Positions 1-64,000 of a stretch of DNA of 64,000 bases are shown one piece after another. The notes under the pieces are model-generated. The model saw nothing but the letters and a program-made list of their open reading frames with translations. It searched no databases and was not told the DNA's origin. Each line of letters starts with the position of its first letter. The stretch's first letter is position 1. Position numbers and translations under genes: made by a program. This DNA is from Amycolatopsis palatopharyngis (GTDB lineage Bacteria > Actinomycetota > Actinomycetes > Mycobacteriales > Pseudonocardiaceae), in assembly GCF_003385185.1 (NCBI RefSeq), contig NZ_PQHZ01000004.1:124001-188000 (forward strand), given 5' to 3'.

Positions 1-838
1 CGTCCTGCAGCAGGCCGGAGATAACCGCGCTCTCGGCGTCGGTCGCGTCGGAGTCCTCGATGAAGTCGCCCAGCGGGGCGTCCTCCTCGGTGCCTACCGG
101 CATGTCCAGGCTCACCGGGTCGCGGGCGTGGTCGAGCAGGTTGGCCACCTTGTGCTCGGCGATGCCGGACTCGGCGGCCAGTTCCTCGTGGGTGGCCTCC
201 CGGCCCAGTTGCTGGTGCAGGTCGCGCTTGATCCTGGCCAGCTTGTTGACCTGTTCGACCAGGTGGACCGGGAGCCGGATCGTCCGGCTCTGGTCTGCCA
301 TCCCCCTGGTGATGGCCTGGCGGATCCACCAGGTGGCGTAGGTGGAGAACTTGAAGCCCTTGGAGTAGTCGAACTTCTCCACCGCGCGGATCAGGCCCAG
401 GTTGCCCTCCTGGATCAGATCCAGCAGCGGCATGCCGCGGCCGGTGTAACGCTTGGCCAGCGACACGACCAGCCGGAGATTGGCCTCCAGCAGGTGGTTC
501 TTGGCCGCCTTGCCGTCGCGAACCAGGGCCCTGAGCTCGGTCTTGCGCCGCGAGGTGAGGTTCTCGTCGGTGTCCAGCACGTGCTGTGCGAACACTCCGG
601 CCTCGATGCGCTTCGCGAGTTCGACCTCGTCGGACGCGGTGAGCAGCGCGGTCTTGCCGATCCCGTTCAGGTACACCCGGACCAGGTCGGCGGCAGGACT
701 CTGCGCGTCGAGGTCGGCGTCCATGTTCGGGGCGGCGGGCAGCTCGGTCTCGACTATGGGGGCGGACTCGGTGGCGGGAGCGGGAATCCCACGCTGACGG
801 ATCCCACGAGCCTCACGCTCGAGCGTTTGGACGGACAT
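1..838 (-). CDS. sigB: RNA polymerase sigma factor SigB, group 2 (C-terminus cut by window edge)
   Basis: Sigma-70 family factor that directs RNA polymerase to promoters, closely related to the primary factor encoded at 23136-24539. The visible 279 residues hold a short N-terminal extension, region 1.2 (from about residue 48), the highly conserved region 2 with [17 protein letters not shown] and [17 protein letters not shown], and region 3 up to the conserved GDFIEDSD. Region 4 lies outside the window. The ATG at 838 is preceded by GGGGAGG five bases upstream. It lacks the long acidic/basic N-terminal extension of the sigA product, as expected for a SigB-type stationary/stress sigma. A non-mycobacterial Hrd-type name would be equally valid. 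Confidence 0.93.
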
Positions 839-957
839 TCTGCCTCCCCTGTCGCGGGCTGACGTGAGCTTGGATCTCCCACGTCAACTCTGTGCGTCGC
901 GCTGCGGGCCTGTGGAACTCGCACCGCGAGACGAGCTTGCTGACTGACACCCGGGTT

Positions 958-983
958 AACGCTGTGGGTTCCCAAAACGTTCC
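958..983 (-). promoter_or_regulatory. candidate ECF-type (SigE/SigH/SigR-like) promoter of sigB
   Basis: Reading the minus strand, GGAAC (983-979) is followed after exactly 18 bases by GTT (960-958). This matches the GGAAT-N18-GTT pattern known for SigR/SigH-class oxidative-stress sigma factors. It lies about 120 bases upstream of the sigB ATG, inside the 255-bp gap to dtd. In mycobacteria sigB is known to be transcribed by stress ECF sigmas, so the position makes sense. The assignment is from motif and spacing only. Confidence 0.5.
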
Positions 984-1093
984 CGGCTTCTCAACTTCAA
1001 GACGGCTTTCCCGGGCAGGCGGTTGCTCAACCAAAGCTGAGGTTTTCCTGAGAACGTGTGATGGTCTCTCAGGTGTGCACGCGCGACTGTGGT

Positions 1094-1519
1094 CTATACC
1101 TCAACCAGGACGGTGAACGGGCCGTCGTTAACGCTGTGCACGGCCATCATCGCGCCGAAGCGACCGGTCTCCACCCGGGCGCCCCTGGCGCGCAGTTCCG
1201 TCACGACCGCGGCCACCAGTTGTTCGGCGTTTTCCGGGCGGGCAGCGGAAGTCCATGATGGACGTCGCCCTTTCCGGGTGTCGCCGTAGAGGGTGAACTG
1301 GCTGACGACGAGCAGGGGCGCGTCCGCGGAGGCGCAGGACTCCTCGTCACGCAGAATGCGTAGCTCGTGCAGTTTCCTGGCCATCGTGGCGGCCTGTGAC
1401 TCGTTGTCCTCGATGTGAATTCCGAGTAATACCAACAGTCCGGGTTCGTTGATGGCCCCCACGACCTCGTCCTGCACTGTGACCGATGCCTCGGTCACCC
1501 TGGCCGCTACCGCCCTCAC
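1094..1519 (-). CDS. dtd: D-aminoacyl-tRNA deacylase
   Basis: Cytoplasmic proofreading enzyme that hydrolyses D-aminoacyl-tRNA (and mischarged glycyl-tRNA) to recycle the tRNA. The 141-residue length is normal for the family. The catalytic-site motif SQFTLYGD is at residues 73-80, followed by KGRRPSW, and the C-terminal NDGPFT at 131-136 supplies the conserved Gly-Pro motif (usually NDGPVT). The GTG start at 1519 overlaps the stop of the upstream methyltransferase gene in a GTGA arrangement, so the two are probably co-transcribed and translationally coupled. There is no hairpin clear enough to call a terminator before sigB. Confidence 0.93.
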   Translation of the reverse strand: MRAVAARVTEASVTVQDEVVGAINEPGLLVLLGIHIEDNESQAATMARKLHELRILRDEESCASADAPLLVVSQFTLYGDTRKGRRPSWTSAARPENAEQLVAAVVTELRARGARVETGRFGAMMAVHSVNDGPFTVLVEV

Positions 1520-3024
1520 GTGAGCTGCCCGTCCGCGGGCAGCAGCATTCCGTGGCGGACCAGTTCGGCGACCATCGGCACGGCGGTCTTGGTCAGCTCG
1601 TCCACGTCTTGTCCGTGTCCCACGGCCAGAAGTCCGAGCAGGTCCGACAGCGGGAGTGCGCCACGGCATCCCGCGAGCAGAGCAGTCGTCAGCTCGTCGA
1701 GCTCGTGCTGCCAGCCGGGACCGTCGGTCCGGTGCAGCCTGCGGATCGTCGTGGACCAGCCCTCGTCGCCCGGTTCGTCCACCCGCTCCAGCAGTACCGT
1801 TGGTGGCACCGTGAAGGCGGTGTCCAGCAGGTCCCGCTCGTGGTCGCGCAGCCAGTCCACACGGTCCAGCCAGCGACCGGCCTCCGCGCCCAGCGGGTCG
1901 TCGTACGCCTGGCGCAGGTCCTCGCACACGACGACCGGCTCGGCCGGTGTGCGGCGGAGGGTGACGAAACCGAACCCGATGCCCTCGACGTTCTGTTCGG
2001 CGAACCAGTCCAGCCAGGCACCCCCCTTGGCCCGGCCCTCCGCCGATCGCGGGTCGATGCCGGCGTCGCGCAGCCAGGTGCCCACGTACAGGGCGGGGTC
2101 CGCGACGTCGCGCTGGACGAACCATGCGTCGGTTTCGGCGGGCAGCCACGCACTCACGCGGTCCGCCCAGTCCTCGCCCTCGACATGCAGCCAGGACGCG
2201 AGCAGCTGCCCCACGCCGCCTTCGGTGAGGAAGGCGGGCAGCTGGCGGATGACGAGTGCGCTGGCGTCGTCCCCGGCAAGGCCGGAGTCCCGGTAGACGT
2301 AGTCCACGCGGGGCGGGCCGACGACGAATGGCGGATTGCACACGATCTGGTCGAACCGTCTCCTGGCGACCGGCGCGAACCACTCGCCGTGGAGCAGTTC
2401 CACGTCCAGTTCGTTGAGCTGGAAGGTCGCGCGGGCCAGCGCGAGCGCCCTGGCCGAGACGTCGGTCGCGGTGATCCGCCGCGCGTGCCTGCTCGCGTGC
2501 AGCGCCTGGACGCCGTTGCCGGTGCCGAGGTCGAGCACGGTGTCGACCGGACGCCGGGTGGTGGCCCTGACCAGGCTCAATGAGGCATGTCCCACCCCGA
2601 GCACATGGTCTTCGCGCACCGGCGCGCCCGACTGGTCGGAGTCGAGGTCGGCCAGCACCCACCAGGAGCCCTCGTCGTCACCGTGCGGGCGCAGGTCGAG
2701 ACCGGCCCGGATGGTGTCCCCGGTGCCTTCGGAACGCAGGAGTCCGGTGTCGATCGCCTCATCCAGTGCTACTGGCGCGATCGCCGCGCGTACGGCTTCG
2801 GTCCGCTCGCTCGTGCCGAGCAGGAACAGCCGGATGAGGGTCCCGAGCTCGCCGGCATCAGCGGTGGCGCGCAGCGCGGGCTCGGGTTCACCCCGGCCGA
2901 GTGCGGCGTGCGCCCGCCCGCCGAGGACGCCGACGACCCCGTCGGCGTCATAGCCCGTGCGCAGCAGTGCGGCACGCAACCGGGAGCAGAAGCCGGCGGA
3001 GAACTCAGGAAGATCAACACTCAC
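1516..3024 (-). CDS. class I SAM-dependent methyltransferase, NPPF type
   Basis: A 502-residue protein with a ~150-residue N-terminal domain, a Rossmann methyltransferase core with motif I LDLGTGNG at about 164-171 and catalytic NPPF at 230-233, then a C-terminal region of ~200 residues. NPPF is the signature of enzymes that methylate an amide or exocyclic amino group, such as PrmC-type glutamine N5- or RsmC/RlmG-type rRNA guanine N2-methyltransferases. The substrate cannot be settled from sequence. The start is GTG at 3024. The gene ends inside the start of dtd (4-nt overlap), which hints at a shared translation-quality role. Confidence 0.8.
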   Translation of the reverse strand: MSVDLPEFSAGFCSRLRAALLRTGYDADGVVGVLGGRAHAALGRGEPEPALRATADAGELGTLIRLFLLGTSERTEAVRAAIAPVALDEAIDTGLLRSEGTGDTIRAGLDLRPHGDDEGSWWVLADLDSDQSGAPVREDHVLGVGHASLSLVRATTRRPVDTVLDLGTGNGVQALHASRHARRITATDVSARALALARATFQLNELDVELLHGEWFAPVARRRFDQIVCNPPFVVGPPRVDYVYRDSGLAGDDASALVIRQLPAFLTEGGVGQLLASWLHVEGEDWADRVSAWLPAETDAWFVQRDVADPALYVGTWLRDAGIDPRSAEGRAKGGAWLDWFAEQNVEGIGFGFVTLRRTPAEPVVVCEDLRQAYDDPLGAEAGRWLDRVDWLRDHERDLLDTAFTVPPTVLLERVDEPGDEGWSTTIRRLHRTDGPGWQHELDELTTALLAGCRGALPLSDLLGLLAVGHGQDVDELTKTAVPMVAELVRHGMLLPADGQLT

Positions 3025-3071
3025 GCTGTCAATGTTGTCATGCCAGACATCCGGCGCACTATCTTGTGCCC

Positions 3072-3650
3072 ATGTCCCAAGTTCCCGTGTGGGTCCCGAT
3101 CGTGGTCGCCGGGCTCGGATTCGTCGGCGTCGTCACGGCTCAGTTCATCGCGGGATGGCGCGAGGACCGGCGATGGCGCAGGGAGTCCGAGCGCGAGGAG
3201 CTGAGATGGCGCCGCGAGCGTGAGCGGGATTGGGAGGTCCGCAACTTCGATGGAAGGGCGGAGGCGTACTCCGAGGTCATCGGTTCGATCGAGGCGTTCG
3301 ACTGGGTGTTGTTCCGGGCTCGCAGGGTCGTGGAGTCCGGCGTGGACCTTGACGAGCATCTGCGGGCCGATCTTCGTGCGGTCTCCGAACAGGCGCGGAA
3401 CTCGCTCGGCGCGGTCAACCTGCATTCCCCCGAGCGAGTTCGTGTAATGCTGCGCGAGGCGATGATGCCGCGTTCCCGGCTCTCGATACGGCTGCTCGAC
3501 GGCGAACGCCGTGACGACATGCGCGAGCTGTGGGACACCGGCCAGCGCCAGTACCGGCTGATGCGCATCGAGATGCGCCGCGATCTCGGGCTGGACGCGG
3601 AAGAGGAGCCTGACCGGCTGCGTGCGGAGATACGGGCGCGGTCGTCGTAG
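3072..3650 (+). CDS. membrane-anchored hypothetical protein
   Basis: I do not recognise this 192-residue protein. One hydrophobic segment at about residues 5-27 (VPIVVAGLGFVGVVTAQFIAG) is followed by a very charged stretch rich in Arg/Glu (RRESEREELRWRRERERD), probably helical, and then a soluble alpha-helical domain. This suggests an N-terminal anchor with a cytoplasmic helical body. The ATG at 3072 is chosen because the hydrophobic segment starts just after it; the frame stays open further upstream but into the divergent promoter of the methyltransferase. It is convergent with the GlxA-type regulator, only 10 bp from its stop. A short, similar RERERDWE-coding remnant lies at about 5513-5550. 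Confidence 0.65.
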   Translation: MSQVPVWVPIVVAGLGFVGVVTAQFIAGWREDRRWRRESEREELRWRRERERDWEVRNFDGRAEAYSEVIGSIEAFDWVLFRARRVVESGVDLDEHLRADLRAVSEQARNSLGAVNLHSPERVRVMLREAMMPRSRLSIRLLDGERRDDMRELWDTGQRQYRLMRIEMRRDLGLDAEEEPDRLRAEIRARSS

Positions 3651-3660
3651 CCCGCCCAGG

Positions 3661-4611
3661 TCAGGTCCGGCCGAACGTGCGTCGGTAGGCGCCGGGTGTG
3701 GTGCCGAGGTGCTCGCGGAAGCGGCGGCGCAGGTTGACCGCCGAGGCGAGCCCGACGCGGGTGGCGATGGCTTCCACCGGAAGGTCGGTCTGCTCCAGCA
3801 GCACCCGTGTCGCTTCGAGGCGTTGGCGGAGCAGCCACTGTCCCGGGCTGGTGCCGAGCTGTTCGGTGAACCGCCGGGCCAGAGATCGGGTCGACAGTCC
3901 GGCTCGTTCGGCGAGCCGGTCCAGGGTCAACCGGCTGTCGAGGTGAGCCGTGGCCCACTCCAGCAGTGGTGCCAGTGACCCGTCCGCCCTGGCCGGTGGG
4001 GGCTGGGTGGCGTACTGGAGTTGGCTGCCCTCCCGGTGTGGGGGAAGGACCATGTTCCGGGCGACCTGAGCGGCGTATGCCGCGCCGTGGTCGGAGCGCA
4101 CCAGGTGCAGGCACAGGTCGATGCCCGCACCGGTTCCGGCACTGGTCGCCACGTCGCCGTGGTCCACGTAGAGCACGTCCGGGTCCACCTGTATCTGGGG
4201 GAAGGCGGCGGCGAGCTGGGCCGTGTGACGCCAATGTGTGGTGGCGCGGCGGCCGCCGAGAAGTCCGGCCCGGGCGAGGACGAACGCCCCCGTGCAGATG
4301 GCGACCATCCGCGCCCCACGCTGATGGGCCGCCCGCAGCGCCTCGGTGACCGTCGGCGGCACCGGCGCGTCCGGCGGCTGCCAGCCGGGGACGACCACGG
4401 TGTCCGCCTCCCGCAGGGACGCGAGATCCGCCTCCACCGACATCGAGTAACCGACGGTGGTCCGCAGCGGCCCGGGGCGCTCGGCACAGATCCGGAAGCT
4501 GTAACGGGCAGGCAGATCCCGCTGGTTGGTGCCGAAGACCTCGGTGGCGCAGGCGAGTTCGAACGGCGACTGAGGCGGATTGAGCAGGGCGACAACCCGA
4601 TGGAGACTCAT
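3661..4611 (-). CDS. GlxA-type transcriptional regulator (DJ-1/PfpI domain + AraC HTH)
   Basis: A 316-residue regulator with an N-terminal class I glutamine-amidotransferase-like (DJ-1/PfpI) sensing domain (about residues 5-170, with the elbow AICTGAFVLA) and a C-terminal AraC/XylS double helix-turn-helix (about 215-312, LTLDRLAERAGLSTRSLARR and the second helix pair PVEAIATRVGLASAVNLRRR). Proteins of this layout control amino-acid or quaternary-amine catabolism in many actinobacteria and proteobacteria. It is divergent from the alpha/beta hydrolase gene across 70 bp, so regulation of that gene is the natural guess. Confidence 0.9.
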   Translation of the reverse strand: MSLHRVVALLNPPQSPFELACATEVFGTNQRDLPARYSFRICAERPGPLRTTVGYSMSVEADLASLREADTVVVPGWQPPDAPVPPTVTEALRAAHQRGARMVAICTGAFVLARAGLLGGRRATTHWRHTAQLAAAFPQIQVDPDVLYVDHGDVATSAGTGAGIDLCLHLVRSDHGAAYAAQVARNMVLPPHREGSQLQYATQPPPARADGSLAPLLEWATAHLDSRLTLDRLAERAGLSTRSLARRFTEQLGTSPGQWLLRQRLEATRVLLEQTDLPVEAIATRVGLASAVNLRRRFREHLGTTPGAYRRTFGRT

Positions 4612-4681
4612 GGCAGGAATGTACCCCTAGGCGTCTTTCCAGACACTCGGCCGCGAGGCCCGCGCGGGTCACAGTGAGTTC

Positions 4682-5506
4682 ATGAGTGAAACCACTGAAA
4701 CGACAGTGCGCAGGACCACGGTCCAGGTCGACGGCGAACCGGCCAGCTACCTGACCGCTGGTCACGACGGCCCGCCCGTGTTGCTGCTGCACGGGACCTA
4801 CTGGAGCCGGGTCTGGCTCCCCGTGCTGGACCACCTCGCCGACGCGGGGCTGCGGCCCCTCGCGGTCGACCTGCCCGGACTGGGCCGCTCAGGAGGCCGG
4901 CTCACCCCGGAAACAGCCACGGTTCCGGCCCTCGCCGACTGGGTGACACGATTCGCCTCCGCGCTGAACCTCTCCGGTTCCGTCGCCGTGGGGGGCCACG
5001 ACATCGGTGGCGCCATCGCCCAGCACCTCCTCGCCCGCGAGCGGCTCGACGTGTCCCGGCTGGCGCTGGTCAACTCGGTCCTCTACGACTCCTGGCCCGC
5101 GCCACACGTGGCCAGGTTCCGGGGCGGGGACACGGCCGAGGGTGTGCTCGCCGGCCGCCGACAGTCGGTGGCGAGGGTGCTGGGCGGTGTCGCCACCGAG
5201 TCGTTGATCACGGAGTACGTGGATCCGTGGACCGATGAGCGGGTTCGCCGCTCCTGGATGGCACTGGCGGGCGCGGCCGACAACCGCTACACGCTTGACC
5301 TCGTTCCCGCGCTGCGGCGGTCCACCACGCCCAAGCTGCTGGTCTGGGGCGAAGACGACCTCCACGAGACGGTGGAATACGCCGAACGGTTCGCCTCGGA
5401 GATCCCCAGCACCACGCTCATCCGGATCCCGAATGCGGATCACATCCCCACGGAGAACGCCCCAGGCCGGATCGGCCGCGCGCTCAGCGGCTTCTTCACG
5501 GCGTAG
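4682..5506 (+). CDS. alpha/beta hydrolase, epoxide hydrolase/haloalkane dehalogenase-like
   Basis: A 274-residue alpha/beta-hydrolase fold protein. HGTY (about 37-40) forms the oxyanion region. The nucleophile elbow is GHDIGG (105-110), with Asp rather than Ser as the nucleophile, which places it among the epoxide hydrolase/dehalogenase branch. The acid lies in WGEDD and the catalytic His in NADHIP near the C-terminus. The ATG at 4682 follows GTTC with no strong ribosome binding site. The divergent GlxA-type regulator 70 bp away probably controls it. Its substrate is unknown. Confidence 0.87.
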   Translation: MSETTETTVRRTTVQVDGEPASYLTAGHDGPPVLLLHGTYWSRVWLPVLDHLADAGLRPLAVDLPGLGRSGGRLTPETATVPALADWVTRFASALNLSGSVAVGGHDIGGAIAQHLLARERLDVSRLALVNSVLYDSWPAPHVARFRGGDTAEGVLAGRRQSVARVLGGVATESLITEYVDPWTDERVRRSWMALAGAADNRYTLDLVPALRRSTTPKLLVWGEDDLHETVEYAERFASEIPSTTLIRIPNADHIPTENAPGRIGRALSGFFTA

Positions 5507-5589
5507 AGGCTCACGGGAGCGCGAGCGGGACTGGGAAAGCCGCAGCGTGGACCTGAGTACGGGCGCGCTCGATGTGATCAGATGGATCG

Positions 5590-6864
5590 GTGACCTCAGC
5601 ACAGCGAGCGGGCGTACTCGACGGACTCGACGATCTGCTGCCGGAACTGGAATCGCTCTACCGGGACCTGCACAGCCATCCCGAACTGTCGTTCGCCGAG
5701 CATCGGACGGCCGGTGTGCTCGCGGATCTGCTGGCCGAGGCCGGATACACCGTGCACAGCGGGATCGCGGGCACGGGTGTGCTCGGTGTCCTGCGCAACG
5801 GGCCTGGACCGGTGGTCATGCTGCGTGCGGACATCGACGCGCTGCCGGTCGAGGAGAAGACCGGTCTCGACTACGCCAGCAGGGCCAGGGGTATCGACCC
5901 CGGCGGTGCGGACGTGGCGGTGATGCACGCCTGCGGCCACGATATGCACGCAGCCTGGCTGACGGGTGCCGCGCGACTGCTTGCCGGGCACCGGCAGCAG
6001 TGGTCGGGCACCCTGCTGGCGGTGTTCCAGCCGGCTGAGGAGGTGGGGGAGGGGGCCGCGGCGATGGTGCGCGACGGCCTCTTCGACCACGGGGGCAGGC
6101 CGGACGTGGTGCTGGGGCAGCACGTCGTTCCCGGGCCCGCAGGTTGGGTGCTGACCAGGCCAGGGGTGCTGATGGCCGCGACCGACGCGCTGCGGATCAC
6201 CCTGCACGGGCGGGGCGGGCACGGTTCGCGGCCGGAGACCACGGTCGATCCGGCGGTGCTGGCGTCGTCGGTTGTGCTGCGGCTGCAGACGATCGTGTCC
6301 CGGGAGATCGCGGCGACCGAGTCGGCGGTGGTGACGGTCGGGTCGATGCACGTCGGGACGACGCACAACGTGATCGCCGACAGTGCGGTTCTCGAGGTCA
6401 ACATCCGGACGTTCGACGAGCACGTCCGCGCCCGCGTACTGGCGGCGGTGGAGCGGATCGTGCATGGTGAGGCGGCTGCGGCGGGATGTCCGCAGCCGCC
6501 GGAGATCACCTCGATCGGCCGGTTCCCGGTGACGACGAACGACGAGGCCGCGACCGAGGAGATCACCGACGTGTTCCGGGAGCACTTCGGGGCGCAGCGG
6601 TCCTTCGAGGCGCCGCTGGTCACCGGAAGTGAGGACTTCGGCAGCTTCGCGGAGGCCGCGGGGGTGCCCTCGGTGTACTGGCTGGTGGGCGGGGCCGACG
6701 AGGAGACCGTGCTCACCGCGATGGCTGAGGGTCGTTTCGAGCGCGACGTCCCGTCCAACCACTCGCCGCTGTTCGCGCCGACCACACATCCAACGCTGCG
6801 TACCGGTGTCGAGGCACTCGTTGTGGCGGCGTTGCATCGGCTGGGCTCCCCGGCTGTCGGGTGA
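5590..6864 (+). CDS. M20 family metallo-amidohydrolase
   Basis: A 424-residue di-metal amidohydrolase/aminoacylase of the M20D group, which hydrolyse N-acyl amino acids, hippurate or indole-acetyl conjugates. Metal ligands are visible in LRADIDALPVEE, ACGHDMHAAW and FQPAEEVGEGA, and the C-terminal metal motif region is SEDFGSF. The GTG start at 5590 gives a normal N-terminus beginning shortly before the first helix; the upstream spacing to the hydrolase is 83 bp. Its exact substrate cannot be read from the sequence. Confidence 0.9.
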   Translation: MTSAQRAGVLDGLDDLLPELESLYRDLHSHPELSFAEHRTAGVLADLLAEAGYTVHSGIAGTGVLGVLRNGPGPVVMLRADIDALPVEEKTGLDYASRARGIDPGGADVAVMHACGHDMHAAWLTGAARLLAGHRQQWSGTLLAVFQPAEEVGEGAAAMVRDGLFDHGGRPDVVLGQHVVPGPAGWVLTRPGVLMAATDALRITLHGRGGHGSRPETTVDPAVLASSVVLRLQTIVSREIAATESAVVTVGSMHVGTTHNVIADSAVLEVNIRTFDEHVRARVLAAVERIVHGEAAAAGCPQPPEITSIGRFPVTTNDEAATEEITDVFREHFGAQRSFEAPLVTGSEDFGSFAEAAGVPSVYWLVGGADEETVLTAMAEGRFERDVPSNHSPLFAPTTHPTLRTGVEALVVAALHRLGSPAVG

Positions 6865-6904
6865 ACCCGCGCGGTGGGAGCATGGAGCCAGGAGGTGGTG
6901 CTCG

Positions 6905-7219
6905 GTGAGCGACCCCGACAGGCGCGTGACCCCGGTGCTGATCACCGAGGCGGAACCTTCCTACGAGGAGCAGCACGCCGCCCGCAAACGCAAGTACATG
7001 TTGATGATGGCGCTGCGCTTTCCCTGTCTGGTGCTGGCCGGGGTGTTCTACGAGACCTGGTGGCTGGCCATGGGCTTCATCGTCCTGTCCATCCCGCTGC
7101 CATGGATCGCGGTGCTGATCGCCAACGACCGTCCGCCGCGCAAGAAGGAGGACGTCAACCGCTACCAGCGGGAGGCAAGGGCCATAGAGCGAACCGAGCA
7201 CCGCGTCATCGACGGTTGA
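6905..7219 (+). CDS. DUF3099 small membrane protein
   Basis: A 104-residue protein of the actinobacterial DUF3099 family: a soluble N-terminus with VLITEAEPSYEEQ, two closely spaced transmembrane helices (about residues 35-80), then a basic C-terminus RPPRKKEDVNRY. The function is not known. The start is GTG at 6905 with AGGAGGTG seven bases upstream. A DUF3099 gene also neighbours sigB in mycobacteria. It is convergent with the kinase gene, and the gap between them is filled by the large palindrome at 7247-7380. Confidence 0.85.
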   Translation: MSDPDRRVTPVLITEAEPSYEEQHAARKRKYMLMMALRFPCLVLAGVFYETWWLAMGFIVLSIPLPWIAVLIANDRPPRKKEDVNRYQREARAIERTEHRVIDG

Positions 7220-7246
7220 ACCTCCCGTCCGTACCGTCCCCGGCTT

Positions 7247-7380
7247 GGAGCGTCTGCAAGTACGCCCAAGCAAGGTCAACATCACCACCAACCGCTACCA
7301 AGCGGGCCGCCGACACTCGAGGCGCTTGGTTGCGGTTAATGGCGCTCATGATCTTGCTTGGTGGTACTTGCAGACGCTCC
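7247..7380. repeat. intergenic two-armed palindrome, copy A
   Basis: A 134-bp imperfect palindrome between convergent genes. The outer arms start GGAGCGTCTGCAAGTAC on the left and end with its reverse complement on the right; both continue into CAAGCAAG(G/A)TC. Deeper in, ACCGCTACCAAGCG on the left faces CGCTTGGTTGCGGT on the right, so each arm is about 55 bp, around a ~20-bp variable centre. The same arms occur at 17052-17193 and as a single arm at 32970-33021. A transcript from either side would fold into one long hairpin, so it could terminate both flanking genes. Confidence 0.85.
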
Positions 7381-7393
7381 AAACCCCGCGGGG

Positions 7394-8290
7394 TTAGGTG
7401 AGGCGCTCTCCTGGGGCCGGTTGCGGGCCTACTCGGCGGACCGCGGCGGCGCCCGCGCGCACACCCGCCCGGAGCATGTCCGCGGCCGGTTCCCGCCGTA
7501 GCCAGGCCGCCAGCAGTCCCGCATCGAACGCGTCGCCCGCGCCCGTGCTGTCGACGCAGTCGCCCTGCGGAGCGGGGACCGTGGTGATCCCGCAACCGTC
7601 GACCCAGCTCGCGCCGTTCGCGCCTGCGGTGACGGCCACCGCGCCGACCACGTCGAGCAGTTCCCGTGCCGAGGCGGGCTCCGGCTTGCCCGTGAGCGCG
7701 GCCAGCTCGTCGGCGTTGGGCAGCAACAGGTCCACGCCTCGGACGTCGTCGAGGAAGCCTGCCGGATCGGTCAGGTGTGCCGCCGCCTGTGGATCCACCG
7801 ACGTGCTCAGCCCGGCGTCGTGGGCAGCCGCGAGGGCGGCCAGCCCCGCAGGCCGCGACGCGGGATCGAGCAGGACGTAACCCGACAGGTGCAGGTGCCG
7901 CGCGGCTTTCAGGGCGGATACGCAAACCGGTGTGTGGAGGTCGGCAGGATCGAAGCGTGCGTTGGCGCCCCGGTCGGCCAGCATGCTCCGCTGACCGTCG
8001 GGGTCGACCAGGACCACGACGCAGCAAGTGGCCGCCTCGGGATCCACGGTGAACGCACAGTCCACCCCGGCGGACTCCAACTCACTGCGGATCAGCCGCC
8101 CGCCTGCGTCGTCGCCCACCCGAGCCACCAGCGTCGTCGGCACGCCACAGGAACGTAGCCACAGCGCCGTGTTCGCGCCCGCGCCGCCGCCGGTCAGCCG
8201 GACCGGCGCCCGGGTGTCGCCGCCGTGTACGACCTCGCTCGCGGGCCGGGCGACCACGTCGAGCCCGGCATCGCCCACCACGACGATCAC
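7394..8290 (-). CDS. psuK: PfkB family carbohydrate kinase, probably pseudouridine kinase
   Basis: A 298-residue ribokinase-fold kinase. The sugar-binding Gly-rich GGGAGANTA lies near residue 40 and the ATP/anion-hole signature DSTGAGDAFDAGLLA near residue 245, with the catalytic Asp in GAGDAF. The GTG at 8290 is preferred because it overlaps the end of the psuG-like remnant (GTGA) and the protein then begins VIVVVGDAGLDVV, a normal PfkB N-terminus. The adjacent remnant of pseudouridine-5'-phosphate glycosidase suggests that the kinase phosphorylates pseudouridine. With the glycosidase broken its present role is uncertain. Other nucleoside or sugar substrates are possible. Confidence 0.8.
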   Translation of the reverse strand: MIVVVGDAGLDVVARPASEVVHGGDTRAPVRLTGGGAGANTALWLRSCGVPTTLVARVGDDAGGRLIRSELESAGVDCAFTVDPEAATCCVVVLVDPDGQRSMLADRGANARFDPADLHTPVCVSALKAARHLHLSGYVLLDPASRPAGLAALAAAHDAGLSTSVDPQAAAHLTDPAGFLDDVRGVDLLLPNADELAALTGKPEPASARELLDVVGAVAVTAGANGASWVDGCGITTVPAPQGDCVDSTGAGDAFDAGLLAAWLRREPAADMLRAGVRAGAAAVRRVGPQPAPGERLT

Positions 8291-8457
8291 AGTGCGCAGA
8301 GCTCCACGGCCGCCTCCGCGGCGACCCCGGGGTTGCGGGCAGCGGGGAGGCCGTGCGAGAGCGGGATGCTCTTCGGCGCGACGACGGGGCGGTGTTCGTG
8401 CAGGGCGTCGGCGACCTCTGTGGAGATCGACAGCCCGCTCAGGAGAGTGCGGTTCAC
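8287..8457 (-). pseudogene. psuG: psuG remnant (pseudouridine-5'-phosphate glycosidase), 56 codons
   Basis: A 56-codon frame starts GTG at 8457 and ends in the TGA that overlaps the kinase start. It begins NRTLLSGLSISTEVADALHE, then RPVVAPKS and SHGLPAARN, which match the conserved start of PsuG (VQDAL...PVVALEST..SHGMP..N in the E. coli protein, from memory). Intact PsuG is about 300 residues, so over 80% is missing. The last residues, VAAEAAVELCAL, could be either the continuation of the N-terminal helix or the normal PsuG C-terminus joined by an in-frame deletion. The ALEST motif has changed to APKS. Confidence 0.7.
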
Positions 8458-8581
8458 GAGGCGTCATCCTCACGGATTCGGCTCATCCGGCCGCCACCGG
8501 GGCGCCACCTGTCTCCCCCTGGCGGGGCCACCTCGGGCGGCAGCCGTGACCGGCGACGGCGGTGTGCGGCATCATGGACTC

Positions 8582-8830
8582 GTGAGCACTCAGACCTTGC
8601 CTGACGTCGACACCCGCCCTGAGGGCACCGACAGCACCGATGACGACGCGCCGAAGATGTTCCACTACGTGCGCAAGAACAAGATCGCGGAGAGCGCGGT
8701 CATGGGCACGCACGTGGTGGCACTCTGCGGCGAGGTCTTCCCGGTGACCAAGTCGGCGAAGCCCGGCTCGCCGGTCTGCCCGGACTGCAAGAAGATCTAC
8801 GAAGGTCTGCGTTCGGGCGGCGACGAGTAG
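8582..8830 (+). CDS. DUF3039 small zinc-ribbon-like protein
   Basis: An 82-residue protein of the actinobacterial DUF3039 family. It has an acidic N-terminus, then MFHYVRKNKIAESAVMG and a putative metal site ALCGEV...CPDCKKIY. The function is unknown; the Cys pattern suggests structural zinc. The start is GTG at 8582. Its last 34 bases overlap the 3' end of the convergent YihY gene. A homologue of the same length lies at the same place beside the YihY gene in mycobacteria (Rv2708c, recalled). Confidence 0.85.
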   Translation: MSTQTLPDVDTRPEGTDSTDDDAPKMFHYVRKNKIAESAVMGTHVVALCGEVFPVTKSAKPGSPVCPDCKKIYEGLRSGGDE

Positions 8831-10035
8831 GAGCCGCTATCGGTGGCCGGGGATGCTGATCCTGCGCGATCCTCCCCGGCCTGCTCGTCGTGCTCGGCCA
8901 GGTCCCGGGCCTCCTCCGGCGCGGGTGATGAATCCGCCTCCTGCGCGTCTGCCGTTCCCTGCTCGGCCGCCTTGCGTGGCCTGCGCAGTGGCATCGTGGT
9001 GCGTTCCCAGAGTTTGCGGTGTTCCTCCGAACGCATCCGCTCGTTGGCCCGCTCCATCTCCAGCCTGCGCCACTTGCGCCGCTGCCTGCGGGTCATTTTC
9101 GCCGGCCACAATTCCTGAATGGCGCTGTTGAAGTAGGCGCCGCCGACAATCGCCAGGCCGATGAAGAACGTGAACAGCAGGAAGGCGATCGGTGTGGCGA
9201 GCGCGCCGTAGGTGTAGCCGGTGGTGGTGATCCAGCTGATGTAGAACCGCAGACCGACACTGGAGAGCAGGAAGATCGCCATGGCGAGGATCGCGCCGGG
9301 CAGCCCGCGATGCCACGGCAGCTTGCGTGGCAGGGCCAGCTTGTACAGGGTAGCCAGCGCCAGCACGAGCAGCACTCCGAGCGTCGGGTAGTAGAGCACG
9401 CCGATCCAGAACGCGATCGTCGGCCCCCAGTCCGGCGGGAAGAACTCCGAGAGCAGTTCGGGGCCGAGCGCGATCACCGGGAGCCCGATCACGACGAGCA
9501 CCAGCCCGGCCATGTAGAGCAACAGGGCGAAGATTCGCTGCCAGACCTCGTTGCGGACGCCGTACTGGCCGTGCGCCACGGTGATCGCGTCGACGAATGA
9601 GGACATCGCCGAAGAGCCTGCCCACAGCGAGATCAGGAAACCGACCGAGACGATCTCGCCCTTGCCGATGGTCAGGATGTCGTCGACGGTCGGCTCGATG
9701 ATCTGGTTGACCACGCTACCGCTGAAGATCTTCTCGGTGAACGCGATGATCTGGTCGTGCACGGCGGTGACGACCTTCGGGCCGAACCAGTCGCCGATGA
9801 AGCCCAGGCTGCCGAGCAGGCCGAGCAGCAGCGGCGGCAGGGACAGTGTCTGCCAGAAGGCGGCCTCGGCCGCCTCGGAGAAGATGTTGCCCTCCCACGC
9901 CTTGCTGAGGGTGCGCCGGAGCAGGCGCAGGGGCCCCTTGCGGACGCCCTGACGCTGGGTAGCCCGCTCCTGCTCGCTGTCGCCGTTGCTCGGGTCGACG
10001 CCCCCGGATGCTGCGCTCATCGCAGTGCCAAGCAT
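8797..10035 (-). CDS. YihY/BrkB family inner-membrane protein
   Basis: A 412-residue protein with an N-terminal cytoplasmic tail, about six transmembrane helices, including GLVLVVIGLPVIALG and AILAMAIFLLSSVGLRFY, and a charged Lys/Arg/Glu-rich C-terminal tail of ~100 residues ending in SPPERRPS. YihY proteins were once annotated as RNase BN, which is wrong for this family; the true function is unknown. Two starts compete: ATG 10035 with GGATGG nearby (chosen) or ATG 10020. The gene runs 34 nt into the convergent DUF3039 gene. Confidence 0.85.
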   Translation of the reverse strand: MLGTAMSAASGGVDPSNGDSEQERATQRQGVRKGPLRLLRRTLSKAWEGNIFSEAAEAAFWQTLSLPPLLLGLLGSLGFIGDWFGPKVVTAVHDQIIAFTEKIFSGSVVNQIIEPTVDDILTIGKGEIVSVGFLISLWAGSSAMSSFVDAITVAHGQYGVRNEVWQRIFALLLYMAGLVLVVIGLPVIALGPELLSEFFPPDWGPTIAFWIGVLYYPTLGVLLVLALATLYKLALPRKLPWHRGLPGAILAMAIFLLSSVGLRFYISWITTTGYTYGALATPIAFLLFTFFIGLAIVGGAYFNSAIQELWPAKMTRRQRRKWRRLEMERANERMRSEEHRKLWERTTMPLRRPRKAAEQGTADAQEADSSPAPEEARDLAEHDEQAGEDRAGSASPATDSGSYSSPPERRPS

Positions 10036-10264
10036 GGTCCATCCGCGCCGGGTTGGCTCGTCGCCCCCACCGGCGTGTTCTTTCTCGCGCGTGCCGTGGA
10101 CGGCCACGGCGGGGGAGGGCGGGTAGGCTGATCGTCGCGCCCTCACCGTGGGTTCGGCACCGAGGCCGGTCGACGTGGGGGCATTCGCATGCGGCCGAGG
10201 TCGCACCAAATGACCGCGTGAGACTGACACGACACGGACGCCCGCGAGAGGAGTTGGACCCTCC

Positions 10265-12052
10265 TTGTCGGACACGGCCCAGCAGAATCCGGCGCAGGCT
10301 GACGAGCAGGCACAGGCCATGCGCGGGTTCATCGCACCCGAACCCGAACACGACGCCACCGCCCGCCCGCTGCGGGCCTGGCAGCGGCGTGCGCTGACGA
10401 AGTACCTGACCACGAAGCCGAAGGACTTCCTCGCCGTCGCCACCCCCGGTGCGGGCAAGACCGTGTTCGGTCTGCGCGTGGCGGCCGAGCTGTTGTCGGA
10501 CCGCACGATCGAGTCGATCACGATCGTGACGCCGACCGAGCACCTCAAGCACCAGTGGGCGATCGCCGCCGCGGGCGCCGGGATCGCGATCGATTCCAAC
10601 TTCCGCAACACCACGGCGGTGACGTCCTCGGACTTCCAGGGCGTCGCGCTCACCTATGCGCAGGTCGCCGCGCACCCCACGCTGCACAGGGTGCGCACGG
10701 AGAACCGCAAGACGCTGGTCATCCTCGACGAGATCCACCACGGCGGTGACGCCAAGTCCTGGGGCGACGCGATCCGCGAGGCATTCACCCCGGCCGTGCG
10801 CAGACTCGCACTGACCGGGACCCCGTTCCGCAGTGACGACTCGCCGATCCCGTTCGTCAATTACGAGCCCGACGGCGACGGCAGTCTGCGCAGCAGAGCC
10901 GATCACGCGTACAACTACGCCGACGCCCTCGCCGACGGGGTGGTGCGGCCGGTGGTGTTCCTGGCGTACTCCGGTGAGGCCTCCTGGCGAACCAGCGCGG
11001 GCGACGAGTTCACCGCACGGCTGGGTGAACCCCTGACAGCGGAGCAGAACGCGCGCGCCTGGCGGACCGCGCTGGATCCCGGTGGCGAGTGGATCCCGTC
11101 GGTGTTGCATGCCGCGGACACGAGGCTGAACCAGTTGCGTGCGGGCGGTATCCCGGACGCGGGCGGCCTGGTGATCGCTTCGGACCAGGAGTCCGCGCGC
11201 GCATACGCCAAACTGCTGGCCCGCATCTCCGGGGAGAACCCGGTGCTCGTGCTGTCCGACGACCCGAAGGCCACCAAACGTATCGGTGAGTTCTCCGACT
11301 CGTCCGACCGCTGGCTGGTGGCCGTGCGGATGGTTTCCGAAGGTGTCGACGTGCCTCGGCTTGCGGTCGGTGTCTACGCGACCAGTGCGTCGACCCCGCT
11401 GTTCTTCGCGCAGGCGATCGGCCGGTTCGTGCGCTCGCGCAGGGCCGGTGAGACGGCGAGTGTGTTCGTGCCGAGCGTGCCGGTGCTGCTGGAGCTGGCG
11501 AGCGAGCTGGAAGCCGAGCGGGACCACGTGCTCGGCAAGCCGCACCGGGAGAAGGACGGCTGGGACGACGAGATGCTCGCAGCCGCCAACCGGACCGAGG
11601 ACGAACCCGGCGAGGAGGAGAAGGCGTTCACCTCGCTGGGCGCCTCCGCGGAGCTCGACCAGGTGATCTACGACGGCAACTCGTTCGGTACCGCCGTGTT
11701 CTCCGGTACCGACGAGGAGCAGGAGTATCTGGGCCTGCCCGGGTTGCTGGAACCGGACCAGGTACGTGCCCTGCTGCGTAAGCGGCAGGAGGAGCAGCTC
11801 TCCGATTCGAAGCGGCGCAAGCCTGCGGAGGAGCCCGCCGCGCAGGCGCAGCCGAAGCCGAAGAGCGTGCGAGAGCGCATCGCCGGGCTGCGCAAGGAAC
11901 TCAACGCCCTGGTCGGCATGTACCACCACCGCACCAACAAGCCGCACGGCGCCATCCACAGCGAGCTGCGCAAGGTCTGCGGCGGCCCGCCCACCGCGAT
12001 GGCGACGATCGAGCAGCTCGAGGAGCGCATCACCACCCTCCGCTCCTGGTAG
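10265..12052 (+). CDS. DEAD/DEAH-box superfamily 2 helicase
   Basis: A 595-residue SF2 helicase. Walker A is PGAGKT at about 60-66, motif II DEIHH at about 155, motif III LTGTPFR, motif V SEGVDVPRLAVGVYAT and motif VI QAIGRFVR. The GVDVPR/IGRFVR block resembles XPB/RadD-type and type I restriction helicase motors. The C-terminus (after ~500) is Lys/Glu-rich, then a small helical domain. The start is taken as TTG 10265 (AGGAG 13 nt upstream); ATG 10319 is an alternative. It stands alone, divergent from YihY. A role in DNA repair or RNA remodelling is inference only. Confidence 0.85.
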   Translation: MSDTAQQNPAQADEQAQAMRGFIAPEPEHDATARPLRAWQRRALTKYLTTKPKDFLAVATPGAGKTVFGLRVAAELLSDRTIESITIVTPTEHLKHQWAIAAAGAGIAIDSNFRNTTAVTSSDFQGVALTYAQVAAHPTLHRVRTENRKTLVILDEIHHGGDAKSWGDAIREAFTPAVRRLALTGTPFRSDDSPIPFVNYEPDGDGSLRSRADHAYNYADALADGVVRPVVFLAYSGEASWRTSAGDEFTARLGEPLTAEQNARAWRTALDPGGEWIPSVLHAADTRLNQLRAGGIPDAGGLVIASDQESARAYAKLLARISGENPVLVLSDDPKATKRIGEFSDSSDRWLVAVRMVSEGVDVPRLAVGVYATSASTPLFFAQAIGRFVRSRRAGETASVFVPSVPVLLELASELEAERDHVLGKPHREKDGWDDEMLAAANRTEDEPGEEEKAFTSLGASAELDQVIYDGNSFGTAVFSGTDEEQEYLGLPGLLEPDQVRALLRKRQEEQLSDSKRRKPAEEPAAQAQPKPKSVRERIAGLRKELNALVGMYHHRTNKPHGAIHSELRKVCGGPPTAMATIEQLEERITTLRSW

Positions 12053-12061
12053 CCCCACTCC

Positions 12062-12117
12062 CGACTTGGCAGTTTCGGGGCTCGAGTTGGCAGTTCTGGT
12101 GGCCGACTTGGCAGTTT
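12062..12117. repeat. three direct repeats of a TTGGCAGT-type 14-mer, period 21 bp
   Basis: CGACTTGGCAGTTT (12062), CGAGTTGGCAGTTC (12083) and CGACTTGGCAGTTT (12104) lie exactly 21 bp apart, two turns of the helix. They start 10 bp past the helicase stop and about 205 bp before the xylF-like gene. The even phasing would suit a protein array on one DNA face, but a non-coding genome repeat is equally possible. Confidence 0.7.
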
Positions 12118-12321
12118 AGGGCCGATCGATGAGCGGGGGTTCGTCTCCTTCGGTGGCCCGTCCCGTTGCCAAACCGTGTCCGAGCAGCGCCACTTAATCG
12201 ATCCAGTACATCTTCCGCTGCTCTCGTCCCGGGCATATGTTGCCGTCCACAACATTTAGTGCGACGGAGCGCAGGACCGATTCGGCCGTCGCGCCCAGCT
12301 GATCTTGGAAAGGTTCGACGG

Positions 12322-13446
12322 ATGCGCATCAGACCATTTGCCGTTGTCGCGGCGACCATGGTGTCGGCACTCGCCCTCGCCGCATGTGGGGCCAACTCCG
12401 AGGGGCCGGCGGAACCCGCTGGCGAGACATCCGCGGATGGCGGAGGGGCGGCGGGCAAGGTGGGCGTGATCCTGCCCGAGACAGCGACCTCGGCGCGCTG
12501 GGAGGGCTTCGACAAACCCATGCTGGAGAAGGCTCTGCGTGCGGAAGGCTTCGAGCCCGACGTCCAGAACGCCCAGGGCGACGTCCAGAAGTTCTCCACC
12601 CTGGCCGACGGCATGATCAGCCAGGGCGTCAAGGTCCTGATCATCGCCGCGATCAACAGCGAGATCGGCAGCGCGGTCGCGACCAAGGCGAAGAACGCTG
12701 GTATCCCGACCATCGACTACGACCGGCTCAACCTCGGCGGCAGCTCCGACTACTACGTCTCGTTCGACAACGTGAAGGTCGGCGAACTGCAGGGACAGGG
12801 GCTGGCCGACGCGCTCAAGGGCAAGAAGGGCGCGGAGGTCATCGAGATCGAGGGCGCCCCCACTGACAACAACGCGACCCTGTTCCACGAGGGACAGCGC
12901 AACGTGCTGCAGCCGCTGTACGACTCCGGGGACCTCGAACTCGTGCAGAGCCAGCCCATCGATGGATGGGAGAACCAAAAGGGCGGCGTGATGTTCGAAC
13001 AGATCCTTACGAGCAACGGCGGCAAGGTCGACGGTGTCGTCGCGGCCAACGACGGCCTGGCCGGCGCGGTCATCACCGTGCTGAAGAAGAACGGTCTAAA
13101 CGGGACAGTGCCGGTGACCGGTCAGGACGCGACAGCCGACGGGCTGAAGGCGATCCTGCGTGGTGACCAGTACATGACGGTGTTCAAGCCGATCCAGCAG
13201 GAGGCCGACGCGGTGGCGGCGCTGGCGGCGGCCCTCGCCGAGGGCGACACGGCGGCGGCCGATGCGATCGCCTCCGATGTCAGCAAGGACCCGGAGGGGA
13301 ACCGGGACGTCAAGTCCGTCCTGCTCGAGCCGGAACTGATCACCAAGAACGAGGTCAAGAAGGTCGTCGACGAGGGGTATGTGCCCGCTGCCGACATCTG
13401 CGGCGGCGACCTGCAGCAGGTCTGTGCCGAACTCGGAATCTCCTGA
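12322..13446 (+). CDS. xylF: D-xylose-type ABC transporter substrate-binding lipoprotein
   Basis: Extracellular sugar-binding lipoprotein of 374 residues. The signal peptide ends at the lipobox LALAAC with Cys22 as the lipidated residue, followed by a low-complexity linker. The periplasmic-binding-protein type 1 fold shows XylF-specific signatures: IDYDRLN, YYVSFDNVKVGELQ, VAANDGLAGAV, GQDATADGLKAI and MTVFKPIQQEA. ATG 12322 follows GGAAAGG. It is the first gene of the importer; a stem-loop and the ATPase gene follow. D-xylose is the best guess, but related pentoses or other sugars cannot be excluded. Confidence 0.9.
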   Translation: MRIRPFAVVAATMVSALALAACGANSEGPAEPAGETSADGGGAAGKVGVILPETATSARWEGFDKPMLEKALRAEGFEPDVQNAQGDVQKFSTLADGMISQGVKVLIIAAINSEIGSAVATKAKNAGIPTIDYDRLNLGGSSDYYVSFDNVKVGELQGQGLADALKGKKGAEVIEIEGAPTDNNATLFHEGQRNVLQPLYDSGDLELVQSQPIDGWENQKGGVMFEQILTSNGGKVDGVVAANDGLAGAVITVLKKNGLNGTVPVTGQDATADGLKAILRGDQYMTVFKPIQQEADAVAALAAALAEGDTAAADAIASDVSKDPEGNRDVKSVLLEPELITKNEVKKVVDEGYVPAADICGGDLQQVCAELGIS

Positions 13447-13467
13447 CCCCGTACCCATCCCGGACAG

Positions 13468-13510
13468 CCGGGGCGGGGGTGCCTCCCCCGACGAGGTGCC
13501 CCCGTCCCGG
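13468..13510 (+). promoter_or_regulatory. intercistronic stem-loop after xylF-like gene
   Basis: CCGGGGCGGGGGTGCC (13468-13483) pairs with GGTGCCCCCGTCCCGG (13495-13510) with two mismatches. An alternative inner hairpin GGGGG-TGCCT-CCCCC also forms. Such GC-rich loops between a binding-protein gene and its transporter genes commonly stabilise or attenuate the message, so that more binding protein than ATPase is made. Confidence 0.55.
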
Positions 13511-13531
13511 TACCCACGCGAAAGAGTTCCG

Positions 13532-14305
13532 ATGAGCGAGCCCATTCTCGAACTGCACCAGATGAACAAGAGCTTCGGCCCCGTGCACGTCCTGCACGAC
13601 GTGGACTTCGCGGTGCGCGCGGGTGAAGTGACGGCCCTGGTAGGCGACAACGGTGCCGGAAAGTCCACATTGGTCAAATGCATCGCCGGAATCCACACCG
13701 CCGACTCGGGAACGGTGACCTTCCAGGGTGAGGCCGCGCATATCCGTGGACCGAGGGACGCGGCGGCACTGGGAATCGAGGTCGTCTACCAGGATCTGGC
13801 ATTGGCCGACAACCTAGACATCGTGCAGAACATGTTCCTCGGGCGGGAACGCGGCAGTCAGTGGCTGCTCGACGAGGCGAGTATGGAACAGGCCGCGCGC
13901 GAGACGCTGGCCTCGTTGTCGGTCCGCACGGTCAAGTCGGTGCGTACTCCGGTGTCCTCATTGTCCGGTGGGCAACGGCAGACCGTGGCGATCGCGAAGT
14001 CGGTGCTGTGGGAGAGCAAGGTCGTCCTGCTGGACGAGCCGACCGCCGCACTCGGAGTCGCCCAGACCAGACAGGTCCTCGACCTCGTCCGCAGACTGGC
14101 CGAACAGGGCCTCGGTGTCGTGTTGATCAGCCACAACATGGCCGACGTGTTCGAGGTCGCCGACCGGGTCGCCGTGCTGTACCTGGGCCGGATGGTGGCC
14201 GACGTGCAGATCAAGGACGTCACCCACGGCCAGGTCGTCGAACTGATCACCGCGGGCCGCTCCGGCGACCTCGGCCTCGCCCGCCCCGAATCCGCCGTTC
14301 TGTGA
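13532..14305 (+). CDS. xylG: sugar ABC transporter ATPase, single-domain XylG type
   Basis: A 257-residue ABC ATPase: Walker A GDNGAGKST at 38-46, Q-loop VVYQDLALADNLDIVQN, signature LSGGQRQ at about 145, Walker B VVLLDEPTA, and H-loop LISHNM. Canonical E. coli XylG and RbsA carry two fused ATPase domains (~500 residues); this protein has one, as in FrcA-type and many actinobacterial transporters, and must work as a dimer. ATG 13532 lies 85 bp after xylF, and the stop overlaps the permease GTG. Confidence 0.9.
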   Translation: MSEPILELHQMNKSFGPVHVLHDVDFAVRAGEVTALVGDNGAGKSTLVKCIAGIHTADSGTVTFQGEAAHIRGPRDAAALGIEVVYQDLALADNLDIVQNMFLGRERGSQWLLDEASMEQAARETLASLSVRTVKSVRTPVSSLSGGQRQTVAIAKSVLWESKVVLLDEPTAALGVAQTRQVLDLVRRLAEQGLGVVLISHNMADVFEVADRVAVLYLGRMVADVQIKDVTHGQVVELITAGRSGDLGLARPESAVL

Positions 14306-15768
14306 ACGAGCGAGTCACGAAAGAACCGGTCATGACTGAGACCCCCACGTCCTCACCGCCCGCATCCCCGCCGCCGAACGCCGCCATCAGTGACTTCGGC
14401 ATCGACACCACCACCATGTCCTCCAGGGAAGCCGTGCGGGACTACGTTTCCCGCCTGGGTTCCGGGCAGCTCGGCTCGCTTCCGGCGCTGCTCGGGCTGA
14501 TCGCCCTCGTGATCATGTTCGCGGCCATGTCCGACGTGTTCATGTCGCTGAACAATGTCGCCAACCTGCTCGCACAGGGGGCCGGTCGCACGATCATCGC
14601 GATGGGCATCGTCTTCGTCCTGCTGGTCGGCGAGATCGACCTCTCGGCGGGCACGGCCTCCGGGGTCTGCGCCGCACTGATGGCGATGCACCTCGTCGAA
14701 CAGGGCAACCTGCTCGGCGGCATGGGAAGCACCGTCTTCTACGCCTTCCTCGCGGTACTCGCACTCGCCGCGCTGCTGGCCGCGTTTCTGCGAATCTGGG
14801 TCGGGGCAGGGCTTTCGGTGCTCACCATCGTGGTCGCGCTGTCAGGACTCGGCGCGAATCCGTGGGTCGAGATCGGCCTGGCGATCTGCGCCGGCACCGC
14901 CATCGGCTGCATCACCGGGTTCCTCGTCTCCAAGATCGGGATGCCCTCCTTCGTCGTGACCCTCGCACTGTTCCTGGCCTGGCAGGGGGTGATCCTGCAG
15001 TTCATCGGCGAGGGCGGGGTGCTCGGAATCAGCTCTTCGCCGGTGTTGAACAAGGTCGCGAACGGCAACCTCTCCACGGCGGGCAGCTGGGCGCTGTTCC
15101 TGGTCGCCGCTGGCGGCTTCGCGGTGGTGACACTGGGCAGGCACTACTCCCGGCTGAATCGAGGTCTGGTGACTCAGCCGACACCGCTGGTGCTGACCAA
15201 GGTGGGTGTCATCGGGGCATTGGGCGCGATCGCCACCTACCTGATGACGATCAACCGCTCGCCCAACGACAACATCGTCATCTCCGGCGTTCCGTACGTC
15301 GTGCCGATCGTCCTCGCTCTGCTCGCCGTCGGCACCTACGTGCTGAATCGCACGCGTTACGGCAGGCACATCTACGCCGTCGGCGGCAACAGGGAGGCCG
15401 CGCGGCGTGCCGGGATCAACGTGACCAAGATCCGGGCCAGCGTCTTCGTCGTCTGCTCGTCGGTCGCGGCGGTCGGCGCGATCGTGTACTCCTCCAAGGT
15501 CGGCTCGGTCGACCCGCAGGCAGGCGGCCTGAACACCCTGCTGTTCGCCGTTGGCGCAGCCGTTATCGGCGGGACGTCGCTGTTCGGGGGCCGGGGCAGG
15601 GTGTTCGACGCGGTCATCGGCGGCACGGTGCTCGCGGTGGTGGAAAACGGCCTCGGCCTGCTCGGGCAACCTGCCGCGGTGGTGTCGATCGTGACCGGAT
15701 TGGTACTGCTGCTGGCTGCGACCGTGGACGCACTATCGCGCAAACGGGCCACCGGAGGGGTGCGATGA
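14302..15768 (+). CDS. xylH: sugar ABC transporter permease, XylH type
   Basis: A 488-residue BPD_transp_2 family permease with a ~60-residue cytoplasmic N-terminus rich in Pro/Ser, then around ten to twelve hydrophobic helices. Family signatures include GIVFVLLVGEIDLSAG, SFVVTLALFLAWQGV, GRHIYAVGGNREAARRAGI and AAVIGGTSLFGGRG. The GTG at 14302 overlaps the ATPase stop (GTGA), favouring it over ATG 14332. It completes the xylFGH-type importer. A TGATG-like overlap at its end opens only a 9-codon frame. A stem-loop at 15809-15833 follows. Confidence 0.88.
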   Translation: MNERVTKEPVMTETPTSSPPASPPPNAAISDFGIDTTTMSSREAVRDYVSRLGSGQLGSLPALLGLIALVIMFAAMSDVFMSLNNVANLLAQGAGRTIIAMGIVFVLLVGEIDLSAGTASGVCAALMAMHLVEQGNLLGGMGSTVFYAFLAVLALAALLAAFLRIWVGAGLSVLTIVVALSGLGANPWVEIGLAICAGTAIGCITGFLVSKIGMPSFVVTLALFLAWQGVILQFIGEGGVLGISSSPVLNKVANGNLSTAGSWALFLVAAGGFAVVTLGRHYSRLNRGLVTQPTPLVLTKVGVIGALGAIATYLMTINRSPNDNIVISGVPYVVPIVLALLAVGTYVLNRTRYGRHIYAVGGNREAARRAGINVTKIRASVFVVCSSVAAVGAIVYSSKVGSVDPQAGGLNTLLFAVGAAVIGGTSLFGGRGRVFDAVIGGTVLAVVENGLGLLGQPAAVVSIVTGLVLLLAATVDALSRKRATGGVR

Positions 15769-15808
15769 CCGGGCCTGCCGGCGTCCGGACGTGAGGCGTG
15801 AGGGCGGG

Positions 15809-15833
15809 TCCCGGCGGCTGGCCGTCGCCGGGA
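15809..15833 (+). terminator. candidate terminator after the xylose-type importer
   Basis: A perfect 8-bp inverted repeat, TCCCGGCG (15809-15816) and CGCCGGGA (15826-15833), with a 9-nt loop lies 40 bp after the permease stop and 20 bp before the regulator start. No U-tract is present, which is common in actinobacteria. Confidence 0.4.
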
Positions 15834-15852
15834 CAGGTGGGACACTGGCCGC

Positions 15853-17022
15853 GTGACCAGCACGCCCGTTGCCCGCCCCGACGACGTGCGCCGGCACAAC
15901 CGAACCACCTTGCTCCGGCTGTTGCACGTGGGCGGCCCGCACACGCGGGCGGCGCTCGCGACCGAACTCGGGCTCAATCGCAGCACGATCAAGACCCTGG
16001 TGGACGGGCTCGCCGAGAGCGGTGTGGTCCAGGAGCGGGTGCCGAGGCCGGGAAGGGGCGCGGGGCGGCCGTCGCTGCTCGTGCTGCCCCAGCCGCAGGC
16101 CGCGGTCGTGCTCGCGGTGGACGTCCAGGTGGAGCACGTCGCGATCGCGCTGGTCGGGCTGGGCGGGCAGATTCTCGGGCGCAACAGCTGGAACCTGCAC
16201 GGCCGGACCGGGGAACCGGGCGAGGTCATCACGCACGTCGTGGAGTCCGCCGCCGTACTGGCCGGTGATCTCGGTGTCCAGCCGGTCGCGGCCGGGGTGT
16301 CGGTGCCGGGCGTGGTCCGGCGCTCCGACGGACACGTGCACGAGGCGCCGAACCTGCGGTGGACCGAGGTGGCGCTGGGGGAGCGGCTGGCAGCGGTTCT
16401 GCGGATTCCGGTCCAGGTGGGCAACGACGCCGAGTTCGGTGCGGTCGCCGAACACCTGCGTGGGACGGCGCGGGGGGCGCAGGACGCCGTGTATGTCTCC
16501 GCCGACATCGGAGTGGGGGGCGGGGTCATCGCGCAGGGAGCGTCGCTGCGCGGGGCGGCGGGTTACGTCGGGGAGATCGGGCACATGGTGATCCGACCGG
16601 GCGGGCGGACCTGTTACTGCGGTAATCGGGGGTGCTGGGAGACCGAGGTGGGGGAGGCGGCCCTGTGCCGCGCGCTGGAGCTGGAGCCGGACAGCCCGAG
16701 GGGCATGGTGATCGTGGAGCTGCGGCGGCTGGCCGGTGTGCCCGGCGAGGCCCGTGCGCGACTCGCGGAGTTCGCCGAATGGCTCACACTCGGCCTGGTC
16801 AACGTCGTGAACCTGCTCGGTCCGCAGCTGGTGGTGCTGGGGGATCTGTTCACCGCGCTGCCACCGTCGGTGCTGGACCAGGTCGAGGCGGAGGTGCGCA
16901 GACGCAGTCTGGTCAGCAGAGCGGTCGGTGGCGTCCGGGTCGAGGCGTCGAAGCTCGGCGCCGACGTCAAACTGCTCGGCGCCGCCGAGGCGGCCTTCGA
17001 AGGCGTCCTGGACACCGTCTGA
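15853..17022 (+). CDS. ROK family transcriptional regulator (XylR/NagC type)
   Basis: A 389-residue repressor with an N-terminal winged HTH (VRRHNRTTLLRLLHVGGPHTR...LATELGLNRSTIKTLVDGL) and a C-terminal ROK sugar-kinase-like domain. The ROK zinc signature is GHMVIRP...CYCGNRGCWETE. The nucleotide/sugar cleft motif SADIGVGGGV is present, but this regulator class normally no longer phosphorylates sugar. Its place directly after the xylFGH-like genes suggests that it senses the transported sugar and represses the importer. The GTG start is at 15853. Confidence 0.9.
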   Translation: MTSTPVARPDDVRRHNRTTLLRLLHVGGPHTRAALATELGLNRSTIKTLVDGLAESGVVQERVPRPGRGAGRPSLLVLPQPQAAVVLAVDVQVEHVAIALVGLGGQILGRNSWNLHGRTGEPGEVITHVVESAAVLAGDLGVQPVAAGVSVPGVVRRSDGHVHEAPNLRWTEVALGERLAAVLRIPVQVGNDAEFGAVAEHLRGTARGAQDAVYVSADIGVGGGVIAQGASLRGAAGYVGEIGHMVIRPGGRTCYCGNRGCWETEVGEAALCRALELEPDSPRGMVIVELRRLAGVPGEARARLAEFAEWLTLGLVNVVNLLGPQLVVLGDLFTALPPSVLDQVEAEVRRRSLVSRAVGGVRVEASKLGADVKLLGAAEAAFEGVLDTV

Positions 17023-17051
17023 CCCCGCCCGTCACCCCCGGCTGGTGGTAG

Positions 17052-17193
17052 GTGTGCCTGCAAGTACGCCCAAGCAAGATCAAGAGCGCCGTTTTCCGCC
17101 GCCAAGTGCCCTGGCCCGCCCGTGCAGGGCGCCGCAGGTTGGTAGCGGTTGGTGACGCTGTGGATCTTGCTTGGGCGTACTTGCAGACGCTCC
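17052..17193. repeat. intergenic two-armed palindrome, copy B
   Basis: Same family as 7247-7380, again between convergent genes. A 24-bp core, CTGCAAGTACGCCCAAGC followed by AAGATC (17058-17081), is repeated perfectly inverted at 17163-17186. The right arm continues outward to GACGCTCC and inward to GGTTGGTAGCGGTTGG, matching copy A. The left arm is more diverged toward the centre (CGCCGTTTTCCGCCGCC). The total is about 140 bp. Confidence 0.87.
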
Positions 17194-17250
17194 ATTCCTG
17201 GGCGGGACGCAGCGCGGTGGTGCGCACGGCTATCCGGGGTGGATGTGCAA

Positions 17251-17280
17251 CGGGCGGGGACCCCGTGAGGTCCCCGCCCG
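17251..17280 (-). terminator. terminator of the small zinc-ribbon gene
   Basis: A perfect 12-bp stem, CGGGCGGGGACC (17251-17262) and GGTCCCCGCCCG (17269-17280), with a 6-nt loop, 18 bp past the stop of the minus-strand gene. Together with palindrome copy B it fills the gap to the convergent ROK gene. Confidence 0.7.
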
Positions 17281-17297
17281 TGTGCGTCTGTGCGGCG

Positions 17298-17480
17298 TCA
17301 GCCGCCCTGGATGTTGGCGTCCAGCTCCTTCAGCCGGGACTCGTGCTCACGACCGTGGTGGCCGCAGAACAGAAGCTCGCCACCAGTGCTCAGGATTGCG
17401 CGAAACTTCGCCGCCGCACCGCAACGGTCGCAACGGTCCGCAGCGGTCAGTTCGGGGCGGGTGAGCGTGGGTGAAGTCAT
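17298..17480 (-). CDS. small zinc-ribbon protein (DUF7455-like)
   Basis: A 60-residue protein, MTSPTLTRPELTAADRCDRC at the start, then GAAAKFRAIL, GGELLFCGHHGREHE and a short C-terminal helix. The CDRCG...CGHH pattern suggests a structural zinc. This tiny family is widespread near sigA/sigB in actinobacteria; its function is unknown. The ATG at 17480 has GGAGGGAGA upstream. It is monocistronic, with its own terminator. Confidence 0.85.
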   Translation of the reverse strand: MTSPTLTRPELTAADRCDRCGAAAKFRAILSTGGELLFCGHHGREHESRLKELDANIQGG

Positions 17481-17750
17481 GGGAGTCTCCCTCCGTCCCG
17501 GCACCGGCGGTGCCGATGCCATCGATCCAGCCGCGACCACTCTGGTGAAAACCCGGCGATCGGATGATCGCCAGCTCCGCGGTGCTCGCTGCCTCCACTC
17601 TTGCAGACGTTTCGGCGCCCGCAAGTGTTCCCGGCTGTGTGGGAGGTGTGTCACGCGTAATTACCCCAGATGTCGTAAGTCCGTCCCGACAGGTAGGACG
17701 GCCGGGGTCAAAACTCGGCATTTCCGCCGGTCAGGCACCATGTGGAGGTG

Positions 17751-18641
17751 ATGGCCTCGTTATCTGTCCGACGCCTTTCCGCCATTCCCGCTCCTGCCGT
17801 GTTCGTTCTCAGCGGAATTTCCATGTACCTCGGTGCGGCGATCGCGGTCGGCATTTTCGGCGCAGCCACTCCGGCCGGAGTGGCCTGGCTGCGTTGTCTC
17901 GGGGCCGCGCTGATGCTGCTGGCATGGCGCAGGCCCGGAAGGGCGGCGTGGCGGGGTCGGCCTCTGCTGCTCGCCGGGGCGTTCGGAGTGGTCACCGCGG
18001 GAATGAACGTGCTCTTCTACGAAGCGATCGCGCGGCTGCCCCTCGGCACGGCGGTGGCGCTGGAGTTCACCGGACCGGTGCTGGTGGCCGCGCTGGGCTC
18101 CCGTGGCCGCCGAGACGTGTTCGCCCTGTTGCTGGTGGGTGCCGGGGTGCTGTGCATCGCCGACGTCCGGCTCGCGGGCAGCCCGGCGGGGGTGCTGTTC
18201 GCCCTCGGCGCCGCCGCGGCGTGGGCCGCGTACATCGTGATCGGGCAGCGGGTGGCGATCGGCGGCAACGCAGGATCCGGTATCGACAGCCTCGCCGTGG
18301 GGTTCGCCGTGGCCACGGTGCTGCTCTCGCCCCTGGCGCTCGGCACGACAGGAGTCTGGGGCTCGCCGCGGCTGCTCCTGCTCGGCGTCGGGGTCGGGCT
18401 GTTGTCCACCGTCGTCCCGTACGCGCTGGACCAGGTCGTGCTGCGCCGCGTCGGCAGGGCCCGCTTCGCTCTGCTGCTGGCGTTGTTGCCGGTCACGGCG
18501 GGGGTGACCGGCCTCATCGTGCTCGCCCAGGTCCCCACACCGCTGGAAGCCGCAGGCACCCTCGCGGTCGTCGCCGGGGTGGCCCTGCGGTCCCGGGACG
18601 AACCGTCCACCCGGACCGCGCCGCCCGTTGAACCGGCCTGA
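17751..18641 (+). CDS. EamA-family transporter (RhtA-like exporter)
   Basis: A 296-residue drug/metabolite-transporter superfamily protein with ten hydrophobic helices in two EamA repeats. Conserved segments include GVAWLRCLGAALMLL, NVLFYEAIARLPLGTAVALEF and, in the second repeat, STVVPYALDQVVLRRVGRARFALLLALLPV. This pattern is closest to RhtA-type threonine/homoserine exporters. ATG 17751 is preferred, although GGAGG sits only two bases upstream; GTG 17742 in the same frame is the alternative. Confidence 0.85.
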   Translation: MASLSVRRLSAIPAPAVFVLSGISMYLGAAIAVGIFGAATPAGVAWLRCLGAALMLLAWRRPGRAAWRGRPLLLAGAFGVVTAGMNVLFYEAIARLPLGTAVALEFTGPVLVAALGSRGRRDVFALLLVGAGVLCIADVRLAGSPAGVLFALGAAAAWAAYIVIGQRVAIGGNAGSGIDSLAVGFAVATVLLSPLALGTTGVWGSPRLLLLGVGVGLLSTVVPYALDQVVLRRVGRARFALLLALLPVTAGVTGLIVLAQVPTPLEAAGTLAVVAGVALRSRDEPSTRTAPPVEPA

Positions 18642-18702
18642 GTGGCCGGGAGACGGCCGGAAAGCATGTGACCGGCCCCGCCACCACTGGCAGGATGCAA
18701 CG

Positions 18703-18774
18703 ATGACGACAGGCGGTCTGAGCGCCTTCCAGATGCCCACGCATCGTCGTGTGGTCCCTGACGGGCGGTTCTGA
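18703..18774 (+). CDS. possible 23-codon leader ORF
   Basis: ATG 18703 opens a 23-residue frame (begins MTTGGLSAF, ends PDGRF) whose TGA directly abuts the GTG of the next gene. It may be a translated leader that couples to the downstream gene, or chance. The upstream AGGAT is a weak ribosome binding site. Confidence 0.25.
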   Translation: MTTGGLSAFQMPTHRRVVPDGRF

Positions 18775-19419
18775 GTGTCGCTACTCGAGGACGTCAGGTG
18801 GCTGCCCGGCACCGCCGGGCTGCGGGCCGAACTGTCGGCCGGAGCCGGTGGCCCTCGGCGCACCCCGGAACAACTGGCGGTGCTTGCGCTGGCCGGAGAG
18901 GTGCGCCGGACGGGCGAGCCCGGCTCGACGGTGCCGCAACTGTTGCCGAGAACCGTCCGCGAACTCTCGGCTGGCCGGCTTCGGGCCGTGCCGGTGCTCG
19001 GGCCGTGGACGGCGGAGTTCGTCTGCCTCCTCCTCGAAGCGGCCATGCGGCTCAGCGCCGTGGTGCCGATCGCGGCCGTGGACACCGGCTCGTTCGCCGC
19101 GGCGGACACCCCGCAGCGAGCGTTGCGCGACTTCCTGGACACCGGGCTGCCACCGCTGTGGATGTCGGCGCACCGAACCGCCGAGGTCGTGTTCGTCGGT
19201 GGACTCCTGCGTGGCCGCGAAGGCGCACTGGCCTGCGTGCTGGACACGGCGCCCGGTCACCGGGCGCAACTGCAGCCCCTGTCGCATCTGGCGGCGGCGT
19301 TGCACGACGCGGGCATGCTGCTCGTCGTCCACGCGGCCGAGGCCGGTCGCGCTCGCCGGATCGTCACCGAGGCCGGGCTGCGGACGCGGACGTGGGATGA
19401 CGAGGACAGCGTCGGTTGA
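18775..19419 (+). CDS. hypothetical protein
   Basis: I do not recognise this 214-residue protein. It has codon use typical of real genes here, an Ala/Leu-rich sequence without a signal peptide, a few semi-hydrophobic segments (FVCLLLEAAMRLSAVVPIAAV; EVVFVGGLLRG; GMLLVVHAAEAGRARRI) and no obvious catalytic motif. It appears soluble and alpha/beta. The start at GTG 18775 abuts a 23-codon frame. The neighbours (EamA exporter, secreted dehydrogenase) give no functional clue. Confidence 0.55.
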   Translation: MSLLEDVRWLPGTAGLRAELSAGAGGPRRTPEQLAVLALAGEVRRTGEPGSTVPQLLPRTVRELSAGRLRAVPVLGPWTAEFVCLLLEAAMRLSAVVPIAAVDTGSFAAADTPQRALRDFLDTGLPPLWMSAHRTAEVVFVGGLLRGREGALACVLDTAPGHRAQLQPLSHLAAALHDAGMLLVVHAAEAGRARRIVTEAGLRTRTWDDEDSVG

Positions 19420-19578
19420 ACACCGTCTGTCGTGCTCCCGGAGGTCGCCGTCAACCCGGGTCGATACCACCGCGCTGCCGCGACACGGTTTCGTAACCAA
19501 GCACCTTGGTCAGGAACGAAGCCGCCCGGCGGAACGAGAAACAACCGAAAGGGTGCGTTGTGCTCGGAAGGGGCGGAC

Positions 19579-22386
19579 ATGGTCGGACGCGGCGGCGTGA
19601 TGGTGTGGACAGCTGTTCTGGTTCTCGGGTTGCTGTTGATACCGGCCCCCGCGCACGCGGTGGCGGCACTGCCCACGGGCTTCGCGCTGAGCGAGCGGGC
19701 CAGCGGGCAGGAGCCGTACCAGCTCACCGACTTCGCGTACTTGCCGGACGGCGGGATTCTCAGCACCGGAAAGCCGGGCACCGTTGCCTGGGTCGCGCCG
19801 GACGGTGGATCCAAGACGATCGCGAACCTGCCCACGTACGACGTCCAGGATCTCGGCCTGGTCGGTATCGCCGTCGCCACCGACTACCTGACATCGCGGG
19901 AGATCTACCTGGCCAGGTCCGTGCCCTCGGGCGACGGCGGATTCACCATCGGGCTCGCGCGCTGGACGGTCACCGGAGCTGATGAACCAACCGGACTCGG
20001 CGGTGAACGAGTGCTGGTGGAACTGCCTGGTGAGTCCACGGTCCACGGCATCACGGGCATCGTGACGGCCCCGGACAACACCGTCTGGGTCTCCATCGGT
20101 GACGTGTCGGACTACACGAAGGTGGACCGCAGAGCGCTGCGCGCCCAGGACCCCGATGCGCTCCAGGGCAAGATCCTGCACATCACCCGTGAGGGGCTCG
20201 GGGTGCCGGGCAACCCCTCGTACAACCCGTCCGATCCCGCGTCCGTGCGCAGTCGTGTCTACGCCAGTGGTTTCCGCAGCCCTTTCCGGCTCGCCCTCGA
20301 TCCCGACCTCGGTATGCCCATCGTCGGAGACGTCGGCTGGCGGAACTGGGAGGAGGTCGGGTTCGTGCGGCCCGGGTCAAACCACTCCTGGCCCTGCTGG
20401 GAGGGCACTCAACGGACGCCTGGCTACCAGGAGTTTTCCGAATGCGCCGGGGTGGCGAACAATCCTCCGCTCTGGGCCTACTCCCACGGCAGCGGGGTCG
20501 ACCAGGGCAACAGCGTCACCGGAGGGATCGTCTACAGCGGGAGCAGCTATCCCGAGCGGTACCGGGGGGCGTACTTCTTCGGTGACTACGTGACGAAAAA
20601 GCTGTGGTCACTGCGGTACGACGAGCAGGGCAGGCTGGTCCAGCCGCCCCAGAGCCCGCCGCTGGGAACCGATATCGGCGGGCCGGTGAAGTTCGCCGCC
20701 GCCCCCAACGGCGACATCGTGTATGCCGACATCTACACCGGATCATTGCGGCGTCTGACCTATGTGGACGGAAACTCGGCGCCGTCGGCGAAGGCCACTA
20801 CCCGGACCGACCCCGGCACCCGAACCGTGAGTTTCGACGGGACCGAGTCGGTGGACTACGACAGTGACCCGTTGACATACCAATGGGACTTCGGGGACGG
20901 CAGCGGTGCGGCGGGTGCACACGTCGACCACACCTACGCCGTGGGCTCCGACCGTGTCACCGCAGCGTTGACCGTCACGGATCCCCTTGGCGCCAACGAT
21001 CGGGTGGAGTTCGTGGTGGCGCCGGGAAATCACTCGCCCGACCTGCGGCTCACCGAGCCACCGGAGCAAGACTTCGCGGTGCACGATCCAGTGACCACCT
21101 CGGCCACGGCGCAGGACGCCGAGGACGGCGACTTGCCGGTCAGCTGGATGATCAAGGTCCTGCACTGTTCGCAGGAGGCGACCTGCCACGCGCATCCCGC
21201 GACCGGCGGAACGCGTTACTCGCTCACGACTCCCTTCACCGACCACCCGGATTCGCGAATGGAGATCACGGCGACCGCCACCGACAGCGCGGGTGTGTCG
21301 GTCAGCAAGACGTATGTGGCGTGGCCGCGCGAGCACCGGCTGACGCTGCGCGGTTCCGTGCCCGCGGCACTGCAGATCACCTCCGAGGGAGGTGGCAACA
21401 CGACCATGGTCACCGAGGGTGCGAACGTCGACGTCGTTGCCGCGGCTGTTGCCGCTGACGGGGTGTCGAGCTTCGCGAAGTGGGCCGATGGCTCGGCGTC
21501 GCGGAACCGCAGCCTGACGATGGGAACGTCCGACCTCACCCTGACGGCCGAGTACACGAGCCCCATCCAGCAGCGATACGGCAGTGATCCGGCACTGCGT
21601 GAACTGCTGGGGGTGGCGACAGGCCCGGAGATGACGGACGGCGGCGTGCGCTACCGGACCTACGAACGAGGCAGGCTGTACTGGTCCGCGTCGACCGGGG
21701 TGCACGAGACGCACGGAAGGATCATGGACAAGTACCTCGAGCGCGGTGGCCACACCACGCTCGGGCTGCCGGTCACCGATGAGAAGCCGACCCCGGACGA
21801 AGTCGGCCGCTACAACCATTTCTCTGGAGTCCCGGGAACGGGTCCGGCGTCGATTTATTACACGCCGTCGACCGGTGCGCATGCGGTGTGGGGTGCGATC
21901 CGGCGGCAGTGGGCGGCGTTGGGCTGGGAGTTGGGTCCGATGGGTTATCCGACGACGGATGAGAAGCCGACGCCGGACAAAGTCGGCCGGTACAACCATT
22001 TCAGCAAGGCGGCGTCGATTTATTACACGCCGTCGACCGGTGCGCATGCGGTGTGGGGTGCGATCCGGCGGCAGTGGGCGGCGTTGGGCTGGGAGTTGGG
22101 TCCGATGGGTTATCCGACGACGGATGAGAAGCCGACGCCGGACAAAGTCGGCCGGTACAACCACTTCAGCAAGGCCGCCTCGATCTATTACACGCCGTCC
22201 ACCGGAGCGCACGAGGTGTACGGCGCGATCCGGCGACGCTGGTCCGCGCTCGGCTGGGAACGGTCCTACCTCGGTTACCCGACCACTGGTGAGTACGCCG
22301 TGTCCGGCGGACGACGGAACAACTTTCAGCACGGATACGCGGTGTACTCCTTCAGCACGAAGCAGGTGGTCGACCGCCGATACTGA
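19579..22386 (+). CDS. secreted glucose/sorbosone dehydrogenase-PKD-LGFP repeat protein
   Basis: A 935-residue exported protein. The signal peptide (1-27, ends PAPAHA) leads to a GSDH-type six-bladed propeller (about 40-395; YASGFRSPFRLALDP, GDVGWRNWEEV, WPCWEG, GDIVYADIYTGSLRRL), normally PQQ-dependent sugar dehydrogenase. A PKD domain follows (about 398-478; YQWDFGDGSG), then a beta-rich spacer (480-660) and four to five C-terminal LGFP repeats (LGLPVTDE, MGYPTTDE, LGYPTTGE). LGFP repeats occur in mycolate-type cell-wall proteins, so wall attachment is plausible. GGAAGG precedes ATG 19579. Two LGFP units are almost identical in DNA. Confidence 0.85.
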   Translation: MVGRGGVMVWTAVLVLGLLLIPAPAHAVAALPTGFALSERASGQEPYQLTDFAYLPDGGILSTGKPGTVAWVAPDGGSKTIANLPTYDVQDLGLVGIAVATDYLTSREIYLARSVPSGDGGFTIGLARWTVTGADEPTGLGGERVLVELPGESTVHGITGIVTAPDNTVWVSIGDVSDYTKVDRRALRAQDPDALQGKILHITREGLGVPGNPSYNPSDPASVRSRVYASGFRSPFRLALDPDLGMPIVGDVGWRNWEEVGFVRPGSNHSWPCWEGTQRTPGYQEFSECAGVANNPPLWAYSHGSGVDQGNSVTGGIVYSGSSYPERYRGAYFFGDYVTKKLWSLRYDEQGRLVQPPQSPPLGTDIGGPVKFAAAPNGDIVYADIYTGSLRRLTYVDGNSAPSAKATTRTDPGTRTVSFDGTESVDYDSDPLTYQWDFGDGSGAAGAHVDHTYAVGSDRVTAALTVTDPLGANDRVEFVVAPGNHSPDLRLTEPPEQDFAVHDPVTTSATAQDAEDGDLPVSWMIKVLHCSQEATCHAHPATGGTRYSLTTPFTDHPDSRMEITATATDSAGVSVSKTYVAWPREHRLTLRGSVPAALQITSEGGGNTTMVTEGANVDVVAAAVAADGVSSFAKWADGSASRNRSLTMGTSDLTLTAEYTSPIQQRYGSDPALRELLGVATGPEMTDGGVRYRTYERGRLYWSASTGVHETHGRIMDKYLERGGHTTLGLPVTDEKPTPDEVGRYNHFSGVPGTGPASIYYTPSTGAHAVWGAIRRQWAALGWELGPMGYPTTDEKPTPDKVGRYNHFSKAASIYYTPSTGAHAVWGAIRRQWAALGWELGPMGYPTTDEKPTPDKVGRYNHFSKAASIYYTPSTGAHEVYGAIRRRWSALGWERSYLGYPTTGEYAVSGGRRNNFQHGYAVYSFSTKQVVDRRY
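21846..22175 (+). repeat. 165-bp tandem duplication in the LGFP region
   Basis: Units 21846-22010 and 22011-22175 differ at one base (CCATTTC versus CCACTTC). Each codes 55 residues, one LGFP repeat. The flanking LGFP units are clearly diverged and use C-rich third positions, whereas these two use many G- and T-ending codons (GCGTTGGGCTGGGAGTTGGG). Confidence 0.95.
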
Positions 22387-22412
22387 AGAGCGGCCTCATC
22401 ACGTGTTCGTCC

Positions 22413-23018
22413 TCATTGGATTGTGGTGGCGCCGGTGTCCTTGTTGGCGGCCAGCCGGGAGTGCTTGCGGCCGTAAAAGAAGTAGATGAGCAGACCGAGA
22501 CCGAGCCAGGCGGCGAACCGCAGCCAGGTGAGGACATCGAGGTTGAGCATCAGGGCCAGACAGGCCAGTGCCGTCGCGACGGGCACCACAGGGGAGAAGG
22601 GCGCCCGGAACGGCCGTCGCAGATTGGGCCGGGTGCGCCGCAGTACCGGCACGGCCACCGCGACGATGATCATCGCGGACAGGGCACCGATGCTCACCAT
22701 GTCGGCGAGTTCACTGATCGGCACGAACGCGGCGAGCAGAGCGACCAGTGTGGCTCCGCCGATGGTCATCCGGTGTGGCGTTCCCCAAAGAGGGTGCGCG
22801 GTACCCAGCTTCGCGGGCAGCAGACCGTCGCGGCCCATGGCGAAACCGATGCGGCCGATCGTCACGAGTTCGACCATCATCACCGAGGTCAGACCGGTGA
22901 CGGCGCCGAGGGAGATCAACGCGCTGATCCAGTGCAGGCCGACCGAGTCGAAAGCCGAGGCCAGCGGTGCACCCTCGGCGATATTCGTGAACGGCACCAT
23001 TCCGGTCCACAAGAGATA
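22413..23018 (-). pseudogene. truncated APC-family amino-acid permease (C-terminal ~200 residues)
   Basis: The frame begins LLWTGMVPFTNIAEGAP, which is the middle of a YfnA/CAT-type amino-acid permease, and runs through VELVTIGRIGFAMGRDGLLP and the last four helices to the stop at 22413. About 280 N-terminal residues, with the first six to seven helices, are missing. The break is at about 23018; the sequence beyond it (CRHY in frame, then the sigA terminator) has no permease similarity. No promoter or start is evident. It is read as a deletion remnant lying between the sigA terminator and the LGFP gene. Confidence 0.8.
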
Positions 23019-23071
23019 GTGCCGCTGATGGCGGTGGCTGGCACGCGGGGGAGTAGATCGGCGGGGAACTA

Positions 23072-23115
23072 AACGGGCCCTCCCGGCTGCCTGGGGGCAG
23101 CCGGGAGGGCCCGTT
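23072..23115 (-). terminator. sigA transcription terminator
   Basis: A perfect 20-bp stem, AACGGGCCCTCCCGGCTGCC (23072-23091) against its reverse complement at 23096-23115, with a 4-nt loop, 20 bp past the sigA stop. On the minus strand the stem is followed by TTTAGTTCC, a short U-run. This is the strongest intrinsic terminator in the window. Confidence 0.92.
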
Positions 23116-23135
23116 CGAGTGCTGTGTGGCCTGAC

Positions 23136-24539
23136 TCAGTCGAGGTAGTCCCGCAGAACCTGCGACCGCGAAGGATGCCGCAGCTTCGACATCGTCTTCG
23201 ACTCGATCTGCCGGATCCGTTCGCGGGTCACCCCGTAGACCTGGCCGATCTCGTCCAGCGTGCGTGGCTGGCCGTCGGTGAGACCGAAGCGCAACCGGAC
23301 CACGCCGGCCTCGCGCTCGGACAGGGTCTGCAGCACCGACTGGAGCTGGTCCTGCAGCAAGGTGAACGACACCGCGTCCACCGCGACCACGGCTTCGCTG
23401 TCCTCGATGAAGTCACCGAGCTGCGAGTCACCCTCGTCACCGATGGTCTGGTCCAGTGAGATCGGCTCCCGCGCGTACTGCTGGATCTCCAGGACCTTCT
23501 CCGGGGAGATGTCCATCTCCTTGGCGAGTTCCTCGGGAGTCGGCTCGCGACCCAGGTCCTGCAGCAGCTCACGCTGTATGCGGCCGAGCTTGTTGATCAC
23601 CTCGACCATGTGCACCGGAATACGGATGGTGCGTGCCTGGTCGGCCATGGCCCTGGTGATGGCCTGGCGGATCCACCAGGTGGCGTAGGTGGAGAACTTG
23701 AAGCCCTTGGTGTAGTCGAACTTCTCCACCGCGCGGATCAGTCCGAGGTTGCCCTCCTGGATCAGGTCCAGGAAAGCCATGCCACGGCCGGTGTAGCGCT
23801 TGGCCAGCGAAACCACGAGTCGCAGGTTCGCCTCGAGCAGGTGGTTCTTGGCCCGCTCTCCGTCGCGCACGATCCACTTGAGGTCGCGGCGCATCTGGGT
23901 GGCGAGCTTCTCGCCCTCCTCCTCCGCTGCTCGAACACGGTCGGCGGCGTAGAGCCCGGCCTCGATCCGCTTGGCGAGCTCCACCTCCTCCTCGGCGTTG
24001 AGCAGTGCCACCTTGCCGATCTGCTTGAGGTAGGCACGCACGGAGTCGGCCGAGGCCGTGAGCTCGGCGTCCTTGCGGGCCTGCCGCAGGGCCTCCGACT
24101 CCTCCTCGTCCCAGACGAAGTCCGGGTCGTTGGGCGACTTGGCCCCGCCCTTGGCCCGGCTGGTCGTGGCGGCCGGCTCCGAGGATTCTTCCGCCTCCTC
24201 GGGCTCTTCGGCCTCTTCGGTCACGGTGGCGTCGACGACGTCGACCTCCACCGTCTCCACGTCGAGGTCTGACAGGTCGACCTCCTCGAGTTCGGCGTCG
24301 TCACCGGGCCCGTCCGGCTCACCCTTGGTGTCGCCGGTCTTGGCGCCCTTGCGGCCCTTGGCCGGTGCCTTCTTCGCGGGCGCCTTGCGGCCGGGCGACT
24401 TCGCGGCCGCCTTCTGGTCCGCCGGACCCTCGGTGCCCGTGGTGTCCGGGTCGGCCGCCGTGTCCTCGCCGGCCGTCGAGGTCTTGGCGGCGCTCGTTGA
24501 TTTCGTCCCGCTTCGGGTTGCGGTTCTTGCGGCTGCCAC
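23136..24539 (-). CDS. sigA: primary RNA polymerase sigma factor SigA
   Basis: The housekeeping sigma-70 factor, 467 residues. The N-terminal ~150 residues are a Lys/Ala-then Asp/Glu-rich extension typical of actinobacterial group 1 sigmas. Then follow region 1.2 ([15 protein letters not shown]), region 2 ([34 protein letters not shown]), region 3 and region 4 with the -35-binding HTH ([21 protein letters not shown]). GTG 24539 (AAAGGGC upstream) gives the usual [11 protein letters not shown] start; ATGs at 24614 and 24567 extend the frame without family support. It ends 20 bp before a strong terminator. Confidence 0.96.
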
Positions 24540-24659
24540 GTACGCCCTTTCACAGCGGTCGATCATGACGAGCCGAGACACGTACGTCCCAGCTGCCTCA
24601 GATTCGGGGATCACGCCCCGGCCTGCGGTTTTGCTTGCCGCAGCCGTGGGCCGTGTTCC

Positions 24660-24665
24660 ATTGTA
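24660..24665 (-). promoter_or_regulatory. candidate -10 element of the sigA promoter
   Basis: TACAAT on the minus strand, one base from the consensus TATAAT, in the 222-bp gap between ppgK and sigA and about 120 bp ahead of the chosen sigA start. No good -35 box sits at 16-18 bp, which is usual in high-GC actinobacteria. Confidence 0.4.
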
Positions 24666-24761
24666 ACGACGATGCTCCCCGGCGTCGCGAAGCGATCAAC
24701 TCCGGCGTGTGCCGGAAGGCGCTTCCGGGCGGTTCCGCCACGGCGGAAGACGGCCTGACGA

Positions 24762-25523
24762 TCAGTGCTCGATGCCCTCGGCCGCGGCCAGCGCGGCACC
24801 CACGATCCCCGCGTTGTTCTGCAACGATGCCACCACGATCTCGGTGCGGATGTCGAGCAGCGGAACCCATTTCTCCGATTTCTTGCTGACTCCGCCCCCG
24901 ACGATGATCAGATCGGGGGCCATCAGGCCCTCCAGCACAGTCAGGTAACGGTTTACCCGCTGCGCCCATTCGGGGTACGAGAGGTCCTCGTTGTCCTTGA
25001 TCGAGGCCGCCGCCCGCTTCTCGGCGTCGTGGCCGTCCACTTCCAGATGGCCGAACTCCGTGTTGGGCAGGAGCTTGCCGTCCAGGAACACGGCGCTGCC
25101 GATCCCGGTGCCGAAGGTGAGCAGGACCGTCACCCCGGTGCGCGCCTCCGGATGACCGAACCGGATCTCCGCCATCCCGGCCGCGTCGGCGTCGTTGAGC
25201 ATCGCGACGTCGTCGATATCGCGGCCGAGCCGCTTGGCGAACAGCGCGTCGGCGTCGGTGCCGATCCACGAAGGGTCGATGTTGGCGGCGGTGCGCGCGA
25301 AGCCCTTCTTGATCACGGCGGGCAGGGTGACGCCCACGGGACCTTCCCAGTCGAACTCGGCCACGATGTCGGCCACCACGTCGGCGATGGCCTCGGGGGT
25401 GGAGGGCCGCGGGGTGTCGACCCGCCGCCGGTCACCGATGAGCCTGCCTTGTTCCAGATCGACCAAGCCGCCCTTGATGCCACTGCCGCCGATGTCGATA
25501 CCGAAGCCACGGGTCGCCGTCAT
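24762..25523 (-). CDS. ppgK: polyphosphate glucokinase
   Basis: Phosphorylates glucose to glucose-6-phosphate with polyphosphate or ATP. The 253-residue length is normal. ROK-fold signatures are present: [17 protein letters not shown] at 6-22 (phosphate loop), LPAVIKKG, catalytic LNDADAAG, and [27 protein letters not shown] zinc cysteines are absent, as in PpgK. ATG 25523 is the start. In mycobacteria the same gene precedes sigA (Rv2702-Rv2703, recalled), and the order is preserved here. It is divergent from suhB. Confidence 0.93.
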
Positions 25524-25659
25524 TGGCGTGATCCCTTCATCGTTCGTGTCCCATCCGTAACCATGCCCGGCGAACGTTGAGGCCGGTGTTCGCCCGAGTT
25601 ACCTTCTCGATTCAGAAACCTGCGCACGAGACTTTAGCCGGATGTGATCCCATGACGTC

Positions 25660-26478
25660 ATGGGTGCTTCGAGAACAATCGAATCCGAGCTCACCGACAT
25701 CGCCGAGCAGGTCGCCGCCGAGGCCGCCGAGCTGGTGCGCGAGGCAAGGGACGGGATGTGGGCAGGGCGCGCCGTCGACGTCGACACCAAGAGCACCGAC
25801 ACCGATGTCGTGACCGCGGTGGACCGCGAGGCCGAACGGTTCGTCCGGACGAGGCTCGCGCAGTTGCGGCCGGGTGAGTCCGTGCTGGGTGAGGAGGAAG
25901 GCGGAACGGCGGGCACCGGGGTCACCTGGGTCGTCGATCCGATCGACGGGACCGTCAACTTCCTCTACGGCTACCCCTGGTTCTCGGTGTCGCTCGCGGC
26001 GCAGGTGGACGGGGTGTCGGTGGCCGGTGCCGTGGTGGAGCCGATCAGCGGCCGTCGCTGGACCGCGACCCGGGGAGCTGGCGCGTGGCTGGACGGCCGC
26101 CCGTTGCGCGTCTCCGCGCCGCGACGGCTGGAGCTGGCGCTGTTGAGCACCGGGTTCGCGTACCGGGTCGAGCGGCGCACTCAGCAGGCGGCGATGGTCG
26201 CCGGGCTGGTGAGCCGGGTGCGCGACGTGCGCAGGGCCGGCGCGGCTTCGCTCGATCTCTGCGCTGTCGCCGCGGGCTGGGTGGACGCCTACTTCGAGCA
26301 CGGGCTCTCGCGCTGGGACTGGGCCGCGGGTGCCCTTGTCGCTGCCGAGGCGGGCGCGGTCGTCTCGCTGCCGGGCGCGGACCCCGAGTTGGGCTCGGAC
26401 GCCACGTTCGCGGCGGCGCCGCCGATCGCGGAGGCACTGCGCTCCGCCCTGATCGAGTGCGGGGCCGGAGCGATCTGA
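25660..26478 (+). CDS. suhB: inositol monophosphatase family protein SuhB
   Basis: Mg2+-dependent, Li+-sensitive phosphatase of 272 residues that releases inositol from inositol-1-phosphate, a step toward phosphatidyl-inositol and mycothiol; related sugar phosphates are possible. Metal-site motifs: GEEEG, WVVDPIDGTVNFLYGYPWF and WDWAAGALVAAEAGA near the C-terminus. ATG 25660 is chosen. Its stop codon lies inside the left arm of the convergent terminator with cei. Gene order (ppgK-suhB-cei) equals that of M. tuberculosis Rv2702-Rv2700. Confidence 0.9.
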   Translation: MGASRTIESELTDIAEQVAAEAAELVREARDGMWAGRAVDVDTKSTDTDVVTAVDREAERFVRTRLAQLRPGESVLGEEEGGTAGTGVTWVVDPIDGTVNFLYGYPWFSVSLAAQVDGVSVAGAVVEPISGRRWTATRGAGAWLDGRPLRVSAPRRLELALLSTGFAYRVERRTQQAAMVAGLVSRVRDVRRAGAASLDLCAVAAGWVDAYFEHGLSRWDWAAGALVAAEAGAVVSLPGADPELGSDATFAAAPPIAEALRSALIECGAGAI

Positions 26479-26540
26479 CGGCCGTGCCGCCCGGCGAGGT
26501 CCACGTGGTCCACACGGCCCACGTGGACCCGGGCCGTCAG
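26475..26540. terminator. bidirectional terminator spanning both stop codons of suhB and cei
   Basis: The outer arms CTGACGGCC (26475-26483) and GGCCGTCAG (26532-26540) contain the TGA of suhB on one strand and the TGA of cei on the other. The inner arms GTCCACGTGG (26499-26508) and CCACGTGGAC (26519-26528) form a perfect 10-bp stem with a 10-nt loop. The structure is symmetric and can act on both transcripts. Confidence 0.8.
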
Positions 26541-27235
26541 CAGTGGGCGTCGCGAGCCGCGGTGATCAGGGTCGGGTCGATCTGCGAAGCCGGTGTGGCC
26601 GCCTGTTCGCCACCGCCCTGGTCCGACTGGCTGGCCGACCACTTACTGAGCTGGTCCAGGATCTGCAGGCCCTCCTTGCGCGGCCGCACGCCGTTGAAGA
26701 GTGTGCCGATGGAGAAGTCGACCGTCGCGTCCTTGCGGTTGTCCCTGATCAGCTCTGCGCACGGCTCCACCAGGCTCAGCGTGCGCGCCGCCGCCCTGCC
26801 GTTCTCGCCGAACCGGATCTGGCCACGGCAGTTCGCCTGCACTTCCTCGTACGCGGGATCGTTTGCCGGCTCCGCCGTCTCGGTGAAGCCCAGTTCACGC
26901 AGTGCCGCGGTGGTCAGGGCGGCACCGTTGCGTGCCTCGCTGGCGTTGAGAACCTGTACGGCGACCTTGTCGGGCGGAACGGGCGTGACACCGTCGAGGC
27001 CGCCGTGGCCAAGTGAGGTGTAGGTCACACCCTGTGGTGGGGCGGCTTCAGGTTCGCACCGGACGGCTTCGTTCAGGCCCTCGCGATTGACGATGACGTT
27101 GAGCCAGACGAACACCGAGATGGCCCCCAGCAAGCCGATGACGATGAGCGCGGGCAGTGGCCGATGCTTGCGGTACGGCCTTGACTTCCGCCCCCCGCGT
27201 CCAGCACCGCTGATCCCGCCGATCCCCGACACCAC
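26537..27235 (-). CDS. cei: cell-envelope integrity protein with LytR_C domain
   Basis: A 232-residue single-pass membrane protein: a basic N-terminus (GRKSRPYRKHR), one transmembrane helix at about 29-51 (ALIVIGLLGAISVFVWLNVI), then an extracytoplasmic domain with the LytR_C signature VQVLNASEARNGAALTTAALRE near residue 93 and further LytR_C-like sequence (FSIGTLFNGVRP). M. tuberculosis Rv2700 at the same locus is named Cei for its role in envelope integrity. ATG 27235; two palindromes lie 16-43 bp upstream. Confidence 0.85.
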   Translation of the reverse strand: MVSGIGGISGAGRGGRKSRPYRKHRPLPALIVIGLLGAISVFVWLNVIVNREGLNEAVRCEPEAAPPQGVTYTSLGHGGLDGVTPVPPDKVAVQVLNASEARNGAALTTAALRELGFTETAEPANDPAYEEVQANCRGQIRFGENGRAAARTLSLVEPCAELIRDNRKDATVDFSIGTLFNGVRPRKEGLQILDQLSKWSASQSDQGGGEQAATPASQIDPTLITAARDAHC

Positions 27236-27730
27236 CTGCCCCGTCCCTTCCGGTCACTGACCGTGTCACTACTGACACCGTCGTTGCAGATCAGCCTAGG
27301 CGTTACAGCCGAGTACCCCGCTACGGGCACCACGGGCACGCCGGCTCACCGTCCGTGGACGCCCGCGCCGGCACCGGTCATCGGCGGATTCCCTGGACGA
27401 ACCCCACCTCAGCGGCCATCTCGGCCGGACGGCCCCGCGGTCGCCTGCACCTCGGTTCCACCCAAAAGAGTTAACCCGTGACGAGGGCTCTCTGCGCCTG
27501 TCGAGTGATCTACGCACGGTGACGGGCAACCTGTTTCCGTGCCGTTTCCGTCATGGGCTACCCTCTGCGGGCTCCGGGCGTAGATCGAGACGGGAAAACA
27601 GAGATCTCCCTCACTGCGAAGCCGGGCACAAAAAGGGGCGCTGGGACGTTTACCAGCGACACGAAGGACTCACGGGATGGCCCGGAGTCCGGGTCATCTG
27701 ATATCGACGCTGATCGCAGGGGTGAGGGAA
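27236..27730. other. 495-bp intergenic region between divergent cei and DUF4193 genes
   Basis: No credible gene on either strand; the open frames here lack normal third-position bias. It holds the two palindromes at 27251-27278 and, towards DUF4193, more A-rich segments (CACCCAAAAGAGTTAACC; GGGAAAACAGAGATC; GCACAAAAAGGGGCG) that are candidates for promoter or 5'-leader elements. Confidence 0.6.
27251..27278. promoter_or_regulatory. paired palindromes upstream of cei
   Basis: CGGTCA-C-TGACCG (27251-27263) is immediately followed by GTGTCA-CTAC-TGACAC (27263-27278). Both are perfect and share the TGAC half-site. They sit 16-43 bp before the cei ATG, a suitable place for a repressor operator. 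The cognate factor is unknown. Confidence 0.45.
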
Positions 27731-28039
27731 ATGGCGACCGACTACGACGCTCCGCGCCGCAGCGAGGCCGACGAGCTGGCCGAAGACTCGTTGGAGGAGC
27801 TGAAGGCGCGGCGCAATGAAACACAATCCGGCGTGGTGGACGTGGACGAGGACGCCACCGCGGAGAACTTCGAGCTTCCCGGGGCAGATCTCTCCGGGCT
27901 CTCCGGCGAGGACCTGACCGTCAAGGTCGTACCGAAGCAGGCCGACGAGTTCACCTGCTCGGTGTGTTTCCTGGTGCATCACAGGAGCAGGCTCTCCGAG
28001 GAGAGTGGCGGAAGGCTGATCTGCCGCGACTGTGCCTGA
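27731..28039 (+). CDS. DUF4193 protein, probable zinc-ribbon
   Basis: A 102-residue actinobacterial protein of the DUF4193 family: an acidic middle (DEDATAENFELPG), a conserved PKQADEFTCSVCFLVHHRSR and C-terminal CRDCA, giving a CxxC...CxxC metal site. The function is unknown. ATG 27731 is chosen for GAGGGAA four bases upstream; an in-frame ATG at 27677 would add 18 atypical residues. It equals Rv2699c by position and orientation relative to cei and dut. Confidence 0.9.
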   Translation: MATDYDAPRRSEADELAEDSLEELKARRNETQSGVVDVDEDATAENFELPGADLSGLSGEDLTVKVVPKQADEFTCSVCFLVHHRSRLSEESGGRLICRDCA

Positions 28040-28094
28040 CGGCACCGGGCCGCGACCGGCCAGTACGGGTCGCGGACCCGGAGGGACGCATGCG

Positions 28095-28131
28095 AAGGGG
28101 TGGTGGGACCGAGAGGTCCGTGCCACCCCTT
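28095..28131. terminator. bidirectional terminator between DUF4193 and DUF3093 genes
   Basis: AAGGGGTGG (28095-28103) and CCACCCCTT (28123-28131) form the base and GGACC-GAGA-GGTCC the top of one hairpin with a small internal bulge, lying in the 141-bp gap between the two convergent genes. Confidence 0.7.
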
Positions 28132-28180
28132 CCGCTTGTCCGCGGCCCTGCGGCGGCGGCACCGAGGCTTGTGATGCTCC

Positions 28181-28750
28181 TCACTCCGTGCTGGTCAGCG
28201 GGGCGCGACTGGACCGGATGGCCTCGGCCAGCGCTTCCGGATCGCGGCTGCTGATCAGCCAGTAGGGGGTGGGGTCCGCGGGGTCGGTCAGTTCCACCCG
28301 GACGACGGGGCCCACCCACCCTCGGTGCAGGACGAAGGCGGCCGGATCGAGTTCGGGGCCAAGGGCCTTGCGCTTGCGGTCCTTGCCGATCACCTCGATC
28401 TCACCGGTGAACCGCACGGGCAGGTGGGCATCGCCGGCTCGAAGTTCCACTTCGCCTGCCTCCGTCGCCGCGGCGCCGTCGTCGCTCACCGCTACCTTCG
28501 CCCGGCCGAATGCGATCAGCAGCGCGGCGACCAGCGGGAGCAGCACCACGTAGGGGAGCCAGGAGCGCACTCCCGGGTATCCCATGTGAATCTCGGCAGC
28601 GAGCAGCCCGCCGCCGATCAGCGGCAGGGGCCAGCCCCACCAGGGCACATAGAGCCGTTCGAGGTACCAGGTCCGGGTTCCGGCCTGTCTGCCGCTCGTC
28701 TCCGCCACGCCGTCTGCCCGCCGATCAACCGCACTTGTGCTACCGCTCAC
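28181..28750 (-). CDS. DUF3093 membrane protein
   Basis: A 189-residue protein with two adjacent transmembrane helices (about residues 33-80; [18 protein letters not shown] and [19 protein letters not shown]) and a soluble C-terminal beta-rich domain ([29 protein letters not shown]). This matches the DUF3093 family, of unknown function, found beside dut in actinobacteria (Rv2698). The start is GTG 28750, 24 bp from the divergent dut start, so promoters must overlap the two 5' ends. Confidence 0.87.
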
Positions 28751-28774
28751 GACCTCAGGGTAGTCTCGCCGCCC

Positions 28775-29230
28775 GTGTCCAGCGTGCAGGTCCTGCTCTC
28801 CAGAACTGATCCCGGTGTCCCCCTCCCGTCCTACGCCAGACAGGGCGACGCGGGTGCCGATCTCGTCACCACGACCGATGTCGTGCTCGAACCCGGCGCA
28901 CGTTCGCTCGTCGGTACCGGGATAGCCATCGCACTGCCGCCCGGGTATGCGGGGTTCGTCCATCCGAGGTCCGGGCTCGCCGCCAGGGCGGGGCTCTCCG
29001 TGGTGAACACGCCGGGGACCATCGACTCCGGCTACCGCGGCGAGATCCGTGTCTGCCTGATCAACCACGACCCGCACGAGCCGATCGTGCTGTCGCGAGG
29101 TGATCGCATCGCCCAGTTGGTCATTCAGCGGGTAGAGCACGCCGAGTTCGTCGAGGTCGATGAACTCGACAAGTCGGAGCGCGGCGCCGGCGGCTACGGT
29201 TCGACAGGTGGGCATGCCGTTCTCGGCTAG
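28775..29230 (+). CDS. dut: dUTP diphosphatase
   Basis: Hydrolyses dUTP to dUMP and pyrophosphate, keeping uracil out of DNA and feeding thymidylate synthesis; works as a homotrimer. The 151 residues carry the five dUTPase motifs: DAGADL (I), [11 protein letters not shown] (II), [14 protein letters not shown] (III), GDRIAQLV (IV) and [10 protein letters not shown] (V, the nucleotide-covering tail). GTG 28775 has little Shine-Dalgarno signal and could be leaderless. It is divergent from the DUF3093 gene; DUF3710 follows after 51 bp, as in mycobacteria. Confidence 0.95.
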
Positions 29231-29281
29231 CGGATGCCACACGGCTAGATTGAGCTCACTGGGGAAGGAAACGGAGAGCTA

Positions 29282-29968
29282 GTGGGGATTTTCGGACGTA
29301 AGCGCCGGCGGGCCGAGCAGAACGGCCAGGTGGAGGAGCGATCCAGAGGCCGGCATGCCGCACCCGATGTGGATGAGCACACTGGTGTGGACGAAGAGGA
29401 CTGGGTAGATCCGCAGCCTCTCGACAGCCCGGAAGGGCCGTTCGACATCGCGGACGCGCCGGAGGACGAGATCCCGCGCATCGATCTCGGCTCCGTCCGG
29501 GTGCCCGTCCCCGACGGCGCGCAGGTGCAGGTGGAGATGGACCAGGCAGCAGGCACCGTCAGGGCGGTTCACGTGGTGACGGGGCAGGGTCAGGTCACGG
29601 TGAGCGGTTACGCCGCCCCGCGTTCCGGTGGTCTGTGGGCCGAGGTGGGCGAGGAGTTGGCGGAGCAACTGCGCAAGGACGGTGCTCAGGTCGCCACCGG
29701 TGACGGTGAGTGGGGCATGGAACTGTCCGCCGTGCTGGGCGAGGTCGCGCTGCGCTTCGTCGGTGTCGACGGTCCACGGTGGATGCTCCGGGGTGTGATC
29801 GCGGGCCCGCAGTCCAAGTCGGCGGAGGCGCCGGGCACCCTGCGCGACATCGTCCGGCACACCATTGTGGTTCGCGGCGACGCGCCGATGCCGGTGCGCA
29901 CGCCACTGCAGATCACCTTGCCGGACGCCGTCGCCGAACACATCGCGGCACAGCAGCAGGGCCAGTAA
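29282..29968 (+). CDS. DUF3710 protein
   Basis: A 228-residue actinobacterial protein with a basic N-terminal MGIFGRKRRR, an acidic linker and a conserved globular domain (RIDLGSVRVPVPDGAQVQVE; GGLWAEVGEELAEQLR; VDGPRWMLRGVIAG; IVVRGDAPMPVRTPLQITLP). No transmembrane helix. The function is unknown; the constant link to dut (Rv2697c-Rv2696c) suggests co-transcription. GTG 29282 with GGAAACGGAGAG upstream. Confidence 0.88.
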   Translation: MGIFGRKRRRAEQNGQVEERSRGRHAAPDVDEHTGVDEEDWVDPQPLDSPEGPFDIADAPEDEIPRIDLGSVRVPVPDGAQVQVEMDQAAGTVRAVHVVTGQGQVTVSGYAAPRSGGLWAEVGEELAEQLRKDGAQVATGDGEWGMELSAVLGEVALRFVGVDGPRWMLRGVIAGPQSKSAEAPGTLRDIVRHTIVVRGDAPMPVRTPLQITLPDAVAEHIAAQQQGQ

Positions 29969-30050
29969 CCCGACATCGTGGCCGCGTGGCCGGCCGGGGC
30001 GGCTGGAAAAATCGTTATGCGGACCGGTACCCGGCTGCGAGCCTGCGATC

Positions 30051-30904
30051 ATGAGCGCGCGTCCACACTCCGTTCCCGGCTGTTACAGCTCGCCCGTCAC
30101 CGCGGACCTTCTGCGGGGCGCACTCGAGGTGGAGCGCACCTAACACGGGTTGCTCCCGCACAGGCTGCCTGCCCGGGCCCGTGCGCAGTGCTCGGACGGG
30201 CAGCTGGCCATGTCGGAGGCCCAGCCCTCCGGCGTGCGGCTGGTGTTCCGTACTCAGGCCACCGCCATCGAGCTGGACACCCTCCGCACCAAGGTGGGAT
30301 ATCGGGATCTCCCACCTCGCCCTGACGGCGTGTACGACCTGTTCGTCGACGGCGGCCTGGCAGGTCAGGCGCCCTGCTCGACCCGTTCACCGCCCGCGCC
30401 ATGCGGGACACCCCCGCGGACCTGATCAGCATCAAGATCGGCATCAACCTGGTCAACGCCGATCTGCTGCGGCTGCGGGCCTTCACGCCCGCGGTGCACG
30501 GCTTCCTCGACACCATCCGTGAAGGCCATGCCAGCACGCCGCTACTGCTCGTCTCGCCGATCCTGTGCCCCATCCACGAGGACACTCCAGGGCCCAGTGC
30601 CGTGGACTTCAACGCGGGGAAACCGCGGTTCCGGGCCACCGGTGACCCCGCCGAGCGCGCCGCGGGGAAGCTGACGCTCAACGTCATCCGGGACGAACTG
30701 GCCCGCGTCGTGCGGCAGCGGGTGGCCGAGGACCCGAACCTGCACTACCTCGACGGCCGCGAACTCTACGGCGAGGCCGACTTCGCCGGGTCGCCGCTGC
30801 CCGATCAGCTGCACCCAGAAGCGGAGACGCACCGCCGCATCGGCGAACGATTCGCCACCACCGTGTTCGGCGCAGACGGCCCGTTCACCTGCGAGGGTGC
30901 CTGA
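30051..30904 (+). pseudogene. decayed SGNH/GDSL hydrolase
   Basis: ATG 30051 starts PVTADLLRGALEVERT, a typical actinobacterial SGNH-hydrolase N-terminus, but TAA at 30141-30143 interrupts it. The same frame resumes HGLLPHRLPARARAQC...VDGGLAGQA. Near 30370 the homologous reading jumps to another frame, ALLDPFTARAMRDTPADL, and continues to LDGRELYGEADFAG...LPDQLHPEAETH (the catalytic Asp-His block) and the stop at 30902. The stretch that should carry the nucleophile motif (GSSISHG-type) is deleted, probably ~250-300 bp. So there is one nonsense mutation plus one frameshifting deletion. It overlaps the convergent hydrolase gene by 20 nt. Confidence 0.85.
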
Positions 30905-31598
30905 GGGTGTCGGTCCAGGCCGCTGTCACCGCCCGCCCGAGCGACTCCCGTTCGGCGCCGAGCGTGGCCAGGGTGGTTTCCCGCACGGTCGCCCTCGGCA
31001 GTGCCGCCGCCCACTCCCACGCCACGGCGGCGGGATGTACCGGGTCGTCGACGCAGGCAGCGATGCCGACCGGGACCGTAAGACCGGCGAGATCGCTACT
31101 GCTCGGTCCCGGATGCGCGGCCGCGGCGCGCAGGCCGGCGATCAAACCGTCGCCCTGCCTGCGCCACGCCCGGCGCAGCTCGGCCGCGAGCCACGGTTCG
31201 ACCTCCGCCGTCGAGATCGCCAGCGCGGCCTCGAGGCCCTCACGTTCCACGAGGTCTGCGGAGATGCCCGCGGCGACGGCCGCGGGTGCGTGCCGCGCGG
31301 GTCCGATCCACGCGGGCAGTGCGGCGAGTACTCCGGCGCACCGGTCCGGATTGCGCACCGCCCACTCGGCCGCCAGGTGTGCGCCGAGCGAGATTCCGCC
31401 CACCAGGACGGTCCCGGGCGCGTCGGCCGCGAACGAGTCGAGTTCGGCCAGATAGCCCCGGACGAGATCGCTGCCACGCGGCGGCGCCGGAGTGTGTACC
31501 CGCACCCCGAGGGCCCGCAGCGGTCCGGCGAACACTGAGCGGACGAACACCTCGTCCGAGCCCGTACCGGGCAGTAACACGGCTTGTTTCACAAGCAT
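30885..31598 (-). CDS. small alpha/beta hydrolase
   Basis: A 237-residue alpha/beta-hydrolase fold protein; nucleophile elbow GGISLGAHLAAEWA (Ser near residue 70), N-terminal strand QAVLLPGTGSDEVFVRSVF. The C-terminal helix pattern is preserved. It occupies the place of Rv2695 between DUF3710 and the OB-fold gene, with the same relative strand. Substrate unknown. ATG 31598 is preferred over the longer frame because MLVKQAVLLPG is a normal first strand. It is divergent from the OB-fold gene. Confidence 0.82.
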   Translation of the reverse strand: MLVKQAVLLPGTGSDEVFVRSVFAGPLRALGVRVHTPAPPRGSDLVRGYLAELDSFAADAPGTVLVGGISLGAHLAAEWAVRNPDRCAGVLAALPAWIGPARHAPAAVAAGISADLVEREGLEAALAISTAEVEPWLAAELRRAWRRQGDGLIAGLRAAAAHPGPSSSDLAGLTVPVGIAACVDDPVHPAAVAWEWAAALPRATVRETTLATLGAERESLGRAVTAAWTDTLRHPRR

Positions 31599-31715
31599 TG
31601 CGGACGTCACGTTGCGATCCTGACGCAAAGCAGCTTCCCTTGCCGGGAAAGAGTTACGCTGGATCTGCACGGGCCGTGAGTTTGTCGGGGGCCCCGGAGC
31701 ACAGGAGCACCGCAT

Positions 31716-32096
31716 ATGCCCGCCAAAGACGGCGGCTACTTCAGCCGGCTGGTTCGTAAGCTGACCAGCGAAGTCGAGGATCTCGACGCACACGACCTGT
31801 CCGAGAAGTCGGAGGCAGGCGGGGCCCAGCGAGCGTGCGACTGCCGTTCGGGCCAGGAGGTCACCGTCCTCGGCAGGCTGCGCACCGTGGAGCTGTGTCC
31901 GAACAACGCGGCCGCCACCCTGGAGGCCGAGCTCTTCGACGGCACCGACGGCGTCACGCTAGTCTGGCTTGGTCGCCGCCGTATTCCGGGCATCGAGCCA
32001 GGACGCACGATAAAGGTGCGCGGCCGGATGGCCGACCGTAACGGTCGCAAGGTGCTGTACAACCCGTACTACGAACTGCAGACGACGACGTCGTAG
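31716..32096 (+). CDS. OB-fold nucleic-acid-binding domain protein
   Basis: A 126-residue protein with an N-terminal helix (YFSRLVRKLTSEVEDLDAHD) and a C-terminal OB-fold (VTVLGRLRTVELCPNN...LEAELFDGTDGVTLVWLGRRRIPGI...IKVRGRMADRNGRKVLYNPYYEL), similar to the tRNA-anti/RecG-wedge type. It matches Rv2694c by position. A nucleic-acid target is likely but undefined. ATG 31716 has GGAGCACCGC upstream. DUF3159 follows after 46 bp, probably in the same transcript. Confidence 0.87.
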   Translation: MPAKDGGYFSRLVRKLTSEVEDLDAHDLSEKSEAGGAQRACDCRSGQEVTVLGRLRTVELCPNNAAATLEAELFDGTDGVTLVWLGRRRIPGIEPGRTIKVRGRMADRNGRKVLYNPYYELQTTTS

Positions 32097-32142
32097 CGGC
32101 TGGCGGGTTGCCCGAACCGACGTGAATGAGTGATAGCGCATC

Positions 32143-32949
32143 GTGAGTGACCCCGCCCGTAACGGTGATCAGGACACCAAGCCGGACACCGAGGACGTCG
32201 AGGACGCCGACAAGGCGAGCGGCACGGCCGCGAAAGACGGGGAGGACTCGGAGGACGCCGAGCGGCCCGCGGCCGCACCGACGATGCTCGAGCAGATGGG
32301 TGGCGTGTCGGGACTCGCCTATTCCTCGCTTCCGGTCGTCGTGTTCGTCCTGGCCAACTCCCTGTTCGGGCTGCAGGCCGGTATCTGGTGCGCCCTCGGC
32401 AGCGCCGTGCTGATCACCGTGGTCCGGGTGGTGCGCAAGGAACCGCTGCAGCCGGCCATCTCGGGCTTCTTCGGTGTCGCGATCGCTGCTTTCCTCGCGT
32501 ACCGGACTGGATCGGCGAAGGGCTTCTTCCTCTTCGGCATCTGGGCGAGCGTGGTGTACGGCAGCGCGTTGCTCATTTCGGTCCTGGTGCGCTGGCCGCT
32601 GGCCGGGGTGATCTGGAACGCCCTCAACGGCGCTGGCATGGCCTGGCGGCAGGACAAGCGGTCGAGGCGTGACTTCGATATCGCCACGCTGGCGTTGACC
32701 GCGGTGTTCGCCGCGCGGTTCATCGTGCAGCGGTGGCTCTACGACGAGGACCACACCGGTTGGCTGGCCTTCGCCAAGATCGCCATGGGATACCCGCTGT
32801 ACGGCTTGGCGCTGCTGGTCGTGGTCTGGGCGGTTCGCCGTTCGGACAAGCGACTCAAGGAGATCGAGGAGACCCGCGCGGCCGAGGAGGCCGACGTCGA
32901 GGCCCGGCTGCGCGCCAAGTACGGCCAGACGCCGCCCCAGGAAGCCTGA
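32143..32949 (+). CDS. DUF3159 integral membrane protein
   Basis: A 268-residue protein with an acidic Asp/Glu/Lys-rich N-terminus (~45 residues), five to six transmembrane helices (such as LPVVVFVLANSLFGLQAG, ISGFFGVAIAAFLAY, VVYGSALLISVLVRWPLAG) and a charged C-terminal helix (LKEIEETRAAEEADVEARLR). This is the actinobacterial DUF3159 family (Rv2693c by position). Function unknown. GTG 32143. It is convergent with the TrkA gene, separated by the single-arm repeat at 32970-33021. Confidence 0.88.
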   Translation: MSDPARNGDQDTKPDTEDVEDADKASGTAAKDGEDSEDAERPAAAPTMLEQMGGVSGLAYSSLPVVVFVLANSLFGLQAGIWCALGSAVLITVVRVVRKEPLQPAISGFFGVAIAAFLAYRTGSAKGFFLFGIWASVVYGSALLISVLVRWPLAGVIWNALNGAGMAWRQDKRSRRDFDIATLALTAVFAARFIVQRWLYDEDHTGWLAFAKIAMGYPLYGLALLVVVWAVRRSDKRLKEIEETRAAEEADVEARLRAKYGQTPPQEA

Positions 32950-32969
32950 CCGGGCGCCGGGACACCACC

Positions 32970-33021
32970 GGTCGGTAGCGGTCAGCGGCGATCTCGATCT
33001 TGCTTGGTGGTACTTGCAGAC
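32970..33021. repeat. single arm of the large intergenic palindrome, copy C
   Basis: GGTCGGTAGCGGTCAGCGGC followed by GATCTTGCTTGGTGGTACTTGCAGAC matches the right arms of the copies at 7247-7380 and 17052-17193 base for base except for a few substitutions. The opposite arm is missing: the DUF3159 stop is only 21 bp to the left. Again the element sits between convergent genes. Confidence 0.8.
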
Positions 33022-33031
33022 ACCCCGTGCG

Positions 33032-33688
33032 CTAGTAGCCGAGGGCGGTGCGGATGTCGGATTCGACATCCGCATGCGCGACGAACAGGAGTTCGTCACC
33101 GGGCTCCAGCGGGTCCTCGGGTTGCGGAACGATCACCCGGTCGCCGCGCAGGATCGTCACCAGTGCCGCGTCCCGGGGCAGGTCGAGATCGCGCACCGGG
33201 CGGCCGGCGAGCGGCGTCTCCTCGGGCAACGTCAGTTCGACGAGGTTGGCCTGACTCTGGCGGAAGGTCATCAACCGGACCAGATCGCCGACGCTGACCG
33301 CTTCCTCGACCATCGCCGCGAGCATTCGCGGGGTGGAGACCGCGACGTCCACGCCCCAGGAGTCGGTGAACAACCACTCGTTCGCCGGGTTGTTCACCCT
33401 GGCCACAACCCGGCGAACGGCGAACTCCGTCTTGGCGAGCAGCGACACCACGAGGTTGACCTTGTCGTCGCCGGTCGCGGCGATGACCACGTCACACAGC
33501 TGGATCCCGGACTCCTCGAGAGTGGACACCTCACACGCGTCCCCGAGCACCCAGTCGGCCTGCTCGACAGTCTCCGGCATGAACTGTCCGGACTCGCGTT
33601 CGATGAGCATCACCACGTGCCCGGCATCGACCAATTCGGTCGCGATGGACCGGCCGACCGCACCCGCTCCGGCTATGGCGACCCGCAT
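33032..33688 (-). CDS. TrkA family potassium uptake regulator (CeoC-like)
   Basis: A 218-residue peripheral subunit of Trk/Ktr K+ channels. RCK_N domain with the dinucleotide motif VAIAGAGAVGRSIATEL at 3-19, IAATGDDKVNLVVSLLAK, then an RCK_C domain (LVELTLPEETPLAGRPVRDL...ALVTILRGDRVIVPQPED). ATG 33688 overlaps the stop of the upstream paralogue by one base (TGATG), so the pair is co-translated. It is the equivalent of mycobacterial ceoC (Rv2692). No TrkH/KtrB channel gene is in the window. Confidence 0.9.
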   Translation of the reverse strand: MRVAIAGAGAVGRSIATELVDAGHVVMLIERESGQFMPETVEQADWVLGDACEVSTLEESGIQLCDVVIAATGDDKVNLVVSLLAKTEFAVRRVVARVNNPANEWLFTDSWGVDVAVSTPRMLAAMVEEAVSVGDLVRLMTFRQSQANLVELTLPEETPLAGRPVRDLDLPRDAALVTILRGDRVIVPQPEDPLEPGDELLFVAHADVESDIRTALGY

Positions 33689-34353
33689 CAGTTTTCCTCC
33701 TCCGGGGCTCGCCCGGCCACGTTCGTGACGTCACTGATCGTGCCCGACTGTGCGGCCACGTAGACGACGTCGTCCGCCTGCAGCACGGTTTTGGAGTTCG
33801 GCAGCACGCCGGTCCCGAACCGCATGATGAACGCCACCCGGCAACCGCTGGCGCGTTGCAGGTCCCGCACACTGCGCCCCACCCAGCCCTCGTGCAGAGG
33901 CAACGGCAGTAGGGCGACCGTGCCCGAGGGCTCGCGCCACGAGGTGGCCACTCCATCGGGCAGCAGCGTGCGCAGAAAACGATCCGTGGTCCACGGAACC
34001 GTCGCGACCGTCGGGATGCCCAGGCGCTCGTACACGGCAGCGCGCTTGTGGTCGTAGATCCTGGCGACAACGTGCTCCACACCGAAGGTCTCGCGCGCCA
34101 CCCTGGCCGAGATGATGTTGGAGTTGTCTCCACTGGAGACCGCGGCGAAGGCGCCCGCGCGCTCGATTCCGGCCTGGACGAGCACCTGCCGGTCGAAGCC
34201 GACCCCGATGACCTGCTGACCGGTGAACTCACTGCCGAGTCTGCGGAAGGCCTGCTTGTCCTTGTCGATCACGGCCACCTCGTGCCCGAGTCGCTCCAGC
34301 GCAGCGGCCAGGGACGCACCGACCCGGCCGCATCCCATGATCACCACGTGCAC
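33688..34353 (-). CDS. TrkA family potassium uptake regulator (CeoB-like)
   Basis: A 221-residue paralogue of the downstream gene: RCK_N with VVIMGCGRVGASLAAALERL near the N-terminus, GVGFDRQVLVQAGIERAGAF, and an RCK_C domain ending in QADDVVYVAAQSGTISDV. It binds NAD(H)/ATP and gates K+ uptake. GTG 34353 with AGGAGGAGGCAAGGC upstream; an internal ATG at 34338 is the alternative. Equivalent to ceoB (Rv2691). It is divergent from the APC permease across 210 bp. Confidence 0.9.
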   Translation of the reverse strand: MHVVIMGCGRVGASLAAALERLGHEVAVIDKDKQAFRRLGSEFTGQQVIGVGFDRQVLVQAGIERAGAFAAVSSGDNSNIISARVARETFGVEHVVARIYDHKRAAVYERLGIPTVATVPWTTDRFLRTLLPDGVATSWREPSGTVALLPLPLHEGWVGRSVRDLQRASGCRVAFIMRFGTGVLPNSKTVLQADDVVYVAAQSGTISDVTNVAGRAPEEEN

Positions 34354-34563
34354 GCCTTGCCTCCTCCTGTCGGCGTCGCCTGCCCGGCGGCACAGTACAA
34401 CCCGGACTTCGCAGGCCGCGGAAACCCTCGCTCGCGCCCACGCCAGTGGAGAACGTACCGCGAGATCGGCGCCGGTGTCCCTGCGCGGGGTGCGTGCGCA
34501 AGGCGAACCGCGCCGCGAGCGGCCAGCGTCGGCACCTCCGGTGAGACGATCTACCCTTTTCCG

Positions 34564-36654
34564 GTGTCCAAGTTCACCACTGCGGCGAAGAGGCTGGTGC
34601 TCGGCCGGCCGTTCCGCAGCGACCGGCTCTCCCACACGCTGTTGCCCAAGCGCATCGCGCTGCCCGTCTTCGCCTCCGACCCCATGTCCAGCGTGGCGTA
34701 CGCGCCGGAGGAGATCCTCCTCATGCTCTCCATCGCGGGAGCGTCGGCGTACGTGTTCAGCCCGTGGATCGGGCTCGTGGTGGTCCTCGTCATGGTCGCG
34801 GTGGTCGCCTCGTACCGGCAGAACGTGCAGGCGTACACCTCCGGCGGCGGTGACTACGAGGTGGCCACGGTCAACCACGGACCGAAATGGGGTCTGGTCG
34901 TCGGCAGCGCACTGCTGGTCGACTACGTCCTGACGGTCGCGGTCTCCATCGCGGCGGCCGCCGCCAACATCGGTTCCGCGGTGCCGTTCGTCGCCGCCCA
35001 CAAGGTCGAGTTCGCGGTGGCAGCCATCCTGCTGCTCACCGCCGCGAACCTGCGTGGTGTCCGCGAGTCCGGCAAGGCGTTCGCCATTCCGTCCTACGCG
35101 TTCGTCGTCGGCATTCTCGGCATGATCATCTGGGGCGCGATCCGGGTGTTCGTCCTCGACGAGGAGGTGCGCGCGGAGAGCGCCGATCTGATCCTGCAGG
35201 AGGAAGGCACCCACCTCGCCGGGTTCGGGCTCGTGTTCCTGGTGTTGCGCGCCTTCTCCTCCGGCAGTGCCGCGCTGACCGGGGTCGAGGCGATCAGCAA
35301 CGGCGTGCCCGCCTTCCGCAAGCCGAAGGGGCGCAACGCCGCGACCACCCTGCTGATGATGGGCGTGCTCGCGATCACCATGTTCCTCGGCCTGCTCTTC
35401 CTGGCCAGGGTGACCGGAGCAGTGATGGCCGAGCACCCGGAGACACAACTGGTCAACGCGCCGGAGGGCTACGAACAGAAGACGCTGGTGGCCCAGCTCG
35501 CCAATGCGGTCTTCACCGGTTTCTCGCCCGGTGTCTGGTTCATCATCTTCTTCACCGGGCTCATCCTGGTGCTCGCGGCCAACACCGCCTTCAACGGGTT
35601 TCCGGTCCTGGGGTCGATCCTCGCCCAGGACCGGCATCTGCCCCGGCAATTGCACACCCGCGGCGACCGGCTCGCGTTTTCCAACGGAATTCTCTTTCTC
35701 GCAGGATTCGCGATCCTGCTGGTGGTCGTGTTCGAGGCCGAGGTCACACAGCTGATCCAGCTCTACATCGTCGGTGTGTTCGTCTCGTTCACGCTCAGCC
35801 AGAGCGGGATGATCCGGCACTGGAACCGATTGCTGGCCACGGAGACCGACCCCGAGGCGCGGCGGCGGATGCGGCGATCACAGGCCATCAACTCCTTCGG
35901 TCTCTTCATGACCGCATCCGTTCTCGTCATCGTGCTGGTGACGAAGTTCCTCGCGGGCGCCTGGATCTCCATCGTGGCGATGGCGGCCATCTACTGGTTG
36001 ATGACCGCGATCCGCAAACACTACGACCGGGTCGCCGAGGAGCTGCGGGACGTGGATCGCAAGCCTGCCGTGATGCCGTCCCGCAACCACGCGATCGTGC
36101 TGGTGTCCACACTGCACCGTCCCACCCTGAGGGCACTGGCCTACGCCAAGGCGACCAGAGCCGATGTCCTGGAGGCGGTCACGGTCAATGTGGACGATGT
36201 GGACACCAAGAAGCTGGTGGAGGACTGGGAAAAGCACGGCTTCTCGATTCCGTTGAAGGTCGTCGAGTCGCCCTACCGCGAGATCACCAAGCCGGTCCTG
36301 GACTATGTCCGGCGGGTCCGGGGAGACAACCCGCGCGACGTCGTGACCATCTTCATCCCGGAGTACGTGGTCGGACGCTGGTGGGAACAGTTGCTGCACA
36401 ACCAGAGCGCCTTGCGACTCAAGGGCAGGCTGCTGTTCCAGTCCGGAGTGATGGTGACCAGCGTTCCGTGGCAGCTCGAGTCGTCCAAGCGCCGCTCCAG
36501 CCGGGCGAAGCGTGAGCGGCCGGCCGCCGGCGACGTGCGGCGCGGACTGTACGGAGCCAGGCGGATCTCCGGATCGAACGGTCAGGACGCAAAGGGCACA
36601 AAGGGCACAAAGGGTACAAAAGGCACACGCGACGCGAAGGACCCGGAACGGTGA
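34564..36654 (+). CDS. APC-family permease, KUP/amino-acid type
   Basis: A 696-residue transporter with about twelve transmembrane helices in the first ~450 residues (SDPMSSVAYAPEEILLML; VLTVAVSIAAAAANIGSAVP; GSAALTGVEAISNGVPAFRKPKGRNAA) and a ~220-residue cytoplasmic C-terminus ending in a KGT repeat tail. The family at this locus (Rv2690c) is annotated as an amino-acid permease; a potassium-coupled role is suggested by the divergent TrkA pair but not shown. GTG 34564. Its stop overlaps the next gene's GTG (GTGA). Confidence 0.87.
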   Translation: MSKFTTAAKRLVLGRPFRSDRLSHTLLPKRIALPVFASDPMSSVAYAPEEILLMLSIAGASAYVFSPWIGLVVVLVMVAVVASYRQNVQAYTSGGGDYEVATVNHGPKWGLVVGSALLVDYVLTVAVSIAAAAANIGSAVPFVAAHKVEFAVAAILLLTAANLRGVRESGKAFAIPSYAFVVGILGMIIWGAIRVFVLDEEVRAESADLILQEEGTHLAGFGLVFLVLRAFSSGSAALTGVEAISNGVPAFRKPKGRNAATTLLMMGVLAITMFLGLLFLARVTGAVMAEHPETQLVNAPEGYEQKTLVAQLANAVFTGFSPGVWFIIFFTGLILVLAANTAFNGFPVLGSILAQDRHLPRQLHTRGDRLAFSNGILFLAGFAILLVVVFEAEVTQLIQLYIVGVFVSFTLSQSGMIRHWNRLLATETDPEARRRMRRSQAINSFGLFMTASVLVIVLVTKFLAGAWISIVAMAAIYWLMTAIRKHYDRVAEELRDVDRKPAVMPSRNHAIVLVSTLHRPTLRALAYAKATRADVLEAVTVNVDDVDTKKLVEDWEKHGFSIPLKVVESPYREITKPVLDYVRRVRGDNPRDVVTIFIPEYVVGRWWEQLLHNQSALRLKGRLLFQSGVMVTSVPWQLESSKRRSSRAKRERPAAGDVRRGLYGARRISGSNGQDAKGTKGTKGTKGTRDAKDPER
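36591..36626 (+). repeat. four 9-bp repeats in the permease C-terminus
   Basis: AAAGGGCAC, AAAGGGCAC, AAAGGGTAC, AAAAGGCAC in tandem code for a Lys-Gly-Thr repeat. The A-rich composition is unlike its surroundings and prone to slippage; length variation would not shift the frame. Confidence 0.9.
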
Positions 36655-37859
36655 GCGAGCAGCGGCACGCGGAGAACTGGTCGGGCCGTACCGTGGAGCT
36701 GGAGGTCGGCGCGGTGGCCCACGGCGGCCACTGTGTGTCGCGAGTGGAGGGACGAGTTGTCTTCGTGCGGCACGCGTTGCCGGGCGAGATAGTGCTCGCG
36801 GAGATCACCGAGGACAAGGGTGGGTCCTTCTGCAGGGCGGACGCGATCCGCGTGCTGCGCTCGTCGCCGCACCGGGTGGAGCCGGTCTGCCCACTGGCCG
36901 CTCCCGGACTCTGTGGTGGCTGCGACTGGCAGCACGCGGAACCGCAGGCGCAGCGCGATCTCAAGGCCCAGGTCGTGAGTGAACAGTTGCGACGTCTCGC
37001 GGGACTCGATCGGACGGTCGAGGTAGAGGCCCTGCCAGGGGGCCCGCTCGGCTGGCGCAGCCGCGTCCGGCTGGTCGCCGATGCCGAGGGCAGGCCGGGA
37101 CTACGCGCGCATCGCAGCCACCGGGTCATCCCGCTGGCCGGATGCCCGATCTCGGTGCCCGGCGCGGTGGAGGAGGCGTTGGCGAAGACCTGGCGTCCGG
37201 GGACGGAACTGGAGGTCACCAGCGACGGGCAAGGGCGTGGGCATCTGCGTGAGCTGACCACCGTGCGCGGACGAGACAGGTCGCGCCAGGTCAAGGGTGG
37301 AATCGCCGTGCAACACGCGGCGGGACGGGACTGGCGGCTGGCCGCCCACGGGTTCTGGCAGGTGCATCCCGCTGCCGCCGATGTGCTCGCCTCCGTCGTG
37401 GGTGAGTGGGCGGACGCGCCGGTGGGTGGCCGGGCGTGGGACCTCTACGCCGGGGTCGGTCTCTTCGCTTCGGTGCTGGCCGGCCAGGTCGGTCGCGAGG
37501 GCCGGGTGCTCGCCGTGGAGTCGGGACGGCGTGCCGTCGCCGACGGGGAGGCGAACCTCTCGGACCTGCCTCAGGTGCGCTGGCGGGCCGGGCAGGTCGA
37601 GCGGGTACTCGCCGAGGTCGACGAACGGCCGGAGGTGGTGGTGCTCGACCCACCCCGCAAGGGTGCGGGTGCCGCCGTGGTCCGTTCGATCGTGGCGGGC
37701 GCGCCCGACCGGGTCGTCTACGTCGCATGCGATCCGGCCGCGCTCGCCAGGGACGTCGCCACGTTCGCGAGCCACGGCTACCACCTGGACGAACTGCGAG
37801 CCTTCGATGCTTTCCCGATGACCCATCACGTGGAGTGCGTGGCCCTGTTGCGAGCGTGA
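36651..37859 (+). CDS. TRAM-domain class I RNA methyltransferase (TrmA/RlmD type)
   Basis: A 402-residue uracil-C5-methyltransferase-like enzyme. An N-terminal TRAM RNA-binding domain (VELEVGAVAHGGHCVSRVEG), an iron-sulfur-type cysteine cluster CPLAAPGLCGGCDWQH near residue 82, SAM site WDLYAGVGLFASVLA, DPPRKGAG, and the nucleophile loop VYVACDPAALARD (usually SCNP, here ACDP, Cys retained), ending THHVECVALLRA. The target may be 23S rRNA or tRNA uridine. Overlaps the permease stop; equals Rv2689c by position. Confidence 0.9.
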   Translation: MSEQRHAENWSGRTVELEVGAVAHGGHCVSRVEGRVVFVRHALPGEIVLAEITEDKGGSFCRADAIRVLRSSPHRVEPVCPLAAPGLCGGCDWQHAEPQAQRDLKAQVVSEQLRRLAGLDRTVEVEALPGGPLGWRSRVRLVADAEGRPGLRAHRSHRVIPLAGCPISVPGAVEEALAKTWRPGTELEVTSDGQGRGHLRELTTVRGRDRSRQVKGGIAVQHAAGRDWRLAAHGFWQVHPAAADVLASVVGEWADAPVGGRAWDLYAGVGLFASVLAGQVGREGRVLAVESGRRAVADGEANLSDLPQVRWRAGQVERVLAEVDERPEVVVLDPPRKGAGAAVVRSIVAGAPDRVVYVACDPAALARDVATFASHGYHLDELRAFDAFPMTHHVECVALLRA

Positions 37860-37930
37860 CGCCGGAACTGTCGGTGGTGTCCGGCAGGCTCACGGACCGG
37901 ACGGCATTCGTGCGTACAAAGGGGAGAGAC

Positions 37931-39136
37931 ATGTCGATGGGGGAGCAGCACGCGAACGGAGACGACCGGGTGCGGGCGGCGGTGGACGCCATCAGGCTGG
38001 CCGCCGCGCTTCGCGCCGCGGAGGCCGTCAGCGAGGTCGAGAAGCGGTACGCGGACTCGCCGCGTTCGGTGGAGGCCGCGGCGGACCTGGTGCTCGTCGA
38101 ACTGGCCGCGATGCTACGGATGCAGGGCTGGTCGGCGACGGATCTCTGGCAGGTGACCAGCAGGAAGCTGGACCGGCTCGCGGAGAGCCTGTTGGTCGAC
38201 ACGCTCGCCGCCGACAACGCCCGCCGGGCCGCGGCCACCGTGACCAGCGCACAGCGCGAGCAGTTGAGCAGGCTCGGTGCCGCCGTGTGGTGGGAACGGG
38301 ATCGGCCACACCTCGGGCAGTGGGCGCGCCGGAATCGCCTGGCCGGCCCGGCGGCCGTCTGGGTCGTCCTCCGCCTCGCTGCCTTGTGGGGCCGTCTGCC
38401 CGCCTTACCCGTACCGGCCCGGGAATCCGCGCACAGGTCCGGTGTGGACGAACGGATGCTCGCCAAGGTGCGGGCACTGTTGGCCAAGGCGGAGTCAAGC
38501 CAGTTCCCGGAAGAGGCGGAGACGCTCTCTGCCAAGGCCCAGGAACTGATGAGCCGCTACTCGGTCGAGCGGGCGCTGGTGGACGACCCCGCCCGAGTTG
38601 GCCCGCAGGGCTCGGTGCGCCGGATCTGGTTGGACAGTCCGTATCTCGGCCCGAAGGCCCACCTCGTTTCGGCGGTGGCCGGGGCGAACCGCTGCCGAGT
38701 GGTGTCCTACGAACGGCTGGAGTTCGCCGTGCTGGTGGGCCATGAGGTCGACCTGGACATCGCCGAACTGCTGGCCACCTCCCTGCTCGTCCAGGCCACC
38801 GAGGCGATGCTGGTCGCGGGCAGGCACGCGGGCACGTCGGGCCAGTCCCGCCTCAGGTCGTTCCGGCACGCGTTTCTGCTGGCCTACGCCGCCCGGATCG
38901 GCGAGCGGTTGCGGGAGGCGGACCGGGTGAGTACCGAACAGGTGCGCGATGAACGGCTCCTGCCGGTGCTCGCCCGCCGGGAGCAGGAGGTGGACCAGCT
39001 GTTCACCGAGCTGTTCCCGCGCACCGTCTCCCGTCGCACCACGGCGAGCAATCCCGAGGGGTGGGGCGCCGGGCGGGCCGCGGCGAACGCGGCGGACCTC
39101 GGGGTGCGCCGAAAGGCGCTCAACGCCTTTCGGTGA
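37931..39136 (+). CDS. DUF2786 domain protein
   Basis: A 401-residue soluble protein. The DUF2786 motif DERMLAKVRALLAKAESSQF PEEAETLSAKAQELM lies at about 175-210, and a C-terminal domain follows (VSYERLEFAVLVGHEVDLDIAELLATSLLVQ; SFRHAFLLAYAARIGERLREAD) with a positively charged C-terminus. DUF2786 proteins resemble phage/host RecA-independent nucleic-acid handling factors in context, but no biochemical role is established. ATG 37931 has GGGGAGAG directly upstream; a GTG at 37856 overlapping the methyltransferase stop is an alternative. Confidence 0.8.
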   Translation: MSMGEQHANGDDRVRAAVDAIRLAAALRAAEAVSEVEKRYADSPRSVEAAADLVLVELAAMLRMQGWSATDLWQVTSRKLDRLAESLLVDTLAADNARRAAATVTSAQREQLSRLGAAVWWERDRPHLGQWARRNRLAGPAAVWVVLRLAALWGRLPALPVPARESAHRSGVDERMLAKVRALLAKAESSQFPEEAETLSAKAQELMSRYSVERALVDDPARVGPQGSVRRIWLDSPYLGPKAHLVSAVAGANRCRVVSYERLEFAVLVGHEVDLDIAELLATSLLVQATEAMLVAGRHAGTSGQSRLRSFRHAFLLAYAARIGERLREADRVSTEQVRDERLLPVLARREQEVDQLFTELFPRTVSRRTTASNPEGWGAGRAAANAADLGVRRKALNAFR

Positions 39137-39214
39137 GTGCCAATCCGTGTCCCAGCCGCGGGGACAGTTGCCGGTCGATTTTCTGTTCCCCGTAAGGTGT
39201 GGCGGTCAGGGAAA

Positions 39215-39610
39215 ATGTCGTCGGTGAGGAGCCGGTACGTGCGGGCACGGACGAGGACGGGCCGATTAGGTCTCATTCTCGCCGTGTTGCTGGTGCTGTT
39301 CGGTGCGGGCGGGACTCCGGCGGGCGCTTCCGTTGACGAATACACGGGCCAGCAGCGGATAACGACTGTCGTCGAATTGGCATCGCTCACGCCGCCGATA
39401 CACGACGACGGTCAGGATCAGCCGCGGCTTTCCGATATGGCGCGGTATGCGCCTGCCACCGTGCTGCCGGACACCTGCTGGGCAGTGTGCCACCGGGTCA
39501 ACGATGAGCGCTCGCTGAGACGATTTTCGTGTGTCGGCGAGGCCCGCTGGGTGGCGATGGCGGCCGCGGCGCCGACAGGTCAGTCGTCTCGAGCGCCCCC
39601 GTCCGCGTGA
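39215..39610 (+). CDS. secreted hypothetical protein
   Basis: A 131-residue unrecognised protein with an Arg-rich n-region, hydrophobic core GLILAVLLVLFGAGG and likely signal-peptidase site after PAGAS, giving a short exported product with four to five cysteines (DTCWAVCHRV...FSCVGEA), which could form disulfides. ATG 39215 follows CAGGGAAA. Third positions are less GC-rich than in neighbours, so confidence is moderate. No homologue comes to mind. Confidence 0.45.
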   Translation: MSSVRSRYVRARTRTGRLGLILAVLLVLFGAGGTPAGASVDEYTGQQRITTVVELASLTPPIHDDGQDQPRLSDMARYAPATVLPDTCWAVCHRVNDERSLRRFSCVGEARWVAMAAAAPTGQSSRAPPSA

Positions 39611-39798
39611 ACCAGACGAGCCAACTCTGACCCGGTCGCGCCACTGCGCGCGGTATCTCCGGGCAGTGCCGCCGCGGCGGGTAAACGGGGCCGTCGATTC
39701 CGTATTCCACTCATTCTTCCGGGTGTGTCAGTGCTGCCGGTAATGGCGGATGACGCCACCCGGCTTTGCCGAACTTTTCCCGTGCGGAGGACCGATAC

Positions 39799-39969
39799 AT
39801 GTCTTTTGTCGTGCTGGCGCTGTTGCTTATTTCCGTCGTGATCGCGGCCGGGTTGCTGGTGGCGATGCTCGTGACGGACAGGCCGTTCTACGGCGGAATG
39901 GGCCTCTGTGTTCTGCTCGGGCCCGGTACCGTGCTGACGTTCCTGTACACGGCCTTGTCCTGGGGCTAG
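39799..39969 (+). CDS. small two-helix membrane protein
   Basis: A 56-residue protein made almost wholly of two hydrophobic helices (FVVLALLLISVVIAAGLLVAML and GLCVLLGPGTVLTFLYTAL) joined by a short polar loop TDRPFYGG. ATG 39799 is preceded by CGGAGGACC with good spacing. It may be a small integral membrane peptide; no family recognised. It ends 55 bp before the GMC oxidoreductase terminator. Confidence 0.5.
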   Translation: MSFVVLALLLISVVIAAGLLVAMLVTDRPFYGGMGLCVLLGPGTVLTFLYTALSWG

Positions 39970-40024
39970 CGGGAACGCACGCGTACCAGGTGATGTCGCG
40001 GGTGAAATCCTTCGGCCCGCGGAG

Positions 40025-40052
40025 GGCGTGCGCCGATGGCTCGGCGCACGCC
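40025..40052. terminator. terminator between the small membrane gene and the GMC gene
   Basis: A perfect 12-bp stem GGCGTGCGCCGA (40025-40036) and TCGGCGCACGCC (40041-40052) with a 4-nt loop, six bases past the stop of the minus-strand GMC gene. Confidence 0.75.
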
Positions 40053-40057
40053 TCACC

Positions 40058-41608
40058 TCACCGGGCGTCCTGGCCGATCAGCTCGGCGCATTTCTCGCCG
40101 ATCGCCATCGTGGTGATGCACGGGTTCACCGCGACGAGGAACGGCATCACCGACGCGTCAGCCACCCGCAGCCCGTCCACGCCCCGGACCCGCAGTCGTT
40201 CGTCCAGCGGGGCGAAGCGGTCGTTGCCGGCGCCCATCTTCACCGTGCTCGCGGGGTGATAGACGGTGTTGTGCGTCTTGCGCAGGTAGTCCGCGATCTC
40301 GTCGTCGGTCCTGGCATCCGGTCCCGGCGCGAGCTCCGCGCCTGCCCATTCGGACATCGCGGGCTGGGAGACGATCTCCCGCGCCAGCTTCACGCCGTAG
40401 GTCATGACCCGCACGTCGTGCTCGTCGGTGAAGTAACGCGGATCCACCCTCGGCTTGTCCCGGAAGTCGCGGGTGCGTAGCCGAACCGAACCGGTGGAAC
40501 GGCTGCGCGTGACGTTCGGCGTGAGACAGAAGCCGTTCTCCGTCGTCGGGTACCCGTGGCGCAGGGTGTTCAGGTCGAAGGGCACCGAGCCGTAGTGGAA
40601 CATCAGGTCTGGCCGATCGAGCCCGTCCTCCGTGGTGGTGAAGATGCCGATCTCCCACCACTGGGTCGAGTCGGTGACCATCGGCTTGCGGGCATCCCAC
40701 TGGACCAGCCCCTCCGGATGATCCTGCAGGTTCTCCCCGACACCGGGGGAGTCCACCAGCACGTCCACCCCGACCTCTCGCAGGTGCTCGGCGGGCCCGA
40801 TCCCGGACAGCATCAGCAGCTTCGGGCTGTCGATGGCACCGTTGCTGAGGACGACCTCGCGCTGTGCCCGGATTTCCTCGCTGTGCAGCAGGTCCTCCGT
40901 CAGCACCTCGACCCCCGTGCAGCGGGTGCCCTCGAACGTCAGCCGCTTCGCGCGGACGCCGGTGCGGATCTCCAGGTTCGGCCGGTTACCCATGATCGGG
41001 TGCAGGTACGACACGGACGCCGAGGAACGGGTCCCGTCCTCCCTCGCGTTGATCTGGAACCAGTTCGCGCCGTGGGTGACGGTCTTTCCCGAGTTGAACT
41101 CGGTGCGCGGGATCCCTGCTTGTTCGCAGGCCTCAAGCAGCGCCGCACCCGTCGGGTCACGGGGCGGGACCGACCGGATGGTGACCGGGCCGGAACGGCC
41201 GTGGTGCTCGCCGGGCCCGTCGTTGGTCTCCAGCTTCTTGTACAGAGGAAACATGTCGGCCGAGGACCAGCCCGAAAGGCCGAGAGAGGCCCATTCGTCG
41301 AGGTCCTCGGCAGGCGCCCAGAAGGCGATGCAGGAGTTGTGCGAGGAGCAGCCACCGAGCACCTTCGCGCGCGCGTGGCGCAGGTAGGAGTTACCGGACT
41401 CCTGCGGTTCGACCAGGTAGTCCCAGTCGTAGCCGGACTCGAGCAGTGCCATCCAGCGGTCGAGTTCGAGAATCGCGGGGTCGCCGACGTCGGACGGTCC
41501 GGCTTCCAGGAGGCAGACGGTGACGTTCGGGTCCTCGGAAAGGCGGGCGGCCACGACCGATCCAGCCGTTCCGCCGCCGACCACGACGTAGTCGAACTCC
41601 TTGCTCAC
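40058..41608 (-). CDS. GMC family FAD oxidoreductase, choline dehydrogenase-like
   Basis: A 516-residue GMC oxidoreductase. FAD-binding FDYVVVGGGTAGSVVAARLSE at 5-25, LEAGPSD, the GMC signature around RHARAKVLGGCSSHN, second signature LSNGAIDSPKLLMLSGIG, and catalytic His in the C-terminal block NTVYHPASTVKMG...VADASVMPFLVAVNP. Next to an aldehyde dehydrogenase with which it overlaps (GTGA), this fits BetA, oxidising choline to betaine aldehyde for osmoprotection. Other alcohols are possible. GTG 41608. Confidence 0.87.
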   Translation of the reverse strand: MSKEFDYVVVGGGTAGSVVAARLSEDPNVTVCLLEAGPSDVGDPAILELDRWMALLESGYDWDYLVEPQESGNSYLRHARAKVLGGCSSHNSCIAFWAPAEDLDEWASLGLSGWSSADMFPLYKKLETNDGPGEHHGRSGPVTIRSVPPRDPTGAALLEACEQAGIPRTEFNSGKTVTHGANWFQINAREDGTRSSASVSYLHPIMGNRPNLEIRTGVRAKRLTFEGTRCTGVEVLTEDLLHSEEIRAQREVVLSNGAIDSPKLLMLSGIGPAEHLREVGVDVLVDSPGVGENLQDHPEGLVQWDARKPMVTDSTQWWEIGIFTTTEDGLDRPDLMFHYGSVPFDLNTLRHGYPTTENGFCLTPNVTRSRSTGSVRLRTRDFRDKPRVDPRYFTDEHDVRVMTYGVKLAREIVSQPAMSEWAGAELAPGPDARTDDEIADYLRKTHNTVYHPASTVKMGAGNDRFAPLDERLRVRGVDGLRVADASVMPFLVAVNPCITTMAIGEKCAELIGQDAR

Positions 41609-43110
41609 TTGCCCGCCTCCTCGTCCGTGCCGGTCACCGGGCCGTCGGAGAACCAGCCGCTGGGTCCGGCCTTGAGGTTCTGGTAGATGTGCTTGGCTTC
41701 CTGGTACTCGGCGAGGCCGGTGGGACCGAGTTCGCGGCCGAAGCCGGACTGCTTGAAGCCGCCCCATTCCGCCTGGGGCAGGTACGGGTGGAAGTCGTTG
41801 ATCCAGACCGTGCCGTGGCGCAGCCGGTTCGCGACCCGCTGGGCGCGGGAGGCATCGGTGGTGAAAACCCCGGCCGAGAGCCCGTAGATGGTGTCGTTCG
41901 CGATTTCGACCGCCTCGTCCTCATCGGTGAACGTCTCGACGGTGAGCACGGGCCCGAAGGACTCGTCGGAGACCGCGAGCCCGCCGCGGGGAACGTTCTC
42001 GAGAATCGTGGGCAGGTAGAAGTAGCCATCCGCGAACTGCTCGCCCTCCGGGCGCCCGCCGCCGGTCCGCAGCACCGCACCCTCCTCGAGCGCACCGGCC
42101 ACATAGGTCTCGACCTTCGCCAGGTGCTCCGCGGAGATCAGCGGCCCGGTCTCGGCATCGGGGTCGAACGGCCCGCCGAGACGGATCTTCTCGGCCCTGC
42201 GCACCAACTCGTCGACGAAGGCCTCGTGGATCTCGCGTTGCACGACCAGCCGAGCACCCGCGGAGCAGACCTGCCCGGAGTGCAGAAAGATCGCGGTCAG
42301 CGCGTAGTCCACCGCGGAGTCGAATTCGGCATCGGCGAACACGACGTTGGGGTTCTTCCCGCCGAGTTCCAGTGCCACCTTCTTCACGGTCGCCGCGGCG
42401 GCCGCCGCCACGCGGCGTCCGGTCGTCAGCCCGCCGGTGAAGGAGACCATGTCGACGTCCGGATGCTCGGACAACGGCGCGCCCACCTCGGCCCCCGCGC
42501 CGAGTACCAGGTTCGCCACGCCGTCGGGGACGCCCGCGTCGGAGAGCAGGCGCATCAGCAGGATCGCGGTGCTCGGCGTCAGCTCGCTCGGTTTCAACAC
42601 GAAGGTGTTGCCCGCCGCGAGGGCAGGCGCGACCTTCCACACGGTCTGCAGGAGCGGGAAGTTCCACGGCGTGATCAGTCCGCAGACACCGACCGGCTCG
42701 TGCACGATCCGGCTGATCGCGTCCGGATCCCCGGTGTCGACAACACGGCCAGCGTCCTGGCCCGCGAGTTTGCCGAAGTACCGCAGGCAGGCGGCGATGT
42801 CGTCCATGTCGAGTTCGCTCTCCACCAGGCGTTTTCCGGTGTCGAGCGACTCGGCACGGGCGAAGGCGTCCCTGCGCTGTTCGAGCAGGGCGGCCGCGCG
42901 CAGCAGCACGTCGCCGCGTTCCCAGGCGGGGGTGGCGGGCCAGGGACCGCTGTCGAAGGCGGTGCGAGCCGCGGCGATGGCCGCCTCGGTGTCCTCCCTG
43001 GTGCCTTCGGCGACCGTGGCGACCAGTGATCCATTGGCCGGGCAACGGATCTCCCTGGTGTTGCCTTCCCTGGCGTTGACCCACTGGCCGCCGATGAAGA
43101 AGTCAGCCAT
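41605..43110 (-). CDS. NAD+-dependent aldehyde dehydrogenase, betaine-aldehyde type
   Basis: A 501-residue aldehyde dehydrogenase. NAD/active-site motifs: PWNFPLLQTVWKVAPALAAG, catalytic Glu in LELGGKNPNVVFADA, catalytic Cys in HSGQVCSAGARLVV, and C-terminal EIANDTIYGLSAGVFT. The best-fitting role is BetB/GbsA, converting betaine aldehyde to glycine betaine, because the overlapping next gene is a choline-dehydrogenase-like GMC enzyme. ATG 43110 with AGGAGG upstream is preferred to the longer GTG/ATG frame. Confidence 0.87.
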   Translation of the reverse strand: MADFFIGGQWVNAREGNTREIRCPANGSLVATVAEGTREDTEAAIAAARTAFDSGPWPATPAWERGDVLLRAAALLEQRRDAFARAESLDTGKRLVESELDMDDIAACLRYFGKLAGQDAGRVVDTGDPDAISRIVHEPVGVCGLITPWNFPLLQTVWKVAPALAAGNTFVLKPSELTPSTAILLMRLLSDAGVPDGVANLVLGAGAEVGAPLSEHPDVDMVSFTGGLTTGRRVAAAAAATVKKVALELGGKNPNVVFADAEFDSAVDYALTAIFLHSGQVCSAGARLVVQREIHEAFVDELVRRAEKIRLGGPFDPDAETGPLISAEHLAKVETYVAGALEEGAVLRTGGGRPEGEQFADGYFYLPTILENVPRGGLAVSDESFGPVLTVETFTDEDEAVEIANDTIYGLSAGVFTTDASRAQRVANRLRHGTVWINDFHPYLPQAEWGGFKQSGFGRELGPTGLAEYQEAKHIYQNLKAGPSGWFSDGPVTGTDEEAGK

Positions 43111-43412
43111 CTGTCCTCCTGCTCGTCGCGGTGCCGCCGGCGCTGTCGTCCTGGCGCACCGCCGCGTCATCGCGTCGGCTTGATCGATCGAGGGGGATCG
43201 TACGGTTTGTGACCACGGCCACCGGAGCTTCGCGTAACCGCCGTCACGATCTGTGATGCCGAAGCGTATCCGAGAGTGGTCGCCGCGTCAGATCGGCGAG
43301 TTCACGTGTGAGTGGTCGCATCCGGCACCAGATGACCGCGATGTCCTTGTCCGTAGACTGGGCGGAGCATTCCCGGATCGGGATGACGGGCGGCGAACAG
43401 GCGAGGTGGAGC
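43111..43412. other. 302-bp divergent promoter region between the aldehyde dehydrogenase and dxs genes
   Basis: No credible gene. It must hold the promoters of the betaine-type operon (leftward) and of dxs (rightward). I see no clear -10/-35 pair, riboswitch fold or strong palindrome here. ATG codons between 43308 and 43413 stay in frame with dxs. Confidence 0.5.
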
Positions 43413-45341
43413 GTGACGTTGCTGGAGTCCGTACACGGACCGGCTGATCTGAAGCGGATGGACCACGACGAACTGGGGGTTCTCGCCGAGGAGATCAGGG
43501 CGTTCCTGGTCGAGAAGGTGTGCAAGAACGGTGGCCACCTCGGCCCCAACCTCGGTGTCGTCGAGCTGACGATGGCTCTGCACCGTGTGTTCGACTCACC
43601 GGCCGACGCGATCCTCTACGACGTCGGGCACCAGTCGTATGTGCACAAGATCGTCACCGGGCGCCACGGCGAGTTCGACAGCCTGCGTAAGCGAGACGGC
43701 GTCGCCGGATATCCGGCTCGTGCCGAAAGTGAGCACGACCTCGTCGAGAACAGCCATGCCTCCACGGCGCTGTCTTATGCCGACGGGCTGGCCAAGGCGT
43801 TCCAGCTCGCGGGCGGCGACAGGTACGCCGTCGCCGTGGTCGGCGACGGCGCGCTGACCGGCGGTATGTGCTGGGAGGCGCTGAACAACATCGCCGCCGA
43901 TCCCCACCGGCCGGTCATCATCGTCGTCAACGACAACGGCCGCTCCTACTCGCCGACCATCGGGGGCCTGGCCGATCACCTCGCCGCGCTGCGGCTGCGG
44001 CCCGGCTACGAGCGCATGCTCGACGGCGGCAGGGAGTTGCTGCAGCAGACGCCCGTCGTGGGCAGACCGCTGTACGCCGCGCTGCACGCGGCCAAGGCCG
44101 GGATCAAGGACGCGCTCAGCCCGCAGATGATGTTCTCCGACCTCGGGCTCAAGTATCTCGGTCCGGTGGACGGACACGACCTGCCCGCGCTGGAGAAGGC
44201 GCTGCACAGCGCCCGTTCCTTCGGCGGGCCGGTGATCGTGCACGCGGTGACCGAGAAGGGGCATGGTTACCCGCCCGCGGTCAACCACGAGGCCGACCAG
44301 ATGCACCAGACCGACCCCATCGACCCGGAGACCGGCCTGCCACCGGTGAAGGGAACCAGCTGGACATCGGTGTTCGGCGCCGAACTCGCCCGCATCGGCG
44401 AGGAGCGCGAGGACGTCGTGGCCATCACCGCCGCGATGCTGCGTTCGACCGGGCTGGAGAAGTTCGCCGGTGCCTTCCCCGACCGCTGGTTCGACGTCGG
44501 CATCGCCGAACAACACGCCGTCACCTCCGCGGCCGGGCTCGCCATGGGCGGTCTGCACCCGGTGGTCGCGATCTACTCGACATTCCTCAACCGCGCTTTC
44601 GACCAGGTACTCATGGACGTCGCGCTGCACCGCCAGCCGGTGACCCTGGTGCTGGACCGGGCGGGGATCACCGGGCCCGACGGCCCCAGTCACCACGGTA
44701 TTTGGGATCTCTCGCTGCTCGGCATGGTCCCGGGCATCCAGGTCGCCGCCCCGCGTGACGCCGAAACGCTGCGGGAGGAGCTGCGGGAGGCGGTGGCCAT
44801 CGGCGACGGGCCGAGTGTCCTGCGGTTCTCCAAGGGCGGTGTGGTCGAGTCGATCCCGGCCCAGCAGCGGATCGGCGGGGTCGACGTGCTCCGCGAACCC
44901 GGTGCGGGGACCAGCTCGGACGTGCTGCTGGTCGCCGTCGTCGCGTTCGCGCGGCTCGGCCTCGCCGCCGCCGACCGGCTGGCCGACCAGGGCATCGGCG
45001 TGACCGTGGTCGACCCGCGCTGGGTGGTCCCGGTACCGCAGGAGCTGGTGCGGCTGGCCCAGGAACACCGCATGGTGGTCACCGTTGAGGACAGCGGCAG
45101 GCACGGCGGCTTCGGCTCCGCGCTCGCCGCGGTGCTGCGCGACGCCGACTGCGACACGCCGCTGCGCGATCTCGCGGTACCGCAGCGGTTCCACGCCCAT
45201 GGTTCCCGTGACGAGGTACTGGCCGACGTCGGCCTCACCGCTCAGGACGTCGCCCGCAAGGTGACCGGGTGGGCCGCCACCCGGATCGGTCAGCCCGCGC
45301 GCTCCGGCGTGGAGTCCGAGACACCCTCCGCGCGGGACTGA
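43413..45341 (+). CDS. dxs: 1-deoxy-D-xylulose-5-phosphate synthase
   Basis: ThDP enzyme that condenses pyruvate with glyceraldehyde-3-phosphate, first step of the MEP isoprenoid pathway. 642 residues. ThDP-binding [17 protein letters not shown] with catalytic His regions GHQSYVHKI and [11 protein letters not shown]; transketolase-like C-terminal half with [18 protein letters not shown] and [12 protein letters not shown], and [18 protein letters not shown] 43413 (AGGTGGA upstream) matches the usual [13 protein letters not shown]-terminus; the frame is open further upstream. One base separates it from mmuM. Confidence 0.95.
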
Positions 45342-45342
45342 C

Positions 45343-46260
45343 GTGCCCGACACGTTCGAGCAGGCCCTCGCGGCACCCGGGGCGCCGCTCGTACTCGACG
45401 GCGGTCTCGCCACGGAACTCGAAGCCCGCGGCAACGACCTCTCCGGGACGCTGTGGTCCGCCCGCTTGCTGCGCGACGCACCGGAGGAGGTCGTCGCGGC
45501 CCATGCAGCCTTCTTCACCGCGGGCGCGGATATCGCCATCACCGCCAGTTACCAGGCCAGCTTCTCCGGCTTCGCCGCGGCGGGAATCGGTCACGACGAG
45601 ACCGTGTCACTGCTGCGCCGCAGTGTGGAGGTGGCGCGGCAGGCGCGCGATCAGTTGCCGGGCGACGGGCGGCCGCGCTGGATCGCGGCCTCGGTCGGCC
45701 CGTACGGTGCCGCGCTCGCCGACGGCTCGGAGTACCGGGGCCGATACGGCCTTGGGGCGGCGGAACTCGCCGACTTCCACCGGGCCCGGCTGGAGGTGCT
45801 GGCCGATTCGGGCGCCGACCTCCTCGCCCTGGAAACCGTGCCGGACCAGGACGAGGCCGTCGCGCTGCTGTCGGCCCTCGACGGCCTCGGCGTTCCGGTG
45901 TGGCTGTCCTACACCGTCGAGGGTGGCCGGACCAGGGCGGGGCAACCGCTGGAGGAGGCCTTCGCGGTCGCGGCGGAGCACGAGGACGTGGTGGCCGTAG
46001 GGGTCAACTGTTGTGCACCCGCTGAGGTTCTGCCCGCCGCCGAGGTGGCGCGCCGAGTCACCGGCAAGCCGGTGATCGCCTACCCGAACAGCGGGGAGAC
46101 CTGGGATGCCGCCGGGCGGCGCTGGACCGGCCACAGCGAGTTCGATGTGGACTTGCGCGACTGGATCGCGGCGGGCGTCCAGATCGCCGGCGGGTGCTGC
46201 CGTGTCGGTCCGGCACAGATCTCCGCGATCGCCGCCCGGCTCAGCGAGTGCTGCTCATGA
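45343..46260 (+). CDS. mmuM: homocysteine S-methyltransferase
   Basis: A 305-residue zinc methyltransferase that makes methionine from homocysteine with S-methylmethionine (or SAM) as donor. Zinc cysteines are seen in GVNCCAP and the C-terminal GGCCRVGPAQI; N-terminal LDGGLATELEARG and ITASYQASF are typical of MmuM. GTG 45343 starts one base after the dxs stop, so the two probably share a transcript. Its last 20 bases overlap the convergent aldehyde dehydrogenase gene. Confidence 0.92.
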   Translation: MPDTFEQALAAPGAPLVLDGGLATELEARGNDLSGTLWSARLLRDAPEEVVAAHAAFFTAGADIAITASYQASFSGFAAAGIGHDETVSLLRRSVEVARQARDQLPGDGRPRWIAASVGPYGAALADGSEYRGRYGLGAAELADFHRARLEVLADSGADLLALETVPDQDEAVALLSALDGLGVPVWLSYTVEGGRTRAGQPLEEAFAVAAEHEDVVAVGVNCCAPAEVLPAAEVARRVTGKPVIAYPNSGETWDAAGRRWTGHSEFDVDLRDWIAAGVQIAGGCCRVGPAQISAIAARLSECCS

Positions 46261-47659
46261 CGTGTTTGACCCTGGTGTACTCGGCGAACGAGTAGGCCGA
46301 GAGATCCTTTCCGTGCCCGGAATGGCCGAAGCCACCGTGGGGCATTTCCGCGACCAGCGGTCCGTGGGTGTTCAGCCAGACACAACCGAAGTCCAGCTCG
46401 GCGCAGACACGCAATGCCCGGCCGTGGTCCCTGGTCCAGACAGAGGCCGCGAGGCCGTAGGGCACCCCGTTCGCCAGTTCGACGGCCTGCTGCTCACTGT
46501 CGAACCGCTGCACGGTGAGCACCGGGCCGAAGATCTCCTCCTGGACGATCCGGTCCTGCTGCGCCAGCCCGGAGATCACCGTGGGGCCGAAGAAGAATCC
46601 CCGCTCCGCCGTCACCTTCCCGCCGGTGTGGATCCGTGCCCGTCCCGGCAGATCGCCCACCAGTCCGGCGACCCGGTCGAGCTGGGCCGCGCTGTTCAGC
46701 GGTCCGAAGTCCGCGCCGGTGTCCTCCGGCGGACCGGTGCGCATGGCCGCCGCGGCCTCGGTCAGTGCGGTGACGAGCTGGTCGTGGACGGACTCGTGGA
46801 CCAGTACCCGGCTCGCGGCCGTGCAGTCCTGGCCCGCGTTGTAGCAGGCGGCTTCCACGATCGCGGCGGCCGTGGCCGCCACGTCGACGTCGTCGAACAC
46901 CACCAGCGGCGCGTTGCCGCCCAGTTCGAGATGTGTCCGGGTGAGGTCGGCCGCCGCGACCGTGGCCACGTCGATTCCGGCCCTGGTCGATCCGGTGATG
47001 GACACCAGGTCGGTCTCCGGATGTGCCACCATCGCCCGCCCCGTGTCGCGATCGCCGCACACCAGGTTGACCACGCCCGACGGTAGGAACTCCGCCGCCG
47101 CCCGCACCAACAGCGACGCGCTGGACGGGGTGGTCTCGGCCGGCTTGAGCACCACGGTGTTGCCCGCGGCCAATGCCGGCGCGATCTTCCACACGGCCAT
47201 CATCAGCGGGTAGTTCCACGGGGCGATCTGCGCGCACACCCCGACCGGCTCCCTGCGGATCATCGAAGTGTGACCGGGGAGGTACTCGGCGGCCGCGGTG
47301 CCCTCGAGCATGCGGGCGGCACCCGCGAAGAAGCGCAGGGCGCTGACGCTCTCCGGGATCTCCTCGTCCAGCACCACCGCGCGAGGCTTACCGGTCTCGC
47401 GGACCTCGGCCTCCGCGAACTCCCGTGCGTCACGTTCCAGCGCGTCGGCCAGCTTCAGCAGCGCCAGTTGCCGCTGGGCAGGGGTGCTACGCCGCCACTG
47501 GCCGAACGCGGCTCGCGCGGCCCGCAGTGCGGCGTCCACATCGGACTCACGGGACAGCGCACTCTGTCCGCCGAGATCGCCGGTGCTCGGGTTCACCAGG
47601 TCGAGGGTGCCCCCTTGGCCGAGTTTCTCCTCGCCCGCGATGAAGTTGGTGACGGTCAC
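46241..47659 (-). CDS. NAD+-dependent aldehyde dehydrogenase (KauB/gamma-aminobutyraldehyde type)
   Basis: A 472-residue aldehyde dehydrogenase. APWNYPLMMAVWKIAPALAAG, catalytic Glu in LELGGNAPLVVFDDVD, catalytic Cys in NAGQDCTAASRVLV. The QDCTA Cys loop is typical of the gamma-aminobutyraldehyde/4-guanidinobutyraldehyde dehydrogenase branch. GTG 47659 overlaps the ThDP-gene stop (GTGA). As last gene of the operon it would oxidise the aldehyde made by the ThDP decarboxylase to the acid used by the ureohydrolase. Confidence 0.85.
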   Translation of the reverse strand: MTVTNFIAGEEKLGQGGTLDLVNPSTGDLGGQSALSRESDVDAALRAARAAFGQWRRSTPAQRQLALLKLADALERDAREFAEAEVRETGKPRAVVLDEEIPESVSALRFFAGAARMLEGTAAAEYLPGHTSMIRREPVGVCAQIAPWNYPLMMAVWKIAPALAAGNTVVLKPAETTPSSASLLVRAAAEFLPSGVVNLVCGDRDTGRAMVAHPETDLVSITGSTRAGIDVATVAAADLTRTHLELGGNAPLVVFDDVDVAATAAAIVEAACYNAGQDCTAASRVLVHESVHDQLVTALTEAAAAMRTGPPEDTGADFGPLNSAAQLDRVAGLVGDLPGRARIHTGGKVTAERGFFFGPTVISGLAQQDRIVQEEIFGPVLTVQRFDSEQQAVELANGVPYGLAASVWTRDHGRALRVCAELDFGCVWLNTHGPLVAEMPHGGFGHSGHGKDLSAYSFAEYTRVKHVMSSTR

Positions 47660-49323
47660 GTGTCCTCCAGATGAGTCGGTTCGAACATCCGCGGCACTGC
47701 GGGCAGTACCACCACGCTCGGGCCGGGTGCCCGCAGCGCCGCGCCGAGGTCCGCGCGCAGAGAGTCCACAGAGGACACAGTGGCCGGGATGCCGAACGCG
47801 CTCGCGAGTGCCGCGAAGTCCGGCCGGGCGAGTTCGGTGGCATGGGTGTGGCCGAACGTGCCGGTCAGGTATTCGCGGAGGATTCCGTAACCGCCGTCGT
47901 CGACGACGAGCCAGGTCACATCCAGACCGTGCTGCGCGGCCGTTGCCAGTTCGGCTATTCCGTACATCGCCCCGCCGTCGCCCGAGACCGCGAGCACCGG
48001 CCCTTCGGTCGCCGCCGCGGCGCCCAGTGCTGCGGGCAGGCCGTAGCCGAGCCCGCCGGCTCCCTGGGCGGTATGGATCGGGGCGTTGTCCGGGTTCCAG
48101 GCGGACCAGGCCCAATAGCCGAGGATGGTCATGTCCCAGAAACTCGGCGTCCCCGGTGGCAGCGCCGACCGAATGTCGGCGAGCAGGCGCTGCTCGGTGT
48201 CCAGGTGCTGCGCCCCGATCCGTTCCCGGATCCGGTCGAGCAGCCCGGCCACCGCCGCTTCCGCGCGCCCGTCCGGCCGGCGGCGGGGGACCGCCGCGAC
48301 GATCGCGTCCAGTGCGAGCCCGATGTCCGCGTGGATGCCGACCGCCGCATGGTTGGACTCCAGCACACCGGAGTCGGCGTCGATCTGGATCAGCCGTCCG
48401 CGCGGGGTGAAGCGGTGGTAGTTGCTGGTCAGCTCGCCGAGACCGGAACCAAGGACGAGCAGTACATCCGCGTCGGACAGGAACTCGGTGCTGTGCCAGT
48501 CCTCCAGCCAGGACTGCCCGGACAACGGGTGCTCCCAGCCGAACGCACCCTTGCCGCCGAAGGTCGACAGCACCGGGGCGCGCAACGCCTCCGCGAGCTC
48601 CCGCAGCTGGTTCCGTGCGCCCGCCCGGACCACACCTCCACCCGCGAGGATCACGGGGTTGCGCGCGCCCGCGAGCAGCCTGGCCGACTCGGCGACGAGG
48701 TCCGGCAGCGGCGCGGGGGTGGTCACGGCGACCTCGGCCGAAGTGATCGGGGGCAGGGTCGCCTGTGCGAGCAGCACGTCCTGCGGAATCTCCACCCACA
48801 CCGGGCCGAAGGGCGCGCTCGCCGCACTCGCCCATGCCTGGCGCAGCACCGCCGGGATCTGGCTGGCGGTGCGCGCGACGTGCACGGACTTGACCACGCC
48901 CGCGAAGCTCGCCTGCTGGTCAGGCAACTCGTGCAGGTAGCCGTGCCTGCCGCCGCCGAGGCCCGCCTCGGGTACCTGGCTGGATATCCCAAGCACGGGT
49001 ACTGACGACGCGCGTGCCTCCTGCAGCGACGCGAGGGTGAGCAGGGCTCCAGGGCCGGTGGAGACGATCATCGGCGTCACCGGAACCGGCCCGTGCGGAT
49101 CGGCGTCGAGCCGGGCACGGGCATGGCCGTCGGCGGCGAACGCCAGGTTGTTCTCCACGCGGGCGCCGATCAGCCGGAGATCCGGTGCGCGTCGCAACGC
49201 CTCGAACAGGCCGAGCGCATGTTGTCCCGGGAGGCCGAACACGGTGTCCGCGCCGAGTGCGCGCAGCGTCTCGACCACCAGATCTCCACCGATCCGGGGC
49301 GTGCGCATCTCCCCGGTGCTCAC
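47656..49323 (-). CDS. ThDP-dependent 2-oxo acid decarboxylase-like enzyme (AruI-like)
   Basis: A 555-residue enzyme of the acetolactate synthase/benzoylformate decarboxylase fold. N-terminal Pyr domain with [20 protein letters not shown] and the cofactor-activating Glu in [16 protein letters not shown]; central Rossmann domain; C-terminal PP domain with [19 protein letters not shown]...[13 protein letters not shown]. The operon partners (ureohydrolase, QDCTA-type aldehyde dehydrogenase) make 2-ketoarginine decarboxylase (as Pseudomonas AruI, of similar length) the most attractive role. GTG 49323 overlaps the ureohydrolase stop. Confidence 0.78.
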
Positions 49324-50291
49324 CGCTGGCCGCCCGGCTCACTCGCGTGGCGCAGCGCGAGCAGGCTCACCAGGTCGTAGGCGACGTGGGCGGCGGCGAT
49401 GGCGGTGATCTCCGCGTGGTCGTAGGCGGGGGCCACCTCGACGACGTCCGCGCCGATCAGGTTGCACCCGGCCAGCCCGCGCAGGATCTCCAGCAGTTCC
49501 CTGCTGGTCATGCCCCCTGCCTCGGGGGTGCCGGTGCCGGGGGCGTGTGCGGGATCGAGGACGTCGATGTCGACGGAGATGTACAGCGGCCGGTCGCCGA
49601 TCCGCTGCCGCAACGCGTCGACGGTCTCGGCCACTCCACGGCGCAGCACGTCGCCGGAGGTGACGATGCCGAAGCCGAGCCGCTTGTCCTCGTCCAGATC
49701 GCCGCGTCCGTACAGCGGCCCCCTTGTGCCGACGTGGGACAGCGCGCTGGTGTCCAGGATGCCTTCCTCCACCGCTCGCCGGAACGGGGTGCCGTGGGTG
49801 TAGCGCTCACCGAAATAGGTGTCCCACGTATCCAGGTGTGCGTCGAAATGCAGCAGTGCCACCGGTCCATGCCGGTCGGCGGCCGCACGCAGCAGTGGCA
49901 GCGCGATGGTGTGGTCGCCGCCGAGCGTGACCAGGCGTGTGCCGCCTGCGGTGAGGTTCGTCGCCTCGTGCTGGAGCGTCTCGATCGCGGCGCCGATGTC
50001 GAACGGATTGACCGGGATGTCACCGGCGTCGGCGACCTGCGCTGTGGCGAATGGTGAAACGTCCAGACCCGGGTGGTACGGCCGCAGCAGCCTGCTGCCC
50101 TCCCGGACGGCGTTCGCGCCGAAGCGTGCGCCCGGCCGGTAGGACACGCCGGTGTCGAACGGGACACCCGCGACCACGACGTCCGCGTGACCGACCTGAT
50201 CGGTCCTCGGCAGCCGGGCGAAGGTGGCCGGCCCGGCGAACCGGGGGACCACCGAGGCGTCCGCCGGTCCGATCGGGGGTTGTGCGGTCAA
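49320..50291 (-). CDS. agmatinase/guanidinobutyrase family ureohydrolase
   Basis: A 323-residue Mn2+ ureohydrolase that releases urea from a guanidino substrate. Metal-binding motifs are complete: [13 protein letters not shown] and [19 protein letters not shown]. The family includes agmatinase (SpeB), guanidinobutyrase (GbuA) and related enzymes; operon context favours 4-guanidinobutyrate, giving GABA and urea. TTG 50291 is the start with AGGAGG five bases upstream. It follows the SSS transporter gene by 98 bp. Confidence 0.9.
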
Positions 50292-50389
50292 CTCGTCCTC
50301 CTGATGGTGCTCGTAGCTGTGTATGTATTCGAACTGTGAACTCGCAGTCCGAGGTCTCCCAGACGCCCTCGGGCTGGTGGGTACTCGGC

Positions 50390-51862
50390 TCAGACGGGAG
50401 TGGACTCATCGCGCCTGGCTTCGCGTGCCTCGTCCTGCTCGCCGGTGCCGCCGCGCAACCGTGCGTTCCACACGCTCAGGACGTCGGCACTGGTGCGCGG
50501 GGTCAGCAGGCTCACCACGACGTAGGCGAGCAGGCTCGCCCCGAGGCCGTAGTAGATGGGCTCGTTGGCCAGCAGGCCATTGGTGAGCATCGAGACGATC
50601 ACCACGACCGACCCGGTGACCATCGAGGCGAGGGCCCCGGCGCGGGTGCCACGCGGCCACATGAGCGCACCGAGGATGGCGACCAGTAGCCCGCCGACGA
50701 GGAGGTTGTACGCCACCGTGAGCGCGGCGACCACGTCGGTGACCACCATCGCGATCGCGATCGCCACCACGCCGAGGACGAACGTCGTCCACCGGTTCGT
50801 GGCCAGTCCGGAGTCCTTTTCGCCCTGTGCCGAGTTCCGGCGGAAGCGGGAAAGGATGTCCATGCTGCTCACCGTGGAGCACGCGATGAGCGCGCCGCTC
50901 GCGGTGGACATGAGCGCGGACAACGCCGCGGCGAGCACGAGGCCGCGGAGGCCGGTCGGCAGCAAATCGGCCACGATCGTCGCGAACGCGTCGTCGGCGT
51001 CCGCAAGATTCGGGTAGAGCGCCTTGGCGGCCGCGCCGATCAGCGCCCCCGCGATGGCGTAGACGACGCAGTACACACCGGAGGCGATACCGCCGATCGT
51101 GGCGACCTTCGGTGAGCGTGCGGTGAAGACCCGCTGCCAGATGTCCTGTCCGATCAGCAGACCGAAGCCGTAGATCAGGACATAGGTGAGGATCGTGCCC
51201 CCGCCGATGCTGTCGAACTCGAAGTAGCTCGGGTCGAGTTTCTCCGCCATGCCGTCGAGGCCGCCCGCCGCGGTGAGCGCGATCGGGAACAGCAGGAACA
51301 GGAAGCCGATCGTGGTGATCACGAACTGGGCGATGTCGGTCAGGGTGATCGACCACATGCCCCCGAGTACCGAGTAGAGCACCACGATGGCGCCGCCGAT
51401 CACGATCCCGGCCATGCTGGGAAGGTCGAACAGGACGTTGAAGATCGTGGCGAACGCCAGCGTCGAGGTCACGGTCAGCATGAGGGTGTAGCCCCACATC
51501 ACGACACCGGAGATCGCGCTGGTCGAACCGCCGTAGCGCAGGTCGAGCATTTCGGAGACGGTGTAGAGCCGCAGGCGCACGAGCCTGCGCGCGAATATGG
51601 CGTGCAGGACCAGGATGCCCAGTCCGATCGTGAGCACCAGCCAGGCTCCGGAGATGCCGTGGGTATAGCCGAGGCCGACGCCACCGATGGTGGACGCGCC
51701 CCCGAGCACGATGGCCGACATGGTGCCCGAGTACATGAACCCACCAAGTCGCCTGCCCGCGACCAGGTAGTCACTGCGTGTCTTCGCCAGTCGCAGGCTG
51801 TACCAGCCGATCCCGATCATCCCGGCGATGTAGAGCCCGATCACCGCGTAGTCACCGATCAC
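50390..51862 (-). CDS. sodium:solute symporter (SSS family)
   Basis: A 490-residue symporter with about 13 transmembrane helices. Family features: [48 protein letters not shown], and the conserved [27 protein letters not shown]. It likely imports the guanidino or amine substrate broken down by the downstream enzymes. GTG 51862 with GGAGGACACC upstream; the longer ATG frame to 51952 would run into the PucR promoter. Confidence 0.88.
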
Positions 51863-51929
51863 GGTGTCCTCCTCGAATCCGCCTGATGTGATGGCCGCAA
51901 CCGTAGGGCGGGGAGACAGCCAACGGGCT

Positions 51930-51944
51930 TGGATGTTCCATCCA
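51930..51944. promoter_or_regulatory. operator-like palindrome in the SSS-PucR divergent promoter
   Basis: TGGATG-TTC-CATCCA, a perfect 6-bp inverted repeat with a 3-nt spacer, centred 32 bp before the pucR-type ATG and 75 bp before the SSS start, in a 106-bp gap. It is the natural candidate site for the PucR-type regulator. Confidence 0.45.
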
Positions 51945-51968
51945 GAATTCACGTACTATTTGGCCGAT

Positions 51969-53480
51969 ATGACTAGAAATTGGTCCATTGACGAACCTGG
52001 TGTGGCGGTTCCGCTACGAACCGTCATCCACCATCCTGGGCTGTCGGTGGATCTCGTGCCCGGTACGGCTCGCCAGGACGATCTGGACAAACCCGTGCGC
52101 TGGGCGCATGTCAGCGAGCTGCGCGAACCAGCGCCTTACCTGGTCGGGCAGGAGTTGCTGCTGACGGCGGGGGTGAACGTCCCGGAGGAGCCTGCCGACG
52201 TCGACCGGTATGTCCTTGGCCTGCAGTCGGCCGGGATCACCGCTCTGGGGTTCGGGCTCACCCCGCCGATGCACTCCGAGCTGCCGCCCGCGCTGGGCGA
52301 GGCGTGCGTGCGCCATCGGCTGCCGTTGCTGGTGGTCGGGGTCCGGACCCCGTTCCTGGCGATCAGCCAGGCGGTGTCGGTCGCCCTGACCGAGGTGATC
52401 CAGCGGGAGCAGCGCACCATCAGCGCGGCACGGGAGGCGCTGACGACCGCGGCCGCCGACGGGGTGTCCGAACTGGCCACCGAGCTCGCGCGCAGGCTGG
52501 GAGGCTTTGTGTGCCTGGTCGGGCCCGCAGGGGAGCAGGTCGTCGAGCGCGGTGCTCCACACCCCCTCGGCTCCCGGATCATCGAACTGGTCGACCGGGT
52601 GCGGGCCGGGCAGGGAATTCGCAGCGCCACCACCGAGGTCGACGGCAAGGTGATCGTCGCCCAGCCGGTCTACCCGCAGGCCACCGCGTCACAGGTGTTG
52701 GTGGTCGGCCGGGCCGAACGGCTGGGCAGGGCCGAACGCGCGATCGTGGCCGTGGGAGCCGCCCTGCTCGGTCTCGCTGTGCGTTCGGGTTCCGACACCG
52801 CCGCGGCCGGCGCCGCCGCGACGAGCCTCCTGCTCGACTCGGCCGCCCCGGCGGAAGCGCTCGCCGAGGTGCTCGGGACGGGGCCGTACCACCTGGTCGT
52901 GGGTGTGCACGATGGTGCGGGCCCGGATCGGGCCGCGGCAGGACAGGACTGGTTGTCCACGCGACTGGGCACCGTACTGGTCCGCACGGGGCCCGGCCCG
53001 CGGTTCACCGCTCTGGTGGCCGCGCCACCGGGTGCGCACGTGCTCGCGGAACTGCACAGCAGGGGCTGGGTCACGGCGGTGGGTGCGCCCCGTTCCGGTG
53101 ATCGGCTCGCGGGTGCGGTGGGCGAGGCCGAAGGACTCCTGCGCAGGGCGCGGGCACTGGGCAGACCGATCGGTCCTGGGGAGCAGCGCGATCTCGGACT
53201 GGCCGCGCTGGTGGGCTCGCGGGAGGCCGAGGCGTTCGCCGATCGTGTGCTGGGCCCCCTGCGTGAGCTGGACGAGGCCAAGGGCGGGGAACTGGCCGAA
53301 ACGCTGGGTACCTGGCTCGCTCAGCACGGCGGATGGGATCGCACGGCCGCGGCGCTCGGCGTGCACCGCAACAGTGTGCGGCACCGGATCCGGCAGGTGG
53401 AGCGTGCGCTCGGCGTGGACCTCGGCGATCCGGAGATCCGCATGCAGCTCTGGTTCGCACTGCGCTGGCGATCCGGCTAG
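51969..53480 (+). CDS. PucR family transcriptional regulator
   Basis: A 503-residue regulator: N-terminal PucR purine-catabolism-like domain (VIHHPGLSVDLVPGT...RWAHVSELREPAPYLVGQELLLTAG), a middle GGDEF-like/GAF-like region, and a C-terminal PucR HTH_30 domain (LGTWLAQHGGWDRTAAALGVHRNSVRHRIRQVERALGVDL). Such proteins are usually activators of purine, allantoin or amine catabolism. It is divergent from the SSS-ureohydrolase operon, which it probably controls. ATG 51969. Confidence 0.9.
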   Translation: MTRNWSIDEPGVAVPLRTVIHHPGLSVDLVPGTARQDDLDKPVRWAHVSELREPAPYLVGQELLLTAGVNVPEEPADVDRYVLGLQSAGITALGFGLTPPMHSELPPALGEACVRHRLPLLVVGVRTPFLAISQAVSVALTEVIQREQRTISAAREALTTAAADGVSELATELARRLGGFVCLVGPAGEQVVERGAPHPLGSRIIELVDRVRAGQGIRSATTEVDGKVIVAQPVYPQATASQVLVVGRAERLGRAERAIVAVGAALLGLAVRSGSDTAAAGAAATSLLLDSAAPAEALAEVLGTGPYHLVVGVHDGAGPDRAAAGQDWLSTRLGTVLVRTGPGPRFTALVAAPPGAHVLAELHSRGWVTAVGAPRSGDRLAGAVGEAEGLLRRARALGRPIGPGEQRDLGLAALVGSREAEAFADRVLGPLRELDEAKGGELAETLGTWLAQHGGWDRTAAALGVHRNSVRHRIRQVERALGVDLGDPEIRMQLWFALRWRSG

Positions 53481-53505
53481 CGCCCACCCAGCTAGCGCCC
53501 ACCCA
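53476..53505. repeat. two tandem 15-bp repeats at the pucR stop
   Basis: GCTAGCGCCCACCCA occurs at 53476-53490 and 53491-53505. The first copy contains the stop codon TAG of the PucR-type gene. Confidence 0.9.
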
Positions 53506-53509
53506 GGTA

Positions 53510-53533
53510 TCGCACTTTCCCGGGAAAGCGCGC
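53510..53533. repeat. TTTCCCGGGAAA palindrome, copy 1 (imperfect)
   Basis: Half-site TCGCACTTTCCC is followed by GGGAAAGCGCGC; the right half differs from the exact reverse complement at two positions. Compare the perfect copy 63 bp downstream. Confidence 0.85.
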
Positions 53534-53572
53534 AGGGGCAAACCCGCGACCTGCGACGAGAGTTCAAGCGCG

Positions 53573-53596
53573 TCGCACTTTCCCGGGAAAGTGCGA
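53573..53596. repeat. TTTCCCGGGAAA palindrome, copy 2 (perfect)
   Basis: Half-site TCGCACTTTCCC is followed directly by its reverse complement GGGAAAGTGCGA, a perfect 24-bp palindrome, 56 bp before the response-regulator start. Confidence 0.9.
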
Positions 53597-53651
53597 TGGT
53601 GCGCGGCGCGGTTTCTCAGGTGCTCTCAGGAACGTATGGCACGGTGATGAC

Positions 53652-54326
53652 GTGCGGATTCTGGTAGTAGAGGACGAGGAACCCCTGGCCGAGGCGATCG
53701 CGCGCGGCCTTCGCCGTGAGGGGATGGCCGTCGACGTCGCGTTCAACGGTGACGACGGGCACGAGAAGGCGACGGTCACCCGGTACGACGTGGTGCTGCT
53801 CGATCGCGACCTGCCCGGGATGTCCGGGGATGAGTTGTGCAAGGAGATCGTCGAATCTGGCGAGCTGACCAGGGTACTGATGCTCACCGCCAGCGGCGCC
53901 GTGGCCGACCGGGTCGAGGGACTGTCCCTCGGTGCCGACGACTACCTGGCCAAGCCGTTCGCCTTCCCCGAGCTGGTGGCCCGGGTGCGCGCGCTCGGGC
54001 GCAGGGCGACCCCAGCGGCGCCGCCGCTGCTCACCGCGGCGGACGTCGAGCTCGATCCGGCCAGACGGATGGTCCGGCGGGCGAGCGGGCCGGTCGAGCT
54101 CACCCGTAAGGAGTTCGGTGTGCTGGAGGTGCTGCTCGCCGCCGGCGGTTCCGTGGTCAGCAGCGAGGAACTGCTCGAGCGGGTGTGGGACGAGAACGCC
54201 GACCCGTTCACCACCACCGTGCGCGTGACGGTGATGACGCTGCGCAAGAAGCTCGGTGAGCCCGGCATCATCGAGACCGTCGTGGGCTCCGGATACCGTG
54301 TCCCCGGTGCCGGCACGACGGGCTGA
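53652..54326 (+). CDS. OmpR/PhoB-family response regulator
   Basis: A 224-residue response regulator. Receiver domain with acidic pair EDEE at 7-10, phospho-acceptor Asp in YDVVLLDRDLPGMSG (about 52), TASG and the conserved Lys in AKPFAF. C-terminal winged helix (ELTRKEFGVLEVLLAAGGSV...RVTVMTLRKKLG...VVGSGYRV). It pairs with the histidine kinase 52 bp downstream. GTG 53652; two palindromic repeats precede it. Confidence 0.92.
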   Translation: MRILVVEDEEPLAEAIARGLRREGMAVDVAFNGDDGHEKATVTRYDVVLLDRDLPGMSGDELCKEIVESGELTRVLMLTASGAVADRVEGLSLGADDYLAKPFAFPELVARVRALGRRATPAAPPLLTAADVELDPARRMVRRASGPVELTRKEFGVLEVLLAAGGSVVSSEELLERVWDENADPFTTTVRVTVMTLRKKLGEPGIIETVVGSGYRVPGAGTTG

Positions 54327-54378
54327 ACGCATCCTCCCCGCCGGTCATGACCATGCGGTGTTGCGGTGAGATGAGCGG

Positions 54379-55524
54379 ATGAACGTGCTGGGCCGAGGAG
54401 TGCCCTTCCGCAGCCTGCGGGCCCGGATCACGCTGCTGGCAACGCTGCTGGCCGCGGGGGTGAGTCTGATCCTGCTCTGGCTGGCCTGGCGACTGGTCGG
54501 CGACGCGGTGGCCGCGGTACCGCAGATGCCGCCTGGTACGACGGTCCGGGTCGACGGAGTCGATGTCGACGCCTCCGCGCTCGCCGGGCACCTGCGGGAT
54601 CAGGCACGACAACGAGTGCTCGTGGTTGGTGCGGTGGCCTTCTGCTGCGTCGTCGCCGCGGCCGGTGTCCTCGCGTGGACGCTCACCTCCCGCGTTCTGC
54701 TCCCGCTGCGAGAGATCACCACCACCGCCCGACGGCTGTCGGTGGAGTCGATGGGGGAGCGCATCGGCGGACTGCGGAGCAGGGACGAACTTGCCGAGCT
54801 GGCGACGACGTTCGACGAAATGCTGGACCGGCTGCAGGCCGCTTTCGAGGCTCAGCGCCATTTCGTGGCCAACGCGAGCCACGAGCTGCGCACGCCGCTC
54901 GCGGTGATCCGCACCGAACTCGAGGTCACCCTCGCCGACGAGGAGGCCGACGCGGCCGAGCTGCGGCGGATGGGAGAGGTGGTGCGCGACGCGACCCACC
55001 GTGCCGAGCAGCTGGTGGGCTCGCTGCTGCTGCTCGCCCGTACCGACGGAGCCGGTGTCGTGACGAACGAACCCGTCGACCTGGCGGCCGTGGTGGGCAG
55101 CGCTTGGCGCGCGGTCGAGGGTGAGGCAGGGCAGCGGCGGTTGCGGGCGGAGTTCCACACGGGCCCCGCGGTGGTCACCGGTGACCCCGCGCTCCTCGAG
55201 CGGGTCGCGGGCAACTTGCTGGAGAACGCCGTGCGGCACAACGTCGACGGCGGCTGGATCGAGGTGCGCACCCAGGCTGGACAGGGATGGTCCGTGCTAC
55301 GGGTGCGTTCCTCCGGTGGGCTGATCGATCCGGTCACCGTGGCCGAGCTGTTCGAGCCGTTCCGCAGGTCCGGTACAGCCAGGACGGCCCGCTCCGGAGC
55401 GGGGCTCGGTCTGTCGATCGTGCGCGCGGCCGTACTGGCTCACGACGGCACTGTGACCGCGGAACCCGTCGTGGGCGGCGGACTTACCGTGACAGTGCAC
55501 CTTCCCGCTACCATCGCGCGTTGA
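54379..55524 (+). CDS. sensor histidine kinase
   Basis: A 381-residue membrane kinase. First transmembrane helix at about 15-40, a short ~50-residue extracytoplasmic loop, second helix (VVGAVAFCCVVAAAGVLAWTL), HAMP (TSRVLLPLREITTTARRLSVE), H-box HFVANASHELRTPL with the phospho-His, N-box NLLENAVRHNVDGG, and G2 box SGAGLGLSIVRA. The G1 box reads RVRSSGGLIDP, poorer than the usual DNGPGI/NTGP form. The very short sensor loop suggests sensing in or near the membrane. ATG 54379. Confidence 0.92.
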   Translation: MNVLGRGVPFRSLRARITLLATLLAAGVSLILLWLAWRLVGDAVAAVPQMPPGTTVRVDGVDVDASALAGHLRDQARQRVLVVGAVAFCCVVAAAGVLAWTLTSRVLLPLREITTTARRLSVESMGERIGGLRSRDELAELATTFDEMLDRLQAAFEAQRHFVANASHELRTPLAVIRTELEVTLADEEADAAELRRMGEVVRDATHRAEQLVGSLLLLARTDGAGVVTNEPVDLAAVVGSAWRAVEGEAGQRRLRAEFHTGPAVVTGDPALLERVAGNLLENAVRHNVDGGWIEVRTQAGQGWSVLRVRSSGGLIDPVTVAELFEPFRRSGTARTARSGAGLGLSIVRAAVLAHDGTVTAEPVVGGGLTVTVHLPATIAR

Positions 55525-55583
55525 ACCGCGCGACGTCACCCGGCCGGTTCGCCTACGGATCGGTACCGGGTTACGGTGCCGCC

Positions 55584-56408
55584 ATGGTTCCCACAGTCTC
55601 GCTCAATGACGACGTATCGATGCCGCGGCTGGGTTTCGGGGTCTACAAGATCCCGGACAACGAAACCGCCGAGGTGGTGCGGACCGCGATCGAAGCCGGG
55701 TACCGCAGTATCGACACCGCCAAGCTGTACGCCAACGAGCGCGGGGTCGGCATGGCGGTGCGGGATTCCGGGCTGGCCCGCGAGGACCTCTTCGTCACGA
55801 CGAAGCTGTGGAACACCGATCACGGCTACGACGCCGCCATGCGTGCTTTCGACACGAGCCTGGATGAACTCGGCCTCGACTACGTGGACCTCTACCTGAT
55901 CCACTGGCCGCTGCCAGGTCAGGATCGCTACGTCGAGACCTGGCGTGCGTTGCAGAAGATCCAGGCCGACGGCAGGGCGCGCGCGATCGGGGTGTCGAAC
56001 TTCCAGATCCCGCACCTGCAGCGGCTGATGGACGAGACCGGGGTGACCCCTTCGGTCAACCAGGTGGAGGCGCATCCGCGGATGCAACAGGCGGACCTGC
56101 GGGCCTTCCACGAGCGCAACGGCATCGCCACCGAGGCATGGAGCCCGCTGGCCCGCGGCGGCGACCTCTTCCGCGACGAGGTCGTGCGGACGGTGGCGCA
56201 CAAGCACGGAAAGACGCCCGCGCAGGTGGTGTTGCGCTGGCACATCGAGATGGGTCATGTGGCGATTCCCAAGTCCGCCACCCCGGAACGTATCGCCGAG
56301 AACATCGACATCTTCGACTTCGAACTCGACAGCCAGGACATCTCCGGGTTCGCGACCCTGGAACGGGCCGAGCGGATCGGTCCGGACCCGGACACACTCG
56401 GCGCGTAG
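55584..56408 (+). CDS. aldo/keto reductase
   Basis: A 274-residue NADPH-dependent oxidoreductase, TIM barrel, similar to 2,5-diketo-D-gluconate/methylglyoxal reductases. Catalytic tetrad residues appear in SIDTAKLYANE (Asp, Tyr), FVTTKLWN (Lys) and YLIHWP (His); the cofactor-phosphate site is IPKSATPERIAEN. ATG 55584 gives the standard N-terminus VSLNDDVSMPRLGFGVYKI. It is unlinked to the neighbouring two-component or toxin-antitoxin genes except by proximity. Confidence 0.92.
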   Translation: MVPTVSLNDDVSMPRLGFGVYKIPDNETAEVVRTAIEAGYRSIDTAKLYANERGVGMAVRDSGLAREDLFVTTKLWNTDHGYDAAMRAFDTSLDELGLDYVDLYLIHWPLPGQDRYVETWRALQKIQADGRARAIGVSNFQIPHLQRLMDETGVTPSVNQVEAHPRMQQADLRAFHERNGIATEAWSPLARGGDLFRDEVVRTVAHKHGKTPAQVVLRWHIEMGHVAIPKSATPERIAENIDIFDFELDSQDISGFATLERAERIGPDPDTLGA

Positions 56409-56414
56409 CGCGTC

Positions 56415-56450
56415 GTAGCACAATCTCGGCAAAGTGCTACACTTGTGCTA
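56415..56450 (+). promoter_or_regulatory. operator-like half-sites upstream of the antitoxin gene
   Basis: GTAGCAC (56415-56421) and GTGCTAC (56434-56440) form an inverted pair, and GTGCTA recurs at 56445-56450, overlapping the antitoxin start. Three half-sites in 36 bp fit cooperative autoregulation by a Phd/YefM-type antitoxin complex. Confidence 0.55.
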
Positions 56451-56731
56451 TGACAGAGACCATCGGGCAGCGTGAGTTGCGTAACGACAACGCCGAGATC
56501 ATGCGGCGGGTCGAGGCGGGCGAGAGTTTCACCGTCACTCGCAACGGCAAGCCGGTCGCCGATCTGGTGCCACACCAGGACCCCGGCAAGCCTGCCCGGC
56601 GCCTTTCCGCGGGTGAAGCGTTGAATCAGCTGCGCGCACTGCCGCCGATCAACGTGGAGAGCTGGTACCGGGAGCGCGCGTCGGACGACGCCATTTTCGG
56701 GCCGGATGATCCGGACGAGGCGCTTCGGTGA
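56450..56731 (+). CDS. Phd/YefM-type antitoxin
   Basis: A 93-residue DNA-binding antitoxin: the N-terminal TIGQRELRNDNAEIMRRVEAGESFTVTRNG fold with KPVADLVPH is typical of Phd/YefM; the acidic C-terminus (ESWYRERASDDAIFGPDDPDEALR) is the toxin-binding tail. ATG 56450 sits within the third operator half-site. The stop overlaps the toxin GTG by four bases, so it is translated first and in coupling. Confidence 0.9.
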   Translation: MTETIGQRELRNDNAEIMRRVEAGESFTVTRNGKPVADLVPHQDPGKPARRLSAGEALNQLRALPPINVESWYRERASDDAIFGPDDPDEALR

Positions 56732-57123
56732 GCGATGCCGTTCTGTTCGACACGTCGGTCCTGATCGACCCCCGGTCCGCCGATCTCGGCGAGTTCGCGA
56801 CCGCGAGCCCTTCGGTCAGTGCGGTCACGGTCGCGGAGCTGGCCTACGGTCTGGACACGCACGACCCGCTCGAACGCCACGTTCGAGGCGAGCGGCTCGA
56901 CTGGGTGCTCAGCCGGTTCCCGGTGCTGCCTTTCGATCTCGCCGAGGCGAGGCTGTACGGGACGTTGGCCGCGCTGGTCCGGCGAGCCGGTCGTGATCCC
57001 CGGCCGCGGCGAATGGACCTGCAGATCGCCGCCACCGCGGTGACGAACTCCCTGCCCCTGCTCACCCGGAACGAGAAGGACTTCACCGGCCTCGATCGCC
57101 TGCTGCGGGTGGTCCCGGTCTGA
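56728..57123 (+). CDS. VapC-like PIN-domain toxin
   Basis: A 131-residue PIN-domain ribonuclease. Acidic active-site residues: DTSVLID (Asp near 8), TVAELAYG (Glu near 41), RRMDLQIAATA (Asp near 97) and the final LLTRNEKDF (Asp near 116). With the overlapping antitoxin it forms a type II toxin-antitoxin unit that would cut RNA, probably tRNA or rRNA, if freed. GTG 56728. A long hairpin follows before the convergent fadB-like gene. Confidence 0.9.
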   Translation: MSDAVLFDTSVLIDPRSADLGEFATASPSVSAVTVAELAYGLDTHDPLERHVRGERLDWVLSRFPVLPFDLAEARLYGTLAALVRRAGRDPRPRRMDLQIAATAVTNSLPLLTRNEKDFTGLDRLLRVVPV

Positions 57124-57131
57124 GGGACGAC

Positions 57132-57180
57132 GTTCGCCGACGAGGTCCCGCACTCGCGCGTGGGGAACTCGTCGGCGAAC
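57132..57180. terminator. long hairpin between the PIN toxin and fadB-like genes
   Basis: GTTCGCCGACGAG followed by GTCCCGCAC (57132-57153) opposes GTGGGGAAC followed by TCGTCGGCGAAC (57160-57180), an almost perfect 21-bp stem with a 6-nt loop between convergent genes. It can serve both directions. Confidence 0.75.
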
Positions 57181-57195
57181 TCGCGGACGCGGGCG

Positions 57196-59307
57196 TCAGC
57201 CCACGGGCACCGAGGCCACGCCCGGTGCCAGGAACCGCCCGCCGTTGACCTTCTCCGAGATGCCCGCGCGGTCCAGGTACGGCGTGATGCCACCCAGCCA
57301 GAACGGCCAGCCCGCGCCGAGAATCAGGCACAGGTCGATGTCCTGCGCCTCGGCGACCACACCCTCGTCGAGCATGACCCGCACCTCTTCGGCGATCGCG
57401 GACAGTGCGCGTTCCCGGACCTGTTCGGCGGTCTGCGGCGCGTCGCCCTGCTGCCACAACTCGGCGACCTCTGGGTCGAGCGTCGCGTTGCCCTGCTGGT
57501 CCCAGGTCCATACCGCCGACTTGCCCGCGTCGACGAATCGTCGCAGGTTCGCCGAGACACCGAAGCGGTCCGGGAACGCGGCGTGCATCGTCTCGGCGAC
57601 GTGCAGTGCCACCGGCGGCCCGACGAGCTGCAGCAGCGTCATCGGCGACATCGGCAGGCCGAGTGGGTCGAGTGCGGTGTCCGCGACCTCAAAGGGGGTG
57701 CCCTCGTCCACCGAGGCGAGCACCTCGCCCAGGAACCGTGTCAGCAGCCGGTTCACCACGAACGCGGGCGCGTCCTTGACCAGCACGCTGGACTTCTTCA
57801 GCTGCTTGCCCACCGCGAACGCGGTGGCGAGGGTCGCGTCGTCGGTCCGCTCCCCACGCACGATCTCCAGCAGTGGCAGCACCGCGACCGGGTTGAAGAA
57901 GTGGAAGCCCACCACCCGCTCGGGATGCTCCAGCCGCGCCGCCATCTCGCTGATCGACAGCGAGGAAGTGTTGGTCGCCAGCACGCACTCCGGGCCGACA
58001 ACGGCCTCGACCTCGCTGAACACCTGCTGCTTGATGCCGAGTTCCTCGAAGACCGCCTCGATAACGAAGTCGGCGTCGGCGAACGCCGACTTGTCCAGCG
58101 AGCCGGAAACCAGCGCCTTCAGCCGGTTGGCCTCGTCCTGCGAGAGGCGCTTCTTGCCGAGCAGCTTGTCGACCTCACCGTGCACATAGGACACACCCTT
58201 GTCCACGCGCGCCTGGTCGATGTCGGTGAGCACCACCGGAACCTTGAGCCTGCGGACGAACAACAGTGCCAGCTGGCTGGCCATCAGGCCGGCGCCGACG
58301 ATGCCCACCTTGCCGACGTTGCGGGCCAGCGACTTGTCCGGCGCGCCAGCGGGCTTCTTCGCCCGCTTGTTGACCAGGTTGAACGAGTACAGCCCCGCGC
58401 GCAGGGTGTCGGTCATCAGAACCTCGGCCAGCGCTTCGGTCTCCGCAGCGTAGCCCTGGTCCAGGTCGTTCTTCCTGGCCAGCTCCAGCAGCTCGATCGC
58501 CTTGTTCGCACCGGGCGAGGCACCCTTTGTCTTACCCTCCACAATGGCCTTGGCGCGGCCGATCGCGGAGTCCCACTCCTGTCCCCGGTCGATCTCCCCG
58601 CGGGTGGGAGTGATCTCGCCGCGAACGACCTTCGCCAGCCAGAGCAGTGACTGTTCCAAGTAGTCGGCCGAGCCGAACACCTCGTCCACGATGCCCAGTT
58701 TCGCGGCCTGCGCGGGCTTGAGCATCTTGTTCTGGTTCAACGCGTTCTCGACGATCACCGTGACGGCGGCGTCCGGGCCGATCAGGTTCGGCAGCAGCTG
58801 TGTCCCGCCCCAGCCGGGGAACAGGCCGAGGAACACCTCCGGCAGCGCGATCGCCGCAGTGTTGTCCGACAGGGTGCGGTAGTGACATGACAGGGCCAGT
58901 TCCAGCCCGCCGCCCATGACCGCGCCGTTGACGAAGCCGAAGGTGGGGATCGTGGACTCGGTGAGCCTGCGGAACACGTCGTGCCCCGCCTGCGCGATCT
59001 GCCTCGCCACATCCGGATCCGAGATCTCCTCCACGCCGGAGAGGTCGGCACCGACGGCGAAGATGAACGGCTTCCCGGTGACCGCGATAGCGGCCGGATC
59101 GGCGGCGAACGCCTCGTCCAGTGCGGAGTTCAGGCTCACCAGCCCTTGCGGGCCGAAGGTCGAGGGCCGGGTGTGGTCGAGACCGTTGTCGATGGTGATC
59201 AGCGCGACCTGCTTGTCGAGGCCGGGAACCGAGACCAGCCTGGTCACAGCGGTGGTCACGACCTCGTCGGGGAAAGCGGCCTTTGCCTGCTCGGCGGAAA
59301 TCGTCAC
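57196..59307 (-). CDS. fadB: multifunctional fatty-acid oxidation enzyme (enoyl-CoA hydratase/3-hydroxyacyl-CoA dehydrogenase)
   Basis: A 703-residue protein. The N-terminal crotonase domain (PFIFAVGADLSGVEEI, VNGAVMGGGLELALSC, EVFLGLFPGWGGTQLLP) hydrates enoyl-CoA. The central Rossmann domain (VGIVGAGLMASQLALLFVRR) with the His/Ser catalytic block and the 3HCDH C-terminal domain (KDAPAFVVNRLLTRFLGEV) oxidise L-3-hydroxyacyl-CoA with NAD+. Beta-oxidation subunit alpha. The Rossmann motif is GAGLMA, without the usual final Gly. GTG 59307 overlaps the thiolase stop (GTGA). Confidence 0.92.
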   Translation of the reverse strand: MTISAEQAKAAFPDEVVTTAVTRLVSVPGLDKQVALITIDNGLDHTRPSTFGPQGLVSLNSALDEAFAADPAAIAVTGKPFIFAVGADLSGVEEISDPDVARQIAQAGHDVFRRLTESTIPTFGFVNGAVMGGGLELALSCHYRTLSDNTAAIALPEVFLGLFPGWGGTQLLPNLIGPDAAVTVIVENALNQNKMLKPAQAAKLGIVDEVFGSADYLEQSLLWLAKVVRGEITPTRGEIDRGQEWDSAIGRAKAIVEGKTKGASPGANKAIELLELARKNDLDQGYAAETEALAEVLMTDTLRAGLYSFNLVNKRAKKPAGAPDKSLARNVGKVGIVGAGLMASQLALLFVRRLKVPVVLTDIDQARVDKGVSYVHGEVDKLLGKKRLSQDEANRLKALVSGSLDKSAFADADFVIEAVFEELGIKQQVFSEVEAVVGPECVLATNTSSLSISEMAARLEHPERVVGFHFFNPVAVLPLLEIVRGERTDDATLATAFAVGKQLKKSSVLVKDAPAFVVNRLLTRFLGEVLASVDEGTPFEVADTALDPLGLPMSPMTLLQLVGPPVALHVAETMHAAFPDRFGVSANLRRFVDAGKSAVWTWDQQGNATLDPEVAELWQQGDAPQTAEQVRERALSAIAEEVRVMLDEGVVAEAQDIDLCLILGAGWPFWLGGITPYLDRAGISEKVNGGRFLAPGVASVPVG

Positions 59308-60539
59308 TTCGTGCTCCCATCGAATGCCGGGTTCTCCCAGATGACCGTGCCGCCCATGCCGATGCCCACGCACATCGTGGTGATGCCGTAGCGGACATCC
59401 GGGCGCTCGGCGAACTGCCGGGAGAGCTGGGTCATCAACCGGACACCTGAGGAGGCCAGCGGGTGACCGCAGGCGATCGCACCGCCCCACTGGTTGACCC
59501 GCTCGTCGTCCTCGGCGATGCCGAAGTGGTCGAGGAAGGCCAGTACCTGCACGGCGAACGCCTCGTTGACCTCGAACAGACCGATGTCGTCGATCGTGAG
59601 ACCCGTCCGGGCCAGCACCTTTTCGGTGGCGGGGACGGGTCCGATACCCATCACCTCGGGCTCGACCCCGGCGAAGGAGTAACCGACCAGCCGCATGCCC
59701 ACGGGCAGGCCGAGTTCACGGGCGGTGTCCTCGTCCGCCAGGAGCGCGCCGGTGGCGCCGTCGTTGAGTCCGGCGGCGTTGCCCGCGGTCACCCGGCCGT
59801 GTGGACGGAAGGGTGTCTTCAGGCCGGCGAGCTGCTCGATCGTCGTGCCGGGCCGTGGCGGCTCGTCCTCGGTCGCCAGCCCCCAGCCGAGCTCCGCGGA
59901 ACGGGTGGCCACCGGAACCAGTTCGGGGCCGATCTTGCCGGTCTTGACCGCCTCGGCGAATCGCTCCTGGCTGCGCACCGCGAAAGCGTCCGCCCGCTGC
60001 TTGGTGATGTCCGGATAGCGGTCGTGCACGTTCTCCGCGGTCTGGCCCATGACCAATGCGGTCGGGTCCACGAGCTTGTCCGCGACGATGCGCGGATTGG
60101 GGTCCACACCCTCACCCATCGGATGCCTGCCCATGTGCTCGACACCGCCCGCGATGACGATGTCGTAGGCGCCGAAGCCGATACCGCTGGCCGTGGTGGT
60201 GACCGCCGTCATCGCGCCCGCGCACATACGGTCGATCGCGAAGCCGGGCACCGATTTGGGCAATCCGGACAGCAACGCCGCCGTCCGGCCGATGGTCAGA
60301 CCCTGATCGCCGGTCTGGGTGGTCGCGGCGACCGCGACCTCGTCGATCCGCTCCGGCGGCAGCTCGGGGTGCCTGCGCAGCAGCTCGCGGATGACCTTGA
60401 CGACGAGGTCATCCGCCCGGGTTCCGGCATAGATGCCCTTGTCACCTGCCTTGCCGAACGGGGTTCGCACCCCTTCGACGAAGGCCACAGTGCGTACCGC
60501 GCGCGCGGTCGGCGCCTGCGGAGTTGCGGGAGTGGCCAC
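59304..60539 (-). CDS. fadA: acetyl-CoA C-acyltransferase (thiolase)
   Basis: A 411-residue thiolase completing beta-oxidation by cleaving 3-ketoacyl-CoA. Active-site Cys in DRMCAGAMTAVTTTA, GLNDGATGALLADED, NEAFAVQVLAFLDH, the catalytic His block NQWGGAIACGHPLASSGVR and second Cys in GITTMCVGIGMGGTVIWE. GTG 60539 with GAGGAGC upstream. It heads the fadAB pair, with the two proteins forming the trifunctional-like complex. Confidence 0.94.
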   Translation of the reverse strand: MATPATPQAPTARAVRTVAFVEGVRTPFGKAGDKGIYAGTRADDLVVKVIRELLRRHPELPPERIDEVAVAATTQTGDQGLTIGRTAALLSGLPKSVPGFAIDRMCAGAMTAVTTTASGIGFGAYDIVIAGGVEHMGRHPMGEGVDPNPRIVADKLVDPTALVMGQTAENVHDRYPDITKQRADAFAVRSQERFAEAVKTGKIGPELVPVATRSAELGWGLATEDEPPRPGTTIEQLAGLKTPFRPHGRVTAGNAAGLNDGATGALLADEDTARELGLPVGMRLVGYSFAGVEPEVMGIGPVPATEKVLARTGLTIDDIGLFEVNEAFAVQVLAFLDHFGIAEDDERVNQWGGAIACGHPLASSGVRLMTQLSRQFAERPDVRYGITTMCVGIGMGGTVIWENPAFDGSTK

Positions 60540-60591
60540 GAATGCTCCTCAGCTGGAATCGGGAAGTCGAATGACCCGCACGATAGTGCAA

Positions 60592-60607
60592 GTTACTCCC
60601 CGGTAAC
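60592..60607. promoter_or_regulatory. inverted repeat upstream of the fadA gene
   Basis: GTTAC-TCCCCG-GTAAC, a perfect 5-bp inverted repeat with a 6-nt spacer, 53-68 bp before the fadA GTG. It may be an operator for a TetR/FadR-type repressor; evidence is position and symmetry only. Confidence 0.35.
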
Positions 60608-60640
60608 CAGGGGTATCCCACTGTCGAGTGCCTCACAGGG

Positions 60641-60693
60641 GTTCCCCAATGTGGCATTGGGGAACTCCAACGTCCCCAATGCCACATTGGGGA
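60641..60693. repeat. paired CCCCAATG...CATTGGGG palindromes
   Basis: GTTCCCCAATG-TGG-CATTGGGGAAC (60641-60665) is followed by TCCCCAATG-CCA-CATTGGGGA (60673-60693). The second is the inverse complement of the first core, so the unit is a palindrome of palindromes, placed in the gap between the RNase D stop and the fadA start. Confidence 0.9.
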
Positions 60694-60702
60694 AGTAGCA
60701 AA

Positions 60703-60726
60703 GTGGGTGCAGACGTGGGTGCAGAC
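60703..60726. repeat. two tandem 12-bp repeats
   Basis: GTGGGTGCAGAC occurs twice in a row (60703-60714 and 60715-60726), directly after the RNase D stop. Confidence 0.85.
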
Positions 60727-60727
60727 C

Positions 60728-61969
60728 TCAGGCCTGGGTGTGCAGGGCCTCGCTGAGGGGGGTGGCGGTGAGCTCGACCTGCCAGGGGCGGGCGCCGCCG
60801 ACACGCAGTGCCTCGGCGACTCCCTCCGGGGACAGGTCGGCAGGCGGGCGCCAGCAGGTGCGCCGCAACAGGTCGGGCAGCAGCAGGTTCTCCACCGGCA
60901 GGCGGTGGTGCTCGGCCAGTTCACTCAGGGACGTGCGGGCCGCGGCGAGCCGGGCCGCGGCATCCGGGTCCTTGTCGGACCAGCGGTTCACCGGGGGAGG
61001 ACCGTCGCCGGGGGTGGCCGGCGTCGGCAGTTCACTGGCGTCGAGCGTGCGTGCGGCCTGCAGGGGGCGCAGCCAGTTGCCGGTGTACCTGCGCTGCACC
61101 CGGCCACTGAACACGGGCAGCGCCTGCAGGTCGGCACTGGTCTTGGCGTTGGCGAGGACAGCGTTGATGATCGCGCTGTCCGGCAGCACCCGGCTCGGCG
61201 CGCGGTCACGCTTGCGGGCCAGTTCGTCACGGGCCTCCCACAGGGCCCGTACCGCCGCGAGTCCACGCGGACTGCGGATCTTGTGGATGCCCGAAGTCCG
61301 GCGCCACGGCTCCTGCCTGGGAGGCGGCGGCGGGGCGGTACGAACGGCTTCGAACTCCTGGTAGGCCCACTCCAGTTTGCCCTGGGCGGCCAGATCGGTC
61401 TCGAGTTTCTCGCGCAGCGGCACGAGCAGCTCGACGTCGAGTGCCGCGTAGTTGAGCCATTCGACCGGCAGCGGACGTTTGGACCAGTCGGCCGCGCTGT
61501 GCCCCTTCTCCAGCCGGTAGCCGAGTAACTGCTCGACAAGGGTTCCCAGGGCGACACGGTCGTGGCCGGCCAGCCTGCCCGCGAGTTCGGTGTCGAACAG
61601 GGACTCAGGGTAGAGCTCCAGCTCAGCCAGGCAGGGTAGATCCTGCGAGGCGGCGTGCAGCACCCATTCGACGTTGTTCAGCACTTTCGCCAGCGGTTCG
61701 AGGCGACCTTCCAGCGGGATGGGATCGACGAGAAAGGTGCCCGCACCCTCCCGGCGCAACTGCACCAGGTATGCCTTGGGCCAGTACCGGTATCCGGACG
61801 CCCGCTCGGTGTCGACGGCGACGGCGCCGCTGCCCCGGGACAGCGCGTCGCAGGCCTGGCTCAGTGCCTCGGCGTCGGTGATCACCGGCGGAGTTCCCTC
61901 GGCCGGTTCCGTCAGGGTGACTGCCGCAGGCTCCTCGGATGAGTCGAGATCAGGATCCGCGTTGTCCAC
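60728..61969 (-). CDS. rnd: ribonuclease D-like 3'-5' exonuclease with HRDC domain
   Basis: A 413-residue DEDDy exonuclease trimming RNA 3' ends. Exo motifs: AVDTERASGYRY (I, Asp-Glu), HAASQDLPCLAEL (II, Asp), YAALDVELLVPL (III, Tyr-Asp). HRDC-like helical domain at about 235-310 (RSPRGLAAVRALWEARDELARKRD) and a C-terminal actinobacterial extension. GTG 61969. It corresponds to Rv2681 near dxs1. Downstream lie the paired palindromes. Confidence 0.9.
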   Translation of the reverse strand: MDNADPDLDSSEEPAAVTLTEPAEGTPPVITDAEALSQACDALSRGSGAVAVDTERASGYRYWPKAYLVQLRREGAGTFLVDPIPLEGRLEPLAKVLNNVEWVLHAASQDLPCLAELELYPESLFDTELAGRLAGHDRVALGTLVEQLLGYRLEKGHSAADWSKRPLPVEWLNYAALDVELLVPLREKLETDLAAQGKLEWAYQEFEAVRTAPPPPPRQEPWRRTSGIHKIRSPRGLAAVRALWEARDELARKRDRAPSRVLPDSAIINAVLANAKTSADLQALPVFSGRVQRRYTGNWLRPLQAARTLDASELPTPATPGDGPPPVNRWSDKDPDAAARLAAARTSLSELAEHHRLPVENLLLPDLLRRTCWRPPADLSPEGVAEALRVGGARPWQVELTATPLSEALHTQA

Positions 61970-62039
61970 TGTGCCCTATTCAAAACGTGCGACCGGAAGA
62001 CGCTGGTCCCGCAGTCGCAGGAGTGATGTTGCTCCATGA

Positions 62040-62085
62040 CTCTACGGGACGGGCTCACCGCGCCTGGTTCGCCCGCCCCGTAGAG
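62040..62085 (-). terminator. terminator of the LuxR-type response regulator gene
   Basis: CTCTACGGGACGGGC (62040-62054) opposes GCCCGCCCCGTAGAG (62071-62085), 14 of 15 pairs, nine bases past the stop of the minus-strand gene. Confidence 0.75.
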
Positions 62086-62093
62086 GCCGTGGA

Positions 62094-62810
62094 TCAGCGG
62101 ATGACGCCCGCGCGCATGGCCAGTGCGACCATTTGCGCCCGATCACCCGTACCGAGCTTGCGCCCGATCCGCGACAGGTGAGATTTCACCGTGAGCGCGG
62201 AGAGGCTCAGCTCCTCACCGATTTCCTTGTTGGACTGGCCGTCGGCCACGAGCTGCAGCACCTCCACCTCACGCGCCGAGAGCTCGCGTGGGGTGTTGTC
62301 GGTGCCGGCAACCCTGGTGCCGGTGGCCAGGACCGGTGCCACGCTGGGATCGGCGTACACGCCGCCCTCGAGCACCCTGCGAACACCATCGGTGACAACC
62401 ACCGGCGATGCGGACTTGAGCAGGTATGCCTGAGCTCCGGCCTGGAACGCCGACCTCACCGCGTACGGGTCGTCGGACGATGCGAGTACCACCACGCGCG
62501 GCCAGCCGTTGCTACGGAGTTCCGTAACCAGCTCGATACCACTGCCATCGGGCAGACCGAGGTCGAGAATCGCGAGGTCGCACGGCCCGGTGGCCGTTGC
62601 TCTCGCTCTCGCTTCGGCCACCGTGGCAGCCTCGTGGACGGTACCCGCACCCATTTGTGCGAGTCGTGCTGCGATTGCCTCCCTTAACAACGGGTGGTCA
62701 TCGACCACCAGCACAGAAAACAGCTCTTCCCGCGGGTGCGGAACCATGCTCGCCGGCAAAGCACCGGCTGGCGTGGATCGGACGGCCTGAGATAAGCCGA
62801 CGGCAGCCAC
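62094..62810 (-). CDS. LuxR/NarL-family response regulator (orphan)
   Basis: A 238-residue regulator. A ~30-residue N-terminal tail, receiver domain with VLVVDDHPLLREAI, phospho-Asp in DLAILDLGLPDGSG, Ser in VLASSDDP and Lys in YLLKSASP; C-terminal LuxR HTH (LSAREVEVLQLVADGQSNKEIGEELSLSALTVKSHLSRIGRKLG). GTG 62810 is chosen for GGGAGGT seven bases upstream; the ATG at 62924 lacks such a site. No histidine kinase is adjacent. It is followed by its own terminator. Confidence 0.9.
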   Translation of the reverse strand: MAAVGLSQAVRSTPAGALPASMVPHPREELFSVLVVDDHPLLREAIAARLAQMGAGTVHEAATVAEARARATATGPCDLAILDLGLPDGSGIELVTELRSNGWPRVVVLASSDDPYAVRSAFQAGAQAYLLKSASPVVVTDGVRRVLEGGVYADPSVAPVLATGTRVAGTDNTPRELSAREVEVLQLVADGQSNKEIGEELSLSALTVKSHLSRIGRKLGTGDRAQMVALAMRAGVIR

Positions 62811-63642
62811 GTCACTACCTCCCTGGAGTCGGTCGTGCCCCCCGACCGGCACCGGGACTTTCGGCCGATCAGCCGCGCCAGCTTTAGACCGAAAGTGGTG
62901 TCGTCGGAAGCACTGTAGCCGCACGAGTGGTTCAGTGGGGGGTTCGAACGGGTATCTATCCCGATCGAGTAGTTACTCCGGGGAACCGATGTAGCACAAT
63001 CGGGGGACAACACGCGGAGTGGCTAACGCATCGCCGAGCGAACACGATGAACTAAGATTGCCGATGATTTTCAGCGCGTGCAGATGCCTCGTGCATCGCA
63101 CACTCGACGGCTCCGGCGGCCGCTCCGCTCCCGCCTTCGGTACCGGCTGACCGGACCTCCAGACGCGCCGGCCAACGCTGCCGCTGTCGCCTCGCTCGCG
63201 CCGGGTACGGGCCGTACCAGGCAACGCGTCGGCTTCAGGGGCGTCCAGCCGAGTGTGCCGAATCGGCCGTCGCCGGTCGCGTCATCCGCTCGGACTCGCA
63301 GCGCTACCGGCACTTCGCGGTTCCGCTCGCGTCTCACTGAAGCCCACGCGCGACGAGTTGGAGTCGTTGCCGCGAGGACCCCGGCAATTTTCCGGCACGG
63401 CCTCAGGGGCGCCATCGCGACCTGGAAAGCCACGAAGCGGGGCCATGTTCCGGTGTTGCCACGCGGTTCGCTGGCGACCGGGTGAGACCGCGGTCACCAC
63501 GCTCTCGCGCGGGCGTCGGAACGCTTCAGCAACCGCGTCGAAACGACCGGCTGAAACGTCTTGCGCGACCCGGATAGTCCACCATGGCGGTTACGGAAAG
63601 TAGTAGTAACGGTTCCATATCGTGTGAGAAAGGGGGATGGCC
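62811..63642. other. 832-bp region without a recognisable gene
   Basis: Between the response regulator and DUF3000. Open frames on both strands exist (for example around 63078-63485) but are Arg/Ser/Pro-rich, lack homologues I know and have no good start signals. The stretch is less GC-rich near 62990-63070 (ACACGATGAACTAAG) and 63585-63630, where promoters would fit. It may hold an RNA gene or a decayed gene; nothing specific is seen. Confidence 0.55.
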
Positions 63643-64000
63643 TCAGGAGGGCTGGCGTTGTCCGAACATCGTCACGCCCACCGGCGGCAGGCCCACCATG
63701 CTCGACATCAGCTGACAGAACGCTTCACCGTGCGGCCGCAGCCCCGCCGCGTCCGACGGCGTCCACGAAGCCCGCAGTTCGAGGTCGTCCGTCCTGGACG
63801 GTCCGGCGATGTCGCCGAACCGGGCCGAGGACGTCTCGGTCACGGTGCCGCCGAGCGCGGTCCAGTCCGAGCCCGAGTTCTCCAGCGCCTCGGTGAGCCA
63901 GGACCAGCCCACCGCGGGCAGAAACGGGTCCGTCGCCAGCTCCCGGTCGAGTTCCGCGCGCACGTAGACGACCAGCCGCAGGACCCCGTCCCAGGACTCC
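63643..64000 (-). CDS. DUF3000 protein (N-terminus cut by window edge)
   Basis: The last 118 codons of an actinobacterial DUF3000 protein (usually ~200 residues). The frame runs off the window with ESWDGVLRLVVYVRAELDRE, then PFLPAVGWSWLTEALE, LGGTVTETSSARFGD and DDLELRASWTP. Function unknown. The start lies beyond position 64000. It corresponds to Rv2680, adjacent to RNase D in mycobacteria; here the response regulator gene and 832 bp intervene. Confidence 0.88.
   Translation of the reverse strand, partial: ESWDGVLRLVVYVRAELDRELATDPFLPAVGWSWLTEALENSGSDWTALGGTVTETSSARFGDIAGPSRTDDLELRASWTPSDAAGLRPHGEAFCQLMSSMVGLPPVGVTMFGQRQPS

Follow-up and report, generated by a model that had tools for sequence, protein, structure and literature searches.

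Paired inverted 59-bp arms with helically phased spacing at gene 3′ ends in two Amycolatopsis species

RESULTS

Elements and genes in the window

The window, i.e., the whole 64,000-nucleotide stretch of the Amycolatopsis palatopharyngis genome that was analyzed, carries two copies of a palindromic element and a single arm of it, all located between convergent genes. Element 1 lies between the genes for a DUF3099 protein (6905 to 7219, plus strand) and a PfkB-family kinase (7394 to 8290, minus strand), element 2 between a ROK gene (15853 to 17022, plus strand) and the gene for a small DUF7455 protein (17298 to 17654, minus strand), and the single arm between the genes for a DUF3159 and a TrkA-domain protein, with its outer end directed toward the stop codon of the minus-strand gene. 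The original prediction, according to which the same element occurs twice, each time between convergent genes, was right about both places and both gene pairs. Taken as plain inverted repeats, the arms of element 1 are 63 nt long (7242 to 7304 and 7323 to 7385; 83% complementary) and those of element 2 are 55 nt long (17051 to 17105 and 17139 to 17193; 76% complementary). With the arm limits of the family (−9 to +49 relative to the core), the features are as follows.

7245 to 7303, plus strand: left arm of element 1, 59 bp, core at 7254 to 7277
7304 to 7323, no strand: variable center of element 1, between the arms, diverged in Amycolatopsis marina
7324 to 7382, minus strand: right arm of element 1, core at 7350 to 7373, limits as in the left arm
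17049 to 17107, plus strand: left arm of element 2, core at 17058 to 17081, limits −9 to +49
17108 to 17136, no strand: variable center of element 2, between the arms, diverged in A. marina
17137 to 17195, minus strand: right arm of element 2, core at 17163 to 17186, limits as in the left arm
32970 to 33028, minus strand: third site, a single arm identified by its core match, core at 32996 to 33019

The core pattern, with up to 3 mismatches allowed, had 5 matches in the window and none in 100 shuffles; hence, the matches are not due to chance. Junction 2 has in addition a separate hairpin at 17250 to 17281, as does the corresponding junction in A. marina, and element 2 is therefore not the sole candidate terminator there. 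Ordinary terminators can thus coexist with the elements.

Two species each carry about 60 loci of the family

A search with the 24-mer core and up to 3 mismatches gave 117 matches in the window's genome (a draft of 7.0 Mb and 131 contigs, estimated contamination 6.49%), compared to 1 for the same pattern read backwards, and 127 matches in A. marina. These genome searches bear out the prediction of a family and place it at about 60 loci in each of the two species. The data set contained 81 two-armed copies (44 from the window's genome and 37 from A. marina) and 44 single arms (22 from each), i.e., 125 items, which cover about 110 of the 117 half-sites in the window's genome and about 96 of the 127 in A. 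marina; the single arm of the window was left out, and the two genomes are not independent, since orthologous copies are present in both.

At the level of the genus, with at most 1 mismatch, 2 of 80 genomes hold the core, namely, the window's genome and A. marina, and the other 78 have none. Among 390 genomes of the family, three others had one match each at 3 mismatches, which we take as chance, and in a sample of 397 genomes of the order, drawn without A. marina, the core at 2 mismatches was found in the window's genome only. Neither a blastn search of the element against plasmids and phages nor an exact search of the core pattern against viral contigs gave a match, and the palindromes found by a repeat search in 400 kb of another relative were different ones. 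A literature search, with most subscription journals outside its reach, returned no published description of the element, which we place among the interspersed extragenic repeats as a variant with an unusual geometry.

The arm is a rigid, bipartite unit

Most copies are two-armed, with the arms facing each other around centers that appear unrelated from copy to copy. The arm itself is a rigid unit of about 59 bp, with limits near −9 and +49 relative to the core, and is composed of an outer module around CTGCAAGTACnnCCAAGCAAGATC, a fixed gap of 12 bp, and an inner module of the form T(AA or TT)C(YR)C..CCAA. The gap between core and inner motif was 12 bp in 148 of 162 arms, and the arm statistics were restricted to arms with this gap. 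Judged by eye, the arm is not itself a palindrome; GTAG- and CGTC-like letters are present but variable. The 44 single arms among the 125 items include halves cut by IS elements, other genes, or a contig end: IS-split halves counted as singles were those on contig C24 (loci L091 and L154) and at the ends of contigs C51 and C110, the element L180 is split by 2.6 kb of other genes, and another is cut by the end of contig C43. True single arms are therefore fewer than 44.

Two dinucleotides of the inner module stood out. Positions 36 to 37 were AA in 135, TT in 40, and something else in 7 of 182 arms; AT and TA were absent, with about 30 of each expected from the column counts. Positions 39 to 40 formed a pyrimidine-purine (YR) step in 179 of the 182. 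Since AA read on one strand of a double helix is TT on the other, the preference at positions 36 to 37 suggests that the arm is read out as double-stranded DNA.

Arm-to-arm distances follow the helical repeat

Core-to-core distances clustered at about 83, 94, 105, 116, 126, 137, 147, and 157 bp, with one copy at 202 bp. The best period was 10.75 bp (R = 0.866 for 81 pairs), and none of 5,000 jittered sets matched that R. Seventy-seven of the 81 distances (42 of 44 and 35 of 37 copies in the two genomes) were within 2 bp of a 10.7-bp comb, compared to an expectation of about 37%. The distance between the sites is quantized by the helix, as in a helically phased synaptic site, and at 10.7 bp, the outer distance was better phased than the inner one (R of 0.865 versus 0.773). 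Identity at the variable positions was nearly the same within and between spacing classes (0.512 versus 0.508 and 0.531 versus 0.528); hence, the classes are not subfamilies and do not reflect simple descent from a few founders. At 27 orthologous two-armed sites, the spacing differed by at most 2 bp in 20 cases and by more in 7 (+11, +11, −9, −12, +74, −4, and +5), and 5 of these larger changes were near whole turns (binomial p of 0.048, from 7 events with two off phase and with several orthologies assigned by one matching flank). Of all observations, the quantized spacing of about 10.7 bp is the strongest clue, and two copies are too few to reveal it.

Orthologous arms are conserved, and loci turn over

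At least one flank of 41 of the 66 items in the window's genome matched an item of A. marina, the sample of the latter being incomplete. Between orthologs, 22 core positions were 98.6% identical (1171 of 1188), and the two remaining bases within the core were only 49% identical (53 of 108), which is close to random. Ortholog memory was about 0.2 to 0.5 at most variable positions, 0.84 to 0.90 at positions 36 to 37, and almost nil at positions −1 and 10 (0.03 and 0.04); low memory in the core may reflect exchange between copies or fast change, and at positions −1 and 10 such exchange, instead of selection alone, could be at work. Gapped identities of flanks and centers, which the low gap cost made too high, were left out of these comparisons. 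The A. marina site that matches 32970 to 33028 is without the arm and has another palindrome instead, and thus, loci also turn over.

It is imaginable that the arms are the transposase-binding ends of a nonautonomous miniature transposon that spread in the common ancestor with a preference for insertion behind stop codons, and that the phasing reflects synapsis of the ends on DNA shorter than the persistence length. A helical length constraint of this kind is described for transposon ends and for the internal eliminated sequences (IESs) of Paramecium in PMC3464196, and such an origin would also account for long, near-invariant inverted ends without coding content at about 60 dispersed loci, for the very narrow host range, and for the window's single arm being absent from the A. 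marina site. However, flank-matched items whose cores stayed almost identical while the adjacent variable bases diverged are not what dead copies would keep, and the spacing classes are not subfamilies. Furthermore, no clear target-site duplication was detected (the best of 360 settings gave 38% versus 33% matches, with a z of 4.2 from 20 shuffles). As for an autonomous partner, two of the wide, inward-facing arm pairs among the listed half-sites of the window's genome were looked into, one split by an IS110 member inserted inside an arm and one holding an ECF sigma cassette; neither is a transposon bounded by arms. A third such pair, L166, is about 1 kb wide. MITEs share inverted ends, the lack of coding content, and dispersed copies with the elements described here, whose centers, in contrast, appear unrelated between copies and whose arms are conserved locus by locus. 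We therefore regard a miniature transposon as rather unlikely.

Location at gene 3′ ends

Genes were called with a codon-usage caller written for this analysis, which left 18 of the 125 items without resolved neighbors. Among the 107 elements with both neighbors called, 93 had a gene 3′ end at a distance of at most 60 bp and 14 were off pattern; 54 were at convergent, 50 at tandem, and 3 at divergent junctions. Control gaps of at least 60 bp (from the window plus 80 kb of A. marina) were 40 tandem, 26 divergent, and 12 convergent. At the tandem junctions, the upstream stop codon was the nearer one in 40 of 50 cases. The location at gene ends thus holds and is widened to 3′ ends in general, whereas a restriction to convergent junctions does not. 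Of the single arms, 18 faced a 3′ end with the outer side only, 4 with the inner side only, 11 with both sides, and 11 with neither. A Pfam scan of 10 neighbors of six off-pattern loci revealed regulators of the ArsR, GntR, MarR, and CGNR kinds, enzymes, and one protein without a family, none of which stood out as a binder.

Pairing between the arms is mostly not conserved

Palindromes at bacterial gene ends are usually taken as RNA hairpins. Here, too, a palindrome that is transcribed from either side could fold into a hairpin with a role in termination, or in the protection or processing of the 3′ end. Indeed, the two elements of the window were predicted to fold into very stable RNA hairpins (−90 and −93 kcal/mol, with z of −11.4 and −9.4), and the 3′-end position as well as near-perfect palindromes at the same junction in several other Amycolatopsis are in line with this. 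However, in 20 aligned copies of one spacing class, 79.0% of the cells were paired versus 80.9% after shuffling, and all five measures of pairing and covariation were below the shuffled mean. The in-register stem was superior to stems slid by 1 to 3 columns (79% versus at most 44% of cells paired; covariation score of 0.098 versus at most 0.086), as is expected whenever an inverted repeat is built from copies of itself. An AA arm is opposite a TT-type arm in 23 of 81 copies, and no pairing is possible there.

The match at variable positions was 0.521 for arms of the same copy (65 copies) and 0.513 for arms of different copies. This agrees with the earlier observation that arms match each other within a copy as well as between copies, but not with the conclusion drawn from it, that there is selection for pairing or gene conversion: either process within a copy would raise the within-copy match, and therefore, equal values argue against both. 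For the five bases after the core, the same-copy match was even lower than expected (0.361 versus 0.433; z of −3.3, in one group out of the 12 that were tested). The inner motif is an exception: here, positions 39 to 40 and 42 to 43 matched above shuffles (z of 4.2 and 3.5), and both arms had the same inner 8-mer in 36% and 35% of the copies versus 16% and 18% after shuffling. This agreement is a point in favor of an RNA element, and some inner pairing or matched half-sites are possible reasons for it. In any case, the alignments suggest that pairing is mostly not what is conserved outside this short motif.

Two further options raised before, a bidirectional terminator and a processed structured RNA, also lost ground. 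As an intrinsic terminator, the element would combine a GC hairpin with a T-run, and a T-run was present at only 5 of 160 downstream ends (shuffles, 0); no site resembling a terminator was found at either element of the window. As to a structured RNA, compensatory changes in the stem were not seen apart from the inner 8-mer, and an Rfam search of the window at gathering scores gave no match. Together with a spacing that is quantized by the DNA helix, these data make a bidirectional RNA element quite improbable.

DISCUSSION

Taken together, the phase rule, the double-strand signature at positions 36 to 37, and the rigid arms suggest that the element has two sites, with bound proteins that meet across a short bent center. 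We consider it probable that the elements are paired double-stranded-DNA sites, recognized by a putative protein that is probably particular to this lineage and links the two arms over a short bend. In this model, each arm would be a long, rigid, bipartite recognition site on double-stranded DNA, both arms would be bound by the putative protein, and the two bound complexes would contact each other across the short bent or looped center. Since the complexes would have to meet, the arms would be kept on the same face of the helix, and the center would be free in sequence and change its length mostly by whole turns. The complex would be located just behind stop codons and would most likely separate transcription units from one another, as a DNA-bound barrier or a topological insulator; the position suggests work at transcript ends, be it a stop for the polymerase, relief of supercoils, or mere tolerance of the place. 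A transposase-derived protein is a natural candidate for the binder, although no gene for it was found. More tentatively, and here we would speak of a possibility rather than a probability, the two inverted 59-bp sites at each of about 60 gene ends may be held together, on one face of the helix, by a protein that is devoted to this task and perhaps derived from a transposase. The boundaries of transcription units formed in this way would make up a lineage-specific bacterial nucleoprotein system.

The nearest precedent we have seen is the IESs of Paramecium, short elements with a natural length ladder of about 10 bp, whose length distribution is explained in PMC3464196 by two ends being brought together on one face of a short loop of DNA. 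IESs, however, are eukaryotic and excised from the somatic genome, whereas the elements described here are bacterial and have long arms, and no excision of them was seen. The same text names the lac, ara, and Hin operator or recombination sites with DNA looping, the activity of which depends on the helical phase between two sites. There, engineered distances on single sites are concerned, whereas here, the phase is seen in sequence, as natural variation at about 60 gene ends.

Among bacterial repeats, the REP/REPIN/BIME group is described in PMC3733652 and PMC3116915 as inverted pairs outside of genes, which mostly follow genes and lie between open reading frames in convergent or tandem order, and REPs are targets of IS110 members (PMC1525189). 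The elements share with this group the extragenic place, the inverted pairs, the position behind genes, and the IS110 insertions. However, REPs are palindromes of 20 to 40 bp with a GTAG or CGTC tag, in contrast to the 59-bp arms with a variable center and, along most of their length, no selection for pairing, and the GI and GII doublets of REPINs in SBW25 peak at 71 and 110 bp, with no ladder reported in the parts available, in contrast to the helical ladder observed here. RAYT (Y1_Tnp, PF01797) was found in none of 9 genomes, including the window's genome and A. marina, whereas the same search was positive in 5 of 14 control genomes; a RAYT-linked REP was rejected for this lack of a Y1 transposase gene. 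Of the suggested REP- or MITE-like repeat, the place at gene ends and the IS110 insertion remain, but neither a Y1 transposase nor a clear target-site duplication was found.

As an alternative to a dedicated protein, gyrase or a general nucleoid protein may wrap the element where transcription builds up positive supercoils, as at a REP- or BIME-like supercoiling site. The footprint of gyrase is near the total length of the element, the helical phasing and the gene-end location would fit wrapping, and the IS110 insertion has its counterpart in REPs. But gyrase and the common nucleoid proteins should be present in all members of the genus, in which 78 of 80 genomes are without the element, and sequence-specific arms of 59 bp exceed what these proteins usually read. 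This renders such a supercoiling site very improbable.

If the elements are indeed nucleoprotein boundaries, their evolution amounts to a natural experiment on helical twist. Natural variation within and between two species indicates that the geometry of the double helix is mostly what is kept, and the function of complexes bound to DNA at the 3′ ends of bacterial genes would become open to study. About 60 ready-made sites come with a built-in test of phase, the addition of 5 or 10 bp, and integrating vectors are reported for a species with such a set (PMC6549336).

A metagenome-assembled genome labeled Streptomyces (UBA8490) has one half-site, located at a contig end. Pieces of this contig are 68 to 82% identical to A. 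marina flanks, and judging from this similarity, the contig may derive from another member of the clade or from a binning error.

Insertions at and between the arms

Mobile DNA adjoins an arm at a few loci. At three loci of the A. palatopharyngis draft genome (L154, on contig C24, and L162 and L043, at the starts of contigs C51 and C110), the GATC of an arm is adjoined by an insertion sequence, either a copy of the IS110 family (PF01548 and PF02371; L154:1596-3067) or an IS30-like end that was identified by eye. Two dissimilar insertion sequences, one IS110-family and one IS30-like, lie at the identical spot of the arm, and the counterparts of all three loci in Amycolatopsis marina are two-armed elements.

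An element lies about 200 bp or less from a contig end in at least 12 of the 131 contigs of the draft, and therefore, the assembly often breaks at elements, the cause of the break being either the hairpin or an inserted insertion sequence.

Contigs with an element near an end: C38, C43, C46, C49, C51, C54, C67, C70, C81, C110, C111, C119

At one further A. palatopharyngis locus, about 2.6 kb separates two arms; the counterpart in A. marina (L064) is one pair with a spacing of 115 bp.

L180:1537-4202, gene cassette between two arms: ECF-type sigma factor, zf-HC2 protein, and beta-helix protein

Other palindromes at the same junctions

Some single arms, which have no facing partner, are fused to other palindromes, and one has a different palindrome in its place in A. 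marina. The CTTTCCCGGGAAAG palindrome family, which has a cluster at window 53508-53597, is fused to single arms in A. marina (e.g., L102, L110, and L149), and 11 of 12 of these chimeras are without a matched item in the A. palatopharyngis set. At the junction that carries the single arm at window 32970-33028, A. marina (L189) holds a CCAATGCCACATTGGGG-kind palindrome instead.

In several other Amycolatopsis genomes, the same gene junction is occupied by near-perfect palindromes of other kinds (L195-L221). A further relative, G013, carries its own two-armed palindromes (L222-L241); palindrome sites at gene junctions thus seem to turn over between lineages. The metagenome-assembled genome UBA8490, labelled Streptomyces, has one half-site (a single core match) at a contig end (L150), and pieces of this contig are 68 to 82% identical to A. 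marina flanks. Judged from these matches, UBA8490 is possibly a third bearer of the element, or else a binning error.

The convergent ROK/DUF7455 junction, which holds the element at 17049-17195, also has a separate hairpin; its A. marina counterpart has a shorter loop.

Window 17250-17281, perfect 13-bp GC hairpin, before the 3' end of the DUF7455 gene
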